Assembly: GCA_947441615.1 (NCBI GenBank)
Contig: CANEUH010000003.1
Coordinates: 62,001-126,000, forward strand
DNA from: Bacteriovoracaceae bacterium
GTDB lineage: Bacteria; Bdellovibrionota; Bacteriovoracia; Bacteriovoracales; Bacteriovoracaceae
DNA: 64,000 bases
Reading direction: 5' to 3'
In this document: positions 1-64,000 of the stretch, in pieces
Position numbering within the stretch: position 1 is the stretch's first letter
How the letters are laid out: each line of letters opens with the position of its first letter
Notes under the pieces: generated by a model
Databases searched by the model: none
What the model was told of the DNA's origin: nothing
Seen by the model: only the letters and a program-made list of their open reading frames with translations
Made by a program: the position numbers and the translations under genes

Positions 1-1
1 A

Positions 2-490
2 GTTAAATTAAAATATGTTGATTGGGAATTTCCTAAGAAGAAAGATTCGAACAGTGTTCAAGACGATAAGATCAGTGACTTCTCTTTTAACTATGATCTG
101 GAACTTAATGCTCAAGGCGAAATTATCGGTGGACAGTGGCGGGTCAAGCGGAAGGGTGGTTCAGGATTTTTTGGCGGCAAGACTCATCAGCCAGATTTCT
201 TCTGGGTCGTTCCTAGAGACTGGAAAAATTACTTTAAACCCCTGGCAACGCTTCCAAAATGGGACTTCAATAAAAACTCACTTCCTCCTAGCGAATTTGG
301 TCCGGCAGCTAGAGGGGCCCATAGTTTTATATATGAAGAATCAAAAAGATTTTTTTCTGAGTCACCAAAATGTCCGGTGTTTCCAGTCACCGGTGGAACT
401 CCGATCAAAGTGGATTGTGAATTTAAATACCCTAGACCACAACCATTGATAAATGTCGTCGAAACTCTTTTAAATCAATCAGTGAATTAA
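2..490 (+). CDS. 3' end of a gene cut by the window edge; possible transglutaminase-elicitor-like protein
   Basis: This reading frame is open from base 2 to a TAA at 488-490 and gives a 162-residue C-terminal fragment; its start lies outside the window. The fragment is acidic and aromatic-rich. It contains QGEIIGGQWRVK followed by HQPDFFWVVPRD, which recalls the GG-W...HPDF-W block of the transglutaminase-elicitor family; this resemblance is from memory and tentative. Two cysteines near the C-terminus fit an exported protein. An overlapping frame (15-449) also has an ATG but its translation looks like an out-of-frame shadow, poor in acidic residues. The last 12 bases overlap the convergent gene at 479-1147. 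Confidence 0.6.
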   Translation, partial: VKLKYVDWEFPKKKDSNSVQDDKISDFSFNYDLELNAQGEIIGGQWRVKRKGGSGFFGGKTHQPDFFWVVPRDWKNYFKPLATLPKWDFNKNSLPPSEFGPAARGAHSFIYEESKRFFSESPKCPVFPVTGGTPIKVDCEFKYPRPQPLINVVETLLNQSVN

Positions 491-1147
491 TTGATTGGAT
501 TTTAAAATTCTTTCCGCCATATCCCCAACGATGTAACCAATGGCATAAGGAGCAGAATCATGCTCCTTTGCTGAGGCATGATCAAATCCTAATTTATGAA
601 CCCATTCATGAGCTAAATTTGCGGCAACATTTGAGGGTTGATAATTTTTAAAGAATCTCCAGTTGATATGAATTAAATTAGTTTCACCGCTGGTGTAACC
701 AATAACTCTAGAAAATGGATTGTAGTAGAGCTTTAAATAATAATTCATCTCACCAGGAGTATTGGATTGTAAAATCTCGCGACCTTCCATAAAGGTTTGA
801 TAAATTTCTTCGTTTGTTAATCCTTTGTTAGAAGCAAATTCTCGAAGACCAGATTGATTTTTAAAATTGATGACTCTATCTTTAAACTCATTTGAATTCA
901 CAACTTTTTCAAGAAGTGTGAATGCGGTATTTAATTTTTTTAAGCTTTCTCCAGAAAAACCATCAATTTTCATACCCTTTACTGAAAGGTATCCCGCATG
1001 AACAGCTTCAGGAGTTAGATACTGAGCTTCACTTGGACTAAACCGGCCAGGGACGACTTCGTGGGGGTGACTGATCATTTTTTGGAATTTTAGATCCTGA
1101 ATATCGAGAGTGAAGAGAAGAGCCACTGAAAAAATCCATTTTTTCAC
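479..1147 (-). CDS. Secreted metzincin-like zinc metalloprotease (small)
   Basis: The 222-residue product starts with a lysine pair and a hydrophobic stretch (residues 4-14), consistent with export. Near the C-terminus is HEWVHKLGFDH (H180, E181, H184, G187, H190), an exact HExxHxxGxxH zinc-binding consensus of metzincin peptidases, in which the third His is a metal ligand. No clear Met-turn is seen, so the exact family is open. The start is preceded by an AAAAGGACT ribosome-site-like sequence. The gene is convergent with the partial gene at the window start, overlapping it by 12 bases. It probably acts in the periplasm or outside the cell. A predatory or nutritional role is inference only. 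Confidence 0.7.
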   Translation of the reverse strand: MKKWIFSVALLFTLDIQDLKFQKMISHPHEVVPGRFSPSEAQYLTPEAVHAGYLSVKGMKIDGFSGESLKKLNTAFTLLEKVVNSNEFKDRVINFKNQSGLREFASNKGLTNEEIYQTFMEGREILQSNTPGEMNYYLKLYYNPFSRVIGYTSGETNLIHINWRFFKNYQPSNVAANLAHEWVHKLGFDHASAKEHDSAPYAIGYIVGDMAERILKSNQLIH

Positions 1148-1263
1148 TGAAGTCCTTTTAGTTGGTCCTACAGTTAATTTTAGGTCTTTTCAGGCATATC
1201 TCTATTGGGAAAAATATTCCTAGAGAGCTTTAAATAACGAAGAAATAATGAGAAAGAATCAGC

Positions 1264-2046
1264 ATGAAATTGGTCCTTATTCTTTTATTCACAACTCTCA
1301 CTGCCTGGGCCAAACCGATTGTCCTCATCAGTTACTTTGATGCTTTCAACAACGCTCCGTTTAATAATTCAGAAAAAGTCACTCAAGCCTTGGTTGAAAA
1401 ATTTAACGATCACCCAGAGTTAGATTTAAAAATATGTAGGCTCGTGACTGTTTTTGATAAATCTTTTTTTGAACTTCAAAACTGCATGAATGAATTAACT
1501 GAATCTCCAAAGTTAGTGATTGGTCTTGGAGAAACTGGGTGCAAACTCAAAGTCGAAACGATGGCGAGAAACTTAGATAACTCTCAAGGTCCTGATAACG
1601 AAGGAGTAGAAAGAAGAAACTCCTCTATCGAATTAAAAGGCCCCTCAGAAATTGGGTTCAATTATCCCCTCGCCTCTATGTATTGTGGCCTAAATCATTC
1701 GGAACAAAAGCTTCTTGAGATTTCAAACAATGCAGGAAGTTTTGTCTGTAATAATCTCGCTTACCAATTTTTATACACTTTCGAAGAGATTCCTTTTGGT
1801 TTTATTCATGTGCCGTCCCACACCTGTCGAGATCTTGATGTAAAAACAAATCTAAGTGTAGAAATATTAACTAAAATGATTTTAAAAGCTCTAGTGAGTC
1901 AAAAAGATGGAAGATTAAAAACGAGAAAAGTAGATCTTCAAACATTAAGAAGAAATTCCAGTGGTGATGAGTGCCGGAGTGACTTTTACAAAAGAACTAA
2001 AGGTATTGACGAGAAAGGTCTGTGGCCATTTTCATGGTTAAAGTAA
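1264..2046 (+). CDS. Secreted pyroglutamyl-peptidase I-like protein (family C15)
   Basis: The 260-residue protein has a typical signal peptide (MKLVLILLFTTLTAWA, cleavage near residue 16). The rest follows the pyrrolidone-carboxylate peptidase pattern: an N-terminal VLISYFDAF/N-S segment, LGETGCKLKVETMARN with the expected catalytic Glu (E98), a DNEG turn, SNNAGSFVCNN with the nucleophile Cys (C162), and FIHVPSH with the catalytic His (H182). All three catalytic residues are present. The family removes N-terminal pyroglutamate from peptides and is normally cytoplasmic, so a signal peptide is unusual. The C-terminal tail beyond residue 210 is basic and outside the usual domain. Its 3' end overlaps the convergent flavoprotein gene by 50 bases. 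Confidence 0.8.
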   Translation: MKLVLILLFTTLTAWAKPIVLISYFDAFNNAPFNNSEKVTQALVEKFNDHPELDLKICRLVTVFDKSFFELQNCMNELTESPKLVIGLGETGCKLKVETMARNLDNSQGPDNEGVERRNSSIELKGPSEIGFNYPLASMYCGLNHSEQKLLEISNNAGSFVCNNLAYQFLYTFEEIPFGFIHVPSHTCRDLDVKTNLSVEILTKMILKALVSQKDGRLKTRKVDLQTLRRNSSGDECRSDFYKRTKGIDEKGLWPFSWLK

Positions 2047-2992
2047 AAGCATTTTTATAAAGACCACCAAAAAAGATAAGATTACCTCGATTTAATAAAT
2101 AAGGCTCGCGCTTCTGAGCTTTTTCCCTAAGCCCCACCTTTAATTCCCCTTCATGAAATTTTGGTAGTTCAAAATCAACTAATGAATTTAACCTCATATA
2201 AATCTCTTTAAGCTCAGATAAAGGAGGAAGATGATGAATTGAATCATTGGTCGTAGATCCTATGTAGAGCCGCTTAAAAGGATTATTCCAAATAATATTG
2301 TCTCCATCGATGGTTAAAGAAAAAGACTCCCTCTCCCAAAGAGGGAGATTAAACTCTAAATAACTTCCTTGAGATGGTTTGGATGATTTTAATTTTGAAT
2401 CCGGATATAAATCCTTCCAATAACGGTTATAACTACCTGACGTGAAGATCACTTTATCAAAGTGAAGATTTCTTCCATTTAATGTTTTTAAAACGACTTC
2501 CTCTCCTTCCTGAACTTCAGTCACCATGTCGTCAATTTCCTCAAGAGAAAATGGCGCCATTTGTTTTGAAGTTTCTAAAAGCCAATGTAGGTATGTTTTA
2601 GGATCAATCATGTACGCCACTTCTTGGGAGAGATAGATGGGTTCTTTGACAAAAGTATGAGAAATTTCCCCATCCGGATAACGAAGCTTAAACTGATCTA
2701 ATTTTTGAGTCGCTCCATTATACTGAAAAATTTTCTCCACTCCATAAGGGGAGGACTCAGAAACGTGAGTTGAAAAAATACCGAAACCCTCCACAAGATT
2801 ATCCCCCAATGAAGAATGTCCTTTGGTTATTCCTCTTAAAGCTGAGATAGCGGTAGAATTTAAGGAACAAGGGGTAGTTATTTTGTCAGATGAGAAAATG
2901 GTGATTTTTTCAAATTTTTTTTGTTCTTTGGCAAGAGTGTAAATGAGACTTCTTCCCACTAATCCGCTACCAATAATGGCAAGTGTCGTCAA
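1997..2992 (-). CDS. FAD-dependent oxidoreductase (DAO-like)
   Basis: The protein opens with LAIIGSGLVGRSLIYTL, a GxGxxG dinucleotide-binding fold for FAD, and has a second flavoprotein-like strand (FDKVIFTSGSYNRYW) near residue 185. The C-terminal NLIFFGGLYKNAFTLTM resembles the late FAD-contacting glycine segment of D-amino-acid-oxidase-type enzymes. At 331 residues it has the usual length for that superfamily. No substrate can be assigned from sequence. It is convergent with the Pcp-like gene and overlaps it by 50 bases, an unusually long tail-to-tail overlap. It has no operon partner. Confidence 0.7.
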   Translation of the reverse strand: MTTLAIIGSGLVGRSLIYTLAKEQKKFEKITIFSSDKITTPCSLNSTAISALRGITKGHSSLGDNLVEGFGIFSTHVSESSPYGVEKIFQYNGATQKLDQFKLRYPDGEISHTFVKEPIYLSQEVAYMIDPKTYLHWLLETSKQMAPFSLEEIDDMVTEVQEGEEVVLKTLNGRNLHFDKVIFTSGSYNRYWKDLYPDSKLKSSKPSQGSYLEFNLPLWERESFSLTIDGDNIIWNNPFKRLYIGSTTNDSIHHLPPLSELKEIYMRLNSLVDFELPKFHEGELKVGLREKAQKREPYLLNRGNLIFFGGLYKNAFTLTMKMATDLSRQYL

Positions 2993-3113
2993 ATTTCAAT
3001 CCTTTTCATTTAATTTCCCTCACATCTTCTCACAAATTCTTGCCAATTTCTACTCTCAGTCGTTACCCTTTAGATTCATTTTTAGTTCTATCTTTATCTA
3101 GGAGAAAAGCCGC

Positions 3114-5459
3114 ATGGCCCTTCAGACACTTGATCCCAATGCAATGATTTTCTGTACCACTAAACTTGGAATTGCCCCAACTAAAATAATGGCAACTTGT
3201 AAGCTTCTCTTTGAAGAAGAATGCACGATTCCTTTTATTTCCCGTTACCGTAAAGAGGCCACGGGTGGGCTTGATGAAGTTCAGATCAGAGACATTCAAG
3301 AGTCTTATAATGAGTATATTGAAACAGAAAAAAGAAGAGCATATGTTCTTGATGCCATTAAAAAGATGGAAGCTTTAACTCCTGAGTTAGAAAGGCAAAT
3401 TAAAGCTGCGACCACATTAACTCAACTTGAAGATATCTACGCTCCTTATAAATCAAAGAAAAAAACCAAAGCAATGATTGCTAAGGAAAATGGCCTAGAA
3501 CCACTTTCTGAAATGATTTTAAAAGGTGACATCGATATCCGTAAAATAACTTCTGAGATTGAAGAGAAATTCGTAAAACCAACTGCTGGGAAAGTTAAAG
3601 ATACTCAAGAAGCTATTAATGGTGCTTGCGATATCATTATGGAAACTTTCTCTCATCAATTAGAACTTAAAGAAAAGATCAGGCAAACATTTTGGGATTC
3701 TGGATTGATGAAGGCTTCCCTTAGAAAGGACGGAGATAAAATTGAAGATGCACAGAAATTTAAAGATTTCTTTGAATTTTCTGAACCACTTTCAAAAATA
3801 AAAGACCCGAAGGCCTCTCACCGTTATATGGCGATGAGAAGAGGAATGAATCTCAAAGTTCTAAAAGTTGATGCTGAAATTATTCCAGAGGTTGGGATTG
3901 GTCTTATTGAACAAGAGTTTTTTCCTAAAAAAGATAAATTAGGAAACTTCGACCTTCTTAAAAAGTGTGCAGAAAAATCTTTTACAAACTACATCCAGCC
4001 CTCGCTTGATCTCGAAGTAAAAAATGAACTTAAAAAGATTGCGGACACTGCAGCGATCTCCGTTTTCGGTGTAAACTTAAAAAATCTTCTTCTTCAGCCT
4101 TACCTTGGTTCAAAAGCAGTCCTTGGGATTGACCCTGGGATTCGAACTGGGTGTAAACTTGTCATTATTGATGACACAGGTAAGTTTGTTGGTGATCACG
4201 TGGTTTATCCTCATGAACCCAAGAACGATAAAGTTGGTGCCGCTCAAATCATAACCAAGATGATTGAGATGTTTAAAGTTGAATACATCGCGATTGGTAA
4301 CGGTACTTTCGGTCGAGAGACCCTGGATTTTGTTGAATCTCACATAGCTCAAGTGCGTGACGGGAAAGTCAAGGCCACGATGATTTCTGAAGCTGGTGCC
4401 TCTATTTATTCGGCCTCAGATATTGCTAGAGAAGAGTTTCCTGATAAAGACGTCACTGTAAGAGGGGCGATCTCTATCGCAAGACGCTTCCAGGATCCAC
4501 TGGCAGAACTCGTAAAAATTGACCCCAAATCCATTGGTGTTGGTCAGTACCAGCACGACGTGAATCAGGTTCAATTAAAAAATAACCTTGAGGCCGTCGT
4601 TGAATCTTGCGTGAACTTTGTTGGAGTCGACCTTAATACAGCTTCTGCTCCTCTTCTTTCTTACGTTTCAGGGATTGGCTCCACTGTTGCTCAAAACGTG
4701 GTGAAATACCGTGATGCCAACAAAGGCTTTAAGTCGCGATCTGAACTATTAAAGGTTCCAAGATTTTCGCAAAAAGTTTTCGAGCAGTCGGCTGGATTTT
4801 TAAGAATTTATAATGGCCCTCTTGCTCTTGATGGGACATTTATTCACCCTGAGAGATACCCAGTTCTTGAAGAATGGGTGAAAACAAAGAAAAAAGACCT
4901 AAAGGATCTTCTGACAGACGAGTCTCTTCAAAATGAATTATCTACAGATAAATCCTTAAAAGAAAAAATTGGAGAGATGACACTTACTGATATTGTGAAA
5001 TGTCTTAAGGCCCCTTCTCAAGATCCAAGGACAGCATTTAAATCAGTTGAGTTCACAAAAGGAATCTCAGATCTTAAGGATTTAAAAATCGGCCAGTGGT
5101 ACCAAGGTGTTGTCACCAACATCACTATGTTCGGTGCTTTTGTTGATATTGGTATTAAAGAAAATGGTCTTCTTCATATCTCTGAAATGAGTGACCGTTT
5201 TGTAGAAAATGCCATGGATGAACTTAAAGTGGGCCAGGAACTTAAAGTGAGAGTTCTTGGGATTGATATGGATCGCCGACGTATTTCTCTTTCTTGTAAG
5301 TCTGACTCTCAAACTGAAGGTATTACGGGAACTGGTAGTGGAGCCTCTCCAAGAAAAGGTGGTGGCAACCGACCATCTCCTCAGCCACAGATGCAAACTG
5401 GGCCACAGTTTAAAAATAATGCTTTCGCAGGACTTAAGAATCTTCAGGTCAAAAAATAA
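3114..5459 (+). CDS. tex: Tex family RNA-binding transcription accessory protein
   Basis: The 781-residue protein matches Tex from end to end: an N-terminal helical region with FISRYRKEATGGLDEVQIR, a YqgF/RuvC-like domain beginning VLGIDPGIRTGCK (about residue 340), helix-hairpin-helix repeats (SYVSGIGSTVAQNVVKYR), and a C-terminal S1 RNA-binding domain (QGVVTNITMFGAFVDIGIKE, about residues 660-730). The tail after the S1 domain is Gly/Gln/Pro-rich and probably disordered. Tex binds nucleic acid and affects transcription and stress survival in other bacteria. The ATG is preceded by TAGGAG at good spacing. A strong terminator hairpin follows 4 bases after the stop, so it is likely monocistronic. 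Confidence 0.96.
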   Translation: MALQTLDPNAMIFCTTKLGIAPTKIMATCKLLFEEECTIPFISRYRKEATGGLDEVQIRDIQESYNEYIETEKRRAYVLDAIKKMEALTPELERQIKAATTLTQLEDIYAPYKSKKKTKAMIAKENGLEPLSEMILKGDIDIRKITSEIEEKFVKPTAGKVKDTQEAINGACDIIMETFSHQLELKEKIRQTFWDSGLMKASLRKDGDKIEDAQKFKDFFEFSEPLSKIKDPKASHRYMAMRRGMNLKVLKVDAEIIPEVGIGLIEQEFFPKKDKLGNFDLLKKCAEKSFTNYIQPSLDLEVKNELKKIADTAAISVFGVNLKNLLLQPYLGSKAVLGIDPGIRTGCKLVIIDDTGKFVGDHVVYPHEPKNDKVGAAQIITKMIEMFKVEYIAIGNGTFGRETLDFVESHIAQVRDGKVKATMISEAGASIYSASDIAREEFPDKDVTVRGAISIARRFQDPLAELVKIDPKSIGVGQYQHDVNQVQLKNNLEAVVESCVNFVGVDLNTASAPLLSYVSGIGSTVAQNVVKYRDANKGFKSRSELLKVPRFSQKVFEQSAGFLRIYNGPLALDGTFIHPERYPVLEEWVKTKKKDLKDLLTDESLQNELSTDKSLKEKIGEMTLTDIVKCLKAPSQDPRTAFKSVEFTKGISDLKDLKIGQWYQGVVTNITMFGAFVDIGIKENGLLHISEMSDRFVENAMDELKVGQELKVRVLGIDMDRRRISLSCKSDSQTEGITGTGSGASPRKGGGNRPSPQPQMQTGPQFKNNAFAGLKNLQVKK

Positions 5460-5463
5460 TTCT

Positions 5464-5495
5464 CTTCGCCCTCTTCGGGGGGTGAAGTCATTTTT
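5464..5495 (+). terminator. Rho-independent terminator of tex
   Basis: A 10-bp stem (5464-5473 with 5478-5487, two G-T wobbles) is closed by a C(TTCG)G tetraloop and followed by TCATTTTT. It starts 4 bases after the tex stop codon. Confidence 0.85.
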
Positions 5496-5540
5496 CGACA
5501 TAGACCTAAGAGTTTTTTTTTTGATAAAATGTTGATTGTT

Positions 5541-5616
5541 CACTCCATAGTTTAACTGGATAAAACGGGGCCTTCCTAAGGCTCTGATCCTGGTTCGAGT
5601 CCGGGTGGGGTGGCCA
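5541..5616 (+). tRNA. tRNA-Arg (anticodon CCU)
   Basis: The cloverleaf was folded by hand. The acceptor stem is CACTCCA (5541-5547) with TGGGGTG (5606-5612). The D stem is GTTT/AAAC with a loop containing the GGA of G18-G19-A20. The anticodon stem is GGGCC/GGCTC around loop TTCCTAA, giving anticodon CCT at loop positions 3-5. The T arm is CCTGG-TTCGAGT-CCGGG. The discriminator is G and the CCA end is encoded (5614-5616). Total length is 76 nt. CCU reads the AGG arginine codon, and A20 is a known arginine identity base. No terminator is obvious downstream. Confidence 0.95.
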
Positions 5617-5674
5617 CTTTAAATCCTAAATTCAATACTTTCAACAAGAACCTTCATTTAAAAAAGCTCAATAC

Positions 5675-5703
5675 TACAGTATCTTGTCCTATCAACCGAT
5701 AAG
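5675..5703 (+). promoter_or_regulatory. Candidate sigma-28-like promoter before the hexapeptide transferase gene
   Basis: TACAG (5675-5679) and CCGATAAG (5696-5703) are separated by 16 bases, and the ATG follows 6 bases later. The layout and spacing match the elements before 34135 and 57711. The -10 half is close to the FliA consensus GCCGATAA; the -35 half is weaker (one mismatch to TAAAG). Confidence 0.45.
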
Positions 5704-5709
5704 TTCTCC

Positions 5710-6483
5710 ATGAACGAAAAAGAAAAAGTTGTTATAGACGTCAACTCAACCAAATCCGAACGAGCTGGTTTTTCGGGTATCATTGAAAGTGTTCTGAGAA
5801 AATTTAGAAACTTTGGCTTCTCACTTGTTCTTGCACCGATTGCACTTCTCTATATCTTCTGCATGGGAGTTTCTCTCACACCTGGCATTACACTTATTAC
5901 ATCAGTCAATGAGTGGACGAGAGAGAGTCACTTTATTCTACGAAATGCTTTTCTCGGTTTTTCTGTCGCCTCAGCTTTTTTTGCTTACGGATTATCACTC
6001 ATTTTTGTGGTTCCTCTCGTGAATAAACTTTTGCCTCTGAAAGTGAAACCTCATAGAGCTTCTTGGTTTTCTCTAACAGTCATTCCTTGGTATTACCATA
6101 ATGCCCTTACCTATCTAGTGCGCTACACGTTCTTAGATTTCATTACTCCTACTCCACTCAATATCCTTTTTTTTAAAATGATGGGTATGAAGATTGGTAA
6201 AGGGACCATGATAAACACATCAAATATTTCTGATCCCTGTCTCATTGAGATTGGAGATTATGTGACAATTGGTGGCTCTGCTTCCCTTGTTGCTCATTAC
6301 GGTCAGAAAGGAATGCTTGTGATTGATAAACTTATCATTCACGATAAGGCCACTATTGGACTTAAGGCGAGTTTATTTGGAGACGTGGTCGTTGGTAAGG
6401 GGGTTCTTGTTAAGGCCCATGAAGTGGTAATGCCTAAAACAAGACTTACTGATGTAGTGCCCGAAGAAAAAAAGGCTGCCTAA
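5710..6483 (+). CDS. Membrane-anchored hexapeptide-repeat (left-handed beta-helix) acyltransferase-like protein
   Basis: The 257-residue protein has two hydrophobic segments (about residues 36-60 and 80-105) and then a C-terminal left-handed beta-helix region (about 150-250) with hexapeptide-type repeats: IGKGTMI, LIEIGDYVTIGGSASLV, IHDKATIGLKASLFGDVVVGKGVLV. Such domains usually transfer acyl groups from acyl-CoA. The combination resembles the C-terminal part of Pls/PosA-type proteins in polyamino-acid synthesis, but no adenylation domain is present. Substrate unknown. There is no Shine-Dalgarno sequence; a CCGATAAG box sits 6 bases before the ATG. The 3' end overlaps the convergent rmuC by 4 bases. 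Confidence 0.7.
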   Translation: MNEKEKVVIDVNSTKSERAGFSGIIESVLRKFRNFGFSLVLAPIALLYIFCMGVSLTPGITLITSVNEWTRESHFILRNAFLGFSVASAFFAYGLSLIFVVPLVNKLLPLKVKPHRASWFSLTVIPWYYHNALTYLVRYTFLDFITPTPLNILFFKMMGMKIGKGTMINTSNISDPCLIEIGDYVTIGGSASLVAHYGQKGMLVIDKLIIHDKATIGLKASLFGDVVVGKGVLVKAHEVVMPKTRLTDVVPEEKKAA

Positions 6484-7613
6484 TTTTCTATTGAAAGCGT
6501 CTTCGTTGCCTTGGCACCAAGCTCCCTTAAATTCTCCATCCGACTAGCAACACTTCCCTTTCCTGTAAGAAGCCTTCCACGTAAATCGTCAAAGGACTCT
6601 CCTACTTTTTTTATCTGACCCTGCATATGATCAAGATCTTCGGCAACCCCAGCAAATTTATCGTAAAGAAGGCCCGCTTGTTTTGCGATTTCAAGGGCAT
6701 TCTTCGTTTGCCGCTCTTGTTTCCAAAGACTCGCTACAGTTCGAAGGGTCGCTAAAAGTGTCGAGGGACCTACGAGCATGATATTTTTCTCCCAAGCGTG
6801 ATTAAAGATATCTCTATCCTTTTGCATCGCTAGCATGAAGGCCCCTTCAATCGGAATAAAAAGCATCACATAATCTGGACTCTGGATTTTATCAAGACGC
6901 TGATAATTTTTTGAACTTAAACCTTTTATATGAGCGTAGAGCGAATCAAGAAAATGAGAAAGGTCTTCCTCTTGGTGATCATTCACAAATCGCTCATAGG
7001 CCACTAAAGAGACCTTTGAGTCCACAATAAGGTGCTTATTATCGGGAAGATTAATAATGACATCGGGCTGCTGAGTTTTTCCTTCCTCATCCTTTAGCTG
7101 CATTTCTTTTGCCTGAAGAGTGAATTCTTCACCGTTTCTTAGACCTGAGGCCTCAAGAATTTTTTGTAAAATCATCTCTCCCCAGTTCCCCTGCATTTTA
7201 ACATCAGACCGAAGGGCCCTTGTGAGATTTTCTGTCTCGGTTGTCATCCTTTGCCCAGTTAAAACGATTCTCTCTATTTCAGTATGAAGCTTAATGCGGT
7301 CCTTCGTGTCCGTGAGATGCATCTCTTCCACTTTTTTTTGAAAATCCGTCATTTTTTCTTTAAAGGGATTTAGTAGGAGCTCCATGCCACGGATAGAGTC
7401 TTCTCTAAAGCGCTTAGATTTTTCTTCAAAAATTTCTTGGGACAGAGTCTTTAACTCTAATTTTAATTTTTCTTGGGACTCGTGATGGGCCTTATCCTGA
7501 ATTTCCATTTTCTCTTTAAGAATTGCGTTTTGGAGAATGAGACCTTGAACTTTAAAGTGGTAAAGGATCGCCCCCACAATTGCACCACCTAAAGCGATAA
7601 AAACCATCATCAT
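6480..7613 (-). CDS. rmuC: RmuC family DNA recombination protein
   Basis: The product has an N-terminal transmembrane helix (residues 3-22), a long coiled coil (about 25-120), and the RmuC nuclease-like core: MQGNWGEMILQKILEASGL, QPDVIINLPDNKHLIVDSKVSL, and GPSTLLATLRTVASLWKQ. RmuC limits sequence inversion at short inverted repeats in E. coli; the core is related to restriction-endonuclease folds. At 377 residues it is slightly shorter than the E. coli protein. The chosen ATG is preceded by GAGGAG. It stands alone on its strand between two plus-strand genes. Confidence 0.93.
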   Translation of the reverse strand: MMMVFIALGGAIVGAILYHFKVQGLILQNAILKEKMEIQDKAHHESQEKLKLELKTLSQEIFEEKSKRFREDSIRGMELLLNPFKEKMTDFQKKVEEMHLTDTKDRIKLHTEIERIVLTGQRMTTETENLTRALRSDVKMQGNWGEMILQKILEASGLRNGEEFTLQAKEMQLKDEEGKTQQPDVIINLPDNKHLIVDSKVSLVAYERFVNDHQEEDLSHFLDSLYAHIKGLSSKNYQRLDKIQSPDYVMLFIPIEGAFMLAMQKDRDIFNHAWEKNIMLVGPSTLLATLRTVASLWKQERQTKNALEIAKQAGLLYDKFAGVAEDLDHMQGQIKKVGESFDDLRGRLLTGKGSVASRMENLRELGAKATKTLSIEN

Positions 7614-7686
7614 AATGAACTCCTCATGAGTTTATTATTTCGAAAAAAGTGCTGATCGACAACAAAAGGAAGCCGTAGGACCAGAT

Positions 7687-7715
7687 TTGTCTTTGATCAG
7701 AATTTCCCTTAAGAT
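7687..7715 (+). promoter_or_regulatory. Candidate promoter giving a leaderless tyrosine-recombinase mRNA
   Basis: TTGTCT (7687-7692), a 17-base spacer and TAAGAT (7710-7715) give 4/6 matches in each hexamer. The start codon follows 5 bases after the -10, so transcription would begin at about the ATG. No Shine-Dalgarno sequence lies between. Confidence 0.35.
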
Positions 7716-7720
7716 GAATT

Positions 7721-8722
7721 ATGGCAAAAAAGAATTCAAATGCTCTCACGATCAATTTTAATCCAGACTTGGCAAAAAAATTCCAAGAGGCCTCTCAGAA
7801 GAAAACCAACATTAAGGATTTTATTCAAGAGTTTCTGGTTCAATTCCTTTCTCCAGACACTAAGACTGCTTACATAAAAGATTTGAAATTCTTTTTTGAT
7901 TTCCTAAATTCGGGGAATGTCATCATTAGTCACCCAAAAGAAATTGAAAGCTATCATTTTCAGCTTTATAGAGATCACCTCATGGAAAGAGGGCTCTCAT
8001 CTGCAACGATCAATAGGCGCCTCGTGTGCATTAGATCCTTTATGAAATGGGCCATTGCTGCGAAACTCATGGATCACAATCCACTAGATACAGTGAAACT
8101 TCCCAAGGTTCAGACTGAATCTCCTACGGTGGCCTTTGATGATCATGAAGTCGCACTCATGATCTCTGCCCCTGATTCGACCACTCATCGAGGACGAACC
8201 CATAGACTTGTGATGGTGCTCTTATTTCACTTAGGCTTACGAAGATCGGAGCTTACACACATAAAAATGCACCAGTTCGCCCAGGATCGAGGACATGTGG
8301 TCCTAAGAATCCATGGAAAGGGAGATAAGGTTCGCCTCGTTCCAATAAATAAACACGTTCAAGATGAAATTCAGACTTATGTGAATTCTTTAAAAAACCA
8401 TGACATTGAACTAGGATCAGAGGACTATTTACTTCAAACGGAAGTGAATAAGAAAAACACCAAACCCATGGATGGCTCCACCATTTTTAGAGTTATTGAA
8501 AAGTACGCGAGGATTGCAGGAATCACCAAAGATGTCTCTCCACACTCTTGTCGAGCGACCGTTATCTCTCACCTTCTAGACACTCAAAATACCGCTATAA
8601 GAGATGTCGCGACCTTCGCGGGCCACGCTAATATCACAACCACAGAACGCTACGATAAACGAAGAAAAAACCTAGATAAGAGTGCCGCTTACCAAGTGGA
8701 CTTTTACAAGAAAGATGCCTGA
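7721..8722 (+). CDS. Tyrosine recombinase (XerC/XerD-like phage-integrase family)
   Basis: Residues about 40-120 form a SAM-like N-terminal core-binding domain (FLNSGN...HLMERGLSSATINRRLVCIRSFMKWA). The catalytic domain shows the first Arg in HLGLRRSEL, the Lys-containing beta hairpin IHGKGDKVRLVPI, the H-x-x-R box in SPHSCRATVISHLL, the second His in GHANITTTERYD, and the nucleophile Tyr in the same segment. At 333 residues it is longer than XerC/D, because of about 35 extra N-terminal residues. It could be the chromosome-dimer resolvase or an unrelated integrase; the domain spacing favours a Xer type. No neighbouring phage genes are seen. No Shine-Dalgarno sequence is evident. Confidence 0.88.
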   Translation: MAKKNSNALTINFNPDLAKKFQEASQKKTNIKDFIQEFLVQFLSPDTKTAYIKDLKFFFDFLNSGNVIISHPKEIESYHFQLYRDHLMERGLSSATINRRLVCIRSFMKWAIAAKLMDHNPLDTVKLPKVQTESPTVAFDDHEVALMISAPDSTTHRGRTHRLVMVLLFHLGLRRSELTHIKMHQFAQDRGHVVLRIHGKGDKVRLVPINKHVQDEIQTYVNSLKNHDIELGSEDYLLQTEVNKKNTKPMDGSTIFRVIEKYARIAGITKDVSPHSCRATVISHLLDTQNTAIRDVATFAGHANITTTERYDKRRKNLDKSAAYQVDFYKKDA

Positions 8723-8727
8723 CAAGA

Positions 8728-9678
8728 CTAGGCAGTCTTCTGCTTTGGATCATTCAAGTAGTGATCACACACTAACATTTTACTGTGGGCCACAAACTCT
8801 TTAATCGTTTTGATAGGTATAGGATGAGAAGCTGCGAGCTTTTCATACGAAATAAAAAGAAAAACTTTTTTATTTTTTGCAAAATCAAAGGCGGATTGAA
8901 CAGAAAATTCATTCACCTTGCAGACAATGCCATCTTCTTTACTAGAAGAATAGAGAAGATTAAAAGCGTATTGGGACAGATGTTGTTTTAACTCTTCTAA
9001 GTTCTTCCCCTTTCCATCAGAGAGCATCTTGTAATTAAGAAGGATTCTTAAATTTTCAGATGAAGTCACTTTTTTTGTAAAGACCTCAGAGTCTATTGAA
9101 AAAAGCATTCCTGATAAGGTGAGCTGCTCTAAAGAAACTAATTCGACATTTGAGTAGTCCTGGCCATACTCGAGAAGAATTTTACTCTTAAGTCTAATTC
9201 TGTAGTCTCTTCTAGGAAGCTTTCCCTGGATGAGATACATTAAAATAAAATCGCGATAAATGGTTTTATTGAAGCATTCCACAATTGACATGCTTTTAAA
9301 GGGGCCAGTTCCTGAGATAAATGAAATTTCAAAAGGACAGTAGGGATCTAAACTCCCTAAAAGTTTTGAGTGATTTAGTATGTACTGATGATAAAGATCA
9401 AACATATTTGACTGAAAAATCTTTTTTTCTGTTTTAACCCAAACAGGGATTGAATGAAGCTGACTTAAAGCGATCTCACAATTTTTAAAATCTTGAATCA
9501 AGAGAGGATCACTCTCTAAGCGGTTTTTAATCATGTCACAAGTTTCAAAGAAATCGGCCCAATGAAACACAATATTACCGTTATCACTTAGAACGAACTC
9601 TTCACCAAGAGCTTTAGTTAATGCAGAATCATTTAAAAATGATGGTGCGACTAGTTTTGAGATGTTCTGCAAACCCAT
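8728..9678 (-). CDS. Unknown protein with a possible divergent PilZ domain
   Basis: The 316-residue cytoplasmic protein has no signal peptide or membrane segment. Around residues 150-215 the pattern RRDYRIRLKSKILLEYGQ...VSLEQLTLSGMLFSID resembles a PilZ c-di-GMP-binding domain (basic RxxxR start, then a D/N-x-S-x-x-G-like turn), but the second motif is degenerate (T-L-S-G). The N-terminal half matches nothing I recognise. The ATG has GAGGAAC upstream. The gene is convergent with the recombinase, 5 bases apart; a 6-bp hairpin (8724-8739) lies at the junction but lacks a T tract. Confidence 0.5.
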   Translation of the reverse strand: MGLQNISKLVAPSFLNDSALTKALGEEFVLSDNGNIVFHWADFFETCDMIKNRLESDPLLIQDFKNCEIALSQLHSIPVWVKTEKKIFQSNMFDLYHQYILNHSKLLGSLDPYCPFEISFISGTGPFKSMSIVECFNKTIYRDFILMYLIQGKLPRRDYRIRLKSKILLEYGQDYSNVELVSLEQLTLSGMLFSIDSEVFTKKVTSSENLRILLNYKMLSDGKGKNLEELKQHLSQYAFNLLYSSSKEDGIVCKVNEFSVQSAFDFAKNKKVFLFISYEKLAASHPIPIKTIKEFVAHSKMLVCDHYLNDPKQKTA

Positions 9679-9773
9679 AAGTTCCTCTTCAGAGATGGGG
9701 ATTTTTTGAATCCTATTTCCTGAAAGTCCATTTTAACTTAAGTCGGAACATTCTCTGGGAATATTTACAAAAA

Positions 9774-10946
9774 TTATCCGAGGCTGCGCACTATAGAGAC
9801 AAATGATTGATTTTCCTTTCGGAAGTTTACAAACGAAAAATAGCTAAATACGAGTGAAATACTGAAAGGAATAAAAAGTGAAATCACTATGTGACTGAAA
9901 TCTAAGTGAACTGGCAGTTGCCGCTCAACAAAAATATCTGGCATAAGCTTGTGACCGAACTTCCCGAGTAATTTAAGTGTAAGGTGGCCAAAAATGCCGC
10001 CTGCAATGACAGTTATTCCCGAGAGAATTAAAGTGAATTTAAAACACAAATTAACTAATTTTTTTTGTGACATTCCAAGTATCCAAAAACTCATTAAATC
10101 TTTGATAATTTTTGAGTAAAAAATGAGTAGACCAGAAGTTATGGCAATCGCCACCAAGAAGCTCATACTTATAAATAAAAACAACATCACTTTCGTTTCT
10201 AAATTAAGCGACCAAACGAGAGATTCATTCATCTTCTCCCAGCTCAGGATTCTAAAAGGTGTTGTCGTCTCTACTTTAGAAATTTTCTTTAAAACCTTAT
10301 CTGTCACTTCACCAAAAAGACGAATTTGATTAATCCCATTTTTTCTAATGAGATTCTGAACCATCGATGAGCGTGCCCAAACTTCAAAGTCATCAACTTC
10401 AGAGAGTTCCGTATAAAGGTAGTCACTGAGATTTTCAGAGACAAAACGAGGAACCTCCTCACCCATAAGTGAATCAGTCACACCAGGTGCAATCAATTGA
10501 ATGTCATCCAAAAATTGCGCCTTAATTTTTGAAGCAAGCTCACTCCCCATCACGAGACCTGTAAAATCTTTTTCAGCAAGGAAACGAGGTCTTTCGTCTT
10601 CGGTATCTATGCCATGAAGCTTTGCTGGCGCGACAAAATTTTTATATTTTATCATGACTTCCACTTCAAGCTCAGAGTAAAAAGGGATAGCTTCTTTACG
10701 AAGGATATCTTTTAAATCTCTTAGAGACTCAGCAGTGACTTCCTTAAAAATAATGAGCTGTGAGCCATGGACATTTTTAGATCTCGTAATAAGACCTTTC
10801 TGAAGACCACCCATAATTCCTTGGATAACAAGAAGACTGAAAGCCGAAAGAAAAAGACCCGTCACAGCGATAAAGAGAAGTTTTTGACGAGTCTTAGCTC
10901 TTAAAACATAACGAAAAAAATAACTAAAAAATGGCCATGTCCTCAC
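9774..10946 (-). CDS. LolC/LolE-like ABC transporter permease (FtsX superfamily)
   Basis: The 390-residue protein shows the layout of lipoprotein-releasing permeases: an N-terminal helix after a short basic stretch (AKTRQKLLFIAVTGLFLSAF), a large periplasmic domain (about 50-245), and three C-terminal helices (about 255-285, 305-335, 345-380) of the FtsX type. The LolC/E family passes outer-membrane lipoproteins to LolA. Its start overlaps the fadJ stop by 4 bases (ATGA), so it is co-transcribed and translationally coupled with the beta-oxidation genes. No LolD-type ATPase is nearby, so the ATPase partner must be encoded elsewhere. Confidence 0.72.
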   Translation of the reverse strand: MRTWPFFSYFFRYVLRAKTRQKLLFIAVTGLFLSAFSLLVIQGIMGGLQKGLITRSKNVHGSQLIIFKEVTAESLRDLKDILRKEAIPFYSELEVEVMIKYKNFVAPAKLHGIDTEDERPRFLAEKDFTGLVMGSELASKIKAQFLDDIQLIAPGVTDSLMGEEVPRFVSENLSDYLYTELSEVDDFEVWARSSMVQNLIRKNGINQIRLFGEVTDKVLKKISKVETTTPFRILSWEKMNESLVWSLNLETKVMLFLFISMSFLVAIAITSGLLIFYSKIIKDLMSFWILGMSQKKLVNLCFKFTLILSGITVIAGGIFGHLTLKLLGKFGHKLMPDIFVERQLPVHLDFSHIVISLFIPFSISLVFSYFSFVNFRKENQSFVSIVRSLG

Positions 10947-13069
10947 AGATCGTAAAACTTCTTTTTATCCTGGATCATCAAAGATAAAAATGGAGCTATT
11001 TGGTAGCGAGACTGATTAACTTCTTTAGCAAAGTTATTTAAACGTTCCGCAATCTGCTCTAAACCCTCTTGATCGGCCCAACGACATAGACCTCCTCGAA
11101 AAGGTGGGAAACCAGTCCCATAAATCATACCGATATCTACCGTTGATGCTTTATCAACAATCTTATCAGCAAAAATGTAAGCTGCTTCATTCACCATCGG
11201 AAGGAATAAACGCATCTGAATTTCTGTTTCATTTTTTCTAACTTTCTTGGATGGAAGAATCTTTCCAGCATCAGGATTTTTACCAGTAACCTTTCCTTTT
11301 TCGTCATAGAGATAAAAGCCTTTACCATTCTTTTTACCAAGAAGTTTTGACTCGTATAATTTCGTTGAAAGTGTACTTGGTGTTGCACGCTCACCGAGAC
11401 CATCGTGCATAATTTTTCCAACTTTAACACAAACGTCTAGACCAATTTCATCCATAAGGCGACATGGGCCCATCGGCATTCCAAAATTAAGTGCAGCTTC
11501 ATCCAATTCCTCCACAGAAACACCTTCTTCAAGTAAAAAAGCTGCTTCATTTAAATAGGGAGCAAGAATCCTGTTCACAAGAAAGCCTGGGCCATCCTTA
11601 ACAACAATCGGAGTTTTCTTAACATCTAGAACCCATTTAACGAGTGTATCAATGGTCTCTTTTGTAGCCTTTTCATGAGTGATAATTTCCACCAGAGGCA
11701 TCTTATTAACTGGATTAAAGAAATGAAGGCCAGCAAAACGGCTAGAGTCTTTTAAGGCCTTACTCATCTCTTCAACAGAAAGAGATGATGTATTTGAACT
11801 AAGAATACAGTTTGGTCTTACATGGTTTTCAATTTCACTAAAAACTTTCTTTTTAATCTCCATGTTTTCAACCACTGCTTCAACGACAAGATCAACTGAT
11901 TTAAAGCCTTCAAAATTAAGAGTTGGCTCAATAGAGCGCATTTTTCGATTAAATTCATCCTCAGACATTCTGCGTTTTTTAACCGCTCCAGAAAAATTTT
12001 GAGAAGCTTGCTTAAGTCCAAGTTCAAGTGCCTCGGGAGTGAGATCTTTCATAATGGGGGCCTGATTATTTTGGGAAAATAGCCACGCAATACCTCCACC
12101 CATGACCCCAGCTCCTAAAACAGCTCCACGATGGACACTGGGAAGAAGATCTTTGTTTTCTAATTTTTTAGAATTATCCGTCAAAAAGAAAATATGCTGG
12201 AGATTCTTAGATTGAATACTTTGTGAGAGCTCAGCAAACGCTTGAGCCTCCATCGCTAAATAATCAGATCGGCTTTTGCCTGCACCACTTTCTAGAACTT
12301 CGAGAATCTTAAGAGGCGCCGGGTAAAATCCTTTCGAAGTTTCTAAAACTTTTTCTCTCGCTTTTTGGAAAATAATCTTTCGAGTAAGAAAGTTGTCCAT
12401 GGCCGCTGCTTGAACTTCTTCTTTCATCGATTTTTTTCTGCCGGTTGTCTTTTCAAGTAAATAAGATTTCGCAAGTTCTAGCATTCTTTCAGTCGGCAAC
12501 ATCGCATCAGCAAGTCCCATTTTAACGGCATTTTTACCTTTAATCTGGCGACCAGTGAGAATCATATCGAGAGCAGAAGGAAGTCCCACTTTTTTCGGAA
12601 GACGGTATGTTCCTCCAAATCCAGGTAACACTCCCAGCATCACTTCGGGAAGACCCAAGGCAGTTTTTGAATTATCTGAAACGAAAATCTTTTTACAAGC
12701 TAAAGAGAGCTCTAGGCCTCCACCAAGACAAACACCATCCACCAAGGCAACTGTCGGCATTTTAATATCATCCAGAGCATTAAAAATCATGTGAGCTTCA
12801 TCTAAGGCCCGAAGTGCTTCAGCTTCATTTTTAAGTGAGTTAATAACCGTTACATCCACTCCCGCCAAAAAAACTCCTGGCTTATGGGAGAAGAAAACTA
12901 AGCCTTTCACTGATTTTTTCTTATCTAGTTCAGCTGCTTCAAGAATTGCCTTTTTTAATTCCTCAAGAGTTTCCCGTGTAAAAGTCGTCATGGATTTTTT
13001 TTCAAACTTTCCAAATCCAACCCACATAAGATCGTCTTTAATTTCAACCGTAAGATTCTCGTAACTCAT
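10943..13069 (-). CDS. fadJ: Fatty-acid oxidation complex alpha subunit: enoyl-CoA hydratase / 3-hydroxyacyl-CoA dehydrogenase
   Basis: The 708 residues comprise an N-terminal crotonase domain (about 1-190; oxyanion-hole and catalytic region VCLGGGLELSLACKK and LGLPEVMLGVLPGFGGTYRLP with the two Glu residues) and a 3-hydroxyacyl-CoA dehydrogenase domain (GAVLGAGVMGGGIAWLF NAD-binding loop near residue 315; SSNTSSLSVEEM; catalytic His in GLHFFNPVNKMPLVEI). The protein hydrates enoyl-CoA and oxidises the product in beta-oxidation. Length and order fit FadB/FadJ; the thiolase partner is FadI-sized, which favours the FadJ label. It lies 11 bases downstream of the thiolase gene. Confidence 0.93.
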   Translation of the reverse strand: MSYENLTVEIKDDLMWVGFGKFEKKSMTTFTRETLEELKKAILEAAELDKKKSVKGLVFFSHKPGVFLAGVDVTVINSLKNEAEALRALDEAHMIFNALDDIKMPTVALVDGVCLGGGLELSLACKKIFVSDNSKTALGLPEVMLGVLPGFGGTYRLPKKVGLPSALDMILTGRQIKGKNAVKMGLADAMLPTERMLELAKSYLLEKTTGRKKSMKEEVQAAAMDNFLTRKIIFQKAREKVLETSKGFYPAPLKILEVLESGAGKSRSDYLAMEAQAFAELSQSIQSKNLQHIFFLTDNSKKLENKDLLPSVHRGAVLGAGVMGGGIAWLFSQNNQAPIMKDLTPEALELGLKQASQNFSGAVKKRRMSEDEFNRKMRSIEPTLNFEGFKSVDLVVEAVVENMEIKKKVFSEIENHVRPNCILSSNTSSLSVEEMSKALKDSSRFAGLHFFNPVNKMPLVEIITHEKATKETIDTLVKWVLDVKKTPIVVKDGPGFLVNRILAPYLNEAAFLLEEGVSVEELDEAALNFGMPMGPCRLMDEIGLDVCVKVGKIMHDGLGERATPSTLSTKLYESKLLGKKNGKGFYLYDEKGKVTGKNPDAGKILPSKKVRKNETEIQMRLFLPMVNEAAYIFADKIVDKASTVDIGMIYGTGFPPFRGGLCRWADQEGLEQIAERLNNFAKEVNQSRYQIAPFLSLMIQDKKKFYDL

Positions 13070-13080
13070 ATGTTCTCCGC

Positions 13081-14370
13081 TTAAGCTTTTAGATTCTCAA
13101 TAATGACAGCACCACCTTGACCACCACCGATACATAGTGAGGCAAGTCCATATTTTTTCTTCTGCCTTTTAAGTTCGTGAGCAAGTGTTACCACAAGTCT
13201 TGAACCTGTTGAGCCGACTGGGTGACCTAGTGCAATTCCTCCGCCGTTAACATTTAACTTTTCAAGAGGGACTTCTCCAATGACTTCATCAATGCCCCAT
13301 TTACTTGAAAGAGATTTATCTTTTATGACTTTCATGCACCCGATAACCTGGGCGGCAAAAGCTTCATTGAGTTCAAAAAGATCCATTTGTGAGAGTTTCA
13401 TGCCAGTGCGTTTTAATAACCCGTTAATGGCAAGAACTGGACCTAGCCCCATCCTTTCCGGCTCTAAACCATGGAAGTGATAATCCACCAATCTTGCCAT
13501 TGGTTCTAGATTGTATTTTTTAACTGCTTCTTCAGATGCAAGAAGCCACATTGAACCACCATCTGTGATTGGACAAGCGTTACCTACGGTAACGGTTCCT
13601 GTTTCGCGCTCAAAATAAGGTTTAAGTTTTCCAAGGCCTTCAACGGTTGAATTCGCTCTGAAACCAAGGTCATCGGCAATCATTTTATCCAGTTTATATC
13701 CAGCAGTCACTGGAAGTATTTCCTCACGGAATTTTCCATCTTTTGTCGCTTGAGAAGCTTTGTGATGAGAAAGGTTTGCAAACTCATCTTGTTCTAGACG
13801 AGAAATCCCAAGCTCTCTTGCTAAAGTCTCTGCAGTCTGTCCCATGTTTCTTCCACAAAAAGGATCTGTTAATCCTTGCTCAATCGCAATCACTGGTGCC
13901 AGAAAATTTGGTCTAAAGGTTGAGAAGACTTTTAATTTTTGAGGTGTTGTTTTTGCTTTCATGAGTTCCACAAAAAACTCAGTCATGTGTTTATTAAACA
14001 TGAGTGGCATCTGTGACATACTCTCTACACCTCCAGCAAAAATCAGATGCGAACGGCCACCAGCAATTTTATCATAGGCCTGAGAAAGTGCTTCCATACC
14101 AGAAGCGCAATTTCTATGAACAGAATATCCAGATGTTTTTTTATGAAGCCCGGCCTCAAGAGCAATAACTCTTCCGACGTTAGGATATTTCGCAGGTGTT
14201 CCCGTATTTCCAACAATCACTTCATCAATTTGATCTAAGGGAAGAGCGAATTTGTCTACAAGGTGGCGAATAAGGTAATGACCTAAATAAGGGGCGGCAA
14301 TTTCTTTTAATTCAGCTCCTGCCTTAACTTGTGGAGTACGTTTTCCATCAACGAGATAAACTGCTTTCAT
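13081..14370 (-). CDS. fadI: Acetyl-CoA acyltransferase (3-ketoacyl-CoA thiolase), beta subunit of the fatty-acid oxidation complex
   Basis: Thiolase signatures are all present: the acyl-accepting Cys in HRNCASGMEALSQA (about residue 88), the His in NEAFAAQV, GGGIALGHPVGSTGSRL with the catalytic His, and the second Cys in SLCIGGGQGGAV near the C-terminus. At 429 residues it is closer to FadI (about 436) than FadA (about 387). It cleaves 3-ketoacyl-CoA to acetyl-CoA and a shortened acyl-CoA. It is the first gene of the operon fadI-fadJ-permease, with an AAAAGGAATT ribosome site. No recognisable FadR-type operator was seen in the 105-base upstream gap. Confidence 0.93.
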   Translation of the reverse strand: MKAVYLVDGKRTPQVKAGAELKEIAAPYLGHYLIRHLVDKFALPLDQIDEVIVGNTGTPAKYPNVGRVIALEAGLHKKTSGYSVHRNCASGMEALSQAYDKIAGGRSHLIFAGGVESMSQMPLMFNKHMTEFFVELMKAKTTPQKLKVFSTFRPNFLAPVIAIEQGLTDPFCGRNMGQTAETLARELGISRLEQDEFANLSHHKASQATKDGKFREEILPVTAGYKLDKMIADDLGFRANSTVEGLGKLKPYFERETGTVTVGNACPITDGGSMWLLASEEAVKKYNLEPMARLVDYHFHGLEPERMGLGPVLAINGLLKRTGMKLSQMDLFELNEAFAAQVIGCMKVIKDKSLSSKWGIDEVIGEVPLEKLNVNGGGIALGHPVGSTGSRLVVTLAHELKRQKKKYGLASLCIGGGQGGAVIIENLKA

Positions 14371-14475
14371 TTCGAATTCCTTTTCGAGAGAAAAATAGTA
14401 GTATGAACTGTAGTTAATTTTAATTCAGATGTACGAATAGATTAAGACAAAAGCAAAACACTCGGTTAATAAATT

Positions 14476-15435
14476 ATGAAAATATCTCCTTATTTTTTAG
14501 GTTCAGGCAAAGCTTCACAGGCCCTCAAAGAAAGTCTTAGAATCATTGAACTCTCCTTGCCTGAATTCCAGATCGCCGAAATGATCCAAATTAAAAGGAA
14601 TGCACCGTTCCCCAATCCTACAAACGACGAATTTCCCGTTCTATTTATCGCTAATCCCCACGCCCTGCATTCTGATGCCATCATTGAGGGTGAAAAAGCT
14701 GGTTTTAAACTCATTATTTGTGAAAAGCCCGCCGCCGTTTCAAAAGCTCAAATTGAAAAACTAAAATCTATTAAGATTCCTGTCGCTATTTGCCATGTTT
14801 ATCGACAGATGTGGGGGATTCAAACCTTAAAAAATATGGTCGAGTCTAAAGAGTTTGGAAAATTAATCTCAATCGAAGGCCGCTACTGGCAATCCTCTAG
14901 TGCAGTCAAGGCCCTCACTCAGGTGAAAACAGATTCTTGGAAAAATAATCCTGAACTCAGTGGTGATCATGATGTTCTCCTCGATTTAGGAACCCACTGG
15001 GCGGACACCGTTACTTACCTTTCCTCAAGTCGTATTAAGAGTGTTCACCACTGGAAGTCTTTCATTAATGCTGAGGCCTCTCACCGTGACACTCACCTTC
15101 ACCTCACCATTGATTTTGAAAATCAGATGAAAAGTTTTGGTTCAATTTCTAAAACTGTTCACGGAGCGGGAAATGATTTTGAAATCCATCTCATTGGAGA
15201 AAAAAAATCTGCGACTTGGAAATTTTCGAAACCAGACTATCTTGAAATCGCTGTGGGAAATTCAACTTCAATCATTCAAAAAAGTACAACGACGATTGGC
15301 TCAGGTCACTGGCCACATCACGGACTCGGTTGGATTGAGGGTTATGTTGAAATCATTAAAGAGGCCTTTAAAGATGGCCAGTATCCAACGCTCAAAGAAA
15401 ATCTATCACTTTTAGAACATATTATTGAAAAATAA
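14476..15435 (+). CDS. Gfo/Idh/MocA-family oxidoreductase
   Basis: The 319-residue protein has an N-terminal Rossmann region with a reduced glycine motif (FLGSGKASQAL), then the family hallmark EKPAAVSKAQIEKL (about residues 78-92) with the EKP lysine, and a C-terminal alpha/beta substrate domain (LLDLGTHWADTVTYL, where the GTHWxD segment supplies the usual active-site His/Asp). Members use NAD(P) to oxidise or reduce sugars or related substrates; none can be assigned here. It is transcribed divergently from fadI. No Shine-Dalgarno sequence precedes the ATG. A bidirectional terminator follows 1 base after the stop. Confidence 0.82.
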   Translation: MKISPYFLGSGKASQALKESLRIIELSLPEFQIAEMIQIKRNAPFPNPTNDEFPVLFIANPHALHSDAIIEGEKAGFKLIICEKPAAVSKAQIEKLKSIKIPVAICHVYRQMWGIQTLKNMVESKEFGKLISIEGRYWQSSSAVKALTQVKTDSWKNNPELSGDHDVLLDLGTHWADTVTYLSSSRIKSVHHWKSFINAEASHRDTHLHLTIDFENQMKSFGSISKTVHGAGNDFEIHLIGEKKSATWKFSKPDYLEIAVGNSTSIIQKSTTTIGSGHWPHHGLGWIEGYVEIIKEAFKDGQYPTLKENLSLLEHIIEK

Positions 15436-15436
15436 A

Positions 15437-15458
15437 AAGGCCTCCATTCGGAGGCCTT
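15437..15458. terminator. Bidirectional Rho-independent terminator
   Basis: A perfect 9-bp stem (AAGGCCTCC with GGAGGCCTT) encloses an ATTC loop. On the plus strand CAATTTT follows; on the minus strand CCTTTTTATT follows, which serves the outer-membrane gene ending at 15483. Confidence 0.9.
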
Positions 15459-15482
15459 CAATTTTAGATTAAAAAAATTCTT

Positions 15483-16631
15483 TTAGAAGACAACGACTGC
15501 ACCAGCAAAGATAGAAAGAGCGTCAGCATTAATGATTTCCTGACCTAAGTCACGAAGTCTTGTTTGATCCGGAGAAGTTCCTCCATTTTTAGCGGACTTC
15601 GAGGAAAGACTATTCCCTAGACCTGTAGAGTATCCACCTTCAATATTTAAACCAAAACCTTTAGTGACCATAATTTCTGAACCAACCATAAGGGAACCAC
15701 TTACAAAACTTGTATTATAGTCTTCAGATCCGTAAGAATAAGAAAGACCTGGATCAAAAGCAGAATTATTATCGTTATACTTCATGCTAGAGCGGTTATA
15801 ACCTAAACCAGCACCAAGGTAAGGACGAAATCTTTCTGAACTCGTCACAAAAAACTTACCATAGATATCAAGCCCCATTGAACGGTATTGAATCTCACGG
15901 CCCTGGCCAAAAGCATTCATATAGGTTGGAGAATTCATATAACCAAAGTTATTAGCAAAATCATTTGTCTTAAGTTGGTTATAATTGAACCCAATACCCA
16001 TTGAGAATCTGGTCGTGATATTTGATTCAAGACGAAGACCAGCTGATAGTTCAGTTTCTAATTGCTCAACTTCACCGTTAAATGTCGTTGCTCCACCATA
16101 AGGGAGAAGCTTAATTGTTTCAAACGATCTGGCCCCATTTGATAAACTAGATGATGAGGTCACAGCTGGTGCCGCTTGCTGAATATTTAATTCTTGAACC
16201 TCTTCATTCTTAGCGCGATTTTTTTCGTACTTATTTTTATAGGGCTCACACTCGGCTGAGTCTGATTCTTCCATAATACATTTTAACTTCTTCTGACCTT
16301 CTTCATATTTGTCATTAAAATCCTTAATGGCCCGTGTGCTCTCAATCTTTTGATCGATGTACTCGTCTTGGCTTTCAAGGAGCTTTTCAGTTTGGTTGGT
16401 AAGTTTACCCAAATCCTTAGCTTTTTCTTTATTAAGCTGGGTTCCGGATTTTTGCTTATTCAGTTCCGAGCGGATTTGTTCCAACTCGCCGTCAGTGACT
16501 GGTCGTTCTTCTGCAAGATATCCATCAACATTGATGGGGGCTGAGTTTAAAACTTGCTCTTCAGTTTGTTGGGCGTAGGCGGCGCTAAAAGACAAAGAAA
16601 GTGCCAACACCACTAAGTTTTTACTTTTCAT
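15483..16631 (-). CDS. Outer-membrane beta-barrel protein with N-terminal coiled coil
   Basis: The start is set at the ATG at 16631, which follows GAGGAGGAG and opens a clean signal peptide (MKSKNLVVLALSLSFSAAYA); an upstream in-frame ATG at 16658 would put nine residues in front of it. Mature residues about 20-150 are charged and helical (coiled coil), and about 165-380 alternate in the manner of an OmpA/OprF-like 8-strand barrel: TRFSMGIGFNYNQL, FRPYLGAGLGYNRSSM, GLNIEGGYSTGLG, ending in SIFAGAVVVF with the C-terminal aromatic typical of BAM substrates. Function unknown; possibly a structural or adhesion protein. It is a single gene with its own terminator. Confidence 0.75.
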   Translation of the reverse strand: MKSKNLVVLALSLSFSAAYAQQTEEQVLNSAPINVDGYLAEERPVTDGELEQIRSELNKQKSGTQLNKEKAKDLGKLTNQTEKLLESQDEYIDQKIESTRAIKDFNDKYEEGQKKLKCIMEESDSAECEPYKNKYEKNRAKNEEVQELNIQQAAPAVTSSSSLSNGARSFETIKLLPYGGATTFNGEVEQLETELSAGLRLESNITTRFSMGIGFNYNQLKTNDFANNFGYMNSPTYMNAFGQGREIQYRSMGLDIYGKFFVTSSERFRPYLGAGLGYNRSSMKYNDNNSAFDPGLSYSYGSEDYNTSFVSGSLMVGSEIMVTKGFGLNIEGGYSTGLGNSLSSKSAKNGGTSPDQTRLRDLGQEIINADALSIFAGAVVVF

Positions 16632-16738
16632 ACACTCCTCCTCGAAAGGAAATGGCAATTTGCGTTAACAATAAATGAATTAAGTGTTCAGAGGTAGTAG
16701 TGATGTAAAGATTATAGACCTGTAGAAATTTTAAGCGC

Positions 16739-16966
16739 TTAACGACCCATCCTTACGGGCATTGGATACTGTCTGTAACGACCACTTGAATCGAGCTGTC
16801 TCTTAAATGAATTCAAAGGCTTACCTATCATTCCATTAGGATTATCTACCAGGTGTTCATTTAATTTATTGAAAACTGTTATACCCAGGCTAATCGCTAC
16901 CGACAGCATTAAGATGTACTCAACTGATGTTTGTCCCTGATGTGAAACAAATTTTTTAAGGTTCAT
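16739..16966 (-). CDS. Type IVb (Flp-like) prepilin-like small protein
   Basis: The 75-residue protein has a short basic leader (MNLKKFVSHQG) followed by QTSVEYILMLSVAISLGITVF. The glycine before a hydrophobic helix with Glu at +5 is the class III prepilin-peptidase signature (G/xxxxE), as in Flp pilins and TadE-like pseudopilins. The C-terminal half is polar and basic. It lies 14 bases after the preceding gene in the LPS-core operon, so it is probably co-transcribed, which is unexpected for a pilin. No tad genes are in the window. Confidence 0.65.
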   Translation of the reverse strand: MNLKKFVSHQGQTSVEYILMLSVAISLGITVFNKLNEHLVDNPNGMIGKPLNSFKRQLDSSGRYRQYPMPVRMGR

Positions 16967-16980
16967 AGGATCATTATAAC

Positions 16981-18321
16981 CTAGATTCCCTCAATTCCAT
17001 AAGAAAGTGCCAAAAGCCCGTGTGACCTATACCTAAAGGGTCCCCAGTACTCAAACCCCTTGATAGCTCGATCATAAGAGGTGATCTCTAGGGGAAGACG
17101 ATTTAAAACGGGTGACTCATGTTTTTTGTCAGACCTAAGAGGTCTAAGATCTAGAGTGACACTTCCAGAGTGAGATATTTCAACGACAGGCCCCTGGAAC
17201 GGCAAGGCTTCAGAATCTGATTCAAAAAAAGACTTTAGTTCGTGGGAATAGAACTCTGGTTTTGAACCGGGCATCTCCGGATAAGGCCACTGGTAGTAAG
17301 CAAATTCATTACCTCGTGCAATCACTCTATAAGGTTTATCGGACCCAAGTTGTTTAACGTCTGTGAGATATGTAAGGTTGTTTGGCGGAAAAGGTGCTGT
17401 CATTCTTTTTACTGGAGACATCTGAGTTTTTCGAAAAAGGGCATACGGTGAAGAAATTCCAAAAGGAACTTCAACTGGAAGATGAGAAAAGAAAAGAACT
17501 CTCTCACCTGAGATCACTCCCTCAAAACTCTCCAACAATAAATTTTCAAATCTATTTTCATAAAATTGCCAAAACTGAACAACACTTTCTTTATAATCTC
17601 CACCGAGTAAAACGAGTCTTCGCTTTAATTGAGTCGCAAGAAAAAAGTCTTGAAGGCGATAAATTGGAGAGAAGGTTCTAAAAAAATAAAAAGGAACTTC
17701 CTCCGCACCTAAAGTTGTTTTCAACTTCTCTTCATGAGAAAGGCTCAAAACATGCAATAGAGCAGAAAACTTTAGGCTCTTTGATTCTTGGTACTCTTGG
17801 TTTAGTAAATCGCCAAAACGTTGGTAAAATGTCTTAAGCCACTTAGGTCCTTGAAGATCAAACCTATAACCTTTAGGCCTTAAACTCGCTTCGAAATTTT
17901 GTTTTTCAAATCGGGCCAATTCTGAAAGAAAGTACTTATTAAACTCATCTTCTTGCTCATTATAAACTTGATCAAGATCACTTGGGTCAATCAACTCTGG
18001 GTACTTTCTTAGTATCTCTTTTAAATTACGTAACGGTGATTGACCTAACTTAGTTCTTCTCTCACTTGTGATGTAATCAATCTTGGCAGGCATTAAAAAT
18101 TGTCTGAGATCTACGAGTTCTGGAATATCGTAGGTTTTCCCAATCCTTAGTAATGCTAGAATTTCAAGCTCTGATAAAAATAATCCTGGATAGCTATCAA
18201 CAGAAAATCTCTTATCATCAATTAAAAGTGTGGTTCTTTTACGCTTTAAAGAAATAATCCCTCTTACAAGAGACATTAACCCCATACCAACTAGTATTTC
18301 TTGATATCGATTCTTTAACAT
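16981..18321 (-). CDS. Unknown protein of the LPS-core operon, possible degenerate flavoprotein fold
   Basis: I do not recognise this 446-residue protein by family. The N-terminus (YQEILVGMGLMSLVRGIISL, then TTLLIDD at about residue 31) follows the strand-loop-helix-strand-acid plan of an FAD/NAD-binding Rossmann fold of the phytoene-desaturase type, but the glycine motif is broken (GMGLMS). The rest is soluble, rich in aromatic and basic residues, with no membrane segments. It overlaps the Kdo-transferase-like gene by 7 bases and precedes the pilin-like gene, so it is co-translated with LPS-core enzymes. A role in envelope polysaccharide modification is inference. Confidence 0.45.
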   Translation of the reverse strand: MLKNRYQEILVGMGLMSLVRGIISLKRKRTTLLIDDKRFSVDSYPGLFLSELEILALLRIGKTYDIPELVDLRQFLMPAKIDYITSERRTKLGQSPLRNLKEILRKYPELIDPSDLDQVYNEQEDEFNKYFLSELARFEKQNFEASLRPKGYRFDLQGPKWLKTFYQRFGDLLNQEYQESKSLKFSALLHVLSLSHEEKLKTTLGAEEVPFYFFRTFSPIYRLQDFFLATQLKRRLVLLGGDYKESVVQFWQFYENRFENLLLESFEGVISGERVLFFSHLPVEVPFGISSPYALFRKTQMSPVKRMTAPFPPNNLTYLTDVKQLGSDKPYRVIARGNEFAYYQWPYPEMPGSKPEFYSHELKSFFESDSEALPFQGPVVEISHSGSVTLDLRPLRSDKKHESPVLNRLPLEITSYDRAIKGFEYWGPFRYRSHGLLALSYGIEGI

Positions 18322-19574
18322 GGAAAAACAAACTCCCTAAACTTCGAATAATCCTGCACAAGTGAGTTAATTGTATCACGTTCGGCGCCAATCTCGACTT
18401 GATTCAGCCAGAGAAGGAACTGTTCCGGAGTATTTATCTCTGTTATTGCATTAAACGCCGAGGCAACATCAAACTCAGTTGATCTGTGATGAGCCGGGCC
18501 ACAGGCAATCCTAGAAGACCCCGCAATCAAGGGTTCCAAAACCGAATGAATACTACCCTCAAAGCCACCGCCGACGTATGAATAGTCAAAGTCTGCATAA
18601 AGCTCACACAAAATCCCCTTTTTATTCAAAAGAATGGATGTAGAATGAGAAATAGTTTGAGTCAGATCATTTATTTCAACATAGTCACGACCAAGACTCT
18701 CTAAACCTTTCTGGAATTGAGTGAGTATTTTTTCTGAAAGTTTATGAGGAACTATAACAACCAAAACATCTTTTGGAATTTGACTTAAAAGAAACAAGTC
18801 CGATGGCCAGGCATTTCCCATGATGACGGTTTTTTTAGACTTCAAAAGCGTTGATTTAAACTCATCATAAAGTGGGAAAAAAGAAAAAAATTTTTCTTTT
18901 TTCTTAGAAACTCTTCTTCTAATTTGTTCTACCCGAAAATCAAATACCTCTCCAGAAAGTCCTAAGAGTTTGCCAGTTTTTAAATCTGGAACCCCCGCAT
19001 AAGTAATACGGGCAGAGTATTTAAGAAAAAGTTTTTTCCAAAATGAGGGGGTTCTTCCTTGTGAACGTTCTTTTTTAAAAGTCACCCAAACCATACTGAG
19101 GTGATGTGTATCTTTCATAGACCATAAAAGAAATTCTGGAAAAAGATCATATCTAACAAGAATCAATTTATTTGAGGTTACCCATTTTGAAAAACAACGT
19201 CTTTGAAGGAAAGGGAAAAATCTTAAAAATGGGTAACGAAGATAGCGAATTTGATCAGGGAATTCTGATGCAAGCTTCATAATCGTTTTTTCTACACTAG
19301 GAGAAAAAAAGACTAATTCAATTTTTTTTCCAAAAGATAGTGCATCCTCAATTAAGGGAGCGACCTGCTGGAATTCCCCTTCTGACGAAAACTCAAAGCA
19401 AAGATCAGCTTTTTCATTTAGCTCGGAAAAAGAGTGGGCAAGCCATTCAAATTTATTTTTTTTCTCAAACTTTATCCTTTCTTTTATCTTTGGATGCCAA
19501 GAAAGAAGATAAGATAAAATAAAAAGAATAGGAAAATAGATGAACCAAACAATCAATGACAGCAGAGGCTTCAA
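18315..19574 (-). CDS. Divergent Kdo transferase (WaaA/KdtA-like) glycosyltransferase
   Basis: The 419-residue protein carries an N-terminal membrane helix (residues 5-24) and the WaaA order of motifs in weakened form: FSSEGEFQQVAPLI (counterpart of S-x-GE), RYDLFPEFLLW (counterpart of E-x-E-x-WP), IMGNAWPSDL (start of the C-terminal Rossmann domain, about residue 250), VIVPHKLSEK, and DYSYVGGGFEGSIHSVLEPLIAG...CGPAHH, close to the nucleotide-sugar site VGGS...G-HN-LEP. Kdo transferases attach Kdo to lipid A at the inner membrane. The divergence means another acidic sugar donor is possible. The start overlaps the GT9 stop by 4 bases. Confidence 0.7.
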   Translation of the reverse strand: MKPLLSLIVWFIYFPILFILSYLLSWHPKIKERIKFEKKNKFEWLAHSFSELNEKADLCFEFSSEGEFQQVAPLIEDALSFGKKIELVFFSPSVEKTIMKLASEFPDQIRYLRYPFLRFFPFLQRRCFSKWVTSNKLILVRYDLFPEFLLWSMKDTHHLSMVWVTFKKERSQGRTPSFWKKLFLKYSARITYAGVPDLKTGKLLGLSGEVFDFRVEQIRRRVSKKKEKFFSFFPLYDEFKSTLLKSKKTVIMGNAWPSDLFLLSQIPKDVLVVIVPHKLSEKILTQFQKGLESLGRDYVEINDLTQTISHSTSILLNKKGILCELYADFDYSYVGGGFEGSIHSVLEPLIAGSSRIACGPAHHRSTEFDVASAFNAITEINTPEQFLLWLNQVEIGAERDTINSLVQDYSKFREFVFPC

Positions 19575-20626
19575 GGGGCCTCCATTATTTCCATAAAAGT
19601 TGAATAAACTTCATCAACTTTTATTTCTTCCATGCAGTAAAGCCGATCACGATGGCACGGCTTTTTTCCTGTCGTCGAGCAAGGTTTACAATTTAGCTCC
19701 TTCGAGATGAAACGCGACTTCGCACCATGAGGAGCAAATCCAAATAAAGGATCTGTTGGACCAAAGAGAGTCAAGCACGGAACTCCGTAGGCCTCAGCGA
19801 TATGATTCATTCCAGAATCATTTCCGATACAAATCTTTGAAGAGGCGAGATACTCCATGCTTTCTTTAAGGGATGTTTTGCCTTGAAGATTAAAAAAACG
19901 AGAGTCATCAATTTTATTAAATGCCTGGCAAAAAGAATCCTCTGGCCCTGCTAAAACGACGACATTAAATGCAGTCATTTGAAGAATTTTTTCAGTTAAT
20001 TGAACAAAATGATTCACAGGCCATCTCTTGGGTTCAAAGGATGCAGATGGGGCAATCACAATGTAGGGTTTGTCGGCTATTTTTTTTGAACCTAATGGAA
20101 GTGAAGTTAATTCCTGATGTGGTCCTTTTCTAAATTCAACTGCTCTTCTTTTACCTCTGGTATCTAAGAAAAGACCTTGAAAATCCTTGATGATTCTCTC
20201 CGTTTGAGGCTCAAGTCCAAAAATCTTATGAGAAAAAAACTTCTTTAATGATCTATTTGTAATTTTCGTGAGAAAGAATCTCTCCCATCTTCTTTTGTCC
20301 ACAGTAAGGGCGGGGATATTCCAAAAAGAGAGTTTTAATTTAAAGGATCTAAGTGTGGCATGAAGATCAATTATGAGATCAATTGGATCTTTCTCATCAA
20401 GGTCATCAATCTTTTTTACGAGATCACTCCACTTTTCTCCCTTTTTTCTATCGTACCCAATCACCTGGCCAATTTCTGGATGACCAGAAAGGAGAGAAAC
20501 AAATTCCGAACTTGTCACAAATGTGAATCGGGCCTCTTTACCCAGAAGTGACCTAAGCCAATTGACAGTAGCTGTTTGAAGAACGACATCTCCCATACTG
20601 GAGAAGCGCACTAAAAGAATATGCAT
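19571..20626 (-). CDS. ADP-heptose:LPS heptosyltransferase-like (GT9) glycosyltransferase
   Basis: Residues 1-20 (MHILLVRFSSMGDVVLQTAT) are the classic GT9 opening, fixing the start codon. The C-terminal donor domain has PSASFEPKRWPVNHFVQL and GNDSGMNHIAEAYGVPCLTLFGPTDP (about residues 265-290), where the D-S-G-x-x-H-x-A motif binds ADP-heptose. A Cys-rich segment (KPCSTTGKKPCHRDRLYC) follows, as in WaaF/WaaC. It transfers a heptose to the LPS inner core. It is the first gene of the core operon. A consensus-like promoter lies so close that the mRNA would be leaderless; there is no Shine-Dalgarno sequence before the ATG. Confidence 0.9.
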   Translation of the reverse strand: MHILLVRFSSMGDVVLQTATVNWLRSLLGKEARFTFVTSSEFVSLLSGHPEIGQVIGYDRKKGEKWSDLVKKIDDLDEKDPIDLIIDLHATLRSFKLKLSFWNIPALTVDKRRWERFFLTKITNRSLKKFFSHKIFGLEPQTERIIKDFQGLFLDTRGKRRAVEFRKGPHQELTSLPLGSKKIADKPYIVIAPSASFEPKRWPVNHFVQLTEKILQMTAFNVVVLAGPEDSFCQAFNKIDDSRFFNLQGKTSLKESMEYLASSKICIGNDSGMNHIAEAYGVPCLTLFGPTDPLFGFAPHGAKSRFISKELNCKPCSTTGKKPCHRDRLYCMEEIKVDEVYSTFMEIMEAP

Positions 20627-20632
20627 GGACTA

Positions 20633-20661
20633 ATTATACGTTTTGTTTTTAGCAACAGCAA
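20633..20661 (-). promoter_or_regulatory. Sigma-70-type promoter of the LPS-core operon
   Basis: On the minus strand TTGCTG (20661-20656), a 17-base spacer and TATAAT (20638-20633) lie in the 47-base gap before the GT9 gene. Transcription would start 6-8 bases further on, at or next to the ATG at 20626. Confidence 0.65.
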
Positions 20662-20673
20662 AGGTTTAGGCGG

Positions 20674-21252
20674 CTAGAGTCCCATAAAAATAAATGGAAC
20701 TCCCTCGTCCATTTGTTTTTTGTAACCCTTTTGATTATAGTTTTCGCGAAATTTCTGGTATCTTTCCCAATTCTTTTTTCCATGCAATTTTTCTAATTTG
20801 CTGTAAAAATTCTCTTCCATCTCAAGCATTTGCCTTCTTTCTTGAAATGTAAGTTCTCTTAGAGGATTTTTTTGCCAGAATAAGCTCGATTTCTTAAAAA
20901 ACTCATCTCTCAGTCGATTATGTTCCGAGATCTTATCTTCAGACATCCCTAACTTATTGGTAAAGAAATCGGCTCTATCCGTCTCCATTTTATCACCAGC
21001 TTCCTGAACCTCTTCCTGTTCGATACCAAAAATCTCACTGGGTTCATTGGCGACTTTCTCTATTTTGGGACTAACTTGGTTTTCCTTAGCAATCGTTGGA
21101 GATTTGATTTGAGGGACGTCATGGGCCCCATGATCTTTATGAGTCTCAATAATCACTCTTTCAACAATTTCTTTCTCTGTTTTTTTACTAAACAGGAAAT
21201 AGCCAAGAACAAAATTTGTACACAAGCTTAGTGTAAGGAGTGTTTTCATCAT
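20674..21252 (-). CDS. Membrane-anchored protein of unknown function, helical periplasmic domain
   Basis: The 192-residue protein has one N-terminal hydrophobic segment (LLTLSLCTNFVLGYFLF, residues 5-21) that acts as an anchor or signal, a charged linker (25-85), and a helical, highly charged C-terminal domain (about 90-190) with many Glu/Lys and aromatic residues, reminiscent of Spy/CpxP-like periplasmic helix bundles (FTNKLGMSEDKISEHNRLRDEF, then FQERRQMLEMEENFYSKLEKLH). That comparison is weak. The first of two adjacent ATG codons overlaps the hemB stop, so it is the third gene of sufE-hemB-this gene. Confidence 0.55.
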   Translation of the reverse strand: MMKTLLTLSLCTNFVLGYFLFSKKTEKEIVERVIIETHKDHGAHDVPQIKSPTIAKENQVSPKIEKVANEPSEIFGIEQEEVQEAGDKMETDRADFFTNKLGMSEDKISEHNRLRDEFFKKSSLFWQKNPLRELTFQERRQMLEMEENFYSKLEKLHGKKNWERYQKFRENYNQKGYKKQMDEGVPFIFMGL

Positions 21253-22229
21253 TTATTTAAAAGCCTTGCCGCTTCTTTAGCAAAATAAGTTAAAATAATA
21301 TCTGCCCCTGCTCTTCTAAAACAAGTCAGAGTTTCAAGAACTACTTTATCATTATCAATCCAGCCGTTCTGGGCCGCGGCTTTCACCATGGCGTATTCTC
21401 CACTCACATTGTAGGCCGCAATGGGTAGAGTACTCATTTCTTTTAAGCGATAAATAATATCTAGATAGGGAAGGCCAGGTTTTACCATTAAAATATCAGC
21501 ACCTTCTTCAGTATCCAACTGCGCTTCTCTTAGTGCCTCGGTTGAGTTCGCTGGATCCATTTGATAGGTTTTTTTATCACCCTTTTTAGGAGCTGAATCC
21601 AGCGCCTCTCTAAATGGCCCGTAGTAACCTGAGGCGTATTTAGCGGTGTAACTCATAATGAGAGTGTTTTGAAAATTGGACTCATCTAAGGCGCGTCTGA
21701 TATAGCCCACTCTTCCATCCATCATATCAGATGGGCCAATGATATCGGCACCAGCTTCAGACTCACAAACAGCTTGTTTGGCCAAAATTTCAAGGGTTGG
21801 ATCGTTGAGGATCTCCCCAGTTTTTGGATCCACTAATCCATCATGACCCTCTGATGAGTAAGGATCTAAAGCGACATCTGCCATCACAAGCATTCCTGGA
21901 ACAGATTCCTTAATGGCCCTAATTGCGCGGAAATTTAATCCTTCACGGTTAAATGCTTCTCTAGCGTCTGGAGTTTTTAATTTATCTTCAATCGCAGGGA
22001 AAAGGGCCACACACTTCACTCCAAGGGAGTAAAGTTCTTTTGCCTCTTTTACTAGCTCATCAATAGAGAGTCTTGAGTGCCCTGGCATCGACTTTATGGG
22101 AATAACTTGATTTTTGCCTTCAATCACAAATAAGGGTGCAATAAAATGCTCTGGAGAAAGATAAGTTTCTCTCACCATGGACCGAATAACTTCATTTTGG
22201 CGATTTCTTCTAGGGCGATGGAAAATCAT
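21249..22229 (-). CDS. hemB: Delta-aminolevulinic acid dehydratase (porphobilinogen synthase)
   Basis: The protein matches HemB throughout. The two Schiff-base lysines are in SYTAKYASGYYGPFREAL and ILMVKPGLPYLDI. The metal region reads DVALDPYSSEGHDG instead of the three-cysteine zinc site (DVCLC...GHCG), so this is the non-zinc, Mg-type enzyme. It condenses two 5-aminolevulinates to porphobilinogen in haem synthesis. The ATG at 22229 is chosen because AAAGG precedes it by 7 bases; an upstream in-frame TTG (22235) overlaps the sufE stop. It is the second gene of a sufE-hemB operon. Confidence 0.95.
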   Translation of the reverse strand: MIFHRPRRNRQNEVIRSMVRETYLSPEHFIAPLFVIEGKNQVIPIKSMPGHSRLSIDELVKEAKELYSLGVKCVALFPAIEDKLKTPDAREAFNREGLNFRAIRAIKESVPGMLVMADVALDPYSSEGHDGLVDPKTGEILNDPTLEILAKQAVCESEAGADIIGPSDMMDGRVGYIRRALDESNFQNTLIMSYTAKYASGYYGPFREALDSAPKKGDKKTYQMDPANSTEALREAQLDTEEGADILMVKPGLPYLDIIYRLKEMSTLPIAAYNVSGEYAMVKAAAQNGWIDNDKVVLETLTCFRRAGADIILTYFAKEAARLLNK

Positions 22230-22231
22230 AT

Positions 22232-22657
22232 TCAAGCCTTTTGCATGGATTTGAAAACAAGAGCGTACATCTGCATTTGTTTCATCATGGCCGCAAGACC
22301 ATTTGAGCGATTCATTGACAAGTGTTCTGTGATTCCCACTTCCTTAAGGAAATCAGGTTTTGTAGAGAGTATTTCTTCTGGAGTTGCATCTGAGTACACA
22401 CTTACCAATAACCCTACTATCCCTTTCACTAATACCGCATCAGAATCTGCTGAAAAATAAACTCTTCCGTCTTTAAATTCTGGATAGAGCCAAACTTGGG
22501 ACTGGCATCCTTTCACTTTATATTTTTCATCTCTTTTTTCTTCGGGATAAAGTCCAAGATCCCGACCGATTTTTATAATTTCCTTATAACGATCCTCCCA
22601 GTCCTTGTACTGAAGAAATCGCTCCTTAACCTGATTTATTCGTTCTTGCATATTCAC
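22232..22657 (-). CDS. sufE: SufE-family cysteine desulfuration protein
   Basis: At 141 residues with YKVKGCQSQVWL (about residues 47-58) containing the sulfur-accepting Cys, and a conserved C-terminal LSMNRSNGLAAMMKQM, this is a stand-alone SufE. It takes persulfide sulfur from a SufS-type desulfurase and passes it to the Fe-S scaffold. No suf genes are adjacent. The start is ambiguous: GTG at 22657 has AGAGGA 6 bases upstream, while ATG at 22651 is less well spaced. It leads the operon with hemB. Confidence 0.92.
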   Translation of the reverse strand: MNMQERINQVKERFLQYKDWEDRYKEIIKIGRDLGLYPEEKRDEKYKVKGCQSQVWLYPEFKDGRVYFSADSDAVLVKGIVGLLVSVYSDATPEEILSTKPDFLKEVGITEHLSMNRSNGLAAMMKQMQMYALVFKSMQKA

Positions 22658-22784
22658 CTAAAATCCTCTGGTTGAGGGCCTTAGTATGCTCTTTTCACAG
22701 GGTTTAGTCAAAACACTCAATAAATTTCGATTAAGACTTAAAGCTTTTAACCCTTTGCTCCGAAAGGTCAATCCAGAGGAAGTT

Positions 22785-23888
22785 ATGGCAGTAAGTATCG
22801 ACTTAAAACCACTCAATGAGGAAACCATCCAACAGATGGGTTACAGTAGTCATGATTTATGGCTAGTGAAGATCGATTCTATTGTCTTTGGGCCATTTGA
22901 AACTGAATCTCTTAAGCATTATGTAGGAGATAACGAACATCTCTTTGAGCATGCTGAGGCTTCACTTGCTGACGAATCAAACTGGAAACCATTTTGGGAA
23001 AGCACAGGTTTCCAACAAAAAAAACTTCAAGCTGTCTCATCTGAAAACTACGAAGGTCCCTTTTGGATCATGGATATGGGTTTAAAAACTGGCCCATTAA
23101 GTTATAGAGAAATCGACAAGAAAATAGAAATGGGCCTATTGGTTATGACCGATAGTCTCTCAGTAGATAATGGCGAAAATTGGATTAAGATTTATCAGGT
23201 TAAGGGACTCGATAGAAGATCCTTCTCGCCTGATGAACTGCCAAATTCTCCTTATGAGTCTAGTTTCCAAAAAGCTCAACTAAAAATTTTAAGTAAATTA
23301 GAGCAATCAAATCGGGAGGCGATTGAAGGTCTGGCAAATGTCGCATTTGAAGGGCTTAAAAAAGCTAAGCCAAATCCATTAAAGATTGAAGAGATGACTT
23401 TAAAAACGGACATCTCCCCAGAGATCAGTCCTTCCTTAAATATCATTTTTCCAGCGATTGCCATGAGCTTAATCCTTCTCGCAACTGCAACCTATGTAAT
23501 GTTTAGTATGAGTGATGAGGACAAAACCCTAACAGATCTTAGTGACACTCAAACGAAATCAAGAATGAAAAAATCTTCTGAAGTTATACACTCTGGGAAT
23601 ATGCCTACCGCAGCCCAAAGGGCGCCAGCTAATTTTGAAACTCAGGAACCAAGATCCTCTTATTCGAACGATCATCGCTACCCTACGCAAATCGAAACAC
23701 ACGAAGATCACCAAAATGATCCTGAGATCGATCGAGGCCCAGCTGAAGCACCGGCGGAACCAGATCAACCTCAAGAGCACTCACTTGTGGGTAATGATTC
23801 AGGGGACCAATCTCTTGATGCGGCCATGAATAACGGTAATCCTGCTCCTGTGGAACAACCAATTATTGAAGAAGCTTCAGACTTTTAG
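22785..23888 (+). CDS. Membrane protein with two GYF_2-like domains and a disordered acidic tail
   Basis: The ATG at 22785 is preferred because AGAGGAAG lies just upstream; an in-frame ATG at 22686 would add 33 basic residues. The product (about 367 residues) has two copies of a GYF_2/DUF4339-like pattern: LWLVKIDSIVFGPFETESLKHYV...NWKPFWES and FWIMDMGLKTGPLSYREIDKKIEMGLL...NWIKIYQ. A single membrane helix follows (LNIIFPAIAMSLILLATATYVMF), and then a Pro/Glu/Asn-rich tail of about 120 residues. GYF_2 domains are thought to bind peptides. The topology suggests cytoplasmic sensor domains with an outside tail. Function unknown. It is divergent from sufE and 15 bases before tmk. Confidence 0.6.
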   Translation: MAVSIDLKPLNEETIQQMGYSSHDLWLVKIDSIVFGPFETESLKHYVGDNEHLFEHAEASLADESNWKPFWESTGFQQKKLQAVSSENYEGPFWIMDMGLKTGPLSYREIDKKIEMGLLVMTDSLSVDNGENWIKIYQVKGLDRRSFSPDELPNSPYESSFQKAQLKILSKLEQSNREAIEGLANVAFEGLKKAKPNPLKIEEMTLKTDISPEISPSLNIIFPAIAMSLILLATATYVMFSMSDEDKTLTDLSDTQTKSRMKKSSEVIHSGNMPTAAQRAPANFETQEPRSSYSNDHRYPTQIETHEDHQNDPEIDRGPAEAPAEPDQPQEHSLVGNDSGDQSLDAAMNNGNPAPVEQPIIEEASDF

Positions 23889-23903
23889 TTCTCATAAGTT
23901 GAT

Positions 23904-24608
23904 TTGATAGTAACTCTTGGCTATCATCACCAAGTGCAACATCCATTAAATTCAATTAAATCCCTTTATAGAAATCCAGAAACTCCTGGGAGCCTCTTTC
24001 TTTCACTCGAAGGCATTGAAGGCTCAGGAAAGTCGACTCAAATTAAAGAGATTGAGGAATTTGTTAAAGGAAAGGGATTAAGAGTTCTCACTCTCAGGGA
24101 ACCTGGGGGAACGGCCTTCGGTGAAAAACTTCGAGAGGCCATTTTAAATTCTGAAACACCATTGCATCCATTAGCAGAGTGCCACCTTTTTCTTGCCAGT
24201 AGGGCGCAACTATTAAAAGAAAAGATTCTCCCCTTTCTTTTAGTTCCAGGTTCTGTCGTGATCCTGGACCGCTACATCGATTCGACTCTTGCTTACCAGG
24301 GAAAAGCGAGAAAACTTGGCTACCAAACAGTTCTCACATTGCATCAGTTTGATCCGTTAAATTTACTTCCTCATAGAACTTATTTTTTAGATATAGAGCT
24401 TGAAACATCGCTTGAAAGACAAAAAATACGAGGCAATGACAAAGATTATTTTGAATCTCAAAAACAAGAATTTTATCAAAATCTAGTGGATGGTTATAGA
24501 GAGCTATCGGAATTATTTTCTGATCGTATTCTAAAGTTAAATGCAGAAAATTCAATCTCAGAAGTCACAGCATTAATACTGAGTGATCTAGAGAGATTGA
24601 TCCCATGA
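23904..24608 (+). CDS. tmk: Thymidylate kinase
   Basis: The core FLSLEGIEGSGKSTQIKEIEEF carries the P-loop; REPGGTAFGEKLRE is the TMK DR[YH]-partner loop, and ILDRYIDSTLAYQG is the dTMP site with the DRY motif. It phosphorylates dTMP to dTDP. There is no in-frame ATG upstream of the P-loop: the frame can start at TTG 23904 or GTG 23934, giving an N-terminal extension of up to about 28 residues relative to usual TMKs. The true start is therefore uncertain. The stop overlaps the holB start by 4 bases. Confidence 0.9.
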   Translation: MIVTLGYHHQVQHPLNSIKSLYRNPETPGSLFLSLEGIEGSGKSTQIKEIEEFVKGKGLRVLTLREPGGTAFGEKLREAILNSETPLHPLAECHLFLASRAQLLKEKILPFLLVPGSVVILDRYIDSTLAYQGKARKLGYQTVLTLHQFDPLNLLPHRTYFLDIELETSLERQKIRGNDKDYFESQKQEFYQNLVDGYRELSELFSDRILKLNAENSISEVTALILSDLERLIP

Positions 24609-25381
24609 ATTTAAGTCAAATTCTTTTAAACAAAGCTGCCAATAAAGAACTTGCTCATTTTTATATTCTTGAGACATCAGCGCCAGAAGAAGAGGCAAAA
24701 AAAATATTAATCGATTTTACTCATCAGTTCATAAAAGATTATTATCAAAAGATAGAATCACATAAACAATCAATGACTCATCTCATGGATCATCCGGATG
24801 TTTATGTTTTGGGTCAATCACATTCAGAAGATGAAAAAAGTGATAAATCTTTTAAAGTGGAAGAAGCTGAGGGCCTCAGCCGTTTTTTTGAATTTAAACC
24901 AATTCAAGGCCAACGAAAGTTCGCTGTAGTCACCGAAGCTCATAGGATTAATCCAATTGTTGCCAACAAGTGGCTTAAACTTTTTGAAGAACCACAGGGT
25001 AACTCAACTATTTTTTTACTAAACCCTAGAAGGACTCAACTACTTCCAACGATTCATTCAAGAGCGATTCACTTACGCTTACCTAGTCCTTCAAAAGTGC
25101 AAGATGCCAAAGCTTGGGATGGATTCATAGTAGATATAAAAAAACTCTCACTTTCGGAATTTCTTGATAAGTACCCTAAAGGTGAAGCACCTCTCCATTA
25201 CTGGATTAACGAGCTCATCCGTTGGGAGTCTGAACAAAACGACAGTGCTTCACCTAAACAAGAATTAAATAAATGGCTCAAATCTTTTCATGAGATGGAA
25301 GTTTTTAATCAACTGACTGCAACAAAATGGACCGTTTTTTATCAATATCTTGAACAACAAGTTTTACCTCGTTTAAAATAA
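24605..25381 (+). CDS. holB: DNA polymerase III delta' subunit-like protein
   Basis: The 258-residue protein has the clamp-loader AAA+ small-subunit pattern with no Walker A motif, as is typical for delta': FAVVTEAHRINPIVANKWLKLFEEPQGNSTIFLL (sensor-1 and SRC-like region) and LLPTIHSRAIHLRLP. Missing relative to longer family members are the zinc module and most of the collar domain. It would help load the sliding clamp. The order tmk-holB-ricT is the same as in Firmicutes (tmk...holB-yaaT), which supports the call. Confidence 0.8.
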   Translation: MNLSQILLNKAANKELAHFYILETSAPEEEAKKILIDFTHQFIKDYYQKIESHKQSMTHLMDHPDVYVLGQSHSEDEKSDKSFKVEEAEGLSRFFEFKPIQGQRKFAVVTEAHRINPIVANKWLKLFEEPQGNSTIFLLNPRRTQLLPTIHSRAIHLRLPSPSKVQDAKAWDGFIVDIKKLSLSEFLDKYPKGEAPLHYWINELIRWESEQNDSASPKQELNKWLKSFHEMEVFNQLTATKWTVFYQYLEQQVLPRLK

Positions 25382-25389
25382 TGGTTTCG

Positions 25390-25419
25390 TTGACATAACG
25401 CCATGCTTTTAGAGACAAT
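25390..25419 (+). promoter_or_regulatory. Candidate internal promoter before ricT
   Basis: A perfect TTGACA (25390-25395) is followed after 18 bases by GACAAT (25414-25419), 8 bases before the ricT ATG. No Shine-Dalgarno sequence lies between, so the transcript would be nearly leaderless. Confidence 0.4.
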
Positions 25420-25427
25420 CATCAAAT

Positions 25428-26921
25428 ATGACTCAAGAGCAAATCGTAGAGGAAGATAAATTTCCATCTACGAAAGAAATAAATTCTGAAGTTGAGACTT
25501 CGGAATACTCAGAAGAAACATCTGAAGACAGAGAGAACCGAGAAGAGAGTAGATTCAAGGAAGGGCAGATCCTGCGCTTTGTAAGAGTCCGCTTCCCCGG
25601 TAACTCCCGATCCTTTCCATTTCTGGTTGGCAAAAGAAGAATTGAATACGGTCAAAAAGTCGTGGCAATGTCTGATCGAGGCATGGCAGTGGGTTACGTT
25701 AATTCTTTTCCCTACGACGTCGCATTTAATAAAACCATGCTCCCAGTTCGAAGCATTTCAAAAGTTGCGACTGACGAAGACATCGTTAAAGATCAAGAAG
25801 CTTACCGGCAACAAAAAAGTGCTGAGAACGTCTGTAATGATCTCATTGAAGAATATAAATTAGACATGCAGTTAACCCACGTCGAGTTTACTTCTTTTGG
25901 TAAGAAAGCTGTCTTTTATTTTATTGCTCCGGCACGCGTCGATTTCAGGGATCTTGTAAAAGACCTCGTAGGAAAATTAAAAACTAGAATCGAGCTTCGC
26001 CAAATTTCAGTCAGAGACAGATCTGCATCCATTGGCGGCCTAGGTCCATGTGGTCGTGAACTTTGTTGTTCTTCATTTCTAACAAAATATGGAAATGTTG
26101 GAATAAAAATGGCGAAGAACCAGGATCTGACACTTAACTTCTCTAAACTTAATGGTGTTTGTGGGCAATTGAAGTGCTGTCTTCAGTACGAAGATGACGT
26201 CTATCGTGAGAAAAGAGCGCGCCTTCCTAAAGAAGGTGACATCATTAGTACCCATACTGGTGAAATTGGTAGAGTTGATAGACTTCATCTTTTAAGCGAA
26301 CAATTTGTCATGATGACTAATCGTGGAGTCAGAAAGCGTTACGTTGTTGATTTATTCAAAGAAACTCTTGATAGAGAGACTGCAAATTTTCCAAAAGAAT
26401 TTGAATCAGTTTCTGATGAAACACATAAAGTTATCGGAATGGATGAGAGTCAGGCGAAAAAGGTCAAAGCTTTTGAAGCGGAAGTTAAGACATATAAAGA
26501 GAAGGGTAAATTTTTTGCGGACTCTGCTTTCACATCTCTTTTTGGGGATAAAACTCTTGATTACTCCCTACCACAAGTAAAAGAGCTCGAAAGTTCAAAA
26601 CCAAGAATCAAAACTCCAGATGAGGAAGAAGAAATTTTCTACACTCCGACTGACGATGAGTTATTGCCTGAGGATGAAGAAGAAGACATCGTAAACCATG
26701 ATCCGGTGAGAACTCGGGTTGATATGCACGATAATCGCGACAATAGGGATCATCGCCCTCAACAAAGAAATGATCAACGCAGGGACAATCGTGGACCTCA
26801 GCGATCTCATCACAGGAATGATAACAGAGGACCTCGCCCTGAAAGCAGGGGTCCTAATCCAAATCGTCCTCAAGGTGGAGGACAAGGTCAAAATCAGGGT
26901 AGAAACAGGCCTCCGAGATAA
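25428..26921 (+). CDS. ricT: PSP1-domain protein of the RicT/YaaT family
   Basis: After an acidic, low-complexity N-terminus (residues 1-45) comes the PSP1 core (about 60-330): PFLVGKRRIEYGQKVVAMSDRG, VEFTSFGKKAVFYFIAPARVDFRDLVKDL, and the cysteine clusters GLGPCGRELCCSSF and LNGVCGQLKCCLQYE. The latter correspond to Fe-S-associated cysteines of B. subtilis RicT, part of the complex that affects RNA processing by RNase Y. The C-terminal 70 residues are Arg/Asn/Gly/Gln-rich, disordered and probably RNA-binding. RicA and RicF homologues are not in the window. It sits between holB and sbcD. Confidence 0.88.
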   Translation: MTQEQIVEEDKFPSTKEINSEVETSEYSEETSEDRENREESRFKEGQILRFVRVRFPGNSRSFPFLVGKRRIEYGQKVVAMSDRGMAVGYVNSFPYDVAFNKTMLPVRSISKVATDEDIVKDQEAYRQQKSAENVCNDLIEEYKLDMQLTHVEFTSFGKKAVFYFIAPARVDFRDLVKDLVGKLKTRIELRQISVRDRSASIGGLGPCGRELCCSSFLTKYGNVGIKMAKNQDLTLNFSKLNGVCGQLKCCLQYEDDVYREKRARLPKEGDIISTHTGEIGRVDRLHLLSEQFVMMTNRGVRKRYVVDLFKETLDRETANFPKEFESVSDETHKVIGMDESQAKKVKAFEAEVKTYKEKGKFFADSAFTSLFGDKTLDYSLPQVKELESSKPRIKTPDEEEEIFYTPTDDELLPEDEEEDIVNHDPVRTRVDMHDNRDNRDHRPQQRNDQRRDNRGPQRSHHRNDNRGPRPESRGPNPNRPQGGGQGQNQGRNRPPR

Positions 26922-26924
26922 TCC

Positions 26925-28055
26925 ATGAGGATTCTCCATACATCCGACTGGCATTTAGGAAAAAGACTCTTTAAATTAGATCGTGGCCCAGAACATGAAT
27001 TATTTCTGGAGTGGCTTCTTAAAACCCTTATAGATCAGAGAATTGATTTACTTCTGATTGCAGGGGATGTTTTTGATACTCCAACTCCCCCACATCAAAG
27101 TTTAGAACATTTTTATAATTTTCTTCACAGGGTTTCTATAGAAACCAAAGTCGAAGTGTATATCATAGCTGGTAATCACGACTCTGGTCTTCTTCTTGAG
27201 GCCCCTGCAAAAATTCTCGCCACCCATAGAGTAAAAGTATGGGGAAAATTATCTCAGTCAGTGGAAGATCATTGGATAACATTTAAAGACATCGATATTT
27301 GTGCCATCCCATTTTTTCGCTCCTATGAATTACTCACGGATGGTGAGGGTGATGCTCTAACCGCCATTAGAAAATATATCTCACGTGAAAAAGTGAGGCC
27401 GCAACTTCTCATGCTCCACCACTTAGCTGGCATTCATGAAGCAGCAGGATCTGAGCAAGTTATCACTTTAAGTGGAGTCGATTCAATTCCAACTGAAGAT
27501 TTGAAGACATTTGATTATGTCGCCCTCGGACATATCCATAAGCCACAAAAGATTTCGGCCCAATCATATTATTCAGGATCACCCATTCCACTTAGATTCT
27601 CTGAAAGCACAAAAAAATCAGTTATGATCATTGAAGAAATAGATGGAAAACTCCTCAGTGAAACTCATCCAATTCCAATTTTCAGAGATTTCTTTTCGGT
27701 AAAGACTGATGAGAAAAACTATCTTGAAGATTTAAATAAATTAACTATAAGTACAAACTTAACTCCAATGGTAGAAGTTCAAATTGAGCTCACTCAACCC
27801 AAGGCCGGACTCATTGATGACTTAAAAACCATTCTTGAAAAAAAGAAAATGGAGCTTCTCTCTTATCTACCGATTTATCAAACAGGAGAAAAAAAAGAAA
27901 ATAGATCAGACAAATTATTTAAAATGTCCCCGATTGAAATTTTTGAAGAATTTTATTCAACTAAGTTTCCTGAATCGAATGGAGTTCCAGAGGATTTAAA
28001 AGAAGATTTTTCAAAATTACTAGAAAAGGTGAAAAATGCGCATTCTTCGCCTTAA
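26925..28055 (+). CDS. sbcD: Exonuclease SbcD (Mre11-like nuclease subunit)
   Basis: Calcineurin-like phosphoesterase motifs are in order: ILHTSDWHLG (D8, H10), LLIAGDVFD (about residue 47), IIAGNHDSG (about 83), LMLHHLAG and ALGHIHKPQ (about 205). The enzyme cuts double-stranded DNA ends and hairpins together with SbcC. At 376 residues it is of normal length. The start lies 3 bases after the ricT stop, and the end overlaps sbcC by 20 bases, showing tight coupling. Confidence 0.95.
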   Translation: MRILHTSDWHLGKRLFKLDRGPEHELFLEWLLKTLIDQRIDLLLIAGDVFDTPTPPHQSLEHFYNFLHRVSIETKVEVYIIAGNHDSGLLLEAPAKILATHRVKVWGKLSQSVEDHWITFKDIDICAIPFFRSYELLTDGEGDALTAIRKYISREKVRPQLLMLHHLAGIHEAAGSEQVITLSGVDSIPTEDLKTFDYVALGHIHKPQKISAQSYYSGSPIPLRFSESTKKSVMIIEEIDGKLLSETHPIPIFRDFFSVKTDEKNYLEDLNKLTISTNLTPMVEVQIELTQPKAGLIDDLKTILEKKKMELLSYLPIYQTGEKKENRSDKLFKMSPIEIFEEFYSTKFPESNGVPEDLKEDFSKLLEKVKNAHSSP

Positions 28056-31000
28056 GATAAAAAACATTGCCTCTCTAAAAGGAGAGCACGATATTGATTT
28101 TCAAGAGATTCAAAAAGAAGGACACCTCTTTGCCATAACTGGTGAAACAGGGGCAGGGAAATCGACGATTTTAAACACGATAGGACTCGCACTATATGGG
28201 CAGGTCTATAAAAAAAATATCAACCAGATGGATGTGGTCACATTAGGAGAAAAAGACGGGGCAGTAGAATTAATTATTCAAGTTAAAGGGAAATACTACC
28301 TCGCAGATTGGAAAGCAAAGGTCAAAAAAAGTAACGGAGACGCCTATGCAACTCCACAGCCGCCTGTAAGAAATTTATATCATATTTCAGGCCCTGATTT
28401 TGATGCAAAAAAAACGATATCAAATACCAAAGCAGATGAATTACTGAACTTAGACTTTGACCAATTCTGCAAATGCATCATCTTAAACCAGGGTGAATTT
28501 GCAAAATTTCTGACAAGTTCATTTAGTGACAGAAAAGATATTTTAGAGAAGCTCTATCCTGGTGAAGTGATTGAAAGCATGGGACGGGAGCTAAAACAAG
28601 AAGTTGACAATCTCGAGAAAGAAAAAAGAGAAATTGAGATAAAAACGAGCGAGCTTAAAGGAGATGAGCTTTCAGGAGAGATCTTAAAAAATGAAAAAGA
28701 AAGATTAAGTAAAAGCTTAAATCATGAGGAAGCGATATTAAAAAACATTGAAACACTCGAGCGCCATTTTATCAGTTGCTTTAGTTATTTTGAGAAATAC
28801 ACGGAAAATGAAGTTAAGAAAACAAATATAAAATTCGAAATCTCAAAAGAAACGACCAAGTTTAATCACGTCTTGAAAAAAAGTGACGAAGTTTTTACCA
28901 CATTTCAAGAAACTAAAAAAGAACAAGAACTAAAAGCTCCGAAACTACAAACACTTTTACAAAAAGAAGAAGAATTAAAGTATCATGAAGAAAGTTTAAA
29001 TAAAATTACAGATCGAATGAGTGGGATTGAAAGTTCATTTAAACTAACATCTGAAAGAATTGATCTCCTTACAATTGAAAAAAATAAGTGGGTAGAGAAA
29101 GCCTCATCCTATAAGACCCTTCTCCACTCCCCCGTAGAAATTCTTAAAACCTTAATAACAGATACAGAGGCACTTTTTGATACCTATTCTAGGCATGAGT
29201 TATTATCTCAAGAATATAAAGCCAAGAAGGAGAGAGTTGAGCAGCTTGAGGAGTCTGGAAAAAGTCTTAGACTTGTTGTAGATAAGATTAAAGAGGAAAT
29301 TGAAAAAATTCCTTCAGACTTAAAAGAAAAAGAAGAGATCCAAGTCAATCTAAGAAAAGTTTTTGTCACTCAAAGAGAAGAAATTGAAAGAGCACGTATT
29401 CAACACAATGAAATCTCTCAACAAATAAACCTCCTTGAAAAGACAAAGAATGACAATTTAGTCGTCCTTAAGAATATACAACAAAAAAGACTCATTCTTA
29501 TTAAGGATCTTTCCCCAATCGAAGCAACTCTTAAGATACAGGCCATCATTAACGCTTCTGAAATTTGTGTGGATCATGCCATCTCAACAAATAGTGGTGA
29601 ATGCCCAGTATGCTTAACAAGTGTTTCAAATTCAAGATGGGAGGAACTTAAATTAATCTTAAAACAGACAGATTTAAAAGCACTTCGTGAAGAGTATAAA
29701 AAGTTAAGTGATGAACTCGAAAAGAATCAATTTAATGAAAAATACCTAATCCCACAGATAGAAAAGGATGAAGAGAACATTTCACTTAAGAGAAAAAGTT
29801 TATTTGGCCTAGAGAACATTGCGACTAAAGAATTACCATCTACAGAATCCATTGATTCAGATTTAGATCAACTGAGAAAACTTTCTTGGAAACTCGATTC
29901 ACTAAAAAAAGACCTTGGACAAAGAGATGATGAGTTAAATAAATTAAAAGACCTTTATCGAAAGACCAAAGACGATTTATCGAAAGTGAACTCAGCTCTT
30001 TCATCAATAAAATCCGAACTTGATACGATTTATGAGAAATTTAAACCCATTATTCCGTTACTAAATACCGACGGAATTCGAGATTTAAAAATTGAGATAA
30101 AAAACTTTCAAGCTTTTACTGATTCTCAATCAAATTTATCTAAAGTGAGTCATGAAATTGAACTTCATAACTCACAACGTTTAAAGATCCAAGAAGAGCT
30201 CAAATCACTAATCATTGAACAAAAAGATCTGAGTGAAAAGATCCGTACTATAAAACTTCTTTTACAACAAGAACTTAAAGGTGAAAAAGCCTCAGCTCTT
30301 ATTTCGCAACTCCAACTAGCACTGAACAAAGCTTCTGATGAATGGTCACGACAACAAGACGAGCAAAAGAAACAAGAGCTAGTCATAAAGGATGCTAATG
30401 GTCGTTTTTTTCAGCTTGAGGAACTTTCTAAAGATTTTGAATTACAATTTTCACGAGAAAAACAACTATTCAATGAAAGTATTTCCAAAGATTGCGGTTT
30501 TGGTCTTACTAAGATTGGGAGCTTCGATCTTAGTCTAAGTTCAACATCTGAACTTTTTATTCCAGTAAAAGATTTAATTAAAACAGAAAAAGAACATTAT
30601 CGATCCATGACAAATGAAACCCGAATGAGCTTTGCGAGTATTTCTACTAGGCTTTCAGAATGGGAAAAGATTCAGGACAAGATCCAACTTTTTGAACTTA
30701 AGTATCAAGAACTATCAAATTCATTAGCAAGAAAAATGCGTCTCTTTGATGTTCTAGGTAAAGATGAACTTCGTACATTTGTTTTGGCCTTAGTTGAAGA
30801 GGGACTTATTCATCAGACGAATGAAGAATTACAAAAACTCTGCCAAGGTCGGTATGAAATCATTCATCAAACGAAATCAATGAAAATGACTCCTGAGTTT
30901 TATATCTTGGATAAATTTAGAGAAGGTGGAAAAAGAAAAATTTCCACCCTCTCTGGTGGTGAAACTTTTATGGTTTCACTTGCCATGGCTTTGGGACTTG

Positions 31001-31236
31001 CTGAAATGACCCGCGGCCAAGCAGAAATTGACTCTTTATTTATTGATGAGGGGTTTGGTACATTAGATCAGGAATCCCTGGAAGATGTTCTTGATATGCT
31101 TCAGCAGATTCAAACCCGTGGACTCACTGTTGGTATCATTTCTCATATCAAGACACTCACAAATGCCCTACCCATTAATCTAGTCTTAAATAAAAGACCT
31201 GACGGAACTTCTTCAATTACATACAGAAATAATTAA
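28036..31236 (+). CDS. sbcC: Exonuclease SbcC (Rad50-like SMC ATPase)
   Basis: The 1066-residue protein has the N-terminal Walker A AITGETGAGKSTILNTIGLALYG (about residue 35), Q-loop region IILNQGEFAKFL, two long coiled coils (about 190-500 and 560-880), a zinc hook GECPVCLTSV (about 518) between them, the ABC signature STLSGGETFMVSLAMALG and Walker B DSLFIDEGFGTLDQESL near the C-terminus. It drives DNA-end processing with SbcD. The stop overlaps the convergent CAP gene stop by 4 bases (TTAA). Confidence 0.96.
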   Translation: MRILRLKIKNIASLKGEHDIDFQEIQKEGHLFAITGETGAGKSTILNTIGLALYGQVYKKNINQMDVVTLGEKDGAVELIIQVKGKYYLADWKAKVKKSNGDAYATPQPPVRNLYHISGPDFDAKKTISNTKADELLNLDFDQFCKCIILNQGEFAKFLTSSFSDRKDILEKLYPGEVIESMGRELKQEVDNLEKEKREIEIKTSELKGDELSGEILKNEKERLSKSLNHEEAILKNIETLERHFISCFSYFEKYTENEVKKTNIKFEISKETTKFNHVLKKSDEVFTTFQETKKEQELKAPKLQTLLQKEEELKYHEESLNKITDRMSGIESSFKLTSERIDLLTIEKNKWVEKASSYKTLLHSPVEILKTLITDTEALFDTYSRHELLSQEYKAKKERVEQLEESGKSLRLVVDKIKEEIEKIPSDLKEKEEIQVNLRKVFVTQREEIERARIQHNEISQQINLLEKTKNDNLVVLKNIQQKRLILIKDLSPIEATLKIQAIINASEICVDHAISTNSGECPVCLTSVSNSRWEELKLILKQTDLKALREEYKKLSDELEKNQFNEKYLIPQIEKDEENISLKRKSLFGLENIATKELPSTESIDSDLDQLRKLSWKLDSLKKDLGQRDDELNKLKDLYRKTKDDLSKVNSALSSIKSELDTIYEKFKPIIPLLNTDGIRDLKIEIKNFQAFTDSQSNLSKVSHEIELHNSQRLKIQEELKSLIIEQKDLSEKIRTIKLLLQQELKGEKASALISQLQLALNKASDEWSRQQDEQKKQELVIKDANGRFFQLEELSKDFELQFSREKQLFNESISKDCGFGLTKIGSFDLSLSSTSELFIPVKDLIKTEKEHYRSMTNETRMSFASISTRLSEWEKIQDKIQLFELKYQELSNSLARKMRLFDVLGKDELRTFVLALVEEGLIHQTNEELQKLCQGRYEIIHQTKSMKMTPEFYILDKFREGGKRKISTLSGGETFMVSLAMALGLAEMTRGQAEIDSLFIDEGFGTLDQESLEDVLDMLQQIQTRGLTVGIISHIKTLTNALPINLVLNKRPDGTSSITYRNN

Positions 31237-31703
31237 TTTATTCGGATAAAAATTTGAGTCCAATAAGGAGTACCCAAAAGGCTCTTCTCTACTGCTATTC
31301 CAGTATGAGTCCAATTAGGATTTTCAATCTGAGTACGGTGATCCGGGGATGCAAGCCAGGAAGATAGAACTGAACTCGATGTTTCCTGGCCTTTGGCAAC
31401 AATTTCGCCACAGGCAGTAGAACCCAAGCTTCCCTGCAAATTATTACATCTAAAGCTCATACCAAAGTGACCAAATGGAGTAAGTCCTCTGGCCATATTT
31501 GTACTATGCTCGCCTGCTTGCTCTTCAATGATTACTGAATAAGTAAGGGGTCTAAGTCCAAGACTCATTCTATGGTTGTTCATAAGTTCAAAATACTTAT
31601 TGGCCGAAAGTGTATCCACAGATCTTTCTAAAGAATCTCCATTGGAATTTTTGCCGCAAGAGAGTGAAAGAACGAGAAGGAAGAGGAATAAAAAATATTT
31701 CAT
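31233..31703 (-). CDS. CAP/SCP-domain lipoprotein
   Basis: The start is taken at the ATG at 31703, which has GGAAG upstream and begins a lipoprotein signal (MKYFLFLFLLVLSLSCGKN, lipobox LSLSC with Cys 16); an upstream ATG at 31733 would break it. The mature part is a CAP domain: NHRMSLGLRPLTYSVIIEEQAGEHSTNMA, FGHFGMSFRC, ACGEIVAKG and SWLASPDHRTQIENPNWTHTGIAV, with the His/Glu cavity residues in place. Bacterial CAP proteins are secreted and their role is largely unknown. It is convergent with sbcC. Confidence 0.85.
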   Translation of the reverse strand: MKYFLFLFLLVLSLSCGKNSNGDSLERSVDTLSANKYFELMNNHRMSLGLRPLTYSVIIEEQAGEHSTNMARGLTPFGHFGMSFRCNNLQGSLGSTACGEIVAKGQETSSSVLSSWLASPDHRTQIENPNWTHTGIAVEKSLLGTPYWTQIFIRIN

Positions 31704-31908
31704 AACTTTATTCTTCCAACAAAAGAAACACACCTACAAGAAAGAAATAATGTGAAAGAGAAACTTGTTATCTTAACCATGAGTTACGCGCCAATGACAC
31801 AAGGCAAAAAAATCAAAGAATTAAGGTCACCTTTGAGTTAATCTCATTCACAAAATGGACTCAATTGACCTAAACTGGCCCGAATTAAATCATACTTTAG
31901 GAATAATC

Positions 31909-33141
31909 ATGAGACTCCCGATATACGCTTTGATCCTTTTATTTTCAAACACTCTTTTAGCAAATTCACTCCACTTGGATCTAGAAATGAGCTCAAATGA
32001 GTACAGGCTAATTTTAAAAAAGCTTCAAGCGAATAAAATAATCGGAAATGAAAAAGACGATCCAGCTATCTCTGAAGCACTTAAGCTTGGGGATCGTTTA
32101 TCAAAGTGGATTGCGCTAGTTAACACGATGAGAACACCTGAAAGGGCCATTCGTCTTACATCTGCAGCAACCCGAAGAGGAATTCCGATTGAAAAACCAA
32201 ACATGTATTCTCCAGAAATCATAAAACAAGAGACAAGAAGAATTTTAAGTGACCTACCATCAGTAATAAAAAACGTTCTCATTTCAACTGATAGTTTACC
32301 AAATGACATTCCATTAGATGATGAAACATTTATTTCACATGCAAGAAAAATTGATCGTAACTATCAATCTGCAGCAAGATACAAGTCCGTTGATAAATTT
32401 AGGTCTCACTACATTGCTGCTGCTTCAAAAGATGTCCGTGGCTATTATTATTTATACAAAAACGAAATCACTGAAATTGAATTGAGAAACTCTCAATCCA
32501 TTCCATCTGATAAGGTTAACCCAATTCTAGAGGCGCTCATTCTTATTTGCTTTAACACGGAAGATGACCAAACATCTTGCCAAGAAAGAGTGTACTCTGC
32601 ATATAAAAACAACTCTCTTTCACTTGTTTATGAAAAATATTTCCCACGATCAAAAAAAATCTGGAACGATTTTTTCAAAATCCCAACTTACGCCAAAAGA
32701 AGAGATATCCGATGGTCAAGTACAAAAACAGTTGTCCCCTTCAATAACCCGGGTATCCCAAAATTTGGGCCATACTTAAGAGACAATATTGAAGCTGAAT
32801 TCAGATGGAATGATTGGGCATTAAAATTATCTTTTGGACGATATCCTGGAGGCCCAACTCTAAAATTTGAGCCCGGAGTTGTCCCGCATGTTAACGGTCT
32901 TGGCGGGAACGAGATTGTGATGGATGCCAATCAACCGATTGAAGAATACGAATCACAATGGACCATCCGCCATGAATTCGGTCACGTTCTAGGTCTTCCA
33001 GACTGCTATCATGAATTTTATGATACCGAAGCAAATGCTTATGTTAACTACCAGCTTGATATTAGTGACCTCATGTGTTCTCGGGCCGGTAATATGAAAG
33101 AAAGAATTTTTTCTGAATTAGAAAAGGCATACGCTAAATGA
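31909..33141 (+). CDS. Secreted snapalysin-like metzincin metalloprotease
   Basis: The ATG at 31909 follows AGGAATAATC and opens a signal peptide (MRLPIYALILLFSNTLLANS); an upstream ATG at 31855 is less likely. After a pro-region-like N-terminal part (about 25-270), the C-terminal domain has IRHEFGHVLGLPDCY with HExxHxxGxxD spacing (Asp as third zinc ligand, as in snapalysin, M7), and SDLMCSRAG as a Met-turn. The protein (410 residues) is much longer than snapalysins because of the N-terminal part. The stop overlaps the M28 gene start by 4 bases, so the two form a secreted-protease operon. Confidence 0.8.
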   Translation: MRLPIYALILLFSNTLLANSLHLDLEMSSNEYRLILKKLQANKIIGNEKDDPAISEALKLGDRLSKWIALVNTMRTPERAIRLTSAATRRGIPIEKPNMYSPEIIKQETRRILSDLPSVIKNVLISTDSLPNDIPLDDETFISHARKIDRNYQSAARYKSVDKFRSHYIAAASKDVRGYYYLYKNEITEIELRNSQSIPSDKVNPILEALILICFNTEDDQTSCQERVYSAYKNNSLSLVYEKYFPRSKKIWNDFFKIPTYAKRRDIRWSSTKTVVPFNNPGIPKFGPYLRDNIEAEFRWNDWALKLSFGRYPGGPTLKFEPGVVPHVNGLGGNEIVMDANQPIEEYESQWTIRHEFGHVLGLPDCYHEFYDTEANAYVNYQLDISDLMCSRAGNMKERIFSELEKAYAK

Positions 33142-34061
33142 AATTAAGCGTCTTTATTCTTTTCATCTCTCTAGCTGCCTTTGCTCATGAAGACCACGAT
33201 TGGAGGACTGATTACGAAGCCTATCTCAGTGTGAGAATGGAGCCAATTGAATTTACAAAGATCTTCAGAGGACAGAAAAAAAGAATTGATCTGGGAGATT
33301 TTAAAAAGAATTTAGTAACCCTTTCTAAAGTTGAGCGTCAGTCAACCGAAAACCTGGACCTCACTCGAACTTTCCTCTCAGAAGAATACAAAAAGATTGG
33401 TTTCGAAGTCGATCTACATGCATTTGGATCAGGTACTAATTTTATCGCTGAAAAAAAAGGGACAGTGTCCCCTGAAAAAATTCTTATCCTTTCATCACAC
33501 ATTGACTCAGTTGGAAACAAAGGCGCAAACGATAATGGCACCGGGACCATTGGAGTGTTAATGGTGTCTAAGGAATTAGCAAAAAATAATTACCCCCACA
33601 CCATTCGAGTCTTAGGATTTGATCGCGAAGAAAAAGGTCTTGTGGGATCAGATGCCTATGTCGCAACTATTAAAAACAAGTCTCAAATTATTGGAAATAT
33701 CAATTTTGAGATGATGGGGTTTCATAGAAGAAACGATGGTGGGTTCCATGTCATTGGTTGCGAGCGCCCATTCCTTTTAGGGACGCCATCAGAGAAATTA
33801 TCGACTGAGATTAAGAATTCAATCTCTAAACTTGGACTTGATTTAAAAGTCGTAAAAGCTTGTACTAATCGATCTGATCACGCTTCGTTCTGGAGAGCAA
33901 AAATTCCAGCGATCGTGATTTCAGAAAACTTTTTCGGTGGTGATGCTGATCCTTGCTACCATTCAAAGTGTGATGTCGTAGATGAGAGACTCAATTTTTC
34001 CTACATGGAAAGTATAATGGAGGCCGTCCTAGACGCTACAGAGGCGCTTCTTCAGAATTAA
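33138..34061 (+). CDS. Secreted M28-family zinc aminopeptidase
   Basis: The signal peptide is MKLSVFILFISLAAFA. The M28 metal ligands appear in order: His in LSSHIDSVG, bridging Asp in GANDNGTG, the catalytic Glu pair in FDREEKGLVGS, Glu in NINFEMMGF, and His in PCYHSKCDV (residues about 116-280 of 307). The fold trims N-terminal residues from peptides using two zinc ions. Coupling with the snapalysin-like endopeptidase suggests that one cuts proteins and the other finishes the peptides; this is inference. Confidence 0.9.
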   Translation: MKLSVFILFISLAAFAHEDHDWRTDYEAYLSVRMEPIEFTKIFRGQKKRIDLGDFKKNLVTLSKVERQSTENLDLTRTFLSEEYKKIGFEVDLHAFGSGTNFIAEKKGTVSPEKILILSSHIDSVGNKGANDNGTGTIGVLMVSKELAKNNYPHTIRVLGFDREEKGLVGSDAYVATIKNKSQIIGNINFEMMGFHRRNDGGFHVIGCERPFLLGTPSEKLSTEIKNSISKLGLDLKVVKACTNRSDHASFWRAKIPAIVISENFFGGDADPCYHSKCDVVDERLNFSYMESIMEAVLDATEALLQN

Positions 34062-34099
34062 AAGTCAGTAATATCATGATCTTAAGTATATTTATCGAC

Positions 34100-34128
34100 T
34101 TAAGAGATGGGAACAATAATCCGATAAG
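34100..34128 (+). promoter_or_regulatory. Candidate sigma-28-like promoter of the caspase-like operon
   Basis: TTAAG (34100-34104) and CCGATAAG (34121-34128) are 16 bases apart, and the ATG follows 6 bases later without a Shine-Dalgarno sequence. The TTAAG is part of a second CTTAAG (34099-34104); another CTTAAG is at 34081-34086. Confidence 0.5.
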
Positions 34129-34134
34129 ACATCC

Positions 34135-34497
34135 ATGAAAGTCTTGTCTCTCATACTTATATTCATCTTTTCACAATCTCTTTTAGCTAAAGAGAATTGC
34201 ACCGTCTATGAATTGCAGGGCACAGTCAAAGAGGTGAATTATCGCCTCGAACTATGGGTGGCAGAGAAGACCCTCTCACAAAAGAATTTTAAAATTCCCC
34301 TTAAAATTGAACTCTCTTTTAGTCCCTACGTGGATAAATTTATTAAAGGTCAGTTTATCTTTAAAGGTGAAGATCTTCAAACAAATGAATCGATTCTATC
34401 TGTTGAGAGTATTGATCTCTCAACTCCAGACCCCCTCAATCAAAATGAGAAAAATACGATGAAAAAAATAAAAGGGATTAAATGCCCATCTATCTAA
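34135..34497 (+). CDS. Small secreted protein of unknown function
   Basis: The 120-residue protein has a signal peptide (MKVLSLILIFIFSQSLLA) and a mature part of about 100 residues with alternating hydrophobic and polar residues suggesting a small beta-sandwich (ENCTVYELQGTVKEVNYRLELWVAEKT), and Cys near both ends that may form a disulfide. I do not recognise the family. It overlaps the caspase-like gene by 16 bases, so the two are translated together. It might be a partner, chaperone or inhibitor of the peptidase; this is inference from position only. Confidence 0.6.
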   Translation: MKVLSLILIFIFSQSLLAKENCTVYELQGTVKEVNYRLELWVAEKTLSQKNFKIPLKIELSFSPYVDKFIKGQFIFKGEDLQTNESILSVESIDLSTPDPLNQNEKNTMKKIKGIKCPSI

Positions 34498-35933
34498 GTT
34501 TCATACTCTTTCTCACCTTTAGTGTTTCTGCCCAAGAATCTAGCAAAAAACATATCGCCATCATGGGTGGTGGGGGTGAACCTCAGGGTGAAACAACGAT
34601 ATTTGATTTAAGTATGAAAGAACTTGGGTCATATCTAAAAAATAAAGACCCTAGCTGGAAACCGACCGTGCATTTCAATGGAGGGCACGCCGAAACAGAA
34701 AAGATTCTCAAGGATAGTTTTGGAGAAAAAACAGATACGACCAAACCATTCACGTCCCAAAATTATTCAGAAACAATTAAAAGCTATATGAAAAAAATTG
34801 AAGAGGGAGATATTAAATCGGGCGATCAACTCCTTGTATGGCTTAATACTCATGGTGCGCAAGCCTATTCAGGGGAGAAAGGCCATATGATAAGTGCGAC
34901 GGGAAAATCTTCCAGTGATTTTACCAATCTAAGCCAAAATACCCTCGTAAGTACAAATGAATTACAAAGCCTCATCGATCTCGCTAGTGAGAAAGGAGTA
35001 AAATTAGGAATTATTGATTTTAGCTGCCACTCAGGAGCGAGTATCGCTCTTTCAAATCCCAAAACATGTATTATTAGTTCAACAGGCCCAAACCATTTTG
35101 CTTACTCCAGTTTTCCATCTGAAATCATTGATAATATGAAAAAAGGAAAATCACTTGAGGATGTATTCTTAGACTCCTTCGATTCTAGATACGATATTGC
35201 CTTCCCTATGATTTCAACTGCCCACGGGAAAAAGGTCCAAGATAAGCTCTATGATTTGGCAGGTCCCTTTCTCTTAAATTTCGACTCAAATTCTGGACTT
35301 GATAAATTAACACCCTATTTGGAAAAAAATTCTTCACCAGAAATGTGCCTTATGGAAGAAAATAATTTTAAAGAGCTCCTAAAGCTCACGCTAGATGCTG
35401 AAAAAATAACGATGAAAGTTCGACAAAGTGATGACTACAAAAATCTCAGACTCGCTTTAGGAAAATATAAAAACGTCGTTGAAGAATATCAGGAAAGCCT
35501 TTCTTCTTTGGTAAAAGACAACATTGCAAAGAAATCAACCACCATCTGTGGAACTGAAAAAAATGAAGTTCAACCTGTGCCTCTAAATTGTAAAAGATTC
35601 ACCTTCAAAGAGTTATCTATTACAGATTTTGATTCGGAAATAATCAGACTTCAAAATCTGTATGAGAAATCTTCTGGTGATGACAAAAATTATGTCGAAG
35701 GGTCACTGAAGCTCATGAAAAAAGCAAAAGAGAAATATGAAGAGATCTCTGCTCAATACCCCAGCTTAAAAAAATACAGCGAATTCATGAATAAAAATAA
35801 GAATTTCGCCGGAAGAACAAGAGGCTTGGCCCAAAAAGTTGCAGAGGAACTTAAGCCCCTTTACCTAGACATGTATAAGGACATGGCCTCAAAGGACACG
35901 TCCCCTAATCCATGCAAAGATTTTAAACTCTAG
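34482..35933 (+). CDS. Secreted clan CD (caspase/legumain-like) cysteine peptidase
   Basis: After a signal peptide (MPIYLSFILFLTFSVSA), the domain has a first hydrophobic strand KHIAIMGGGG, the catalytic His-Gly after a strand (QLLVWLNTHGA, H124), and the catalytic Cys after another strand (KLGIIDFSCHSGAS, C182). This strand-HG / strand-DxxC arrangement is the clan CD signature shared by caspases, metacaspases, gingipains and legumains. Residues about 270-483 are helical with several Cys and no known domain. Specificity cannot be read from sequence. A secreted caspase-like enzyme fits attack on another cell or processing of surface proteins. The stop overlaps the asnS stop by 4 bases. Confidence 0.75.
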   Translation: MPIYLSFILFLTFSVSAQESSKKHIAIMGGGGEPQGETTIFDLSMKELGSYLKNKDPSWKPTVHFNGGHAETEKILKDSFGEKTDTTKPFTSQNYSETIKSYMKKIEEGDIKSGDQLLVWLNTHGAQAYSGEKGHMISATGKSSSDFTNLSQNTLVSTNELQSLIDLASEKGVKLGIIDFSCHSGASIALSNPKTCIISSTGPNHFAYSSFPSEIIDNMKKGKSLEDVFLDSFDSRYDIAFPMISTAHGKKVQDKLYDLAGPFLLNFDSNSGLDKLTPYLEKNSSPEMCLMEENNFKELLKLTLDAEKITMKVRQSDDYKNLRLALGKYKNVVEEYQESLSSLVKDNIAKKSTTICGTEKNEVQPVPLNCKRFTFKELSITDFDSEIIRLQNLYEKSSGDDKNYVEGSLKLMKKAKEKYEEISAQYPSLKKYSEFMNKNKNFAGRTRGLAQKVAEELKPLYLDMYKDMASKDTSPNPCKDFKL

Positions 35934-37324
35934 AATTCAGCATTCTTTGGTGTTCTTGGGAATGGAATCACATCTCTGATGTTACTCATGCCTGAGATAT
36001 ACATCACGGCCCTTTCAAAGCCGAGACCAAAACCAGCATGAGGGACTGAACCATATTTTCTAAGATCCAAGTACCACCAGTAGTTATTCACATCCATCTT
36101 CATCTCTTCCATGCGACGGACAAGTTTTTCGTAATTATCTTCACGCTGAGAGCCTCCAATAAGTTCTCCCACTCCTGGAACAAGGACATCCATAGCTCTA
36201 ACGGTTTTTCCGTCCTCATTTTGCTTCATGTAGAAAGCTTTAATGTCTTTCGGATAATCAGTCACAATTGTTGGCCGCTTAAAGTACTGTTCAGCAAGAA
36301 ATCTTTCATGTTCCGTTTGAAGATCCATGCCCCAGCTAACTGGGAAATCAAACTTATGAGTCTTAGAAACATCTTGGAGGATTTCAATTGCCTTGGTGTA
36401 AGTCACCATTTCAAATGGGGACGTCATCACGTGTTCTAGAGTTTTAAGATTCTCTGGAGCATATCGGCTCGCTAGAAACTCTAACTCGTCCCCACACTCA
36501 GTGGTTGCCTTTTTAATGAGGTGCTTTACATAATTAGTTGCAAGCTGGGCATTATCTTCAAGGGTATTAAAGGCCGCTTCTGGTTCTACCATCCAAAATT
36601 CTGATAAGTGTCTCGCTGTATTTGAATTTTCCGAACGAAAAGTTGGCCCAAACGTATAAACGCGACCCAAACCACCGACAGCAAAAGTCTCAGCTTCAAG
36701 TTGGCCAGAAACGGATAAAAATGTCTCTCGACCAAAGTAGTCCTGTTTAAAATCAATGAGGCCTTTATCTGTTCGTGGTAATTTATCTAAATGAAGTGTT
36801 GAGATGCGAAACATTTCGCCAGCACCTTCAGCATCTGATGCCGTAATGATCGGAGTATGAAGATAGGTAAAGCTCTCATTCGAGAAAAATTCATGAGTCG
36901 CCTGGGCTAGAACGTGACGTAATCTAAAAACAGCTGAGAAAGTATTGGTTCTCGATCTTAAGTGAGCAATCTCTCGAAGATACTCTAGAGAAGTTTCTTT
37001 TTTCTGAAGAGGATAATCTTCGGAGTTTAAGCAAAAGATATTAACCTTTTTTGCCTGCATTTCAACTGGCTGCTTTCCTTGAGACGCGACAAGAAGTCCT
37101 TCGATTTCAACGGAAGAACCCATCGTAAGTTTAATCACTTCCTCATAATTAGATAGATTTGCGTCCACAATAATTTGTAGATCTTTTTGAGTCGTCCCAT
37201 CGTTAAGAACCAGGAAAGAAAACTTCTTTGACTGCCTTAAGGATTTCACCCAGCCTTTTACGGTAACAACTTGATCAACTGGTTTCGTTTCATAAACTTT
37301 TTTAATGAGTAAATATTGAGACAT
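35930..37324 (-). CDS. asnS: Asparaginyl-tRNA synthetase
   Basis: The 464-residue protein has the N-terminal OB-fold anticodon-binding domain (VTVKGWVKSLRQSKKFSFLVLNDGT) and a class II catalytic core: motif 2 TFGPTFRSENSNTARHLSEFWMVEPE and motif 3 GFGLGFERAVMYISGMSNIRDVIPFPR, the latter with the AsnRS-specific ending. It charges tRNA-Asn with asparagine. The ATG follows TAGGAG. It lies 8 bases after the PfkB kinase gene, suggesting one operon. Confidence 0.96.
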   Translation of the reverse strand: MSQYLLIKKVYETKPVDQVVTVKGWVKSLRQSKKFSFLVLNDGTTQKDLQIIVDANLSNYEEVIKLTMGSSVEIEGLLVASQGKQPVEMQAKKVNIFCLNSEDYPLQKKETSLEYLREIAHLRSRTNTFSAVFRLRHVLAQATHEFFSNESFTYLHTPIITASDAEGAGEMFRISTLHLDKLPRTDKGLIDFKQDYFGRETFLSVSGQLEAETFAVGGLGRVYTFGPTFRSENSNTARHLSEFWMVEPEAAFNTLEDNAQLATNYVKHLIKKATTECGDELEFLASRYAPENLKTLEHVMTSPFEMVTYTKAIEILQDVSKTHKFDFPVSWGMDLQTEHERFLAEQYFKRPTIVTDYPKDIKAFYMKQNEDGKTVRAMDVLVPGVGELIGGSQREDNYEKLVRRMEEMKMDVNNYWWYLDLRKYGSVPHAGFGLGFERAVMYISGMSNIRDVIPFPRTPKNAEF

Positions 37325-37332
37325 AATGACTC

Positions 37333-38331
37333 CTATCCTAAAACTTGTTTTTTAATTTCGAGCGCCACTTCTGTTTTCAGGCGAGGGCCAAACTGAGAGA
37401 CAACTTTACTTGCTGCCATTGAAGCAAGTTTTCCTGCCGAAGCATAAGTGTGACTATGAGTGATCGCATACATAAACGCTCCCGCGTACATGTCGCCTGC
37501 TCCATTGGAGTCAACTGCACGGACCGGATATGGCTCAATATCAATAAAGGTTTCACCATCAAATATAACTGCGCCGTTTTCTCCAAGTGTTATGACAAAC
37601 GTTTTTGCAATAGACTTTAGTTTTTCACGAGCAACAATGACATCCGTTGTATCAGTAAAGGCACAGGCTTCAGACTCATTACAGAAAAGTAAATCAATAC
37701 CCTCTCCAATCATCTCTTTTAGACCATCTTTGAAAAATTTAACCATATTGACGTCAGAAAACGTCAGAGCAGTCTTAACTCCAGCGGCTTCCGCGATTTT
37801 TCTCGCATGAACAGCGGCTTCACGGCCAGTTTCAGAAGCAACCAGATAGCCTTCCATATACATAAATTTAGAGTTTCTAATTGCTTCGGGATCCACCTGG
37901 TTTTTTGAAATGGTAGAAGTGATACCTAAAAAAGTGTTCATGGTTCTTTCAGCATCGGGTGTGATGAGTACGAGACACTTTCCAGTAATACCAGATTCAC
38001 GATCTTGATTCATTAGATTGGAGTGAACACCATTATCAAGAAGGTCCTGAAAATAAAAATTCCCAATAGGATCCTTCGCAACTTTACATGAATAAAAAGA
38101 TTTAGCTCCAAACTGAGAGGCAGCAATGGCTGTATTGGCTGCAGAACCACCGCATTGCTGCTTTTTAGGTGCAGTTCCTAAGGAGTCCAAAAGATATTTC
38201 TGTCTTTCTTCATCCACAAGAGTCATTAATCCCTTATCAATTTTGTGCTTATTAAAAAATTCATCGTGAACTTCATATTCCATATCAACAAGAGCATTGC
38301 CAATAGCGTACAAATCGTATTTTTTATTCAT
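37333..38331 (-). CDS. PfkB-family kinase, adenosine-kinase-like
   Basis: The 332-residue protein has the PfkB glycine motif QCGGSAANTAIAASQFGAKS (about residue 60) and the C-terminal AVDSNGAGDMYAGAFMYAI (about 270) with the catalytic Asp in the GAGD box. The opening DLYAIGNALVDMEYEV is typical of bacterial adenosine kinase-like members; ribokinase or another sugar or nucleoside specificity cannot be excluded. An AGGAG-like site lies before the ATG. It is followed directly by asnS. Confidence 0.85.
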   Translation of the reverse strand: MNKKYDLYAIGNALVDMEYEVHDEFFNKHKIDKGLMTLVDEERQKYLLDSLGTAPKKQQCGGSAANTAIAASQFGAKSFYSCKVAKDPIGNFYFQDLLDNGVHSNLMNQDRESGITGKCLVLITPDAERTMNTFLGITSTISKNQVDPEAIRNSKFMYMEGYLVASETGREAAVHARKIAEAAGVKTALTFSDVNMVKFFKDGLKEMIGEGIDLLFCNESEACAFTDTTDVIVAREKLKSIAKTFVITLGENGAVIFDGETFIDIEPYPVRAVDSNGAGDMYAGAFMYAITHSHTYASAGKLASMAASKVVSQFGPRLKTEVALEIKKQVLG

Positions 38332-38364
38332 AAAACTCCAAATGAGACGCCTACTCTAATCGTT

Positions 38365-39090
38365 TTAGAGCGAAAAATACACATCATAACGAGTAGATTT
38401 GCCTATATATTGAACCGAAGGTTTTTTTCCAAGTTCTTGTGAAAGGCGAGGCCTTTTAACCACTAGTCTTTTGGGTCCCAAATCTATCGCTTTTTCTAGC
38501 ACTTTGATTGCGTCTTCGTCAGAACCCACGAGATTTCGGAATATCCGCATCTCTTTTTTGGGACTGGCCTTATCGTTAGCGTCTTCAAACATTGGGTCAA
38601 AATAAACTGTATCCACCACGGGGTTTTCACTCAAAACACTCAGGGCGTCAGATTCAAGAAAATGCAGATTCAGAAGACTTTTATGGGTTGAATTTTGCAG
38701 AGCGCTTTGAATTAAAAACCTAATCACAGGATGTCGCTCAACTGCCCAAACCTCACAACCAAAACTCAGCATCAAAAGAGAATCCCCTAAAAGTCCGGCC
38801 GTAAGATCTAGAATCTTAGGCCTATAGGCGGCCTTAACTCCTACGGCCCTCGCTAAAAGTTCTTTATGGATGCTCGATTTTTTAAAGAACTCCTCATGCT
38901 TAGTGAGAATTTTATCAACTTCAATTCCAATCGGATTTTCATTTGGGTTGTCAGAATGGAGCCAAAACTGACCATTGATCCACTCAAAACGAAGCTGAAT
39001 GTTTCTATCAGAGCAAAACTTATTTAGTTCAGAAAATTGACAGTCATCTAGACTCAATTCTGAACCATTTTTAATCATTTTTAGTGTCAT
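38365..39090 (-). CDS. rsmJ: 16S rRNA (guanine1516-N2)-methyltransferase
   Basis: RsmJ hallmarks are present: the SAM-binding segment KILDLTAGLLGDSLLMLSFGCEVWAVER (about 93-120), the catalytic DPMF in VYFDPMFEDANDKASPKKEMRIF, and the C-terminal RLVVKRPRLSQELGKKPSVQYIGKSTRYDVYF. It methylates N2 of G1516 in 16S rRNA. At 241 residues it matches the E. coli length closely. It lies 33 bases upstream of the PfkB kinase and may lead that operon. Confidence 0.93.
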   Translation of the reverse strand: MTLKMIKNGSELSLDDCQFSELNKFCSDRNIQLRFEWINGQFWLHSDNPNENPIGIEVDKILTKHEEFFKKSSIHKELLARAVGVKAAYRPKILDLTAGLLGDSLLMLSFGCEVWAVERHPVIRFLIQSALQNSTHKSLLNLHFLESDALSVLSENPVVDTVYFDPMFEDANDKASPKKEMRIFRNLVGSDEDAIKVLEKAIDLGPKRLVVKRPRLSQELGKKPSVQYIGKSTRYDVYFSL

Positions 39091-39247
39091 AAATTTAATC
39101 TTAAATCATTAACCTAGGTAAAAAAAGAAAAAGCCTAGACGTTTTTGACTCTTAGCATTTTTCTAGCTCTTAACTCTTAACAAAACACCCTCCTTGGGCC
39201 TAACATAGGAAGGAATTTTAAGACCTCTATGCCTACAAGGAAAACAC

Positions 39248-42200
39248 ATGAAGAGTTCACATGAGCCTTTAAATTATCATCCTGAAAAATTAAAACGCGA
39301 ACTTAAACCTTTCTACATCGGAGCTGACGATAAGGATATCCAAGAAATGCTTAAGTTTCTTGGTCTCACTAAACTTGAAGACCTTTACTCGCATATTGAT
39401 GACAGCGTAAAGATGAAGTCTGTTCCGATGCCAAAACATTTAAGTTATGAAGAACTGATTGCAAATGTTAATGAAGTCTCAAGAAAAAACAACATCAAAA
39501 CTTCTTTCTTAGGTGACGGACTTCCAAATTATAGAGTGACCGATGTGGTAGGACCAATTTGTAATATCCGTGGTCTTACTACTGCCTACACTCCGTACCA
39601 ACCAGAAAGATCTCAAGGGACTCTTCAGACACTTTGGATTTATCAATCCCTCATGTCTCAATTGACTGGTTTTGAAGCGATTAATGCTTCACTTTATGAT
39701 AGATCGACTTGTTTATTTGAATCGATGAACTGTGCCTTAAGGCTAGTTAAAGATTCCACGACGATTATTGTTTCAAACACTTTGTATCCTGGTGACATTG
39801 AAGTTATTGAATCCCACGCTAAAGAAACTGGAATGAAAATCTTAAGAGTTCCAGTTAACCCTCAAAGTGGTAAGATTGATATTCAAAGTTTAACTCGCCT
39901 TCTTAACACAACTCCTCAGATTGCGGCCGTCGCCTTCCCACAGGTTAATAACCTTGGAAACTTAGAATCAGTGGATGAAATTGTTGACCTATGTTCAACC
40001 AATAACATCAAGTCTATTGCGATCATTGATCCAATGCTGATAGGTAAAGGTGGACTCAAGGCCCCAGTGAAATTCGGTACACGCATGCAAGGTTCCGACA
40101 TGGTTGTGGCCGAAGGGCAACACCTCGCGATCGGGCCAAATTTCGGTGGGCCGGGACTTGGAATCTTTGGGATTCGCTATAACGAACAAGATAAATTATC
40201 GATCCGTTCAACAGCTGGAAGATATATTGGAAAAACTCAAGACCTCAAGGGACGTGAGTGCAAGGCGCTTATTCTTTCTACTAGAGAGCAGCATATTCGC
40301 CGAGAAAAAGCGACTTCAAATATTTGCTCTAACCAATCCTTTATCGCTTCAGCAGCAGGTGCTTCTATTCTTTGTAGAGGAGATGAAGGTTTTGAGAAAT
40401 CTCTTAACATTTCTCGTGCTCACGCGGAGAAGGCTTCCGAGGCGCTCACTTCTTTTGAGGGAGTTGAATTAAGATTTAAAGGATCATCTTTTTTCAATGA
40501 ATTCACTCTTAAACTTCCAGTCAATTCAACTGAGTTTATCCACAAAGCGAGTGCTGCCGGTATTCAAGTTGGTGTCGATGTTAGTCACAGACACCCAGAG
40601 ATAAAAGAAGAGGGATTACTTCTTATCAGTTTTAACGACACTCAAACAGAAGAAGACGTTGATAAGCTTATTTCATTTTTTGACACTAAATTTGAAAAGA
40701 CAAAAAAAGGCACTCCTTCTCCAAAAATCCCATCGACCATGATGAGAGTTGAGGCCCCTGAAATTCCAAAACTTGACTCAAAAGACATCATTGATTACTA
40801 CACGAGATTAGGGAAGCAAAACCTTTCTCCAGATGATGTGATTTATCCACTTGGCTCTTGTACTATGAAGTACAACCCCTATATTAACGACTACGCGGCA
40901 TCACTTCCAGGCTTTACGAATGTTCACCCCGAAGCTCCGGTTGAAGATATTCAAGGTTGTCTTGAAATTCTCTTTGAAATTCAAGAACAGTTTAAGGCGA
41001 TTACTGGTCTTCCTGGTGTTGTCACTCAAGCCGTTGCAGGTGCTCAAGGTGAATTAGTCGGACTTAAGATGTTCCAGGCCTATCACCGTGATAGAGGTGA
41101 AGGTGATCAACGAAATGTGATTATCATTCCTCGCTCTGCCCATGGAACAAATCCTGCCAGTGCGACGATGGCGGGCTATGAGAGCAAAGTAGTTGATGGG
41201 CAAGTTTATGGTATTTACACTGTCGAAGCTCTTCCTAGTGGAGAGATGAATCTCAACCAGATTAAAGAATTCCTTAATACGGATGGCCACAGAGTCGCAG
41301 GTGTTATGGTAACAAATCCAAACACTGCTGGGATTTTTGAAACTCAATTTAAAGAAATGAGTGAGCTCATCCACGGAGTCGGTGGACTTGTTTACATGGA
41401 CGGAGCGAACATGAATGCTGTCGCTGGAATTGTTGACCTCGATAAACTTGGAGTCGATGCCGTTCACAATAACCTTCATAAAACATGGACCATCCCTCAT
41501 GGCGGAGGTGGACCAGGGGACGCGATTGTTGGAATCTCTCATCGCCTTTTGGATTTTATTCCAGGAGTTCAGATTGTTAAAAAAGACGGAAAGTTTGATA
41601 TCACAAAAGCACCAAAATCTTGTGGTTCTTTTCACCGTCACTTTGGAAACTTCGCTCATAAAATCCGTGCTTACACATACATTAAGGCCCTCGGAAGTGA
41701 TGGTGTGAGAAAAATGAGTCAAGTCGCTGTTCTATCGGCGAGATACCTTTATAAAAAACTCTCGACTTCTTACCCGACTCTTCCGGGCGAGGCGCAGAGC
41801 TCTCCACGCATGCATGAGTTTATTCTGACTCTCTCTCCTGAGGTGTTTAAGAAAATCGAAGCTTCTGGAACTCCAAAGGCGAACACGATTGCAAGAATTG
41901 GAAAATTATTCTTAGATTTTGGTTTTCATGCTCCTACAGTTGCTTTTCCTGAGCAATATGGACTTATGATTGAGCCAACTGAAACTTATTCGAAAAAAGA
42001 ACTCGACCAATTTGTAACAGTCGTGGAGTCTATTTTAAAACTCGTGGTTGATCACCCGGAAGTTCTTAAAACGGTTCCCCATTTCACTCCGATTGACCGA
42101 GTCGATGAAGTGCAGGCAAATAAGAGTCCCGTTTTAAGTGAAAAGATTACGGCCCACCTTCCAACCATTATTCCAGACAGGATTGATGCTGAAAAACTTC

Positions 42201-42262
42201 GTAATTCAACTCCTGGAGATCTGTGTGAACAGATCCTCATGGCCCACAGAAATACTTTATAG
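39248..42262 (+). CDS. gcvP: Glycine dehydrogenase (decarboxylating), single-chain P protein
   Basis: The 1004-residue protein contains both P-protein halves. Residues about 1-470 are GcvPA-like (AYTPYQPERSQGTLQTLWIYQ, ASLYDRSTCLFESM), and about 490-1004 are GcvPB-like with IYPLGSCTMKYNPYIND and the PLP lysine in HNNLHKTWTIPHGGGGPG (about residue 740). It decarboxylates glycine and loads aminomethyl on lipoyl-GcvH. The motifs resemble two-subunit bacterial P proteins, so it looks like a fusion of gcvPA and gcvPB. It is about 45 residues longer than E. coli GcvP. GcvT, GcvH and GcvL are not in the window. AAGGA precedes the ATG; no glycine riboswitch is seen. Confidence 0.93.
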   Translation: MKSSHEPLNYHPEKLKRELKPFYIGADDKDIQEMLKFLGLTKLEDLYSHIDDSVKMKSVPMPKHLSYEELIANVNEVSRKNNIKTSFLGDGLPNYRVTDVVGPICNIRGLTTAYTPYQPERSQGTLQTLWIYQSLMSQLTGFEAINASLYDRSTCLFESMNCALRLVKDSTTIIVSNTLYPGDIEVIESHAKETGMKILRVPVNPQSGKIDIQSLTRLLNTTPQIAAVAFPQVNNLGNLESVDEIVDLCSTNNIKSIAIIDPMLIGKGGLKAPVKFGTRMQGSDMVVAEGQHLAIGPNFGGPGLGIFGIRYNEQDKLSIRSTAGRYIGKTQDLKGRECKALILSTREQHIRREKATSNICSNQSFIASAAGASILCRGDEGFEKSLNISRAHAEKASEALTSFEGVELRFKGSSFFNEFTLKLPVNSTEFIHKASAAGIQVGVDVSHRHPEIKEEGLLLISFNDTQTEEDVDKLISFFDTKFEKTKKGTPSPKIPSTMMRVEAPEIPKLDSKDIIDYYTRLGKQNLSPDDVIYPLGSCTMKYNPYINDYAASLPGFTNVHPEAPVEDIQGCLEILFEIQEQFKAITGLPGVVTQAVAGAQGELVGLKMFQAYHRDRGEGDQRNVIIIPRSAHGTNPASATMAGYESKVVDGQVYGIYTVEALPSGEMNLNQIKEFLNTDGHRVAGVMVTNPNTAGIFETQFKEMSELIHGVGGLVYMDGANMNAVAGIVDLDKLGVDAVHNNLHKTWTIPHGGGGPGDAIVGISHRLLDFIPGVQIVKKDGKFDITKAPKSCGSFHRHFGNFAHKIRAYTYIKALGSDGVRKMSQVAVLSARYLYKKLSTSYPTLPGEAQSSPRMHEFILTLSPEVFKKIEASGTPKANTIARIGKLFLDFGFHAPTVAFPEQYGLMIEPTETYSKKELDQFVTVVESILKLVVDHPEVLKTVPHFTPIDRVDEVQANKSPVLSEKITAHLPTIIPDRIDAEKLRNSTPGDLCEQILMAHRNTL

Positions 42263-42269
42263 TAAATAT

Positions 42270-42289
42270 GAGGCCCCGAAAGGGGCCTC
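42270..42289. terminator. Bidirectional Rho-independent terminator after gcvP
   Basis: A perfect 8-bp stem (GAGGCCCC with GGGGCCTC) with a GAAA tetraloop is followed by TTTAAT on the plus strand. It lies 7 bases after gcvP and ends 1 base before the stop of the convergent histidine kinase gene. Confidence 0.82.
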
Positions 42290-42290
42290 T

Positions 42291-43670
42291 TTAATGAAGT
42301 ACCATATCCCACTCTTGCAAACGAACTTTTGGAAACTCAATGAGAAATGTGGTGTGCTTTTTATTTGGAACATACCTTAAATCTCCTCCGTGTTTTCGAA
42401 GTGATTCCTTGGCAAAATAAAGCCCCATCCCTGTCCCCTTGTCTTTATCCTTAGTAGAAAAAAAAGGCTCCATCATTTCGTTGGCTATTTCATCAGGGAT
42501 ACCACTTCCTGAATCCTCTATTTGAATCCAAATTGAATCAGGCTTTTCAAAACAGCTAATTTCAATCCATTTGTCAGGGAGAAATTCAATCGCATCAAGC
42601 GAATTACTTAGAAGATTAATAATCACTTGTTCTATATCTGTTTTGTAACAATAAATCTTCTTATCATCCACCCCATAGAAGCGGATATTTATTCCATGAT
42701 TTTTTAACCTTTGACCATAAAAAGAAAGAACGTCATCGAATAAATCTTTAAGAAAGATTTCACCTTTTGAACCATTTTGATCCTGAACAAGATACTCTTT
42801 AGTCCTCATTAATATTTTATTAATTTTATCAACTGAGGAGATGATCTGATCAAGTCCATGTAACATATCCTCTTTTTTTTCAGGCCGATCCAAGATTCTT
42901 TGAAGCATCATCGCTCGCGCCTTTATCACTGTTAGCGGATTGTTAATCTCATGGGATAAACCACCGAAGAGGATACCGAACTCAAAATGACGAGATTGCA
43001 TGAGGATTCTATCACTTCTATCTTTCATGACTTTATCCATGAATTTTTTATGATTCGTTTTAAGAAATTCTAAATAGGTCGATAAGCCTGTCCCTGCAAA
43101 CCCGACTGAAAATAAAATTTCGGCAAAAGTTCCAAAGATGACAAGTTGAGGGTTAATTCTCCACAAAGGGAAAGTGATTATTTTTATAAAAAATAAACCG
43201 AAAAGGATAAAAGAAGCGACATGTAGACATGTTAAATTTTCTTTAGCCGTTTTCTTTAATGAAAAGTAAATCGCCCACATCCCCACTCCACCTAAGGCGA
43301 TAGAAAATGGGAACGTAAAATTAAGAAAAGAAAAACCATACCCGGCCATAGCAAAACTTATAAAGGCCCCCACTCCTATAGTGATGTAGTGCCATCTTTT
43401 AAAGATTTTTTGCCCTGATATATCTTCAAGAACTAATCTCAGAGTCCGAATCATCCACAACCAACTGATCATAGGGATCGCTGCTTTTGAATCCATACTT
43501 TCTCTAAAGATAAATATCATTAAAGAGTGTAGACCAATGGACGCCCAAAACTCTGTGAGGTTTTTTAAATGCGTATCTTTTTCTCGAAGGTAAGAGAGAT
43601 ATGAGAGAGTGCCCATAAAGGCGGGAATAAAAAGAAGTATGCCATATAAGAGATTTGACCAATCTTTCAT
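42291..43670 (-). CDS. Membrane sensor histidine kinase
   Basis: Residues about 5-205 hold six to seven hydrophobic segments, an integral membrane sensor without a recognised ligand domain. The kinase core follows: the H-box FGGLSHEINNPLTVIKARAMML (phospho-His about residue 240), the N-box INLLSNSLDAIEF, G1 IEDSGSGIPDE, F-box PFFSTKDKDKGTGMGLYFAKE and G2. The layout is like HisKA-type kinases such as ZraS/NtrB relatives. No response regulator is adjacent, so this is an orphan kinase. The stimulus is unknown. Confidence 0.88.
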   Translation of the reverse strand: MKDWSNLLYGILLFIPAFMGTLSYLSYLREKDTHLKNLTEFWASIGLHSLMIFIFRESMDSKAAIPMISWLWMIRTLRLVLEDISGQKIFKRWHYITIGVGAFISFAMAGYGFSFLNFTFPFSIALGGVGMWAIYFSLKKTAKENLTCLHVASFILFGLFFIKIITFPLWRINPQLVIFGTFAEILFSVGFAGTGLSTYLEFLKTNHKKFMDKVMKDRSDRILMQSRHFEFGILFGGLSHEINNPLTVIKARAMMLQRILDRPEKKEDMLHGLDQIISSVDKINKILMRTKEYLVQDQNGSKGEIFLKDLFDDVLSFYGQRLKNHGINIRFYGVDDKKIYCYKTDIEQVIINLLSNSLDAIEFLPDKWIEISCFEKPDSIWIQIEDSGSGIPDEIANEMMEPFFSTKDKDKGTGMGLYFAKESLRKHGGDLRYVPNKKHTTFLIEFPKVRLQEWDMVLH

Positions 43671-43808
43671 GAAAATTATCTTAGCTGTTTTTTTTCTTAC
43701 ACTCAGATGAATTAATTCTTAAGAGCGATGGACGTATTTAATATACATTTCTTACATTAACTGATATGAAATTTACGCCCTAAGTTACTCCATTTAAGGA
43801 TCCAATTC

Positions 43809-45410
43809 ATGAGCTTTAAGCCTCGCTGCACATTTGCCATTATCTCCCACCCAGATGCTGGTAAAACCACTATGACCGAAAAACTCTTATGGTTTGGTGG
43901 AGTCGTTCGTGAGGCCGGGATGGTGAAATCCAAAACAGGTGACTACGCAAAGTCTGACTGGATGGAATTAGAAAAGCAGCGTGGGATCTCAATTACTTCG
44001 TCGGTTATGAGTTTTGAATATAATGACCGTGCACTTCACTTACTCGATACACCAGGGCACAAAGATTTTTCAGAAGATACGTACCGAACTCTCACCGCCG
44101 TTGAATCCGTTCTCATGATGATTGACTCTGCTAAAGGGGTGGAGGCGCAAACAATTAAACTCATGGAAGTGTGTCGTATGAGAGATACACCCATTGTGAC
44201 TTTCATGAATAAATTTGACCGTGAGGCAATGGACCCTTTTGCACTTTTAGATAACATTGAATCCATTCTTAAAATCCAGTGTATCCCCATGACTTGGCCT
44301 GTGGGTAATGGAGTCGACTTTAAAGGTGTTTATGACTTTAAAACGAAACAAATTTTGAGTTTTAAAGATTCAAGAGACCCTTTCTCTCCAACGTTTATTG
44401 ATGCCTCTGACTTGAACTCAAAAACTTTAGAAAATGAAATTGGCCCAGCTCTTTTAGAAAAACTTAAAGAAGAACTTGAGATGGTTCAGACCCTCATTCC
44501 TGAGTTCAGCATGGATGAGTATCAGGCGGGCATTCAAACTCCTGTGTTTTTTGGTTCTGCCCTTAAAAACTTCGGCGTCAAGGAAACACTCGATCTCATC
44601 ACGCAAATTGCTCCAACTCCAAAGCCTCGTGAAGCTGTCCTCGCTCCCTATGACTCTGGCGCAGATAAAGTCACTATTGATCCAACTGATTCAGAGTTCA
44701 CTGGATTTATTTTTAAAATTCAGGCGAATATGGATCCAAAGCATCGAGACCGGATTTCATTTATGCGAGTGTGCTCAGGAAAATTTAATCGAAATGATAA
44801 AATCTATCACGTGAGATCAGGTAAAGAGATCAGGATCGCGACTCCTCTTATTTTTCAGGCAAGAGACCGGGACATCGTTGAAGAAGCACTTGCTGGGGAT
44901 ATTATTGGACTCTACGATACGGGAAAATACCAGATTGGTGATACCTTCTCGATGGGTAAAAAACATATCCGCTACACCGGTATTCCAAGTTTTTCTCCAG
45001 AACTCTTTATGAGGGTGACGGCAAAAGACCCCATGAAGGCAAAGCATCTAGAGAAAGGACTCTCACAGCTTTCTGAAGAAGGAGCGACTCAGTTATTCAT
45101 CAGGCGTCATACAAATGAGAAAATGCTCGGGGCCGTAGGTGCTCTTCAATTTGAGGTCGTGAAGTACCGCTTAGAAGATGAATATTCAGTGGAGGCGACT
45201 TATGAGCCAGTTGCGTGGGCGGGTGTTAGATGGTTAAGATTTCCAGATAAAAAGGCCGAAGAAAAATTCGCTCAAGAGTATTCTTCTGTCATTATGGAAG
45301 ATAAAGAAAAGCGTCTCTGTTTTGCCGTAAGAACTGAGTGGGACTTAAAGCTTGCGATGGAAAAAAATCCAAGTGTGGAATTCTTTAAAAACTCCGACTA
45401 CATTGACTAG
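43809..45410 (+). CDS. prfC: Peptide chain release factor 3
   Basis: The GTPase motifs are G1 ISHPDAGKTTMTEKLL, G2 QRGISITSSVM, G3 LLDTPGHKDFSEDTYR and G4 TFMNKFDREAMDP, followed by the RF3-specific C-terminal domains (FIFKIQANMDPKHRDRISFMRVCSG and GAVGALQFEVVKYRLEDEY). RF3 uses GTP to recycle RF1/RF2 after termination. At 533 residues it has standard length. AAGGATCC lies upstream of the ATG. A strong terminator follows 35 bases after the stop. Confidence 0.96.
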   Translation: MSFKPRCTFAIISHPDAGKTTMTEKLLWFGGVVREAGMVKSKTGDYAKSDWMELEKQRGISITSSVMSFEYNDRALHLLDTPGHKDFSEDTYRTLTAVESVLMMIDSAKGVEAQTIKLMEVCRMRDTPIVTFMNKFDREAMDPFALLDNIESILKIQCIPMTWPVGNGVDFKGVYDFKTKQILSFKDSRDPFSPTFIDASDLNSKTLENEIGPALLEKLKEELEMVQTLIPEFSMDEYQAGIQTPVFFGSALKNFGVKETLDLITQIAPTPKPREAVLAPYDSGADKVTIDPTDSEFTGFIFKIQANMDPKHRDRISFMRVCSGKFNRNDKIYHVRSGKEIRIATPLIFQARDRDIVEEALAGDIIGLYDTGKYQIGDTFSMGKKHIRYTGIPSFSPELFMRVTAKDPMKAKHLEKGLSQLSEEGATQLFIRRHTNEKMLGAVGALQFEVVKYRLEDEYSVEATYEPVAWAGVRWLRFPDKKAEEKFAQEYSSVIMEDKEKRLCFAVRTEWDLKLAMEKNPSVEFFKNSDYID

Positions 45411-45445
45411 ATTTTCGCTTTCGTGATTGCTAAAGACAAAAAAGA

Positions 45446-45469
45446 AAGGGCCAGGAAAACCTGGCCCTT
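45446..45469. terminator. Bidirectional Rho-independent terminator between prfC and the first metalloprotease paralog
   Basis: A perfect 10-bp stem (AAGGGCCAGG with CCTGGCCCTT) with an AAAA loop. The minus-strand tail is TCTTTTTT, a good T tract for the protease gene ending at 45495. Confidence 0.9.
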
Positions 45470-45494
45470 CTCTATCAATCAAGAAGAATAAGGA

Positions 45495-46358
45495 TTATTT
45501 CTTCGGTTTAAACCAACATAGAGGACGTAGACCAGTCGTGTGTCCAAGAGACCCGTGACAAGTTCCTTTCACTTCATCTTTCTGAGATACATCTTCATTG
45601 AAACCGATTTCACAAAGAGCACCTTGGAAGTATGTATCAAGACGACACTGGTGAGCAGGGTGAGCATCATCAGTTGTCGCTACAACTTTTGTATCTGGAG
45701 TTTCAAACTTAGCTTCTGGCTTCTTTCTAAGAGAAGCAAAGAGGGCTGCAACAGAAGCACCGGCCATTCCATTACGAACACAAATCGCTTTATCATCTTT
45801 ATTTGGCCATGCCTTAGAACAAGCTTCAGTTAAAGCAGCAGGAGCTTTAAACTTACGAACAACAATTGAATTCTTATCGTTAAGGAAAGTCTTACGAAGA
45901 CACTTTAAAGTCGCAAAGTAATCAGCTTGACCTTCATTTGATGCCCAACGATTAAGAAAACCAGAAACCTTTGGAGCTCCACCTAGGTGGTGACCAATTT
46001 CGTGACAAAGAACAAGGGCAAACCCATCTTCTGTTATCGTTTGGTGACGAGCAAGACCACCGTACATATTAACGAGCCAAGAGCCAGCTCTTGTTGCATT
46101 TGCATTAACAGTAGCGTCCCCCCACTTACGAGCAATTTTAAGTGTTCCGCCCATGTTAGATACGATTGGAGCATAAATTGTTTCAACCTTATCAATTACA
46201 GAGTTGAATTGAGCTTCAGTTAAACCGCCTGTAGTTTTAAGGCCAACAGGAATCCTAAGATCATTTTCAGGAAGAAATCCAGTTCTTCCATCTTCTGAAC
46301 AAGCTAGAACTGAACCAGAAATTGCTAAAGTTAACATAAGAGCAGATAAAAACTTCAT
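45495..46358 (-). CDS. Secreted zinc metalloprotease, tandem paralog 1
   Basis: The 287-residue protein has a signal peptide ending VLA-C20 and the core VLCHEIGHHLGGAP (H119, E120, H123), followed by WASNEGQADYFATLKCLRK, where E142 and D146 resemble the E-xxx-D third-ligand site of M48-type gluzincins. A Cys-rich C-terminus (QCRLDTYFQGALCE, GTCHGS, LCWFKP) is shared by all four paralogs, so disulfides and a periplasmic or extracellular location are likely. The family is not one I can name. AAGGAG precedes the ATG. It is the last of the array in transcription order and has its own terminator. Confidence 0.75.
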   Translation of the reverse strand: MKFLSALMLTLAISGSVLACSEDGRTGFLPENDLRIPVGLKTTGGLTEAQFNSVIDKVETIYAPIVSNMGGTLKIARKWGDATVNANATRAGSWLVNMYGGLARHQTITEDGFALVLCHEIGHHLGGAPKVSGFLNRWASNEGQADYFATLKCLRKTFLNDKNSIVVRKFKAPAALTEACSKAWPNKDDKAICVRNGMAGASVAALFASLRKKPEAKFETPDTKVVATTDDAHPAHQCRLDTYFQGALCEIGFNEDVSQKDEVKGTCHGSLGHTTGLRPLCWFKPKK

Positions 46359-46456
46359 TCATTCTCCTTGAGATCAAATCTCTCCAGAAGAATATCTTAA
46401 GAATTCTGTATAAAAAATGTCAGCAATTAAATATGACTGTAAGAAGATGAAAGAAA

Positions 46457-46477
46457 TAGGGCCCAGATCGGGCCCTA
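46457..46477 (-). terminator. Terminator after metalloprotease paralog 2
   Basis: A perfect 8-bp stem (TAGGGCCC with GGGCCCTA) with a 5-base loop, 11 bases after the stop of the gene ending at 46489; the minus-strand tail is TTTCTTTC. Confidence 0.75.
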
Positions 46478-46488
46478 AGTATTAAAAA

Positions 46489-47373
46489 TTACTTAACTAC
46501 AGAGGGCTTAAACCAGCAAAGCGGGCGAAGACCAGAAGCATGGCCAGTTGTTCCATGGCATGTACCAGTGACTTCTGAAGAAGCTGTTACATCTTCATGG
46601 AAAGAAACAGCACAAAGTGATCCTTGAAAGTAAGTATCAAGGCGACACTGAGTCGCTGGGTGATTATCATCAGTCTTTGTCACAACCCTTGCGTCTGGTG
46701 TTTCAAACTTTGGTTCAACATTAGAGTTACGAAGGGCCTGGAAAAGCTTAGCAACAGACATTCCCGCCATACCACCACGGATACAAGTGTAGTAGTCTTG
46801 GTTCCAGATATGCTGGGCCGAACAAGCTTTTTGAAGTGTTTCAGGAACATTCATAACACGAACGATTTCTTCGTTGTTATCTCTCTCCCAACCGCGACGA
46901 AGACATTTTAAAGTCGCAAAGTAATCAGATTGACCTTCGTTTGAGGCCCATGGAGAAGACCATGGAGAAACTTTTCTTGGTGCCCCACCAATGTGGTGAC
47001 CAAGCTCATGACAAACAACAAGAGCAAATCCATCTTCAGTAATAGTCTCATGACGAGCAAGACCTCCGAACATAGAAACTTTCCAAGTTGTGCCAAGCTG
47101 TTGAGCGTAAGCATTCACAGTAGCGTCAGTCCACTTTCTTTCAATGAGAAGATCTCCACCATATGATTTTACGATTGGTGTATAAAGAGTCTCATATTTA
47201 TCAATAATGGCATTGAATTGCTCTTCAGTGATTCCGCCAACTCTTTTGGCATGAGCAGAGATTTTTAAATTGTTCTCTGGAACAAATCCCTCATCACCAT
47301 TAACAGTACAGGCAATAGTTGGAAGAGATAATGCGATAGAGGCGAACAGCAATCCTTGCTTAAATAATTTCAT
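46489..47373 (-). CDS. Secreted zinc metalloprotease, tandem paralog 2
   Basis: The 294-residue protein shares the architecture of paralog 1: signal peptide ending TIA-C, then EGFVPENNLKI, ITEEQFNAIIDKYETLY, the zinc site VVCHELGHHIGGAPR, WASNEGQSDYFATLKCLRR, and the C-terminal QCRLDTYFQGSLC...GTCHG...LCWFKP. Between the zinc site and NEG it has a slightly longer loop (KVSPWSSP). AAGGAG lies before the ATG. It is flanked by terminators on both sides, so it is transcribed on its own. Substrate unknown. Confidence 0.75.
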   Translation of the reverse strand: MKLFKQGLLFASIALSLPTIACTVNGDEGFVPENNLKISAHAKRVGGITEEQFNAIIDKYETLYTPIVKSYGGDLLIERKWTDATVNAYAQQLGTTWKVSMFGGLARHETITEDGFALVVCHELGHHIGGAPRKVSPWSSPWASNEGQSDYFATLKCLRRGWERDNNEEIVRVMNVPETLQKACSAQHIWNQDYYTCIRGGMAGMSVAKLFQALRNSNVEPKFETPDARVVTKTDDNHPATQCRLDTYFQGSLCAVSFHEDVTASSEVTGTCHGTTGHASGLRPLCWFKPSVVK

Positions 47374-47501
47374 TCGAATGAACTCCTTAAAGATGAAAAA
47401 ATCTTCTTAACAGAATTTTGACATAATCTTAATTAGTCTTAATAGATGAAATAGTGAAAGTAAGAAATTGCTGGTTGGACTGTTTTGATCAAGAATTAAA
47501 C

Positions 47502-47525
47502 GAAGGGGTCAATCATGACCCCTTC
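47502..47525 (-). terminator. Terminator after metalloprotease paralog 3
   Basis: A perfect 10-bp stem (GAAGGGGTCA with TGACCCCTTC) with an ATCA loop, 15 bases after the stop at 47541; the minus-strand tail is GTTTAATT. Confidence 0.82.
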
Positions 47526-47540
47526 AAATAAAAATCAAAA

Positions 47541-48413
47541 TTACTGAACTGTCGGCTTAAACCAACAACGAGGACGAAGACCTACTGACTGACCAGTTGA
47601 ACCGTGACAAGAGCCTGCCACTTCTTCTGTTTGACCAATTTCTTCGTTGAATGATTTCTCACAAAGAGCACCCTGAAAGTAAGTATCAAGGCGGCACTGA
47701 GTTGCTGGGTGATTGTCATTTGTCACAGACACTTGCTTAGGATCTGGAGTATCAAACTTAGCTGGAGATGATTGCCAAGAGAGTGCTCCGAAAAGCTTCG
47801 CTACAGAGTCACCGGCCATACCACCTCTGATACAAAGGTTTTGATCTTCAACTGATGACCAGTTTTTAGCACATGATTCAGTTAAAAATTTTGGAACCGT
47901 CATACCTGCGACAACAGCTGCGTTGTCATCTGATTGCCATGCACGGCGAAGACACTTTAGAGTTGCGAAATAATCAGACTGGCCTTCGTTAGATGCCCAA
48001 TCGTCTCCAGCGTATCTTGGAGCTCCACCAATGTGGTGACCAAGTTCATGACAAACAACAAGAGCAAATCCATCAGCAGTGATTGTTTTATGTCGAGCGA
48101 GACCGCCGAACATAGAGACTTTCCAAATATTTCCTTCTTGTTCAGCATAGGCGTTAACTGTTCCGTCAGTCCAGCGACGAACGACTTCTAGTTTTCCACC
48201 GTACTCAGAAACAATTGGTGAATAAATTGTTTCGATTTGATCAATCACTGAATTAAATTTTTCTTCAGTAATTGTGTTAACTTCTTTAGCATCTACAGAA
48301 AGATAAAGATCGTTTTTAGGTAAGAAACCTTCAGATCCATTTTTTGTACACGCTAGTACTGGTTGAGACAGAATGGCGACGGCAAGTAGCATTCCTTGCG
48401 AAAGCTTATTCAT
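47541..48413 (-). CDS. Secreted zinc metalloprotease, tandem paralog 3
   Basis: The start is taken at the ATG at 48413, just after AAGGAGGATTA; an in-frame ATG at 48452 would place 13 residues before the signal peptide. The 290-residue protein ends its signal peptide at VLA-C and has the same blocks as its neighbours: EGFLPKNDLYL, VVCHELGHHIGGAPR, WASNEGQSDYFATLKCLRR, MAGDSVAKLF, QCRLDTYFQGALCE and GSCHGSTGQSVGLRPRCWFKP. It is closest to paralogs 2 and 4 by eye. Its terminator is strong. Confidence 0.75.
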   Translation of the reverse strand: MNKLSQGMLLAVAILSQPVLACTKNGSEGFLPKNDLYLSVDAKEVNTITEEKFNSVIDQIETIYSPIVSEYGGKLEVVRRWTDGTVNAYAEQEGNIWKVSMFGGLARHKTITADGFALVVCHELGHHIGGAPRYAGDDWASNEGQSDYFATLKCLRRAWQSDDNAAVVAGMTVPKFLTESCAKNWSSVEDQNLCIRGGMAGDSVAKLFGALSWQSSPAKFDTPDPKQVSVTNDNHPATQCRLDTYFQGALCEKSFNEEIGQTEEVAGSCHGSTGQSVGLRPRCWFKPTVQ

Positions 48414-48497
48414 TAATCCTCCTTGATTAATTAAAACTTCTTTAATCGTCACACATTCCGAATTTTGGGCCAGTGAACTTCTTTTAATGTAAGAAGA

Positions 48498-48516
48498 TGT
48501 TGGTAAAACTCCAACA
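48498..48516 (-). terminator. Weak possible terminator after metalloprotease paralog 4
   Basis: A 6-bp stem (TGTTGG with CCAACA) and 7-base loop lies 11 bases after the stop at 48528. The tail (ATCTTCTTAC) is only moderately T-rich, so read-through into paralog 3 is possible. Confidence 0.35.
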
Positions 48517-48527
48517 CTCAGGAATAC

Positions 48528-49397
48528 TTAAAATGCCGGTTTAAACCAACAGCGAGGACGAAGGCCTACGGTTTGCCCACTAGACGAATGACAGGCACCG
48601 GAGATTTCTTCAATAGGACCTAGATCTTCCTCAAATGATTTTTCGCAAAGTGATGCCTGAAAATAAGTATCTAAGCGGCACTGAGTCGCGGGATGAGAGT
48701 TAAGTGTTATTTTCACGACTTTAGGATCAGGTTTATGAAATTTTGCAATCCATCGGTTTGTAGAAACAGCTGAAAAAAGTCTTGAGACAGAATCTCCGGC
48801 CATTCCCACTCGGATACAGAGATTTTGGTCATCTAATCGTGGCCAATTTTTCTCACAACTCTTTACTAAAAATGTTGGTGCCTTTAACGTTCTTGCCACA
48901 TCACTATTATTATCAAATTGCCAAATTCTTCGAAGACATTTAAGCGCCCCAAAGTAGTCAGCTTCCCCTTCATTTGAGGCCCAATGATAGTCTGAGTAGC
49001 GAGGAAACCCACCAAGGTGATGCCCAATTTCATGGCACATCACAAGTGCAAACCCATCTGGTGTAATCGTCATATGGCGAGCAAGACCCCCATACATAAT
49101 GACTTTCCAAATAACCCCTTGTCTTTCAGCATAAGCATTCACGGTTCCATCAATCCATTTTTTTTCTACTTGTAGGGTGCCTCCCATTTGAGAAAAAAGA
49201 GGAGCATAAATGTGCTGAATTTTTTCAATGATAGAGTTAAATTTTTCTTCACTTAAAGTATTTCTATCTTTGGTCTCGATGGGAATCGAGAGATCATTTT
49301 TTGGGAGAATCCCCTCCTTCGCATCTTCTGAGCAAGAGAAAACAAACTGAGAAAAACTGAGGCTAAAAAAAACCAAAATATTAACAATCTTTTTCAT
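48528..49397 (-). CDS. Secreted zinc metalloprotease, tandem paralog 4
   Basis: This 289-residue member starts the array. The signal peptide ends near VFS-C. The zinc site is VMCHEIGHHLGGFPR, followed by WASNEGEADYFGALKCLRR; here the segment reads E-G-E-A-D, closest to the ExEAD form of M48 peptidases, which supports Glu as third ligand. The C-terminal CRLDTYFQASLCEKSFEED and RPRCWFKPAF blocks are conserved. GGAGG precedes the ATG. It is the most divergent of the four by eye. Confidence 0.75.
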   Translation of the reverse strand: MKKIVNILVFFSLSFSQFVFSCSEDAKEGILPKNDLSIPIETKDRNTLSEEKFNSIIEKIQHIYAPLFSQMGGTLQVEKKWIDGTVNAYAERQGVIWKVIMYGGLARHMTITPDGFALVMCHEIGHHLGGFPRYSDYHWASNEGEADYFGALKCLRRIWQFDNNSDVARTLKAPTFLVKSCEKNWPRLDDQNLCIRVGMAGDSVSRLFSAVSTNRWIAKFHKPDPKVVKITLNSHPATQCRLDTYFQASLCEKSFEEDLGPIEEISGACHSSSGQTVGLRPRCWFKPAF

Positions 49398-49470
49398 TTT
49401 TCCTCCGTGATATTTGAAAACTCACGAGGGATCTTCCCAGACAAAAAATAAGAGTCAATTTAAGAAAAAT

Positions 49471-50379
49471 TTAGAAATAGCTAATGAGCCAATACCAAAA
49501 AGAAAGTGTAAAAAAAGACAAAGGTACGCCAACACCAAGCATAACACCAGCGAGCCTAGGTCTTAGGTTATGAGTCATAGCAAGAATACTCGAGGTGATC
49601 ATTGGTGCCATACCAGCTTCAATGACTGAGATATTAAAAATCTTTTTCTCGACTCCAAACAAAAAATACAAAATAAAAATAAGTCCCGGGGCAAGAAGAA
49701 GTTTATAAAAAAGACCAAGTGAGAGATAACGAAGTTCACTTTTAATCGCGTCTAACCGCAGTTGAAGACCCACAGAAATAAGCGCCATTGGAGTGAGAAT
49801 CCCCGCCAATCTCTCTAAGATCTCCTTGGTCATTCCAGAAGGCCGCCATCCTAGGGCCCCTAAGATAAGACTCAGTAAGAAGGCCACAAAGGGTGGAAAG
49901 AAGATAACTTTTTTAACGAGGAGTCTTTTTTTTATTTTTCCCGAGGAATAAGTGAGTGCTACCCAGATCCCAAGGCTTGAGACAATTAAAAAACTACCAG
50001 ATTGATCAAGAAAAATGGCGTGCTTAAGGGCCTCTTTTCCAAAGAGGGCTTCGATCACCGGAAAGCCTACGAAAGCTGAATTACAAAAACCTGCGGTTAA
50101 AATAAGAGAACCTATTAAGCTTTTTTCCCACTGAAACTTTTGTCCCAGGAAGTTAAAAAAACCAAAAGAAACTCCAAAAATGATCCAGGTTACAAGTGTC
50201 AGAGAAATAAGAGACGCATTCCATTCAAGAAATGGAATAGACAGAAGACAGACTGCCGGGAGGGGCACATAAAGGATTAAAGTTCCAAGAGTTGATGGGG
50301 TGTTTTCTGGAATGGATTTGACATGTCTTAGTCCGAGACCAATAAAAAGACAAACAACCAAAGTGAGAAGACTAACCAT
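49471..50379 (-). CDS. AEC-family (auxin efflux carrier-like) transporter
   Basis: The 302-residue protein is almost wholly hydrophobic with about ten membrane segments in two halves. The first half has SLIGSLILTAGFCNSAFVGFPVIEALFG, the typical N-P/N-x-x-F-x-G-P-like crossover of this family; the second has LAGILTPMALISVGLQL and VIEAGMAPMITSSILA. Bacterial members export small organic acids such as malate or malonate. It is divergent from the xanthine dehydrogenase operon, sharing a 134-base gap. Confidence 0.85.
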   Translation of the reverse strand: MVSLLTLVVCLFIGLGLRHVKSIPENTPSTLGTLILYVPLPAVCLLSIPFLEWNASLISLTLVTWIIFGVSFGFFNFLGQKFQWEKSLIGSLILTAGFCNSAFVGFPVIEALFGKEALKHAIFLDQSGSFLIVSSLGIWVALTYSSGKIKKRLLVKKVIFFPPFVAFLLSLILGALGWRPSGMTKEILERLAGILTPMALISVGLQLRLDAIKSELRYLSLGLFYKLLLAPGLIFILYFLFGVEKKIFNISVIEAGMAPMITSSILAMTHNLRPRLAGVMLGVGVPLSFFTLSFWYWLISYF

Positions 50380-50406
50380 TTTTTATCGTTTTAAATGAAG
50401 TGAAAA

Positions 50407-50422
50407 ATAAGATTTATCTTAT
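50407..50422. promoter_or_regulatory. Inverted repeat in the AEC transporter/xdhA divergent gap
   Basis: ATAAGAT-TT-ATCTTAT is a perfect 7-2-7 inverted repeat lying 28 bases upstream of the transporter start and 91 bases upstream of xdhA. It could be an operator serving both genes; it could also be chance in an AT-rich gap. Confidence 0.35.
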
Positions 50423-50513
50423 AAATGGGATCGAATCTTGGCAAATAAGTAAACTTTAAGCGATGATATCTTGCTTGGATAAATGTTAATTATGTCGTCA
50501 TGCGAAAGGGTCA

Positions 50514-51953
50514 ATGATGAGAAATAAAATTGTCTTCTACCTAAACGGAACAAGAAAAGAACTGGGGGCCACACAGGCTTCCATGATGCTCGCTGATTAT
50601 CTTCGGTATGATCAAAGTCTTACGGGAACAAAAATTGTCTGCGCTGAAGGTGATTGCGGGGCCTGTAGTGTGCTTCGTTATTTTCCTCACATTAAGGGAG
50701 TTGATAACGATAACTATCTTCCAGTAAATTCCTGCATTACTCTCGTTTCTCAGCTTGATGGCTCAAGTCTTGTGACAGTGGATGCTTTAAAAAATAAAGA
50801 TCAACTCCATGAAGTTCAAAAAGCTATGGTGAGCTGTCACGGCTCTCAGTGCGGGTTTTGTACCCCTGGATTTGTGATTGCTCTCACTGGTCTAGTAGAA
50901 GAAAAACTCAGTCGCCATGAAAAAAAGATCACCACATGTGAGGCGAAAAATTCCATGACCGGGAATCTCTGCCGCTGCACGGGTTATAAGCCAATCATTG
51001 AAGCCGCAGAGTCAATTGATCTTTCTCAATGCGAATCCATTAAAAAACGCTTCTATTCTGAACAGCAGGAAGTGGATCTATTGAGAGTTTTTTCTGAATC
51101 TGTTGAAATCAATTCAGGGGACTTCCATTTCTTTGCCCCTAAGACACTCACTGATGCAATCGAATTTTTAAAAGTTTATCCGGACACAAGGATCCTAGGC
51201 TCAGGAACTGATCTTGGTGTGGTTCATAATAAACGAAAAACTAAACTCACAAAAGTTATGAGCCTTCACCTCATAACTAAACTCTATGATGTCTCTGAAG
51301 ATCAGGGAGTCGTCACAGTGGGAGCAAGAGTCACTCACACAGAGTTTAGGCACTTTATAAAAAAGAGAATCCCAGATTTTTCAAAGTATCTTGATATCTT
51401 TGCGAGTCCTCAGATTAAAAATCTTGGCACCATAGTGGGAAATATCGCAAACGCTTCTCCTATTGGTGACACTCCCCCTGCGTTTCTTGCTCTACGGGCG
51501 GAAGTGGTTATCTTGGGGCATAAGGGAGAAAGAATAGTTCCCATGGATAAGTTTTTCTTAGCTTACAGAAAGACAACACTCATTCATGGTGAGATCATTA
51601 CTCATATTCGCTTTAATCTTCCCGAGAAGAATTCCAGCATAAAATTCTACAAATACTCCAACCGAAAAGATCTTGATATCTCTGCGGTGAATTTTGCTAT
51701 TCATGTAGATTGGGATGGGAATGATAAGAAAAAAATTAAAGATATTACAATTGCTGCTGGTGGTGTGGCAGCGACTCCCCTTCGCTTTATAAAGACTGAA
51801 GAGGCACTTAAGAAGAATTTTAATATCGATGAAGGAGTGAAAGAACTTCACGGAGAATTTAAACCCCTTAGTGACTTAAGGGCCTCAAGTGCTTACCGGC
51901 ATGTGTTACTTGAAAACTATTTCCGTAAATTTTTCTCGGAGGTTTCAGTATGA
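50514..51953 (+). CDS. xdhA: Xanthine dehydrogenase small subunit (2Fe-2S and FAD)
   Basis: The 479-residue protein has a plant-type [2Fe-2S] domain (CAEGDCGACSVL), a second [2Fe-2S] helical domain (GSQCGFCTPGFVIAL and GNLCRCTGYKPI), and an FAD-binding domain (ILGSGTDLGVV, NLGTIVGNIANASPIGD, about 200-380) with a CO-dehydrogenase-flavoprotein C-terminal domain. It passes electrons from the molybdenum subunit to NAD. Two ATGs are adjacent at the start; GAAAGGG lies upstream. The stop overlaps the xdhB start (ATGA). Confidence 0.94.
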   Translation: MMRNKIVFYLNGTRKELGATQASMMLADYLRYDQSLTGTKIVCAEGDCGACSVLRYFPHIKGVDNDNYLPVNSCITLVSQLDGSSLVTVDALKNKDQLHEVQKAMVSCHGSQCGFCTPGFVIALTGLVEEKLSRHEKKITTCEAKNSMTGNLCRCTGYKPIIEAAESIDLSQCESIKKRFYSEQQEVDLLRVFSESVEINSGDFHFFAPKTLTDAIEFLKVYPDTRILGSGTDLGVVHNKRKTKLTKVMSLHLITKLYDVSEDQGVVTVGARVTHTEFRHFIKKRIPDFSKYLDIFASPQIKNLGTIVGNIANASPIGDTPPAFLALRAEVVILGHKGERIVPMDKFFLAYRKTTLIHGEIITHIRFNLPEKNSSIKFYKYSNRKDLDISAVNFAIHVDWDGNDKKKIKDITIAAGGVAATPLRFIKTEEALKKNFNIDEGVKELHGEFKPLSDLRASSAYRHVLLENYFRKFFSEVSV

Positions 51954-54364
51954 GTCTACCTCACGATTACGCTCATACTCACGTATGCGGAGAGAGTGAG
52001 TTTGTAGATGACCGACCGATCATGAGAAATGAACTCTTTTGTGATGTCTTTTTTTCTACCCGGGCCCACGCACTCATTAAAAGAGTGGACTTTACTGAGG
52101 CGCTAAAAATGCCTGGAGTGGTTCAAATTTTTACGGGCCATGATTTTTCTCATAATCTTTGGGGAACCATCTTTAAAGATCAACCGATCCTAGCGACAGA
52201 TAAAGTCAACTACGCTGGCGAAGGGATCGCTATTGTCCTAGCAGAGAGTTTCGAAGAGGCCCAAAGAGCGAAAGAAAAAATTATTATTGAATACACGGAT
52301 CTCGCTCCGGTTATGAGTATTAGTCAGGCGAAAAAATCACAGTCTTTTATTATCCCGGCGAGAAAAATTGAGCGCGGGAAAGTTGATGAGGCGATGAAGG
52401 AATCTCCCCTCACTTTAGAGGGAAAGATTATTATCCAGGGCCATGATCACTTTTATCTAGAGTCTCAAGCCTCGATTGCTTACCCCTTGGAAGACGGGCA
52501 AATTGAAATCCACTCTTCTTCTCAGCACCCCACTGAAACTCAGCACGTCGTGGCCCATGCCTTAGGGCTTCCAGATAAAGATGTGGTTTGCGTGGTAAAA
52601 AGAATGGGAGGAGGCTTTGGAGGAAAAGAATCTCAAGCAGCTCCCTTTGCCGCGATGGCCGCTCTTTGTGCCATGAAGTTAAAGCGTCCCGTGAGACTGT
52701 GTCTCACGAAAGACGATGACATGATCATGACCGGAAAAAGAAATCCTTTTGAAAATGAGTATAAAGTAGGATTTTCTCAAGACGGAAAAATTCAGAGTCT
52801 CGTGGTAAATCTCTTCTCAGATGCGGGAGCTTACGCAGATTTATCGACATCTATTATGGAACGAGCAATGCTTCATACGGATAATGCTTACTTTATCCCA
52901 AACATCAGAGTGACGGGACAAGTATGCCGCACCAATCACCACTCACACACCGCCTTTAGAGGCTTTGGTGGGCCCAAAGGTGTAGCGACAATTGAAAAAA
53001 TTATTGAAGAGATTTCTCACTCCCTAAAAAAAGACCCCATTGAAGTGAGAAAAATAAATCTCTACTCAGATGTTGATAACAAAAACATCACTCACTACGG
53101 GCAAGTCTTTAAAAATAATTGCCTTGGTCGACTCATCCATGATCTTGAAAAAAAATGCGACTATAAAAAGCGCCGTCTTGAAATAGAAGTATTTAATAAA
53201 ACGGATAAAAACTTCCTTCGCGGCATTTCTCTTACTCCCGTAAAGTTTGGGATCTCTTTCACGACACGTTTTCTTAACCAGGGAAACGCTCTTGTCCTTA
53301 TTCATAATGATGGATCCGTTCAGATCTCCACTGGTGCAACTGAAATGGGCCAGGGAGTAAATGCTAGGATTTCAGAAATGGTCACGAGTGAATTGGGTCT
53401 AGCTCGCTCAGCTGCTCGAGTGATGCCAACAAGAACTGACAAAAACGCCAACACGTCTCCGACCGCGGCTTCGAGTGGCACGGACATCAATGGAGCTGCG
53501 GCCCTTCTTGCCACGAGAAAAATTAAAAAGCGCCTCTCTGAACTTGCCCTAAAACTCATGGATATCCCAAAAGAGAAATGGGCCTCAAAGACCGCGGGAC
53601 TAGGAACTGAGCCGGAAGTGGAACTCACGGACCCTTATTTAAATGAAAATGATCCCAATAAAGGAGCTGACTGGAAGAGTGGAAAGGCGACTTATTTTGA
53701 TATGGTCTTTGAAGAGGGATATGTCTTTCATCCCAAGCACCGTGATAAGAAAATTGAATTTAAATATCTTGTCTTAGAAGCGTATCTTAATCGCGTGTCG
53801 TTATCTGATTATTCATTTTATAAAATCCCTGGGATTGAATTTAATAAAATGACAGGAGAAGGTGACGCTTTTCTTTACTACACTCAGGGGACGGCCTGCA
53901 CGGAAGTGAGTCTTGATAGAATCTCGGGTGAAGTGAAAGTGTTAAGAACTGATATCCTGATGGATCTGGGTCGAACCGTGAACGAGGACCTTGATATTGG
54001 GCAAGTGACTGGAGCGTACATCCAGGGACTTGGGTGGGTCACGACGGAGAATTTATTCTATAACGATCAGGGACTACTTCTCTCCCATGCTCCTAGTACT
54101 TATAAAATTCCTAATATCCAGGACACACCAAGAATTTTTAACGTCGAGCTGTTAGAAAATGATGAGAACTACGCCAACGTTCGTGGAACCAAGGCCGTGG
54201 GCGAGCCTCCTCTACTACTTGCGATTTCAGCTTGGACAGCGGTGAATGATGCGATTAAACAACTTCCTCACTATATCGCTTATTACCCAGAAGTGCGCAT
54301 TCCGGCCACGTCTGAGAATGTTCTTAGGGCCATGATGCCTGAGAGGTTTAAAGAGTGGGAATAA
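51950..54364 (+). CDS. xdhB: Xanthine dehydrogenase molybdopterin-binding subunit
   Basis: The 804-residue protein has molybdenum-hydroxylase landmarks: FYLESQASIAYP, KRMGGGFGGKESQA (cofactor-binding glycine loop), HTAFRGFGGPKG (substrate-positioning Arg in the family), GATEMGQGVNARISEM and the C-terminal RGTKAVGEPPLLLAISAW with the catalytic Glu. It hydroxylates hypoxanthine and xanthine to urate. Purine specificity is inferred from the xdhABC gene order; related hydroxylases act on other heterocycles. Confidence 0.93.
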   Translation: MSLPHDYAHTHVCGESEFVDDRPIMRNELFCDVFFSTRAHALIKRVDFTEALKMPGVVQIFTGHDFSHNLWGTIFKDQPILATDKVNYAGEGIAIVLAESFEEAQRAKEKIIIEYTDLAPVMSISQAKKSQSFIIPARKIERGKVDEAMKESPLTLEGKIIIQGHDHFYLESQASIAYPLEDGQIEIHSSSQHPTETQHVVAHALGLPDKDVVCVVKRMGGGFGGKESQAAPFAAMAALCAMKLKRPVRLCLTKDDDMIMTGKRNPFENEYKVGFSQDGKIQSLVVNLFSDAGAYADLSTSIMERAMLHTDNAYFIPNIRVTGQVCRTNHHSHTAFRGFGGPKGVATIEKIIEEISHSLKKDPIEVRKINLYSDVDNKNITHYGQVFKNNCLGRLIHDLEKKCDYKKRRLEIEVFNKTDKNFLRGISLTPVKFGISFTTRFLNQGNALVLIHNDGSVQISTGATEMGQGVNARISEMVTSELGLARSAARVMPTRTDKNANTSPTAASSGTDINGAAALLATRKIKKRLSELALKLMDIPKEKWASKTAGLGTEPEVELTDPYLNENDPNKGADWKSGKATYFDMVFEEGYVFHPKHRDKKIEFKYLVLEAYLNRVSLSDYSFYKIPGIEFNKMTGEGDAFLYYTQGTACTEVSLDRISGEVKVLRTDILMDLGRTVNEDLDIGQVTGAYIQGLGWVTTENLFYNDQGLLLSHAPSTYKIPNIQDTPRIFNVELLENDENYANVRGTKAVGEPPLLLAISAWTAVNDAIKQLPHYIAYYPEVRIPATSENVLRAMMPERFKEWE

Positions 54365-55131
54365 GTTATTTCGAGGTTTGCCAAAAACTCATTGAATCTG
54401 GAGCCTCCTTCGTCGTTGTCACGCAAACAGGTGTGAGAGGATCTGCTCCTCAGGACCCAGGGGCCAAGATGGTTGTCACCAAAGAGGGACTTCATTTTGG
54501 TACGGTGGGTGGAGGAAAAATTGAGGCCCATGCGATAAAAAAATCTCTTGGAATCATTGAGAAAAATACACCCGCTCCTCCAGAATTAGTGACCTGGAAT
54601 CTTCAAAAAGATATTGGTATGTCTTGCGGCGGAGAAGCGAGTTACCTTTTTGAACATCACCATCAGAAAAGCTGGCCCATTGCGATTTTTGGTGCGGGCC
54701 ATGTGTCTCAGGCACTCACAAGACTTCTAACAAATTTAAATTGTAGCATTACCTGCATTGATCACAGAGAAGAGTGGACAGGGAAACTTGTGGGAGTGAA
54801 AAGCATCACTCACCCAGATCCCAAAACGCTTGTCTCTACTTTTTCTGAGAATACTTTTTTCATTTGTATGACAATGGGGCATGCGACAGATGTGCCGATT
54901 CTTTTTGAAATTTTTAAACACGCTCCCGATTCTCCCTATGTGGGAGTCATTGGAAGCGAAGTGAAAGGGATAAAAATTAAAAAGGAACTAAAAGATCTTG
55001 GCGCCTCTACCGAGTTTTTAGAAAAACTCAAAGTTCCCATGGGGCTACCTATTGGAAGTAATCATCCCTATGAGATTGCTATTAGTATTGCTGGGGAACT
55101 TATTCAAGTCCGAGATCAACGAAAACTCTAA
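54355..55131 (+). CDS. xdhC: XdhC family molybdenum-cofactor insertion/sulfuration factor
   Basis: The 258-residue protein has the N-terminal XdhC/CoxI block (VVVTQTGVRGSAPQDPGAKMVVT, GTVGGGKIEAHAI, GMSCGGEASYL) and a C-terminal Rossmann domain (IAIFGAGHVSQALTRLL). XdhC binds the molybdenum cofactor, protects its sulfurated form and delivers it to XdhB. The start is a GTG with GAGAGG 8 bases upstream, inside the end of xdhB (10-base overlap). The stop overlaps the convergent metalloprotease stop by 4 bases. Confidence 0.92.
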   Translation: MGISYFEVCQKLIESGASFVVVTQTGVRGSAPQDPGAKMVVTKEGLHFGTVGGGKIEAHAIKKSLGIIEKNTPAPPELVTWNLQKDIGMSCGGEASYLFEHHHQKSWPIAIFGAGHVSQALTRLLTNLNCSITCIDHREEWTGKLVGVKSITHPDPKTLVSTFSENTFFICMTMGHATDVPILFEIFKHAPDSPYVGVIGSEVKGIKIKKELKDLGASTEFLEKLKVPMGLPIGSNHPYEIAISIAGELIQVRDQRKL

Positions 55132-57224
55132 TGGAGTTCCACTTTTAGAAGGAGCTCTTCCACAAACTCTTCTGTGGCAATCCCCTTTCTTTTTTCTGGG
55201 GCCTGCTTTTCCCAAGAAGTAAGAAGTTCCATCACTTTTTCACGTTTACATTTCTTAAGAAGACACTTTTTAGTCGATTCTTGAAATTTCACCAGAACTT
55301 CTTTCTCAAAGGAAGAAACTTCGTCTCCATAAGGTTTTTTAATAAGATTATTTGGGTTTTCACCTTTAGGGACTTTAAAGCCAGCTTGTTCATAGAGACC
55401 CAGAAGATTTTCAGCACAAGCACTCGTTACATCTTTTTTATCATACCCTTCCCATAAGTCTCGTCCCAATGAGTAGGTGTTCTTAAATCCTTCTTTCCCA
55501 GAATTATATTCAAGAAGATCTTCCCCTGAGGTCAATTTATAAACCTCGATTTTTGAAATATTTTTTAAGCACGCACTAAGCCACTTACTCGTTCCAATGG
55601 CATCAAGATTATCTCCAAGGGCACTCATTCTTTTAGGTACTTTACTCACGACGAGACTCTCCACCACAGGGATCATCCCTTTAGGTACATCTACACTTTG
55701 ACCGGATTTTTTTATAATACATTCTCTCGTGTAGTCTTTTTCAGCTTCACAAGCTTTCACTGAAGAAGTGACATCCATCTTTGCCGACGCTTCAAAACGA
55801 GAAGCGATGAGAGCTTTGGATTCAGCACAAATTTTCTCTGCACCTTTTTTAATCACCGCCTGGCCACCTTTATTACAATACTCATCAGTCTGCGCCAATG
55901 TTTCTTCGATCTCCTTGGTGCGTGTGCTGATGAATTCGTTCATGCAGTGGTTCTTATTGAGTTGATCAAGAGCATTTCCCATACTGGTTAATGAAACCGA
56001 GCGACCTGGTGAAGTTGATGTGGTTGCAGCATCATTTGAAGTGAAAAAGCCGTATGAGTAACTCATATGAGTCACACATTTCTCAAGCGCAGGAAGACAC
56101 CCTTCTTGAGAAGCGAGAAGATTCGAAAGCTCTGGCCACGCCATATCTTTAGACTTCGTCCATGGTTTGTCTTTAAATTCAACTCCAGGAAAGACCTTGT
56201 TTTTCATATAGGCGTACTTACTGGGAGCGACCTTCTCGAGCTTAAGTGGATCAAGAATATAATGAGCACAGGTTTCAGCAAAATCTTCTGCTGGCTGAGT
56301 GGAAGCATAGGAGCTTACAAATTGCGCTTTATCCGAATGAGTCCAAGTAGACTCCCCGTTTTTTCCCACCTTCTCTTTCCAGCCACTAAGAGCGGAAAAA
56401 GCTGAGCCCCTCTGCTCCGTAGTCATGTCCCCTTCATTTGTGGCGTAGTAGCCCTTGTAGTCATGGTGATGACAGATCTCATGGAGGATAACTTCCTGAG
56501 GCCAGGAGGCTTGCTCATAGGCGGAGCCCTTGCTGATTGCCCCTCTTAATGCAGCATCGTACATCACGAGTTCCGCACCCTTGTATCCAGAAATAGCTGG
56601 ACTCGCGTAGGCCGCGACACCTCTACCATGGTAACTTTTTCTAAAACCATCGGCCATACGAGTGATGACTTTTAAGTGAGGAAGGGACTGTAGCCCTTTG
56701 GGCATTTTACTTGCTGCCGCACTCATTTCTCGAATTTCACGAGGAGACCAAACTTGATTGGCCTGTCCTTGGTTAATCGTTTGATCAAGACTTAAAGCGT
56801 ATCCAGATTTAGCAGCGAAATTAAAAATCTCCATCGCTGCAATTTTTGATTTTAATAATTTTTCGAAGGCACACTGAATGGTAGAGCACCCCTTAGCGGA
56901 GGCGGCCCACTCTTTGGGAGGTTTCCCTCCGAGCATGAGGTTAGCAAGTTGGAGTTCTTTCTCCGACCCCTTAAGAATGTGTCCCTTTACGTTTTTACTC
57001 ACCTGAGGTTTTGCGCCATAAAACTTTTTATATTCTTCCGTTACAAAGGCATTCACGAGTTCATCGTCCGTTGGACATTCTCGCAGTGGTGCAGATAGAC
57101 CCAAGACAGTTTGGCTTAACTTTTGAATCTCTCCGGAGGGAATACATTCGATCTGATCATCTTCTTGGGAGAAGCTTGAAAAAGAGAGAAGAAGAAACGG
57201 TAATAATAAAAAATTTTTTTTCAT
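55128..57224 (-). CDS. Large secreted metalloprotease with an M34 (lethal-factor/ATLF)-like zinc site
   Basis: The 698-residue protein has a signal peptide (MKKNFLLLPFLLLSFSSFS). Around residues 195-330 is the peptidase region: VILHEICHHHDYKGY (H248, E249, H252) and SSYASTQPAEDFAETCAHYILDP (E313 or E316 as third ligand). The S-x-YA...EDFAE arrangement is that of the ATLF/Pro-Pro endopeptidase group of M34 metallopeptidases. The C-terminal half (about 350-698) is Cys-rich, with pairs such as CAESKA, CEAEKDYTREC and CLLKKCKRE, and matches nothing I know. It is 4 bases downstream of the 160-residue gene, so they form an operon under the CCGATAAG element. Confidence 0.75.
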   Translation of the reverse strand: MKKNFLLLPFLLLSFSSFSQEDDQIECIPSGEIQKLSQTVLGLSAPLRECPTDDELVNAFVTEEYKKFYGAKPQVSKNVKGHILKGSEKELQLANLMLGGKPPKEWAASAKGCSTIQCAFEKLLKSKIAAMEIFNFAAKSGYALSLDQTINQGQANQVWSPREIREMSAAASKMPKGLQSLPHLKVITRMADGFRKSYHGRGVAAYASPAISGYKGAELVMYDAALRGAISKGSAYEQASWPQEVILHEICHHHDYKGYYATNEGDMTTEQRGSAFSALSGWKEKVGKNGESTWTHSDKAQFVSSYASTQPAEDFAETCAHYILDPLKLEKVAPSKYAYMKNKVFPGVEFKDKPWTKSKDMAWPELSNLLASQEGCLPALEKCVTHMSYSYGFFTSNDAATTSTSPGRSVSLTSMGNALDQLNKNHCMNEFISTRTKEIEETLAQTDEYCNKGGQAVIKKGAEKICAESKALIASRFEASAKMDVTSSVKACEAEKDYTRECIIKKSGQSVDVPKGMIPVVESLVVSKVPKRMSALGDNLDAIGTSKWLSACLKNISKIEVYKLTSGEDLLEYNSGKEGFKNTYSLGRDLWEGYDKKDVTSACAENLLGLYEQAGFKVPKGENPNNLIKKPYGDEVSSFEKEVLVKFQESTKKCLLKKCKREKVMELLTSWEKQAPEKRKGIATEEFVEELLLKVELH

Positions 57225-57228
57225 ATTT

Positions 57229-57711
57229 TTATTTCACACTTTTAATGACTTCAGATTCAGGAGTTTTTAAGAGGGCCTCACCAAACTGACACTCACGGTT
57301 TGCTCTTGCTCCGGGTATATCTTGGATCACAATTGATTTAATTTGACCTTTGGGGCTCAGTTCATAGCGCCTTTGTGTTTTCATATCAAAAAAGAATGTG
57401 CGGTTTATAGGGATATCAGGGGCCATGGGTTGACTTAAGCAAAAGCCTTTGGTGTCTTTACTCACAAATTCTTCCGAATTAACTGGTAACTTAAAATCAA
57501 TACGTACGGAAGTGATGAGATTCTTTTCAGTTTCTATCTCGTAGGAAGCACCCTTTAAGGAGTCACTCTCCTTAAGACCCGCAACTTTTTTCTTCGCCTC
57601 CGATAGACTCTCTCCTGGTTTTAATTTCAGAATATCACCTGTCCCTAGGACTTTGGCGGATAGAGGAAGATGCACTAAAAGTGAGGAGAGGATAAGAAGT
57701 GTTTTGATCAT
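57229..57711 (-). CDS. Secreted protein of unknown function, partner of the large metalloprotease
   Basis: The 160-residue protein has a signal peptide (MIKTLLILSSLLVHLPLSA), then a mostly polar domain whose beta-rich second half includes SVRIDFKLPV, KGFCLSQPM and ANRECQFGEALL with two Cys. No family recognised. It is the first gene of a two-gene operon, 4 bases before the large protease, so it may be a propeptide-like chaperone, inhibitor or co-secreted factor; this is inference. There is no Shine-Dalgarno sequence, and a near-consensus sigma-28-type element ends 8 bases before the ATG. Confidence 0.6.
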   Translation of the reverse strand: MIKTLLILSSLLVHLPLSAKVLGTGDILKLKPGESLSEAKKKVAGLKESDSLKGASYEIETEKNLITSVRIDFKLPVNSEEFVSKDTKGFCLSQPMAPDIPINRTFFFDMKTQRRYELSPKGQIKSIVIQDIPGARANRECQFGEALLKTPESEVIKSVK

Positions 57712-57719
57712 AGGTGAGA

Positions 57720-57748
57720 CTTATCGGCGAAAGACTTAAACTACTTTA
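57720..57748 (-). promoter_or_regulatory. Strong sigma-28 (FliA)-like promoter of the M34-like protease operon
   Basis: On the minus strand TAAAG (57748-57744), 16 bases, and CCGATAAG (57727-57720) preceded by G, which makes a full GCCGATAA match to the FliA -10. The ATG is 8 bases downstream. The -35 half overlaps the last codons of the upstream exonuclease gene. Confidence 0.65.
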
Positions 57749-59034
57749 GTCAAGTAACTACAAACAATTGAAGCAATATCTGGATCCCCCGGAACTCGGT
57801 ATGTAGACTCTTCCCCAGATCTATCTCTTATCACCATGGAGACCGGCACATGGCCCTCAATTTTAATATACCCGTGGATTTGCCCATGGGCCTTGAGAGG
57901 AATTTCAAACTCATGAGACTTTGGGATTTTTTTATAAAAGATTTTCTCTAAAAAAGAATTGAAGCCTTGGGGACCCAATTTTTTTAAGAGAAGTTCAATT
58001 TTACCCATCTTTTCAAGACTCGTTTCAAAGGGTCCCAGAAGAATTTTATAAATCGCCTCGATTCTTCTCTCCCCCACTTTTTTACTCTTCACTGCAAAGA
58101 GTGGATGAAAGGTTCCATCATTATGGGTGCAGATAATCTCAAAAATGCCATCGTGATTAACTTTAAGCTTTAAGGCATAGGGAAAGATTTTTCTTTTTAA
58201 AGAATGATTATAGCGAGGATAGTGTTTTTTTATCTCCATGCACTCAAAAACTAGCGCCGCAAGCTCATGAGGGAAAAGTGCGTAACTCATCTTCGCGATT
58301 TGATTTTTTAGTTCAATATCCTTTCTTCGTTTTAGATCCGGGTGAAAGTGCTGTGAGATTCTTTTTTTAATATCAAGACTCTTTCCAATATATAAAATAT
58401 CCCCATGACCGTTATAAAAATAATAGACTCCAATCGAATGTGGGAGGGCCTCAAACTCTTCTCGATCTAGATTAGGCGGGAGAGCAAGTTTTTTCGCGTC
58501 CGAGATGAGCTCCATTTGAGAATTCATCTTTTTTTGAATGATTTTAAATAACTCAAAAGTCGCTTTTGCGTCCCCCATCGCTCGGTGCCGGCCAGAGTTT
58601 ATGATAGCTAGATCCTTCGAGAGTTCACCCAATGAATAAGACTTGTGGCCCGGAAGATATTTTCTGGCGAGTTGAACAGTGCAAAGTTTATCGCGAGAGA
58701 AACTAAACCCTAATTCAGAGAATTCGTGCTTAATAAAATTAAAATCAAAAAACACATTGTGAGCAACAAAGATTCTATCTTTAGTCATCTCGACAATTTT
58801 TTTAGCAATTTCATAAAACTTCGGAGCGTTTTCGACGTCTTCGTTATTGATTCCAGTTAAGGTGGTGATGAAATAAGGGATTCTGATTTCGGGGTTAATG
58901 AGGGTCGTGAATTCGTCGGTGATCTCGTTGCCATCTATATTAATAATGGCAATTTCAATGATCTTCTGACCCTTTTTAAAGCTACCCGTGGTCTCAATAT
59001 CAATGAGGGAGAATTTTTGAGATAAGTCTTTCAC
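57736..59034 (-). CDS. DnaQ-like 3'-5' exonuclease fused to a GIY-YIG (UvrC/Cho-type) nuclease domain
   Basis: Residues 1-170 are a DEDDh exonuclease: SLIDIETTG (D and E), FVAHNVFFDFNFI, and HRAMGDAKATFELF (H and D). Residues about 195-290 are a GIY-YIG domain: IGVYYFYNGHGDILYIGKSLDIKKRISQHF with the conserved Arg. The last 140 residues have no clear motif. This fusion is widespread and resembles the Cho/UvrC incision module joined to a Pol III epsilon-like domain, implying a role in DNA repair. The helix-hairpin-helix and C-terminal nuclease of UvrC are absent. It is divergent from homospermidine synthase. Confidence 0.88.
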   Translation of the reverse strand: MKDLSQKFSLIDIETTGSFKKGQKIIEIAIINIDGNEITDEFTTLINPEIRIPYFITTLTGINNEDVENAPKFYEIAKKIVEMTKDRIFVAHNVFFDFNFIKHEFSELGFSFSRDKLCTVQLARKYLPGHKSYSLGELSKDLAIINSGRHRAMGDAKATFELFKIIQKKMNSQMELISDAKKLALPPNLDREEFEALPHSIGVYYFYNGHGDILYIGKSLDIKKRISQHFHPDLKRRKDIELKNQIAKMSYALFPHELAALVFECMEIKKHYPRYNHSLKRKIFPYALKLKVNHDGIFEIICTHNDGTFHPLFAVKSKKVGERRIEAIYKILLGPFETSLEKMGKIELLLKKLGPQGFNSFLEKIFYKKIPKSHEFEIPLKAHGQIHGYIKIEGHVPVSMVIRDRSGEESTYRVPGDPDIASIVCSYLTKVV

Positions 59035-59158
59035 GGGAGAGAGTTTAGCATGTGTGAGTGATAGAGAGAAGGGGTGTAGAGGAAACGTATAGATTAAGAA
59101 AAGTATTTTAATATTGCCTTTTGAATACTAGAATCCCCACCCCCATTGCCCGCTTAAC

Positions 59159-59211
59159 TATGCATCAAATCAATACTTTTATGCATAAAACAACATAACA
59201 AATGCATAAAA
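59159..59211 (+). promoter_or_regulatory. Triple ATGCAT operator-like array upstream of homospermidine synthase
   Basis: Three ATGCAT palindromes start at 59160, 59181 and 59202, exactly 21 bp apart, each in an A/T-rich flank. The middle one is a 14-bp perfect palindrome (TTTTATGCATAAAA). Two-helical-turn spacing is the arrangement of paired ARG boxes bound by ArgR hexamers, and argR lies 1.5 kb away. The core differs from the E. coli ARG box, so the regulator is inferred. Confidence 0.5.
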
Positions 59212-59299
59212 ATACACTGTCCTGACTTTTCACGTTTACAATGAGGGCCCCCCTTGATAGTTAAATTAGTTATCTATTAAAAAATCCAAAGAGGGAATC

Positions 59300-60787
59300 A
59301 TGACTTTAATGAAAACAAATGCGACCCATATCACCCAGGAAGCCTCGATGACTCCACCGAACAAGATCTACGGTGAGATCACTGGCCCTATCGTGATGAT
59401 TGGATTTGGCTCTATCGGTAAAGGAACGATTCCCCTACTTCAGCGCCATTTTAAATTTGATAAATCACGCATGGTCGTGATTGACCCAACTGACCGGGAT
59501 AAAAAAATTCTAGATCAACATGGAATTAAATTTATTAAAGCTGCGCTTACTTCAGACAACTACGAAGAACTTCTGGGACCACTTCTTAAAAACGGAACAG
59601 GGACAGGTTTTTGTATTAATCTCTCGGTCGATGTTTCTTCAGTAGATGTGATGAAATTTTGCCGTGACCTTGGTGCTCACTACATTGATACCGTGGTTGA
59701 GCCTTGGGCAGGATTTTATTTTGATACATCAGTTGGCACGTCTGGACGCTCAAACTACGCCCTTAGAGAGAGCCTTTTAGCTGAAAGAACAAAGTCATCT
59801 ACTGGTGGGATAACTGCTGTTTCTTGCTGTGGCGCTAACCCTGGAATGGTTTCGTGGTTTGTAAAACAAGCTCTGGTTCACCTTGCCAATGATTTAAAAA
59901 TTTCATTCGAGATGCCAACTTCAAGAACTGATTGGGCAAAACTTATGCAAAAAGTGGGAGTCAAAGGCATTCATATCGCCGAAAGAGACACTCAACGCGC
60001 TCGACTTCCAAAACCCATGAATACTTTTGTTAACACTTGGTCAGTGGAAGGCTTTATCTGTGAAGGAATGCAACCAGCAGAACTAGGCTGGGGAACCCAT
60101 GAGAAATGGATGCCTGATACTGCCGCAACTCACGACTCCGGCTGCCAAGCCGCCATTTACTTAAATCAACCTGGGGCCAATACTAAAGTGAGAACCTGGT
60201 GCCCAACTCCGGGGCCTCAATATGGGCGCCTAGTGACTCATAATGAATCCATCTCGATTGCTGACTACTTTACTGTGGGCGAAGGAAAAAACGCTGAGTA
60301 CCGTCCAACTTGCCACTACGCTTATCATCCGGCCAATGATTCTATCCTTTCTCTAGAAGAAATGTTTGGTGCCAATGGTGAACGCCAGCCAGAGCACTTT
60401 ATTTTAAATGAAAATGAAATCGTTGATGGAATGGATGAACTTGGTGTTCTTCTTTATGGCCATGACAAAAATGCTTACTGGTATGGTTCTCAATTAACAA
60501 TCGAAGAAACCCGTACCCTTGCCCCTTATCAAAACGCAACTGGTCTTCAAGTGACTTCTGCAGTGATTGCTGGCATGGCGTGGGCCCTTGAGAATCCAAA
60601 GGCAGGAATTGTGGAAGCAGATGAAATGGACTTCAAGCGCTGCCTAGAGTTCCAACTTCCTTACCTTGGTGCAGTTAAAGGCTATTATACTGACTGGAAT
60701 CCACTTAAAGATAGACCAGGTATGTTCCCAGAAAATCTTGATACAACCGATCCATGGCAATTTAAGAATGTCTTAGTGAAAAACTAA
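59300..60787 (+). CDS. hss: Homospermidine synthase
   Basis: The 495-residue protein has the NAD-binding start PIVMIGFGSIGKGTIPLLQRH (about residue 30), LGAHYIDTVVEPWAGFY, SCCGANPGMVSWFVKQAL and WGTHEKWMPDTAATHDSGCQAAIYLNQPG, the family's active-site region with conserved acidic and Trp residues. It makes homospermidine from putrescine (two putrescines, or putrescine plus spermidine) with NAD-linked aldehyde intermediates. The ATG follows AGAGGG. It is a single gene. Neighbouring arginine genes fit polyamine supply from arginine or ornithine. Confidence 0.93.
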   Translation: MTLMKTNATHITQEASMTPPNKIYGEITGPIVMIGFGSIGKGTIPLLQRHFKFDKSRMVVIDPTDRDKKILDQHGIKFIKAALTSDNYEELLGPLLKNGTGTGFCINLSVDVSSVDVMKFCRDLGAHYIDTVVEPWAGFYFDTSVGTSGRSNYALRESLLAERTKSSTGGITAVSCCGANPGMVSWFVKQALVHLANDLKISFEMPTSRTDWAKLMQKVGVKGIHIAERDTQRARLPKPMNTFVNTWSVEGFICEGMQPAELGWGTHEKWMPDTAATHDSGCQAAIYLNQPGANTKVRTWCPTPGPQYGRLVTHNESISIADYFTVGEGKNAEYRPTCHYAYHPANDSILSLEEMFGANGERQPEHFILNENEIVDGMDELGVLLYGHDKNAYWYGSQLTIEETRTLAPYQNATGLQVTSAVIAGMAWALENPKAGIVEADEMDFKRCLEFQLPYLGAVKGYYTDWNPLKDRPGMFPENLDTTDPWQFKNVLVKN

Positions 60788-60797
60788 CCAGACTCTT

Positions 60798-60825
60798 GAG
60801 GAGGGTTTCTAACGAAACCTTCCTC
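60798..60825. terminator. Hairpin between hss and argR, probable bidirectional terminator
   Basis: A 12-bp stem (60798-60809 with 60814-60825, one G-T pair) and TAAC loop lies between the convergent stop codons. T tracts are poor on both sides, so it may act as a Rho-assisted terminator or 3'-end stabiliser. Confidence 0.6.
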
Positions 60826-60826
60826 A

Positions 60827-61300
60827 TTACATAACGTCGTAAATTCTTTTAATAATCGATTTAATTAAACGGGAAGAAGTGGGTGCGATAAAAATCGTAT
60901 CATCTCCAGCAATTGTTCCAAGAATATCTAGGCTTGATCTCATGCTATCTAGATGGCGAGCGACAAGACTCGCTGAACCAGGGGAAGTGTGAAGAACAAT
61001 CATGCTCTCATTGGCCTCAATATCAATCAATAATCCACCCAGATTATGACTCACTGTAGGTGGAAGAATATGCATTTCTTCAGGTAATTTATAAATGGTC
61101 TGCCCATTACTATCAGTCGTTTTAACCGCCCCGACTTTTCTTAAATCACGAGAAATGGTACTTTGAGTGACATCAAACCTTTTTTTACGAAGGGCCTCAC
61201 AGAGATCTTCCTGAGTTCTCGAGTCCCCATCACGAAGTAATTCTCTCAAAACATCTAGGCGAAGCTGAAAATCAGACTTGCCGATTTTTTTTAAATCCAT
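60827..61300 (-). CDS. argR: Arginine repressor
   Basis: The 157-residue protein has the winged-helix N-terminus (RLDVLRELL, TQEDLCEALRKKRFDVTQSTISRDLRKVGAVK) and the C-terminal oligomerisation and arginine-binding domain (IVLHTSPGSASLVARHLDSM, ILGTIAGDDTIFIAP with the GD-D arginine-contacting motif). It binds ARG boxes as a hexamer with arginine as co-repressor. AAAGGA precedes the ATG. It is the last gene of argC-argJ-argB-argR, so the repressor is co-expressed with the pathway it controls. Confidence 0.95.
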   Translation of the reverse strand: MDLKKIGKSDFQLRLDVLRELLRDGDSRTQEDLCEALRKKRFDVTQSTISRDLRKVGAVKTTDSNGQTIYKLPEEMHILPPTVSHNLGGLLIDIEANESMIVLHTSPGSASLVARHLDSMRSSLDILGTIAGDDTIFIAPTSSRLIKSIIKRIYDVM

Positions 61301-61327
61301 ATTTATGAATCCTTTATGAGCTGGAGT

Positions 61328-62113
61328 TTAGCATTTCGGTGAATAATTATCAACTAAGCGCGTCCCTAGGGGACCTCTCCCATACTGATGCGAGAGAAGG
61401 GCATTCAGTACCTGAACCTCAGGCACCCCCTCATCAATCGCCATCATCATGGTTAATACCTTCGTATACATGCCCCCATGAATAACCCCAGTGCGAATCA
61501 TATCATGAATATACTCAGCCGTTGCCACATCAATAAGAGCTCCCTCTCCGTCAAGGATGCCATTTTGATCGGTGAGAAAAATTAATTTTGTCGCATGAAG
61601 GGCCACAGCTATTTTAGAAGCTGCCCAATCAGCATTGATATTGTATTTCTCCCCTTGATAACCAATTCCAATAGGAGCAATAACGGGAATGACATCAGTT
61701 GAATTTTCTAGAGTCCTACTGATGGAAGATAACCCTACCTCTTCAACTTTTCCGACTTGCTGAAGCTCAGCGTTTGTTTGAGAACAAAAGAGAATTTTAT
61801 CTTCCGCTCCGGATAATCCAATCGTCTTAAGACCACTGGACTTTAATTCATGAACGATTAAACCATTAACATTTTTTGCAAGCACCTCTTCAATCACTTC
61901 CATCATTTCAGGAGTGGTTTGTCGTTGCCCATTAATAAAGGTCCAGCTAATCCCTCGGCGAGTGAGCTCCTCATTGATGGCCGGACCTCCACCATGAATA
62001 ATCACAGGACGCACTCCACTCTTAAGTAAATCCTTAAGCATCAGAGAAAGACTCTTAAGAGTCTCGAGGTTTTGAAGGGAAGCCCCCCCAAGTTTTAAAA
62101 CAACAACTTCCAT
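61328..62113 (-). CDS. argB: N-acetylglutamate kinase
   Basis: The 261-residue protein has the amino-acid-kinase opening VVVLKLGGASLQN, the substrate loop VIIHGGGPAINEELTRRGI, and NINADWAASKIAVAL and LIFLTDQNGILDG of the ATP site. It phosphorylates N-acetylglutamate, the second step of arginine synthesis. It starts 1 base after the argJ stop and ends 27 bases before argR. The arginine-sensing N-terminal helix of feedback-inhibited kinases is absent, so it is probably an arginine-insensitive type. Confidence 0.94.
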   Translation of the reverse strand: MEVVVLKLGGASLQNLETLKSLSLMLKDLLKSGVRPVIIHGGGPAINEELTRRGISWTFINGQRQTTPEMMEVIEEVLAKNVNGLIVHELKSSGLKTIGLSGAEDKILFCSQTNAELQQVGKVEEVGLSSISRTLENSTDVIPVIAPIGIGYQGEKYNINADWAASKIAVALHATKLIFLTDQNGILDGEGALIDVATAEYIHDMIRTGVIHGGMYTKVLTMMMAIDEGVPEVQVLNALLSHQYGRGPLGTRLVDNYSPKC

Positions 62114-62114
62114 T

Positions 62115-63311
62115 TTAAGAGTACTCCGTATTCACTTCGACATATTTTTTAGAAAGATCACACCCCCAGGCCGTGGCGGAATAGGGGCCAGACTTTAAAT
62201 CAATTTCAATTTTTACAAGCACTGTTTTTAAAAGAGCTTTCACTTCTTCTCTCACAAAAGGTACGGGACTTCCGTCCTGAAATAAAAGAATGCCCTGAAG
62301 CTTTAGGGTTAGTTGACTCAGTTGACTTGAAGGAACTTTCTCAGCCCCAAGACGAGCGAGGATGCGACCCCAGTTAGGGTCTTCCCCGTGAACAGCTGTT
62401 TTAATGAGCGGCGAAAGGGTGATACCACGAGCGGCTTTCCTCGCTAGAGCTAAATCATCTGCCCCTTTAATTTCAACTTCAATTAATTTTGTCGCCCCCT
62501 CACCATCGGCAGCAATTGATTTCGCGAGGAAAATAGAAACCTCTGTAACCGCTTTTTCAAAGGCGAGAAAGTCTTCAGCGGTCTTCACTTCAACCCCGGA
62601 AGCACCGTTTGCCATCAAAAAGCTACAGTCATTAGTTGAAGAATCTCCATCGACACTGATCATGTTAAAACTTATATCAGCAGTTTTTTTTACTAAACTA
62701 GCAGCATAGTCTTTCGTGATTTTTGCATCGGTTAAAATATACCCAAGCATCGTCGCCATATTAGGATGGATCATCCCTGATCCCTTACTTATTCCCGTAA
62801 TCCGGATTGAACCAGATGAGAGATTAAGAGTTGTTGTTACAGTTTTTGGAACAAGGTCCGTGGTAAGAATCGCTAGAGCAAAGCTTTCAGCAGCATCATT
62901 CGCGCGGCTCACAAGATCTGGAATTGAAGGTAGAATTTTATCTGTATCAAGGTGAACACCAATCACTCCGGTACTAGCGACAAGAACTTGGTCAAGATCA
63001 CAGTTAAGAGATTTTGCAGCAGCTGAAACCATCATGAGATTTCTCTCCATTCCAATGGAACCAGTCGCTGCGTTTGCTTGACCAGAATTAGTGATGATGG
63101 CACGGATGTTATCAGACGGAACTAATTTTTGAGTATAGAGGACGGGGGCCGCTTTACATTCATTTAGAGTAAAAACCCCGGCCGCAACCGCCGGAACCTC
63201 TGAAATTAAAATTCCGATATCAGGGCGGTAGCGCCTCACTCCACAATTTACTCCACTAGCAAGAAATCCTTTCGGTAATGCAGTTCTCTGAATGCCTGGT
63301 CCAGGTGTCAT
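62115..63311 (-). CDS. argJ: Ornithine acetyltransferase (ArgJ), possibly bifunctional
   Basis: The 398-residue protein has the autocleavage site KGSGMIHPNMATMLGYI, where Thr of the A-T-M-L segment becomes the N-terminal nucleophile of the beta chain, plus the oxyanion residues in VLVASTGVIG, and the end loop DPNWGRILARLG. It transfers the acetyl group from acetylornithine to glutamate; some homologues also use acetyl-CoA. No argA-type synthase is seen here. The start overlaps the argC stop by 4 bases. Confidence 0.95.
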   Translation of the reverse strand: MTPGPGIQRTALPKGFLASGVNCGVRRYRPDIGILISEVPAVAAGVFTLNECKAAPVLYTQKLVPSDNIRAIITNSGQANAATGSIGMERNLMMVSAAAKSLNCDLDQVLVASTGVIGVHLDTDKILPSIPDLVSRANDAAESFALAILTTDLVPKTVTTTLNLSSGSIRITGISKGSGMIHPNMATMLGYILTDAKITKDYAASLVKKTADISFNMISVDGDSSTNDCSFLMANGASGVEVKTAEDFLAFEKAVTEVSIFLAKSIAADGEGATKLIEVEIKGADDLALARKAARGITLSPLIKTAVHGEDPNWGRILARLGAEKVPSSQLSQLTLKLQGILLFQDGSPVPFVREEVKALLKTVLVKIEIDLKSGPYSATAWGCDLSKKYVEVNTEYS

Positions 63312-64000
63312 ATAATGGCCTCCAAATGATTTAAGCCTGTGGATGTGTGGTAATCATAAATGCGGTTAAAGTTTTCAATCGCCTGACCGGCAGCACCTTT
63401 CATTAAATTATCGATGCAAGAGAAGAGATAAACTTTCTTTCCTGAGACTTCGTAACTGAGGTGAGTTTTACTGGTTCCAACAACTCTTTTTAAAGAAAGT
63501 AACTGAGAGTGACTCTTTAAAGGCCCGTGAATCACGAGGTCCGAGTCTTTGTAGGCCCGATTGAAGCTCTCCTCAATATCCCTTAACTCTAGTCCATCTT
63601 TAAGCTCAGCATAAATATTCGCTATGATTCCTCGCCTCGTCGCTAGAAGTGAGGTCGAAAAGTGTGGATTAATTATTTTACCTGTAAAGTGTGCAATTGT
63701 TTCAAGAATTTCTGGAAAATGCTGATGCTTTCCAACTTTATAGGGAAGACACTCTCCCTCAACTTCTGTGAACAAAAGATTTTCCGAAGCTTTTTTTCCG
63801 GCCCCAGATGTTCCGGATTTAGCATCAATCACAATTCCTTCTGAATGAATGAGACCATCTTTTAACAAAGGAATGAGCGCCATCGAAATCGCCGTAGCGT
63901 AGCAACCTGGATTAGAAATAAGTGAAATTTTATCTGAATGATGAGGACCGGCCCAAGGAACGAGGCCATAGTTTGCGACATCTAATAATTCTCTTTCATC
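63308..64000 (-). CDS. argC: N-acetyl-gamma-glutamyl-phosphate reductase, 5' part outside the window
   Basis: The frame runs to the window edge, so the first part is missing; 230 C-terminal residues are visible. Near the edge, ISLISNPGCYATAIS contains the catalytic Cys of ArgC, and downstream LLATRRGIIANIYAELKDG follows the family pattern. Taking only the ATG at 63883 would drop this active site. It reduces N-acetylglutamyl phosphate to the semialdehyde with NADPH, the third arginine step. It precedes argJ in the operon. Confidence 0.93.
   Translation of the reverse strand, partial: DERELLDVANYGLVPWAGPHHSDKISLISNPGCYATAISMALIPLLKDGLIHSEGIVIDAKSGTSGAGKKASENLLFTEVEGECLPYKVGKHQHFPEILETIAHFTGKIINPHFSTSLLATRRGIIANIYAELKDGLELRDIEESFNRAYKDSDLVIHGPLKSHSQLLSLKRVVGTSKTHLSYEVSGKKVYLFSCIDNLMKGAAGQAIENFNRIYDYHTSTGLNHLEAII

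Follow-up and report, generated by a model that had tools for sequence, protein, structure and literature searches.

Putative sigma-28 promoters directly before start codons, and predicted near-leaderless messages, in Bacteriovoracaceae

In a 64-kb stretch of a Bacteriovoracaceae genome (the window, which here means the whole 64,000 nucleotides analysed), a pattern search of both strands finds exactly three copies of the two-box element T[AT][AC]AG-N16-CCGATAAG, each shortly before an ATG. Judged by their sequence these elements are near certain to be sigma-28 (FliA) promoters, and each very probably starts transcription at the ATG or about 1-4 nt before it. The resulting messages are likely to be near-leaderless; the initial annotation gave the short distance to the ATG and expected 5' ends in that place, but did not draw this consequence.

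The three elements and the genes behind them

The putative promoters and the genes that follow them are these:

57720..57748, minus strand: sigma-28-type promoter, -35 box TAAAG (57744-57748), N16, -10 box CCGATAAG (57720-57727)
57229..57711, minus strand: small secreted protein, 160 aa, signal-peptide-like N-terminus by eye; operon gene 1
55128..57224, minus strand: secreted zinc metallopeptidase of M90/Mx type, 698 aa (P0005); operon gene 2
34100..34128, plus strand: sigma-28-type promoter, -35 box TTAAG (34100-34104), N16, -10 box CCGATAAG (34121-34128)
34135..34497, plus strand: small secreted protein, 120 aa, signal-peptide-like N-terminus by eye
34482..35933, plus strand: secreted caspase-like protein, 483 aa, overlapping the 3' end of 34135-34497
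5675..5703, plus strand: sigma-28-type promoter, -35 box TACAG (5675-5679), N16, -10 box CCGATAAG (5696-5703)
5710..6483, plus strand: membrane protein, 257 aa

The spacing of the boxes is N16 in all three, and the ATG lies 6 nt after CCGATAAG at 5710, 6 nt at 34135 and 8 nt at 57711, or 8, 8 and 10 nt when counted from CCGATA. The window contains only three CCGATAAG octamers, each of them part of a two-box element, and dinucleotide shuffles of the window give a mean of 0.02 copies of the whole pattern, a flattering figure in that the pattern was derived from those same three sites. No Shine-Dalgarno sequence is seen by eye before any of the three genes, and the element at 57720-57748 overlaps the final 13 bases of the upstream exonuclease gene (57736-59034).

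The initial annotation had taken two of the three loci to be operons for secreted peptidases. This holds for 57711, where P0005 exceeds the Pfam cut-offs for both Peptidase_Mx (30 bits; cut-off 27) and Peptidase_M90 (27.8 bits; cut-off 26.2), and is plausible for 34135, where the second product is caspase-like; its match to Peptidase_C14 (13.7 bits, E 0.049) falls below the cut-off of 21.4. Three of 12 members of the caspase-like family match Pfam C14 at E values up to 0.1 (best 1.2e-5), and residues H124 and C182 are invariant across the 12 aligned members. A structure predicted for this protein from its single sequence was unusable (mean pLDDT 37.7), and a PDB profile search returned 15 matches to helical proteins at E 0.045 or worse. 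The small protein of the 34135 operon could be an inhibitor or a chaperone. The 5710 product is a membrane protein and no peptidase; it matches a left-handed beta-helix model weakly (18.4 bits, cut-off 54).

The small protein encoded at 57229-57711 has no Pfam match, and P0005 has no close relative in 58 other genomes of the family (best 29% identity). Within the same genome, contig 22 encodes a paralogue of P0005 (51% over residues 26-390), which follows a gene resembling, by eye, the small protein of 57711 and carries the variant CCGATG 8 nt before the ATG at its locus. Contig 7 has a third relative, with a weaker match (E 4e-6), about 1.1 kb downstream of another sigma-28-type promoter, TAAAG-N15-CCGATA, and behind a small lipoprotein-like gene. 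The three metallopeptidase loci (55128-57711, L153 and L042) each place the peptidase behind a small secreted-protein gene and a sigma-28-like box, these boxes being exact, a CCGATG variant and exact with N15.

Known promoters and the presumed sigma factor

Bacteriovoracaceae and Bdellovibrio belong to separate classes. In B. bacteriovorus, the flagellar sigma factor drives attack-phase genes, among them genes for surface proteins and proteases (PMC3627812), and TTAAG-N16-CCGATA occurs in 92 of 140 mapped attack-phase promoters (Karunker et al. 2013, PMC3627812). The window elements share with these promoters an identical -10 box and the N16 spacing, together with the presence of a FliA gene, and differ from the TTAAG box at no position at 34100, at one at 57720 and at two at 5675. 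In E. coli, promoters of flagellin and TAD genes taken from two species of Bdellovibrio are reported to be transcribed by FliA, and the promoter sequences of other predators' TAD genes suggest FliA control too (PMC5430801).

In E. coli the FliA consensus is TAAAGTTT-n11-GCCGATAA (PMC2859248), which has the same -35 and -10 core as the window elements but a spacing of N15 in the notation used here, one base under N16; the -35 boxes of the window are also variable (TACAG, TTAAG, TAAAG), unlike that consensus. The longer spacing makes the elements less like the E. coli form and leaves their likeness to the Bdellovibrio form unaffected. At the E. coli aer promoter, the sigma-28 start site is 6 bp beyond the -10 octamer (PMC2859248), that is, 6-7 nt after CCGATA, and from this offset, which we assumed to apply to the Bacteriovoracaceae organism, the leaders in the window would be about 1-4 nt long. 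FliA-RNA polymerase would bind T[AT][AC]AG and, 16 nt further on, CCGATAAG; the mRNA would begin at about the ATG and lack a Shine-Dalgarno sequence, and the message would be translated as leaderless or near-leaderless. The analogy with Bdellovibrio would have the genes switched on in the free-swimming attack phase; their attack-phase expression is likely, and the operons may, as the initial annotation suggested, encode weapons of that phase.

A promoter placed so close to its start codon has precedents. Streptomyces coelicolor whiH, with a sigma-WhiG -10 box GCCGACAA, is documented as leaderless (Zheng et al. 2011, PMC3160421) and is a sigma-28-family precedent for leaderless genes. The leaderless genes of that survey have the -10 box near the start codon, as in the window, but its signal is the sigma-70 TANNNT box, whereas the box here is of sigma-28 type and recurs before many genes of many genomes. 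Bdellovibrio is not mentioned in the main text of the survey. In Deinococcus-Thermus, a -10 region adjoining the reading frame gives leaderless mRNA as a phylum-wide mode (PMC12340547), a similar arrangement in another phylum. The main text of PMC3627812 makes no mention of leaderless, untranslated, Shine-Dalgarno or start codon, and the literature searched, available in part, yielded neither a report of leaderless genes in Bdellovibrio or Bacteriovorax nor a promoter map for Bacteriovoracaceae. Within that literature, the kind of element is known, and its scale and predator setting seem to be new.

The genome has a FliA gene that scores 271.9 bits against TIGR02479 (curated cut-off 189.6), and residues 3-223 of the 223-residue core of its product can be aligned with the solved FliA 6pmi, which we take to be that of E. 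coli. The two share the stretch RIRGA-LDELRS-DWVPRSVR, presumably region 2.4, and the gene is preceded by one for a MinD-like ATPase, which we take to be FlhG/FleN. Among the best 80 loci, the FliA core is 93-100% identical to 23 named ones, of which 17 are labelled Bacteriovorax stolpii or Bacteriovoracaceae and six Proteobacteria, Halobacteriovorax, Bdellovibrionales or Bdellovibrio sp.; on this evidence we assign the window to the Bacteriovoracaceae, which are related to Bdellovibrio yet distinct from it. The initial annotation had read the elements as close to a FliA promoter, and this reading is well supported by the fit to the Bdellovibrio attack-phase consensus, by the FliA gene above its cut-off and by the conservation of the element across homologues and genomes described below.

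A second FliA-like factor on contig 25 (L037:1468-2205, minus strand, 245 aa from GTG) might read these promoters instead of FliA. It matches TIGR02479 at 177.7 bits, under the 189.6 cut-off, and we saw no flagellar neighbours in the piece of contig read; the adjoining gene encodes what is, by its looks, presumably a secreted glycoside hydrolase. We consider a complete replacement of FliA by this factor unlikely, given that the motif is the classical FliA one and that the paralogue departs, by eye, from the stretch that the first FliA and the solved FliA have in common, but it could share or take over the promoters.

The exact element is absent from the 400 nt upstream of all six flagellin-type genes (L304-L309: five flagellins and one weaker match that we take to be FlgL-like), several of which have AAGGAG-like sites before the ATG. 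As a positive control the flagellins are weak. Looser matches lie upstream of L304 and L308 (by script), and TTAAG-N15-CCGATC is seen by eye at L305; a MotA/ExbB-family gene carries TTAAG-N15-CCGATA.

Distribution of the element and distance to the ATG

The initial annotation had described the element, with N16 and an ATG 6-8 nt downstream, at the three loci; the description is exact in the window, and across the whole 3.26-Mb genome T[AT][AC]AG-N16-CCGATAAG has five matches, against none for the reversed pattern. At the two matches outside the window, the ATG of a long reading frame lies 18 and 21 nt after CCGATAAG. The octamer alone occurs 94 times (control 34), and the looser TWAAN{16,17}CCGATA 65 times (control 25). 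When T[AT][AC]AG is sought at the 94 octamer sites, its frequency peaks at N16 with five cases, against zero to two at any other spacing between 8 and 29.

By a rough classifier, 32 of the 94 octamers have a likely ATG start within the next 45 nt, 32 are intragenic and 30 are elsewhere. The expectation that the motif would be commoner upstream of genes than inside them thus fails for the octamer alone and stands for the two-box sites, all five of which are upstream. For the 32 upstream octamers the distance to the first likely ATG is 5-9 nt in nine cases and at least 15 nt in 21, with one case each at 0 and 4 nt and no case at 10-14 nt. Separate leaderless and Shine-Dalgarno modes would give such a gap at 10-14 nt, the numbers being small. 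The 21 sites with the distant ATG often have a Shine-Dalgarno sequence, and from their number leaderless placement is no rule of sigma-28 promoters. A strict test in the same genome gave three sites with the ATG at 7-9 nt (control 1) and one at 13-15 nt (control 0).

Across 96 genomes of the family, TWAAGN{15,16}CCGATAN{4,33}ATG has 1468 matches (640+828), compared with 147 (78+69) for the reversed pattern, and exceeds its control in 94 of the 96. Among the 150 matches listed, from nine genomes, the offset of the ATG after CCGATA peaks at 7, 8 and 9 nt (12, 13 and 12 matches), with 1 to 8 matches at each other offset, and the spacing is N16 in 103 and N15 in 47. The same position stands out over 144 genomes of the phylum, with 463 sites at 7-9 nt (control 24; 123 genomes with a match) versus 136 at 13-15 nt (control 24; 79 genomes). 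In the 102 genomes from other families the two counts are 291 (control 14) and 78 (control 19). The near-leaderless position of the ATG is favoured across the phylum overall; the excess at 7-9 nt is missing in some families (f7, 0 versus 1; f12, 1 versus 1).

These counts also bear on whether the elements are chance matches of an AT-rich pattern. The pattern was chosen post hoc and CCGATAAG is intragenic as often as stated above, but chance would have to account for the five matches against none in the genome, the tenfold family-wide disparity and the persistence of the element over distant homologues, and we regard it as a highly improbable explanation of the whole. Single sites could be inactive despite the overall excess.

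For other candidate targets, 39 proteins were hand-picked from the sigma-28-type sites of the genome and scanned against Pfam at E 0.001, and 27 of them had no match at that threshold. Named candidates include MotA/ExbB, an M48 peptidase, a PilZ-GAF sigma-54 activator, an HU-type protein, an RHS-repeat protein and a CEMIP/G8 protein. In a comparison based on a hand-picked list of 42, from which L242 (no reading frame) and L243 and L251 (mis-set starts) were dropped, a hydrophobic N-terminus peak of at least 2.2 was found in 10 of 10 near-leaderless candidates outside the window versus 19 of 29 with leaders; a link of hydrophobic N-termini to near-leaderless candidates is suggestive only.

A general leaderless habit was rejected as the sole explanation, as Shine-Dalgarno sites are the main signal at 152 likely starts of the genome. 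In four of these 152 starts TA[TCG]AAT is placed at exactly 6 nt, with zero or one case at every other distance up to 29, and sigma-70 leaderless genes seem to exist here as a minority. In the 96 genomes, a consensus sigma-70 pattern gave 43 matches, 18 of them with the ATG at 5-8 nt, and was discarded as promoter evidence against a hand-summed reversed control of about 94; raw-sequence counts of ATG around TATAAT were swamped by coding sequence. At 276 starts from relatives, a redundant set of little weight that includes some loci picked for these operons, the sigma-70 signal is absent (TANAAT once at 6 nt and three times at 2 nt) and CCGAWA lies at 7-10 nt in 12.

Homologous loci and exchange of promoter class

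A search of 26 genomes of the genus for homologues of the caspase-like protein was positive in 11 and gave 13 loci, counting our own. The 11 aligned relatives comprise one that is 85% identical and ten at 31-36%. With distances partly measured by eye, CCGATA lies 8-12 nt before the start codon at nine of the 13 loci (L266, L267, L268, L270, L271, L273, L276, L277 and L278), the start being ATG in eight and GTG in L276, and an alignment of nine chosen loci of the 13 shows no variation in CCGA or in the TG of the start codon. At L272 the box reads CCGAAG and lies at 8 nt; at L269 a GTG follows CCGATA after about 28 nt, which makes a longer leader, and L275 has no such box upstream; L274, where the contig begins inside the gene, was not scored. 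L278 has no match to the small protein by tblastn and has GGAG beside its ATG. The small secreted and caspase-like genes occur together at 11 of the 13 loci (tblastn, our own included), with the small gene downstream in L274.

For gene 5710, we compared 13 orthologues with usable upstream DNA, leaving out 12 fragments or distant proteins. CCGATA or CCGAAA stands at 8 nt in three of them (our own, L280 and L281), TATAAT, TATGAT, TACAAT or TAAAAT at exactly 6 nt in nine, and L284 has neither class of box. A single change, in either direction on a tree rooted by midpoint only, parts the two box classes (branch support 94/92). The pattern suggests that the promoter class may have been exchanged in this family while the position of the box beside the start codon was kept. 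L282, L283, L285-L290 and L300 appear to be sigma-70 leaderless genes in the genus.

It might still be that the elements are sigma-28 promoters with an ordinary leader, transcription starting elsewhere or the true start codon lying further downstream behind a Shine-Dalgarno sequence. The start codons are predictions, and many sigma-28-type promoters of the genome do have leaders with AGGAG-like sites, but the signal-peptide-like N-termini at 57711 and 34135 begin, by eye, at the named ATGs, and the box keeps its distance of 8-12 nt over most of the 34135 family, with CCGAAG of L272 as a tenth case. In addition, 11 of the 13 orthologues of 5710 have no GGAG, AGGA or GAGG in the 18 nt before the ATG; in the other two the sole such motif is a GAGG, 2 nt (L289) and 0 nt (L290) ahead of the ATG and too near to act. 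We therefore hold an ordinary leader to be improbable and prefer a transcript that begins at or just before the ATG.

A wider reading, which we offer tentatively and with slightly less confidence than an even chance would imply, is that throughout the Bdellovibrionota FliA may drive a large leaderless set of genes, many of them for secreted or membrane proteins, beside a Shine-Dalgarno set, and that genes may join or leave it by exchange of CCGATA and TATAAT at a fixed place. If true, leaderless translation would give attack-phase cells, which are not growing, a second level of control. The elements would extend the attack-phase promoter type of Bdellovibrio to the Bacteriovoracaceae and would represent a sigma-28 regulon with many leaderless mRNAs, of a kind overlooked by surveys built on sigma-70 boxes. 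The exchange at 5710 may be a natural case of a change of promoter class at a fixed position, and the spacing of box and ATG may provide a simple sequence rule by which to predict, for uncultured predators, which genes belong to the attack phase and where their start codons lie.
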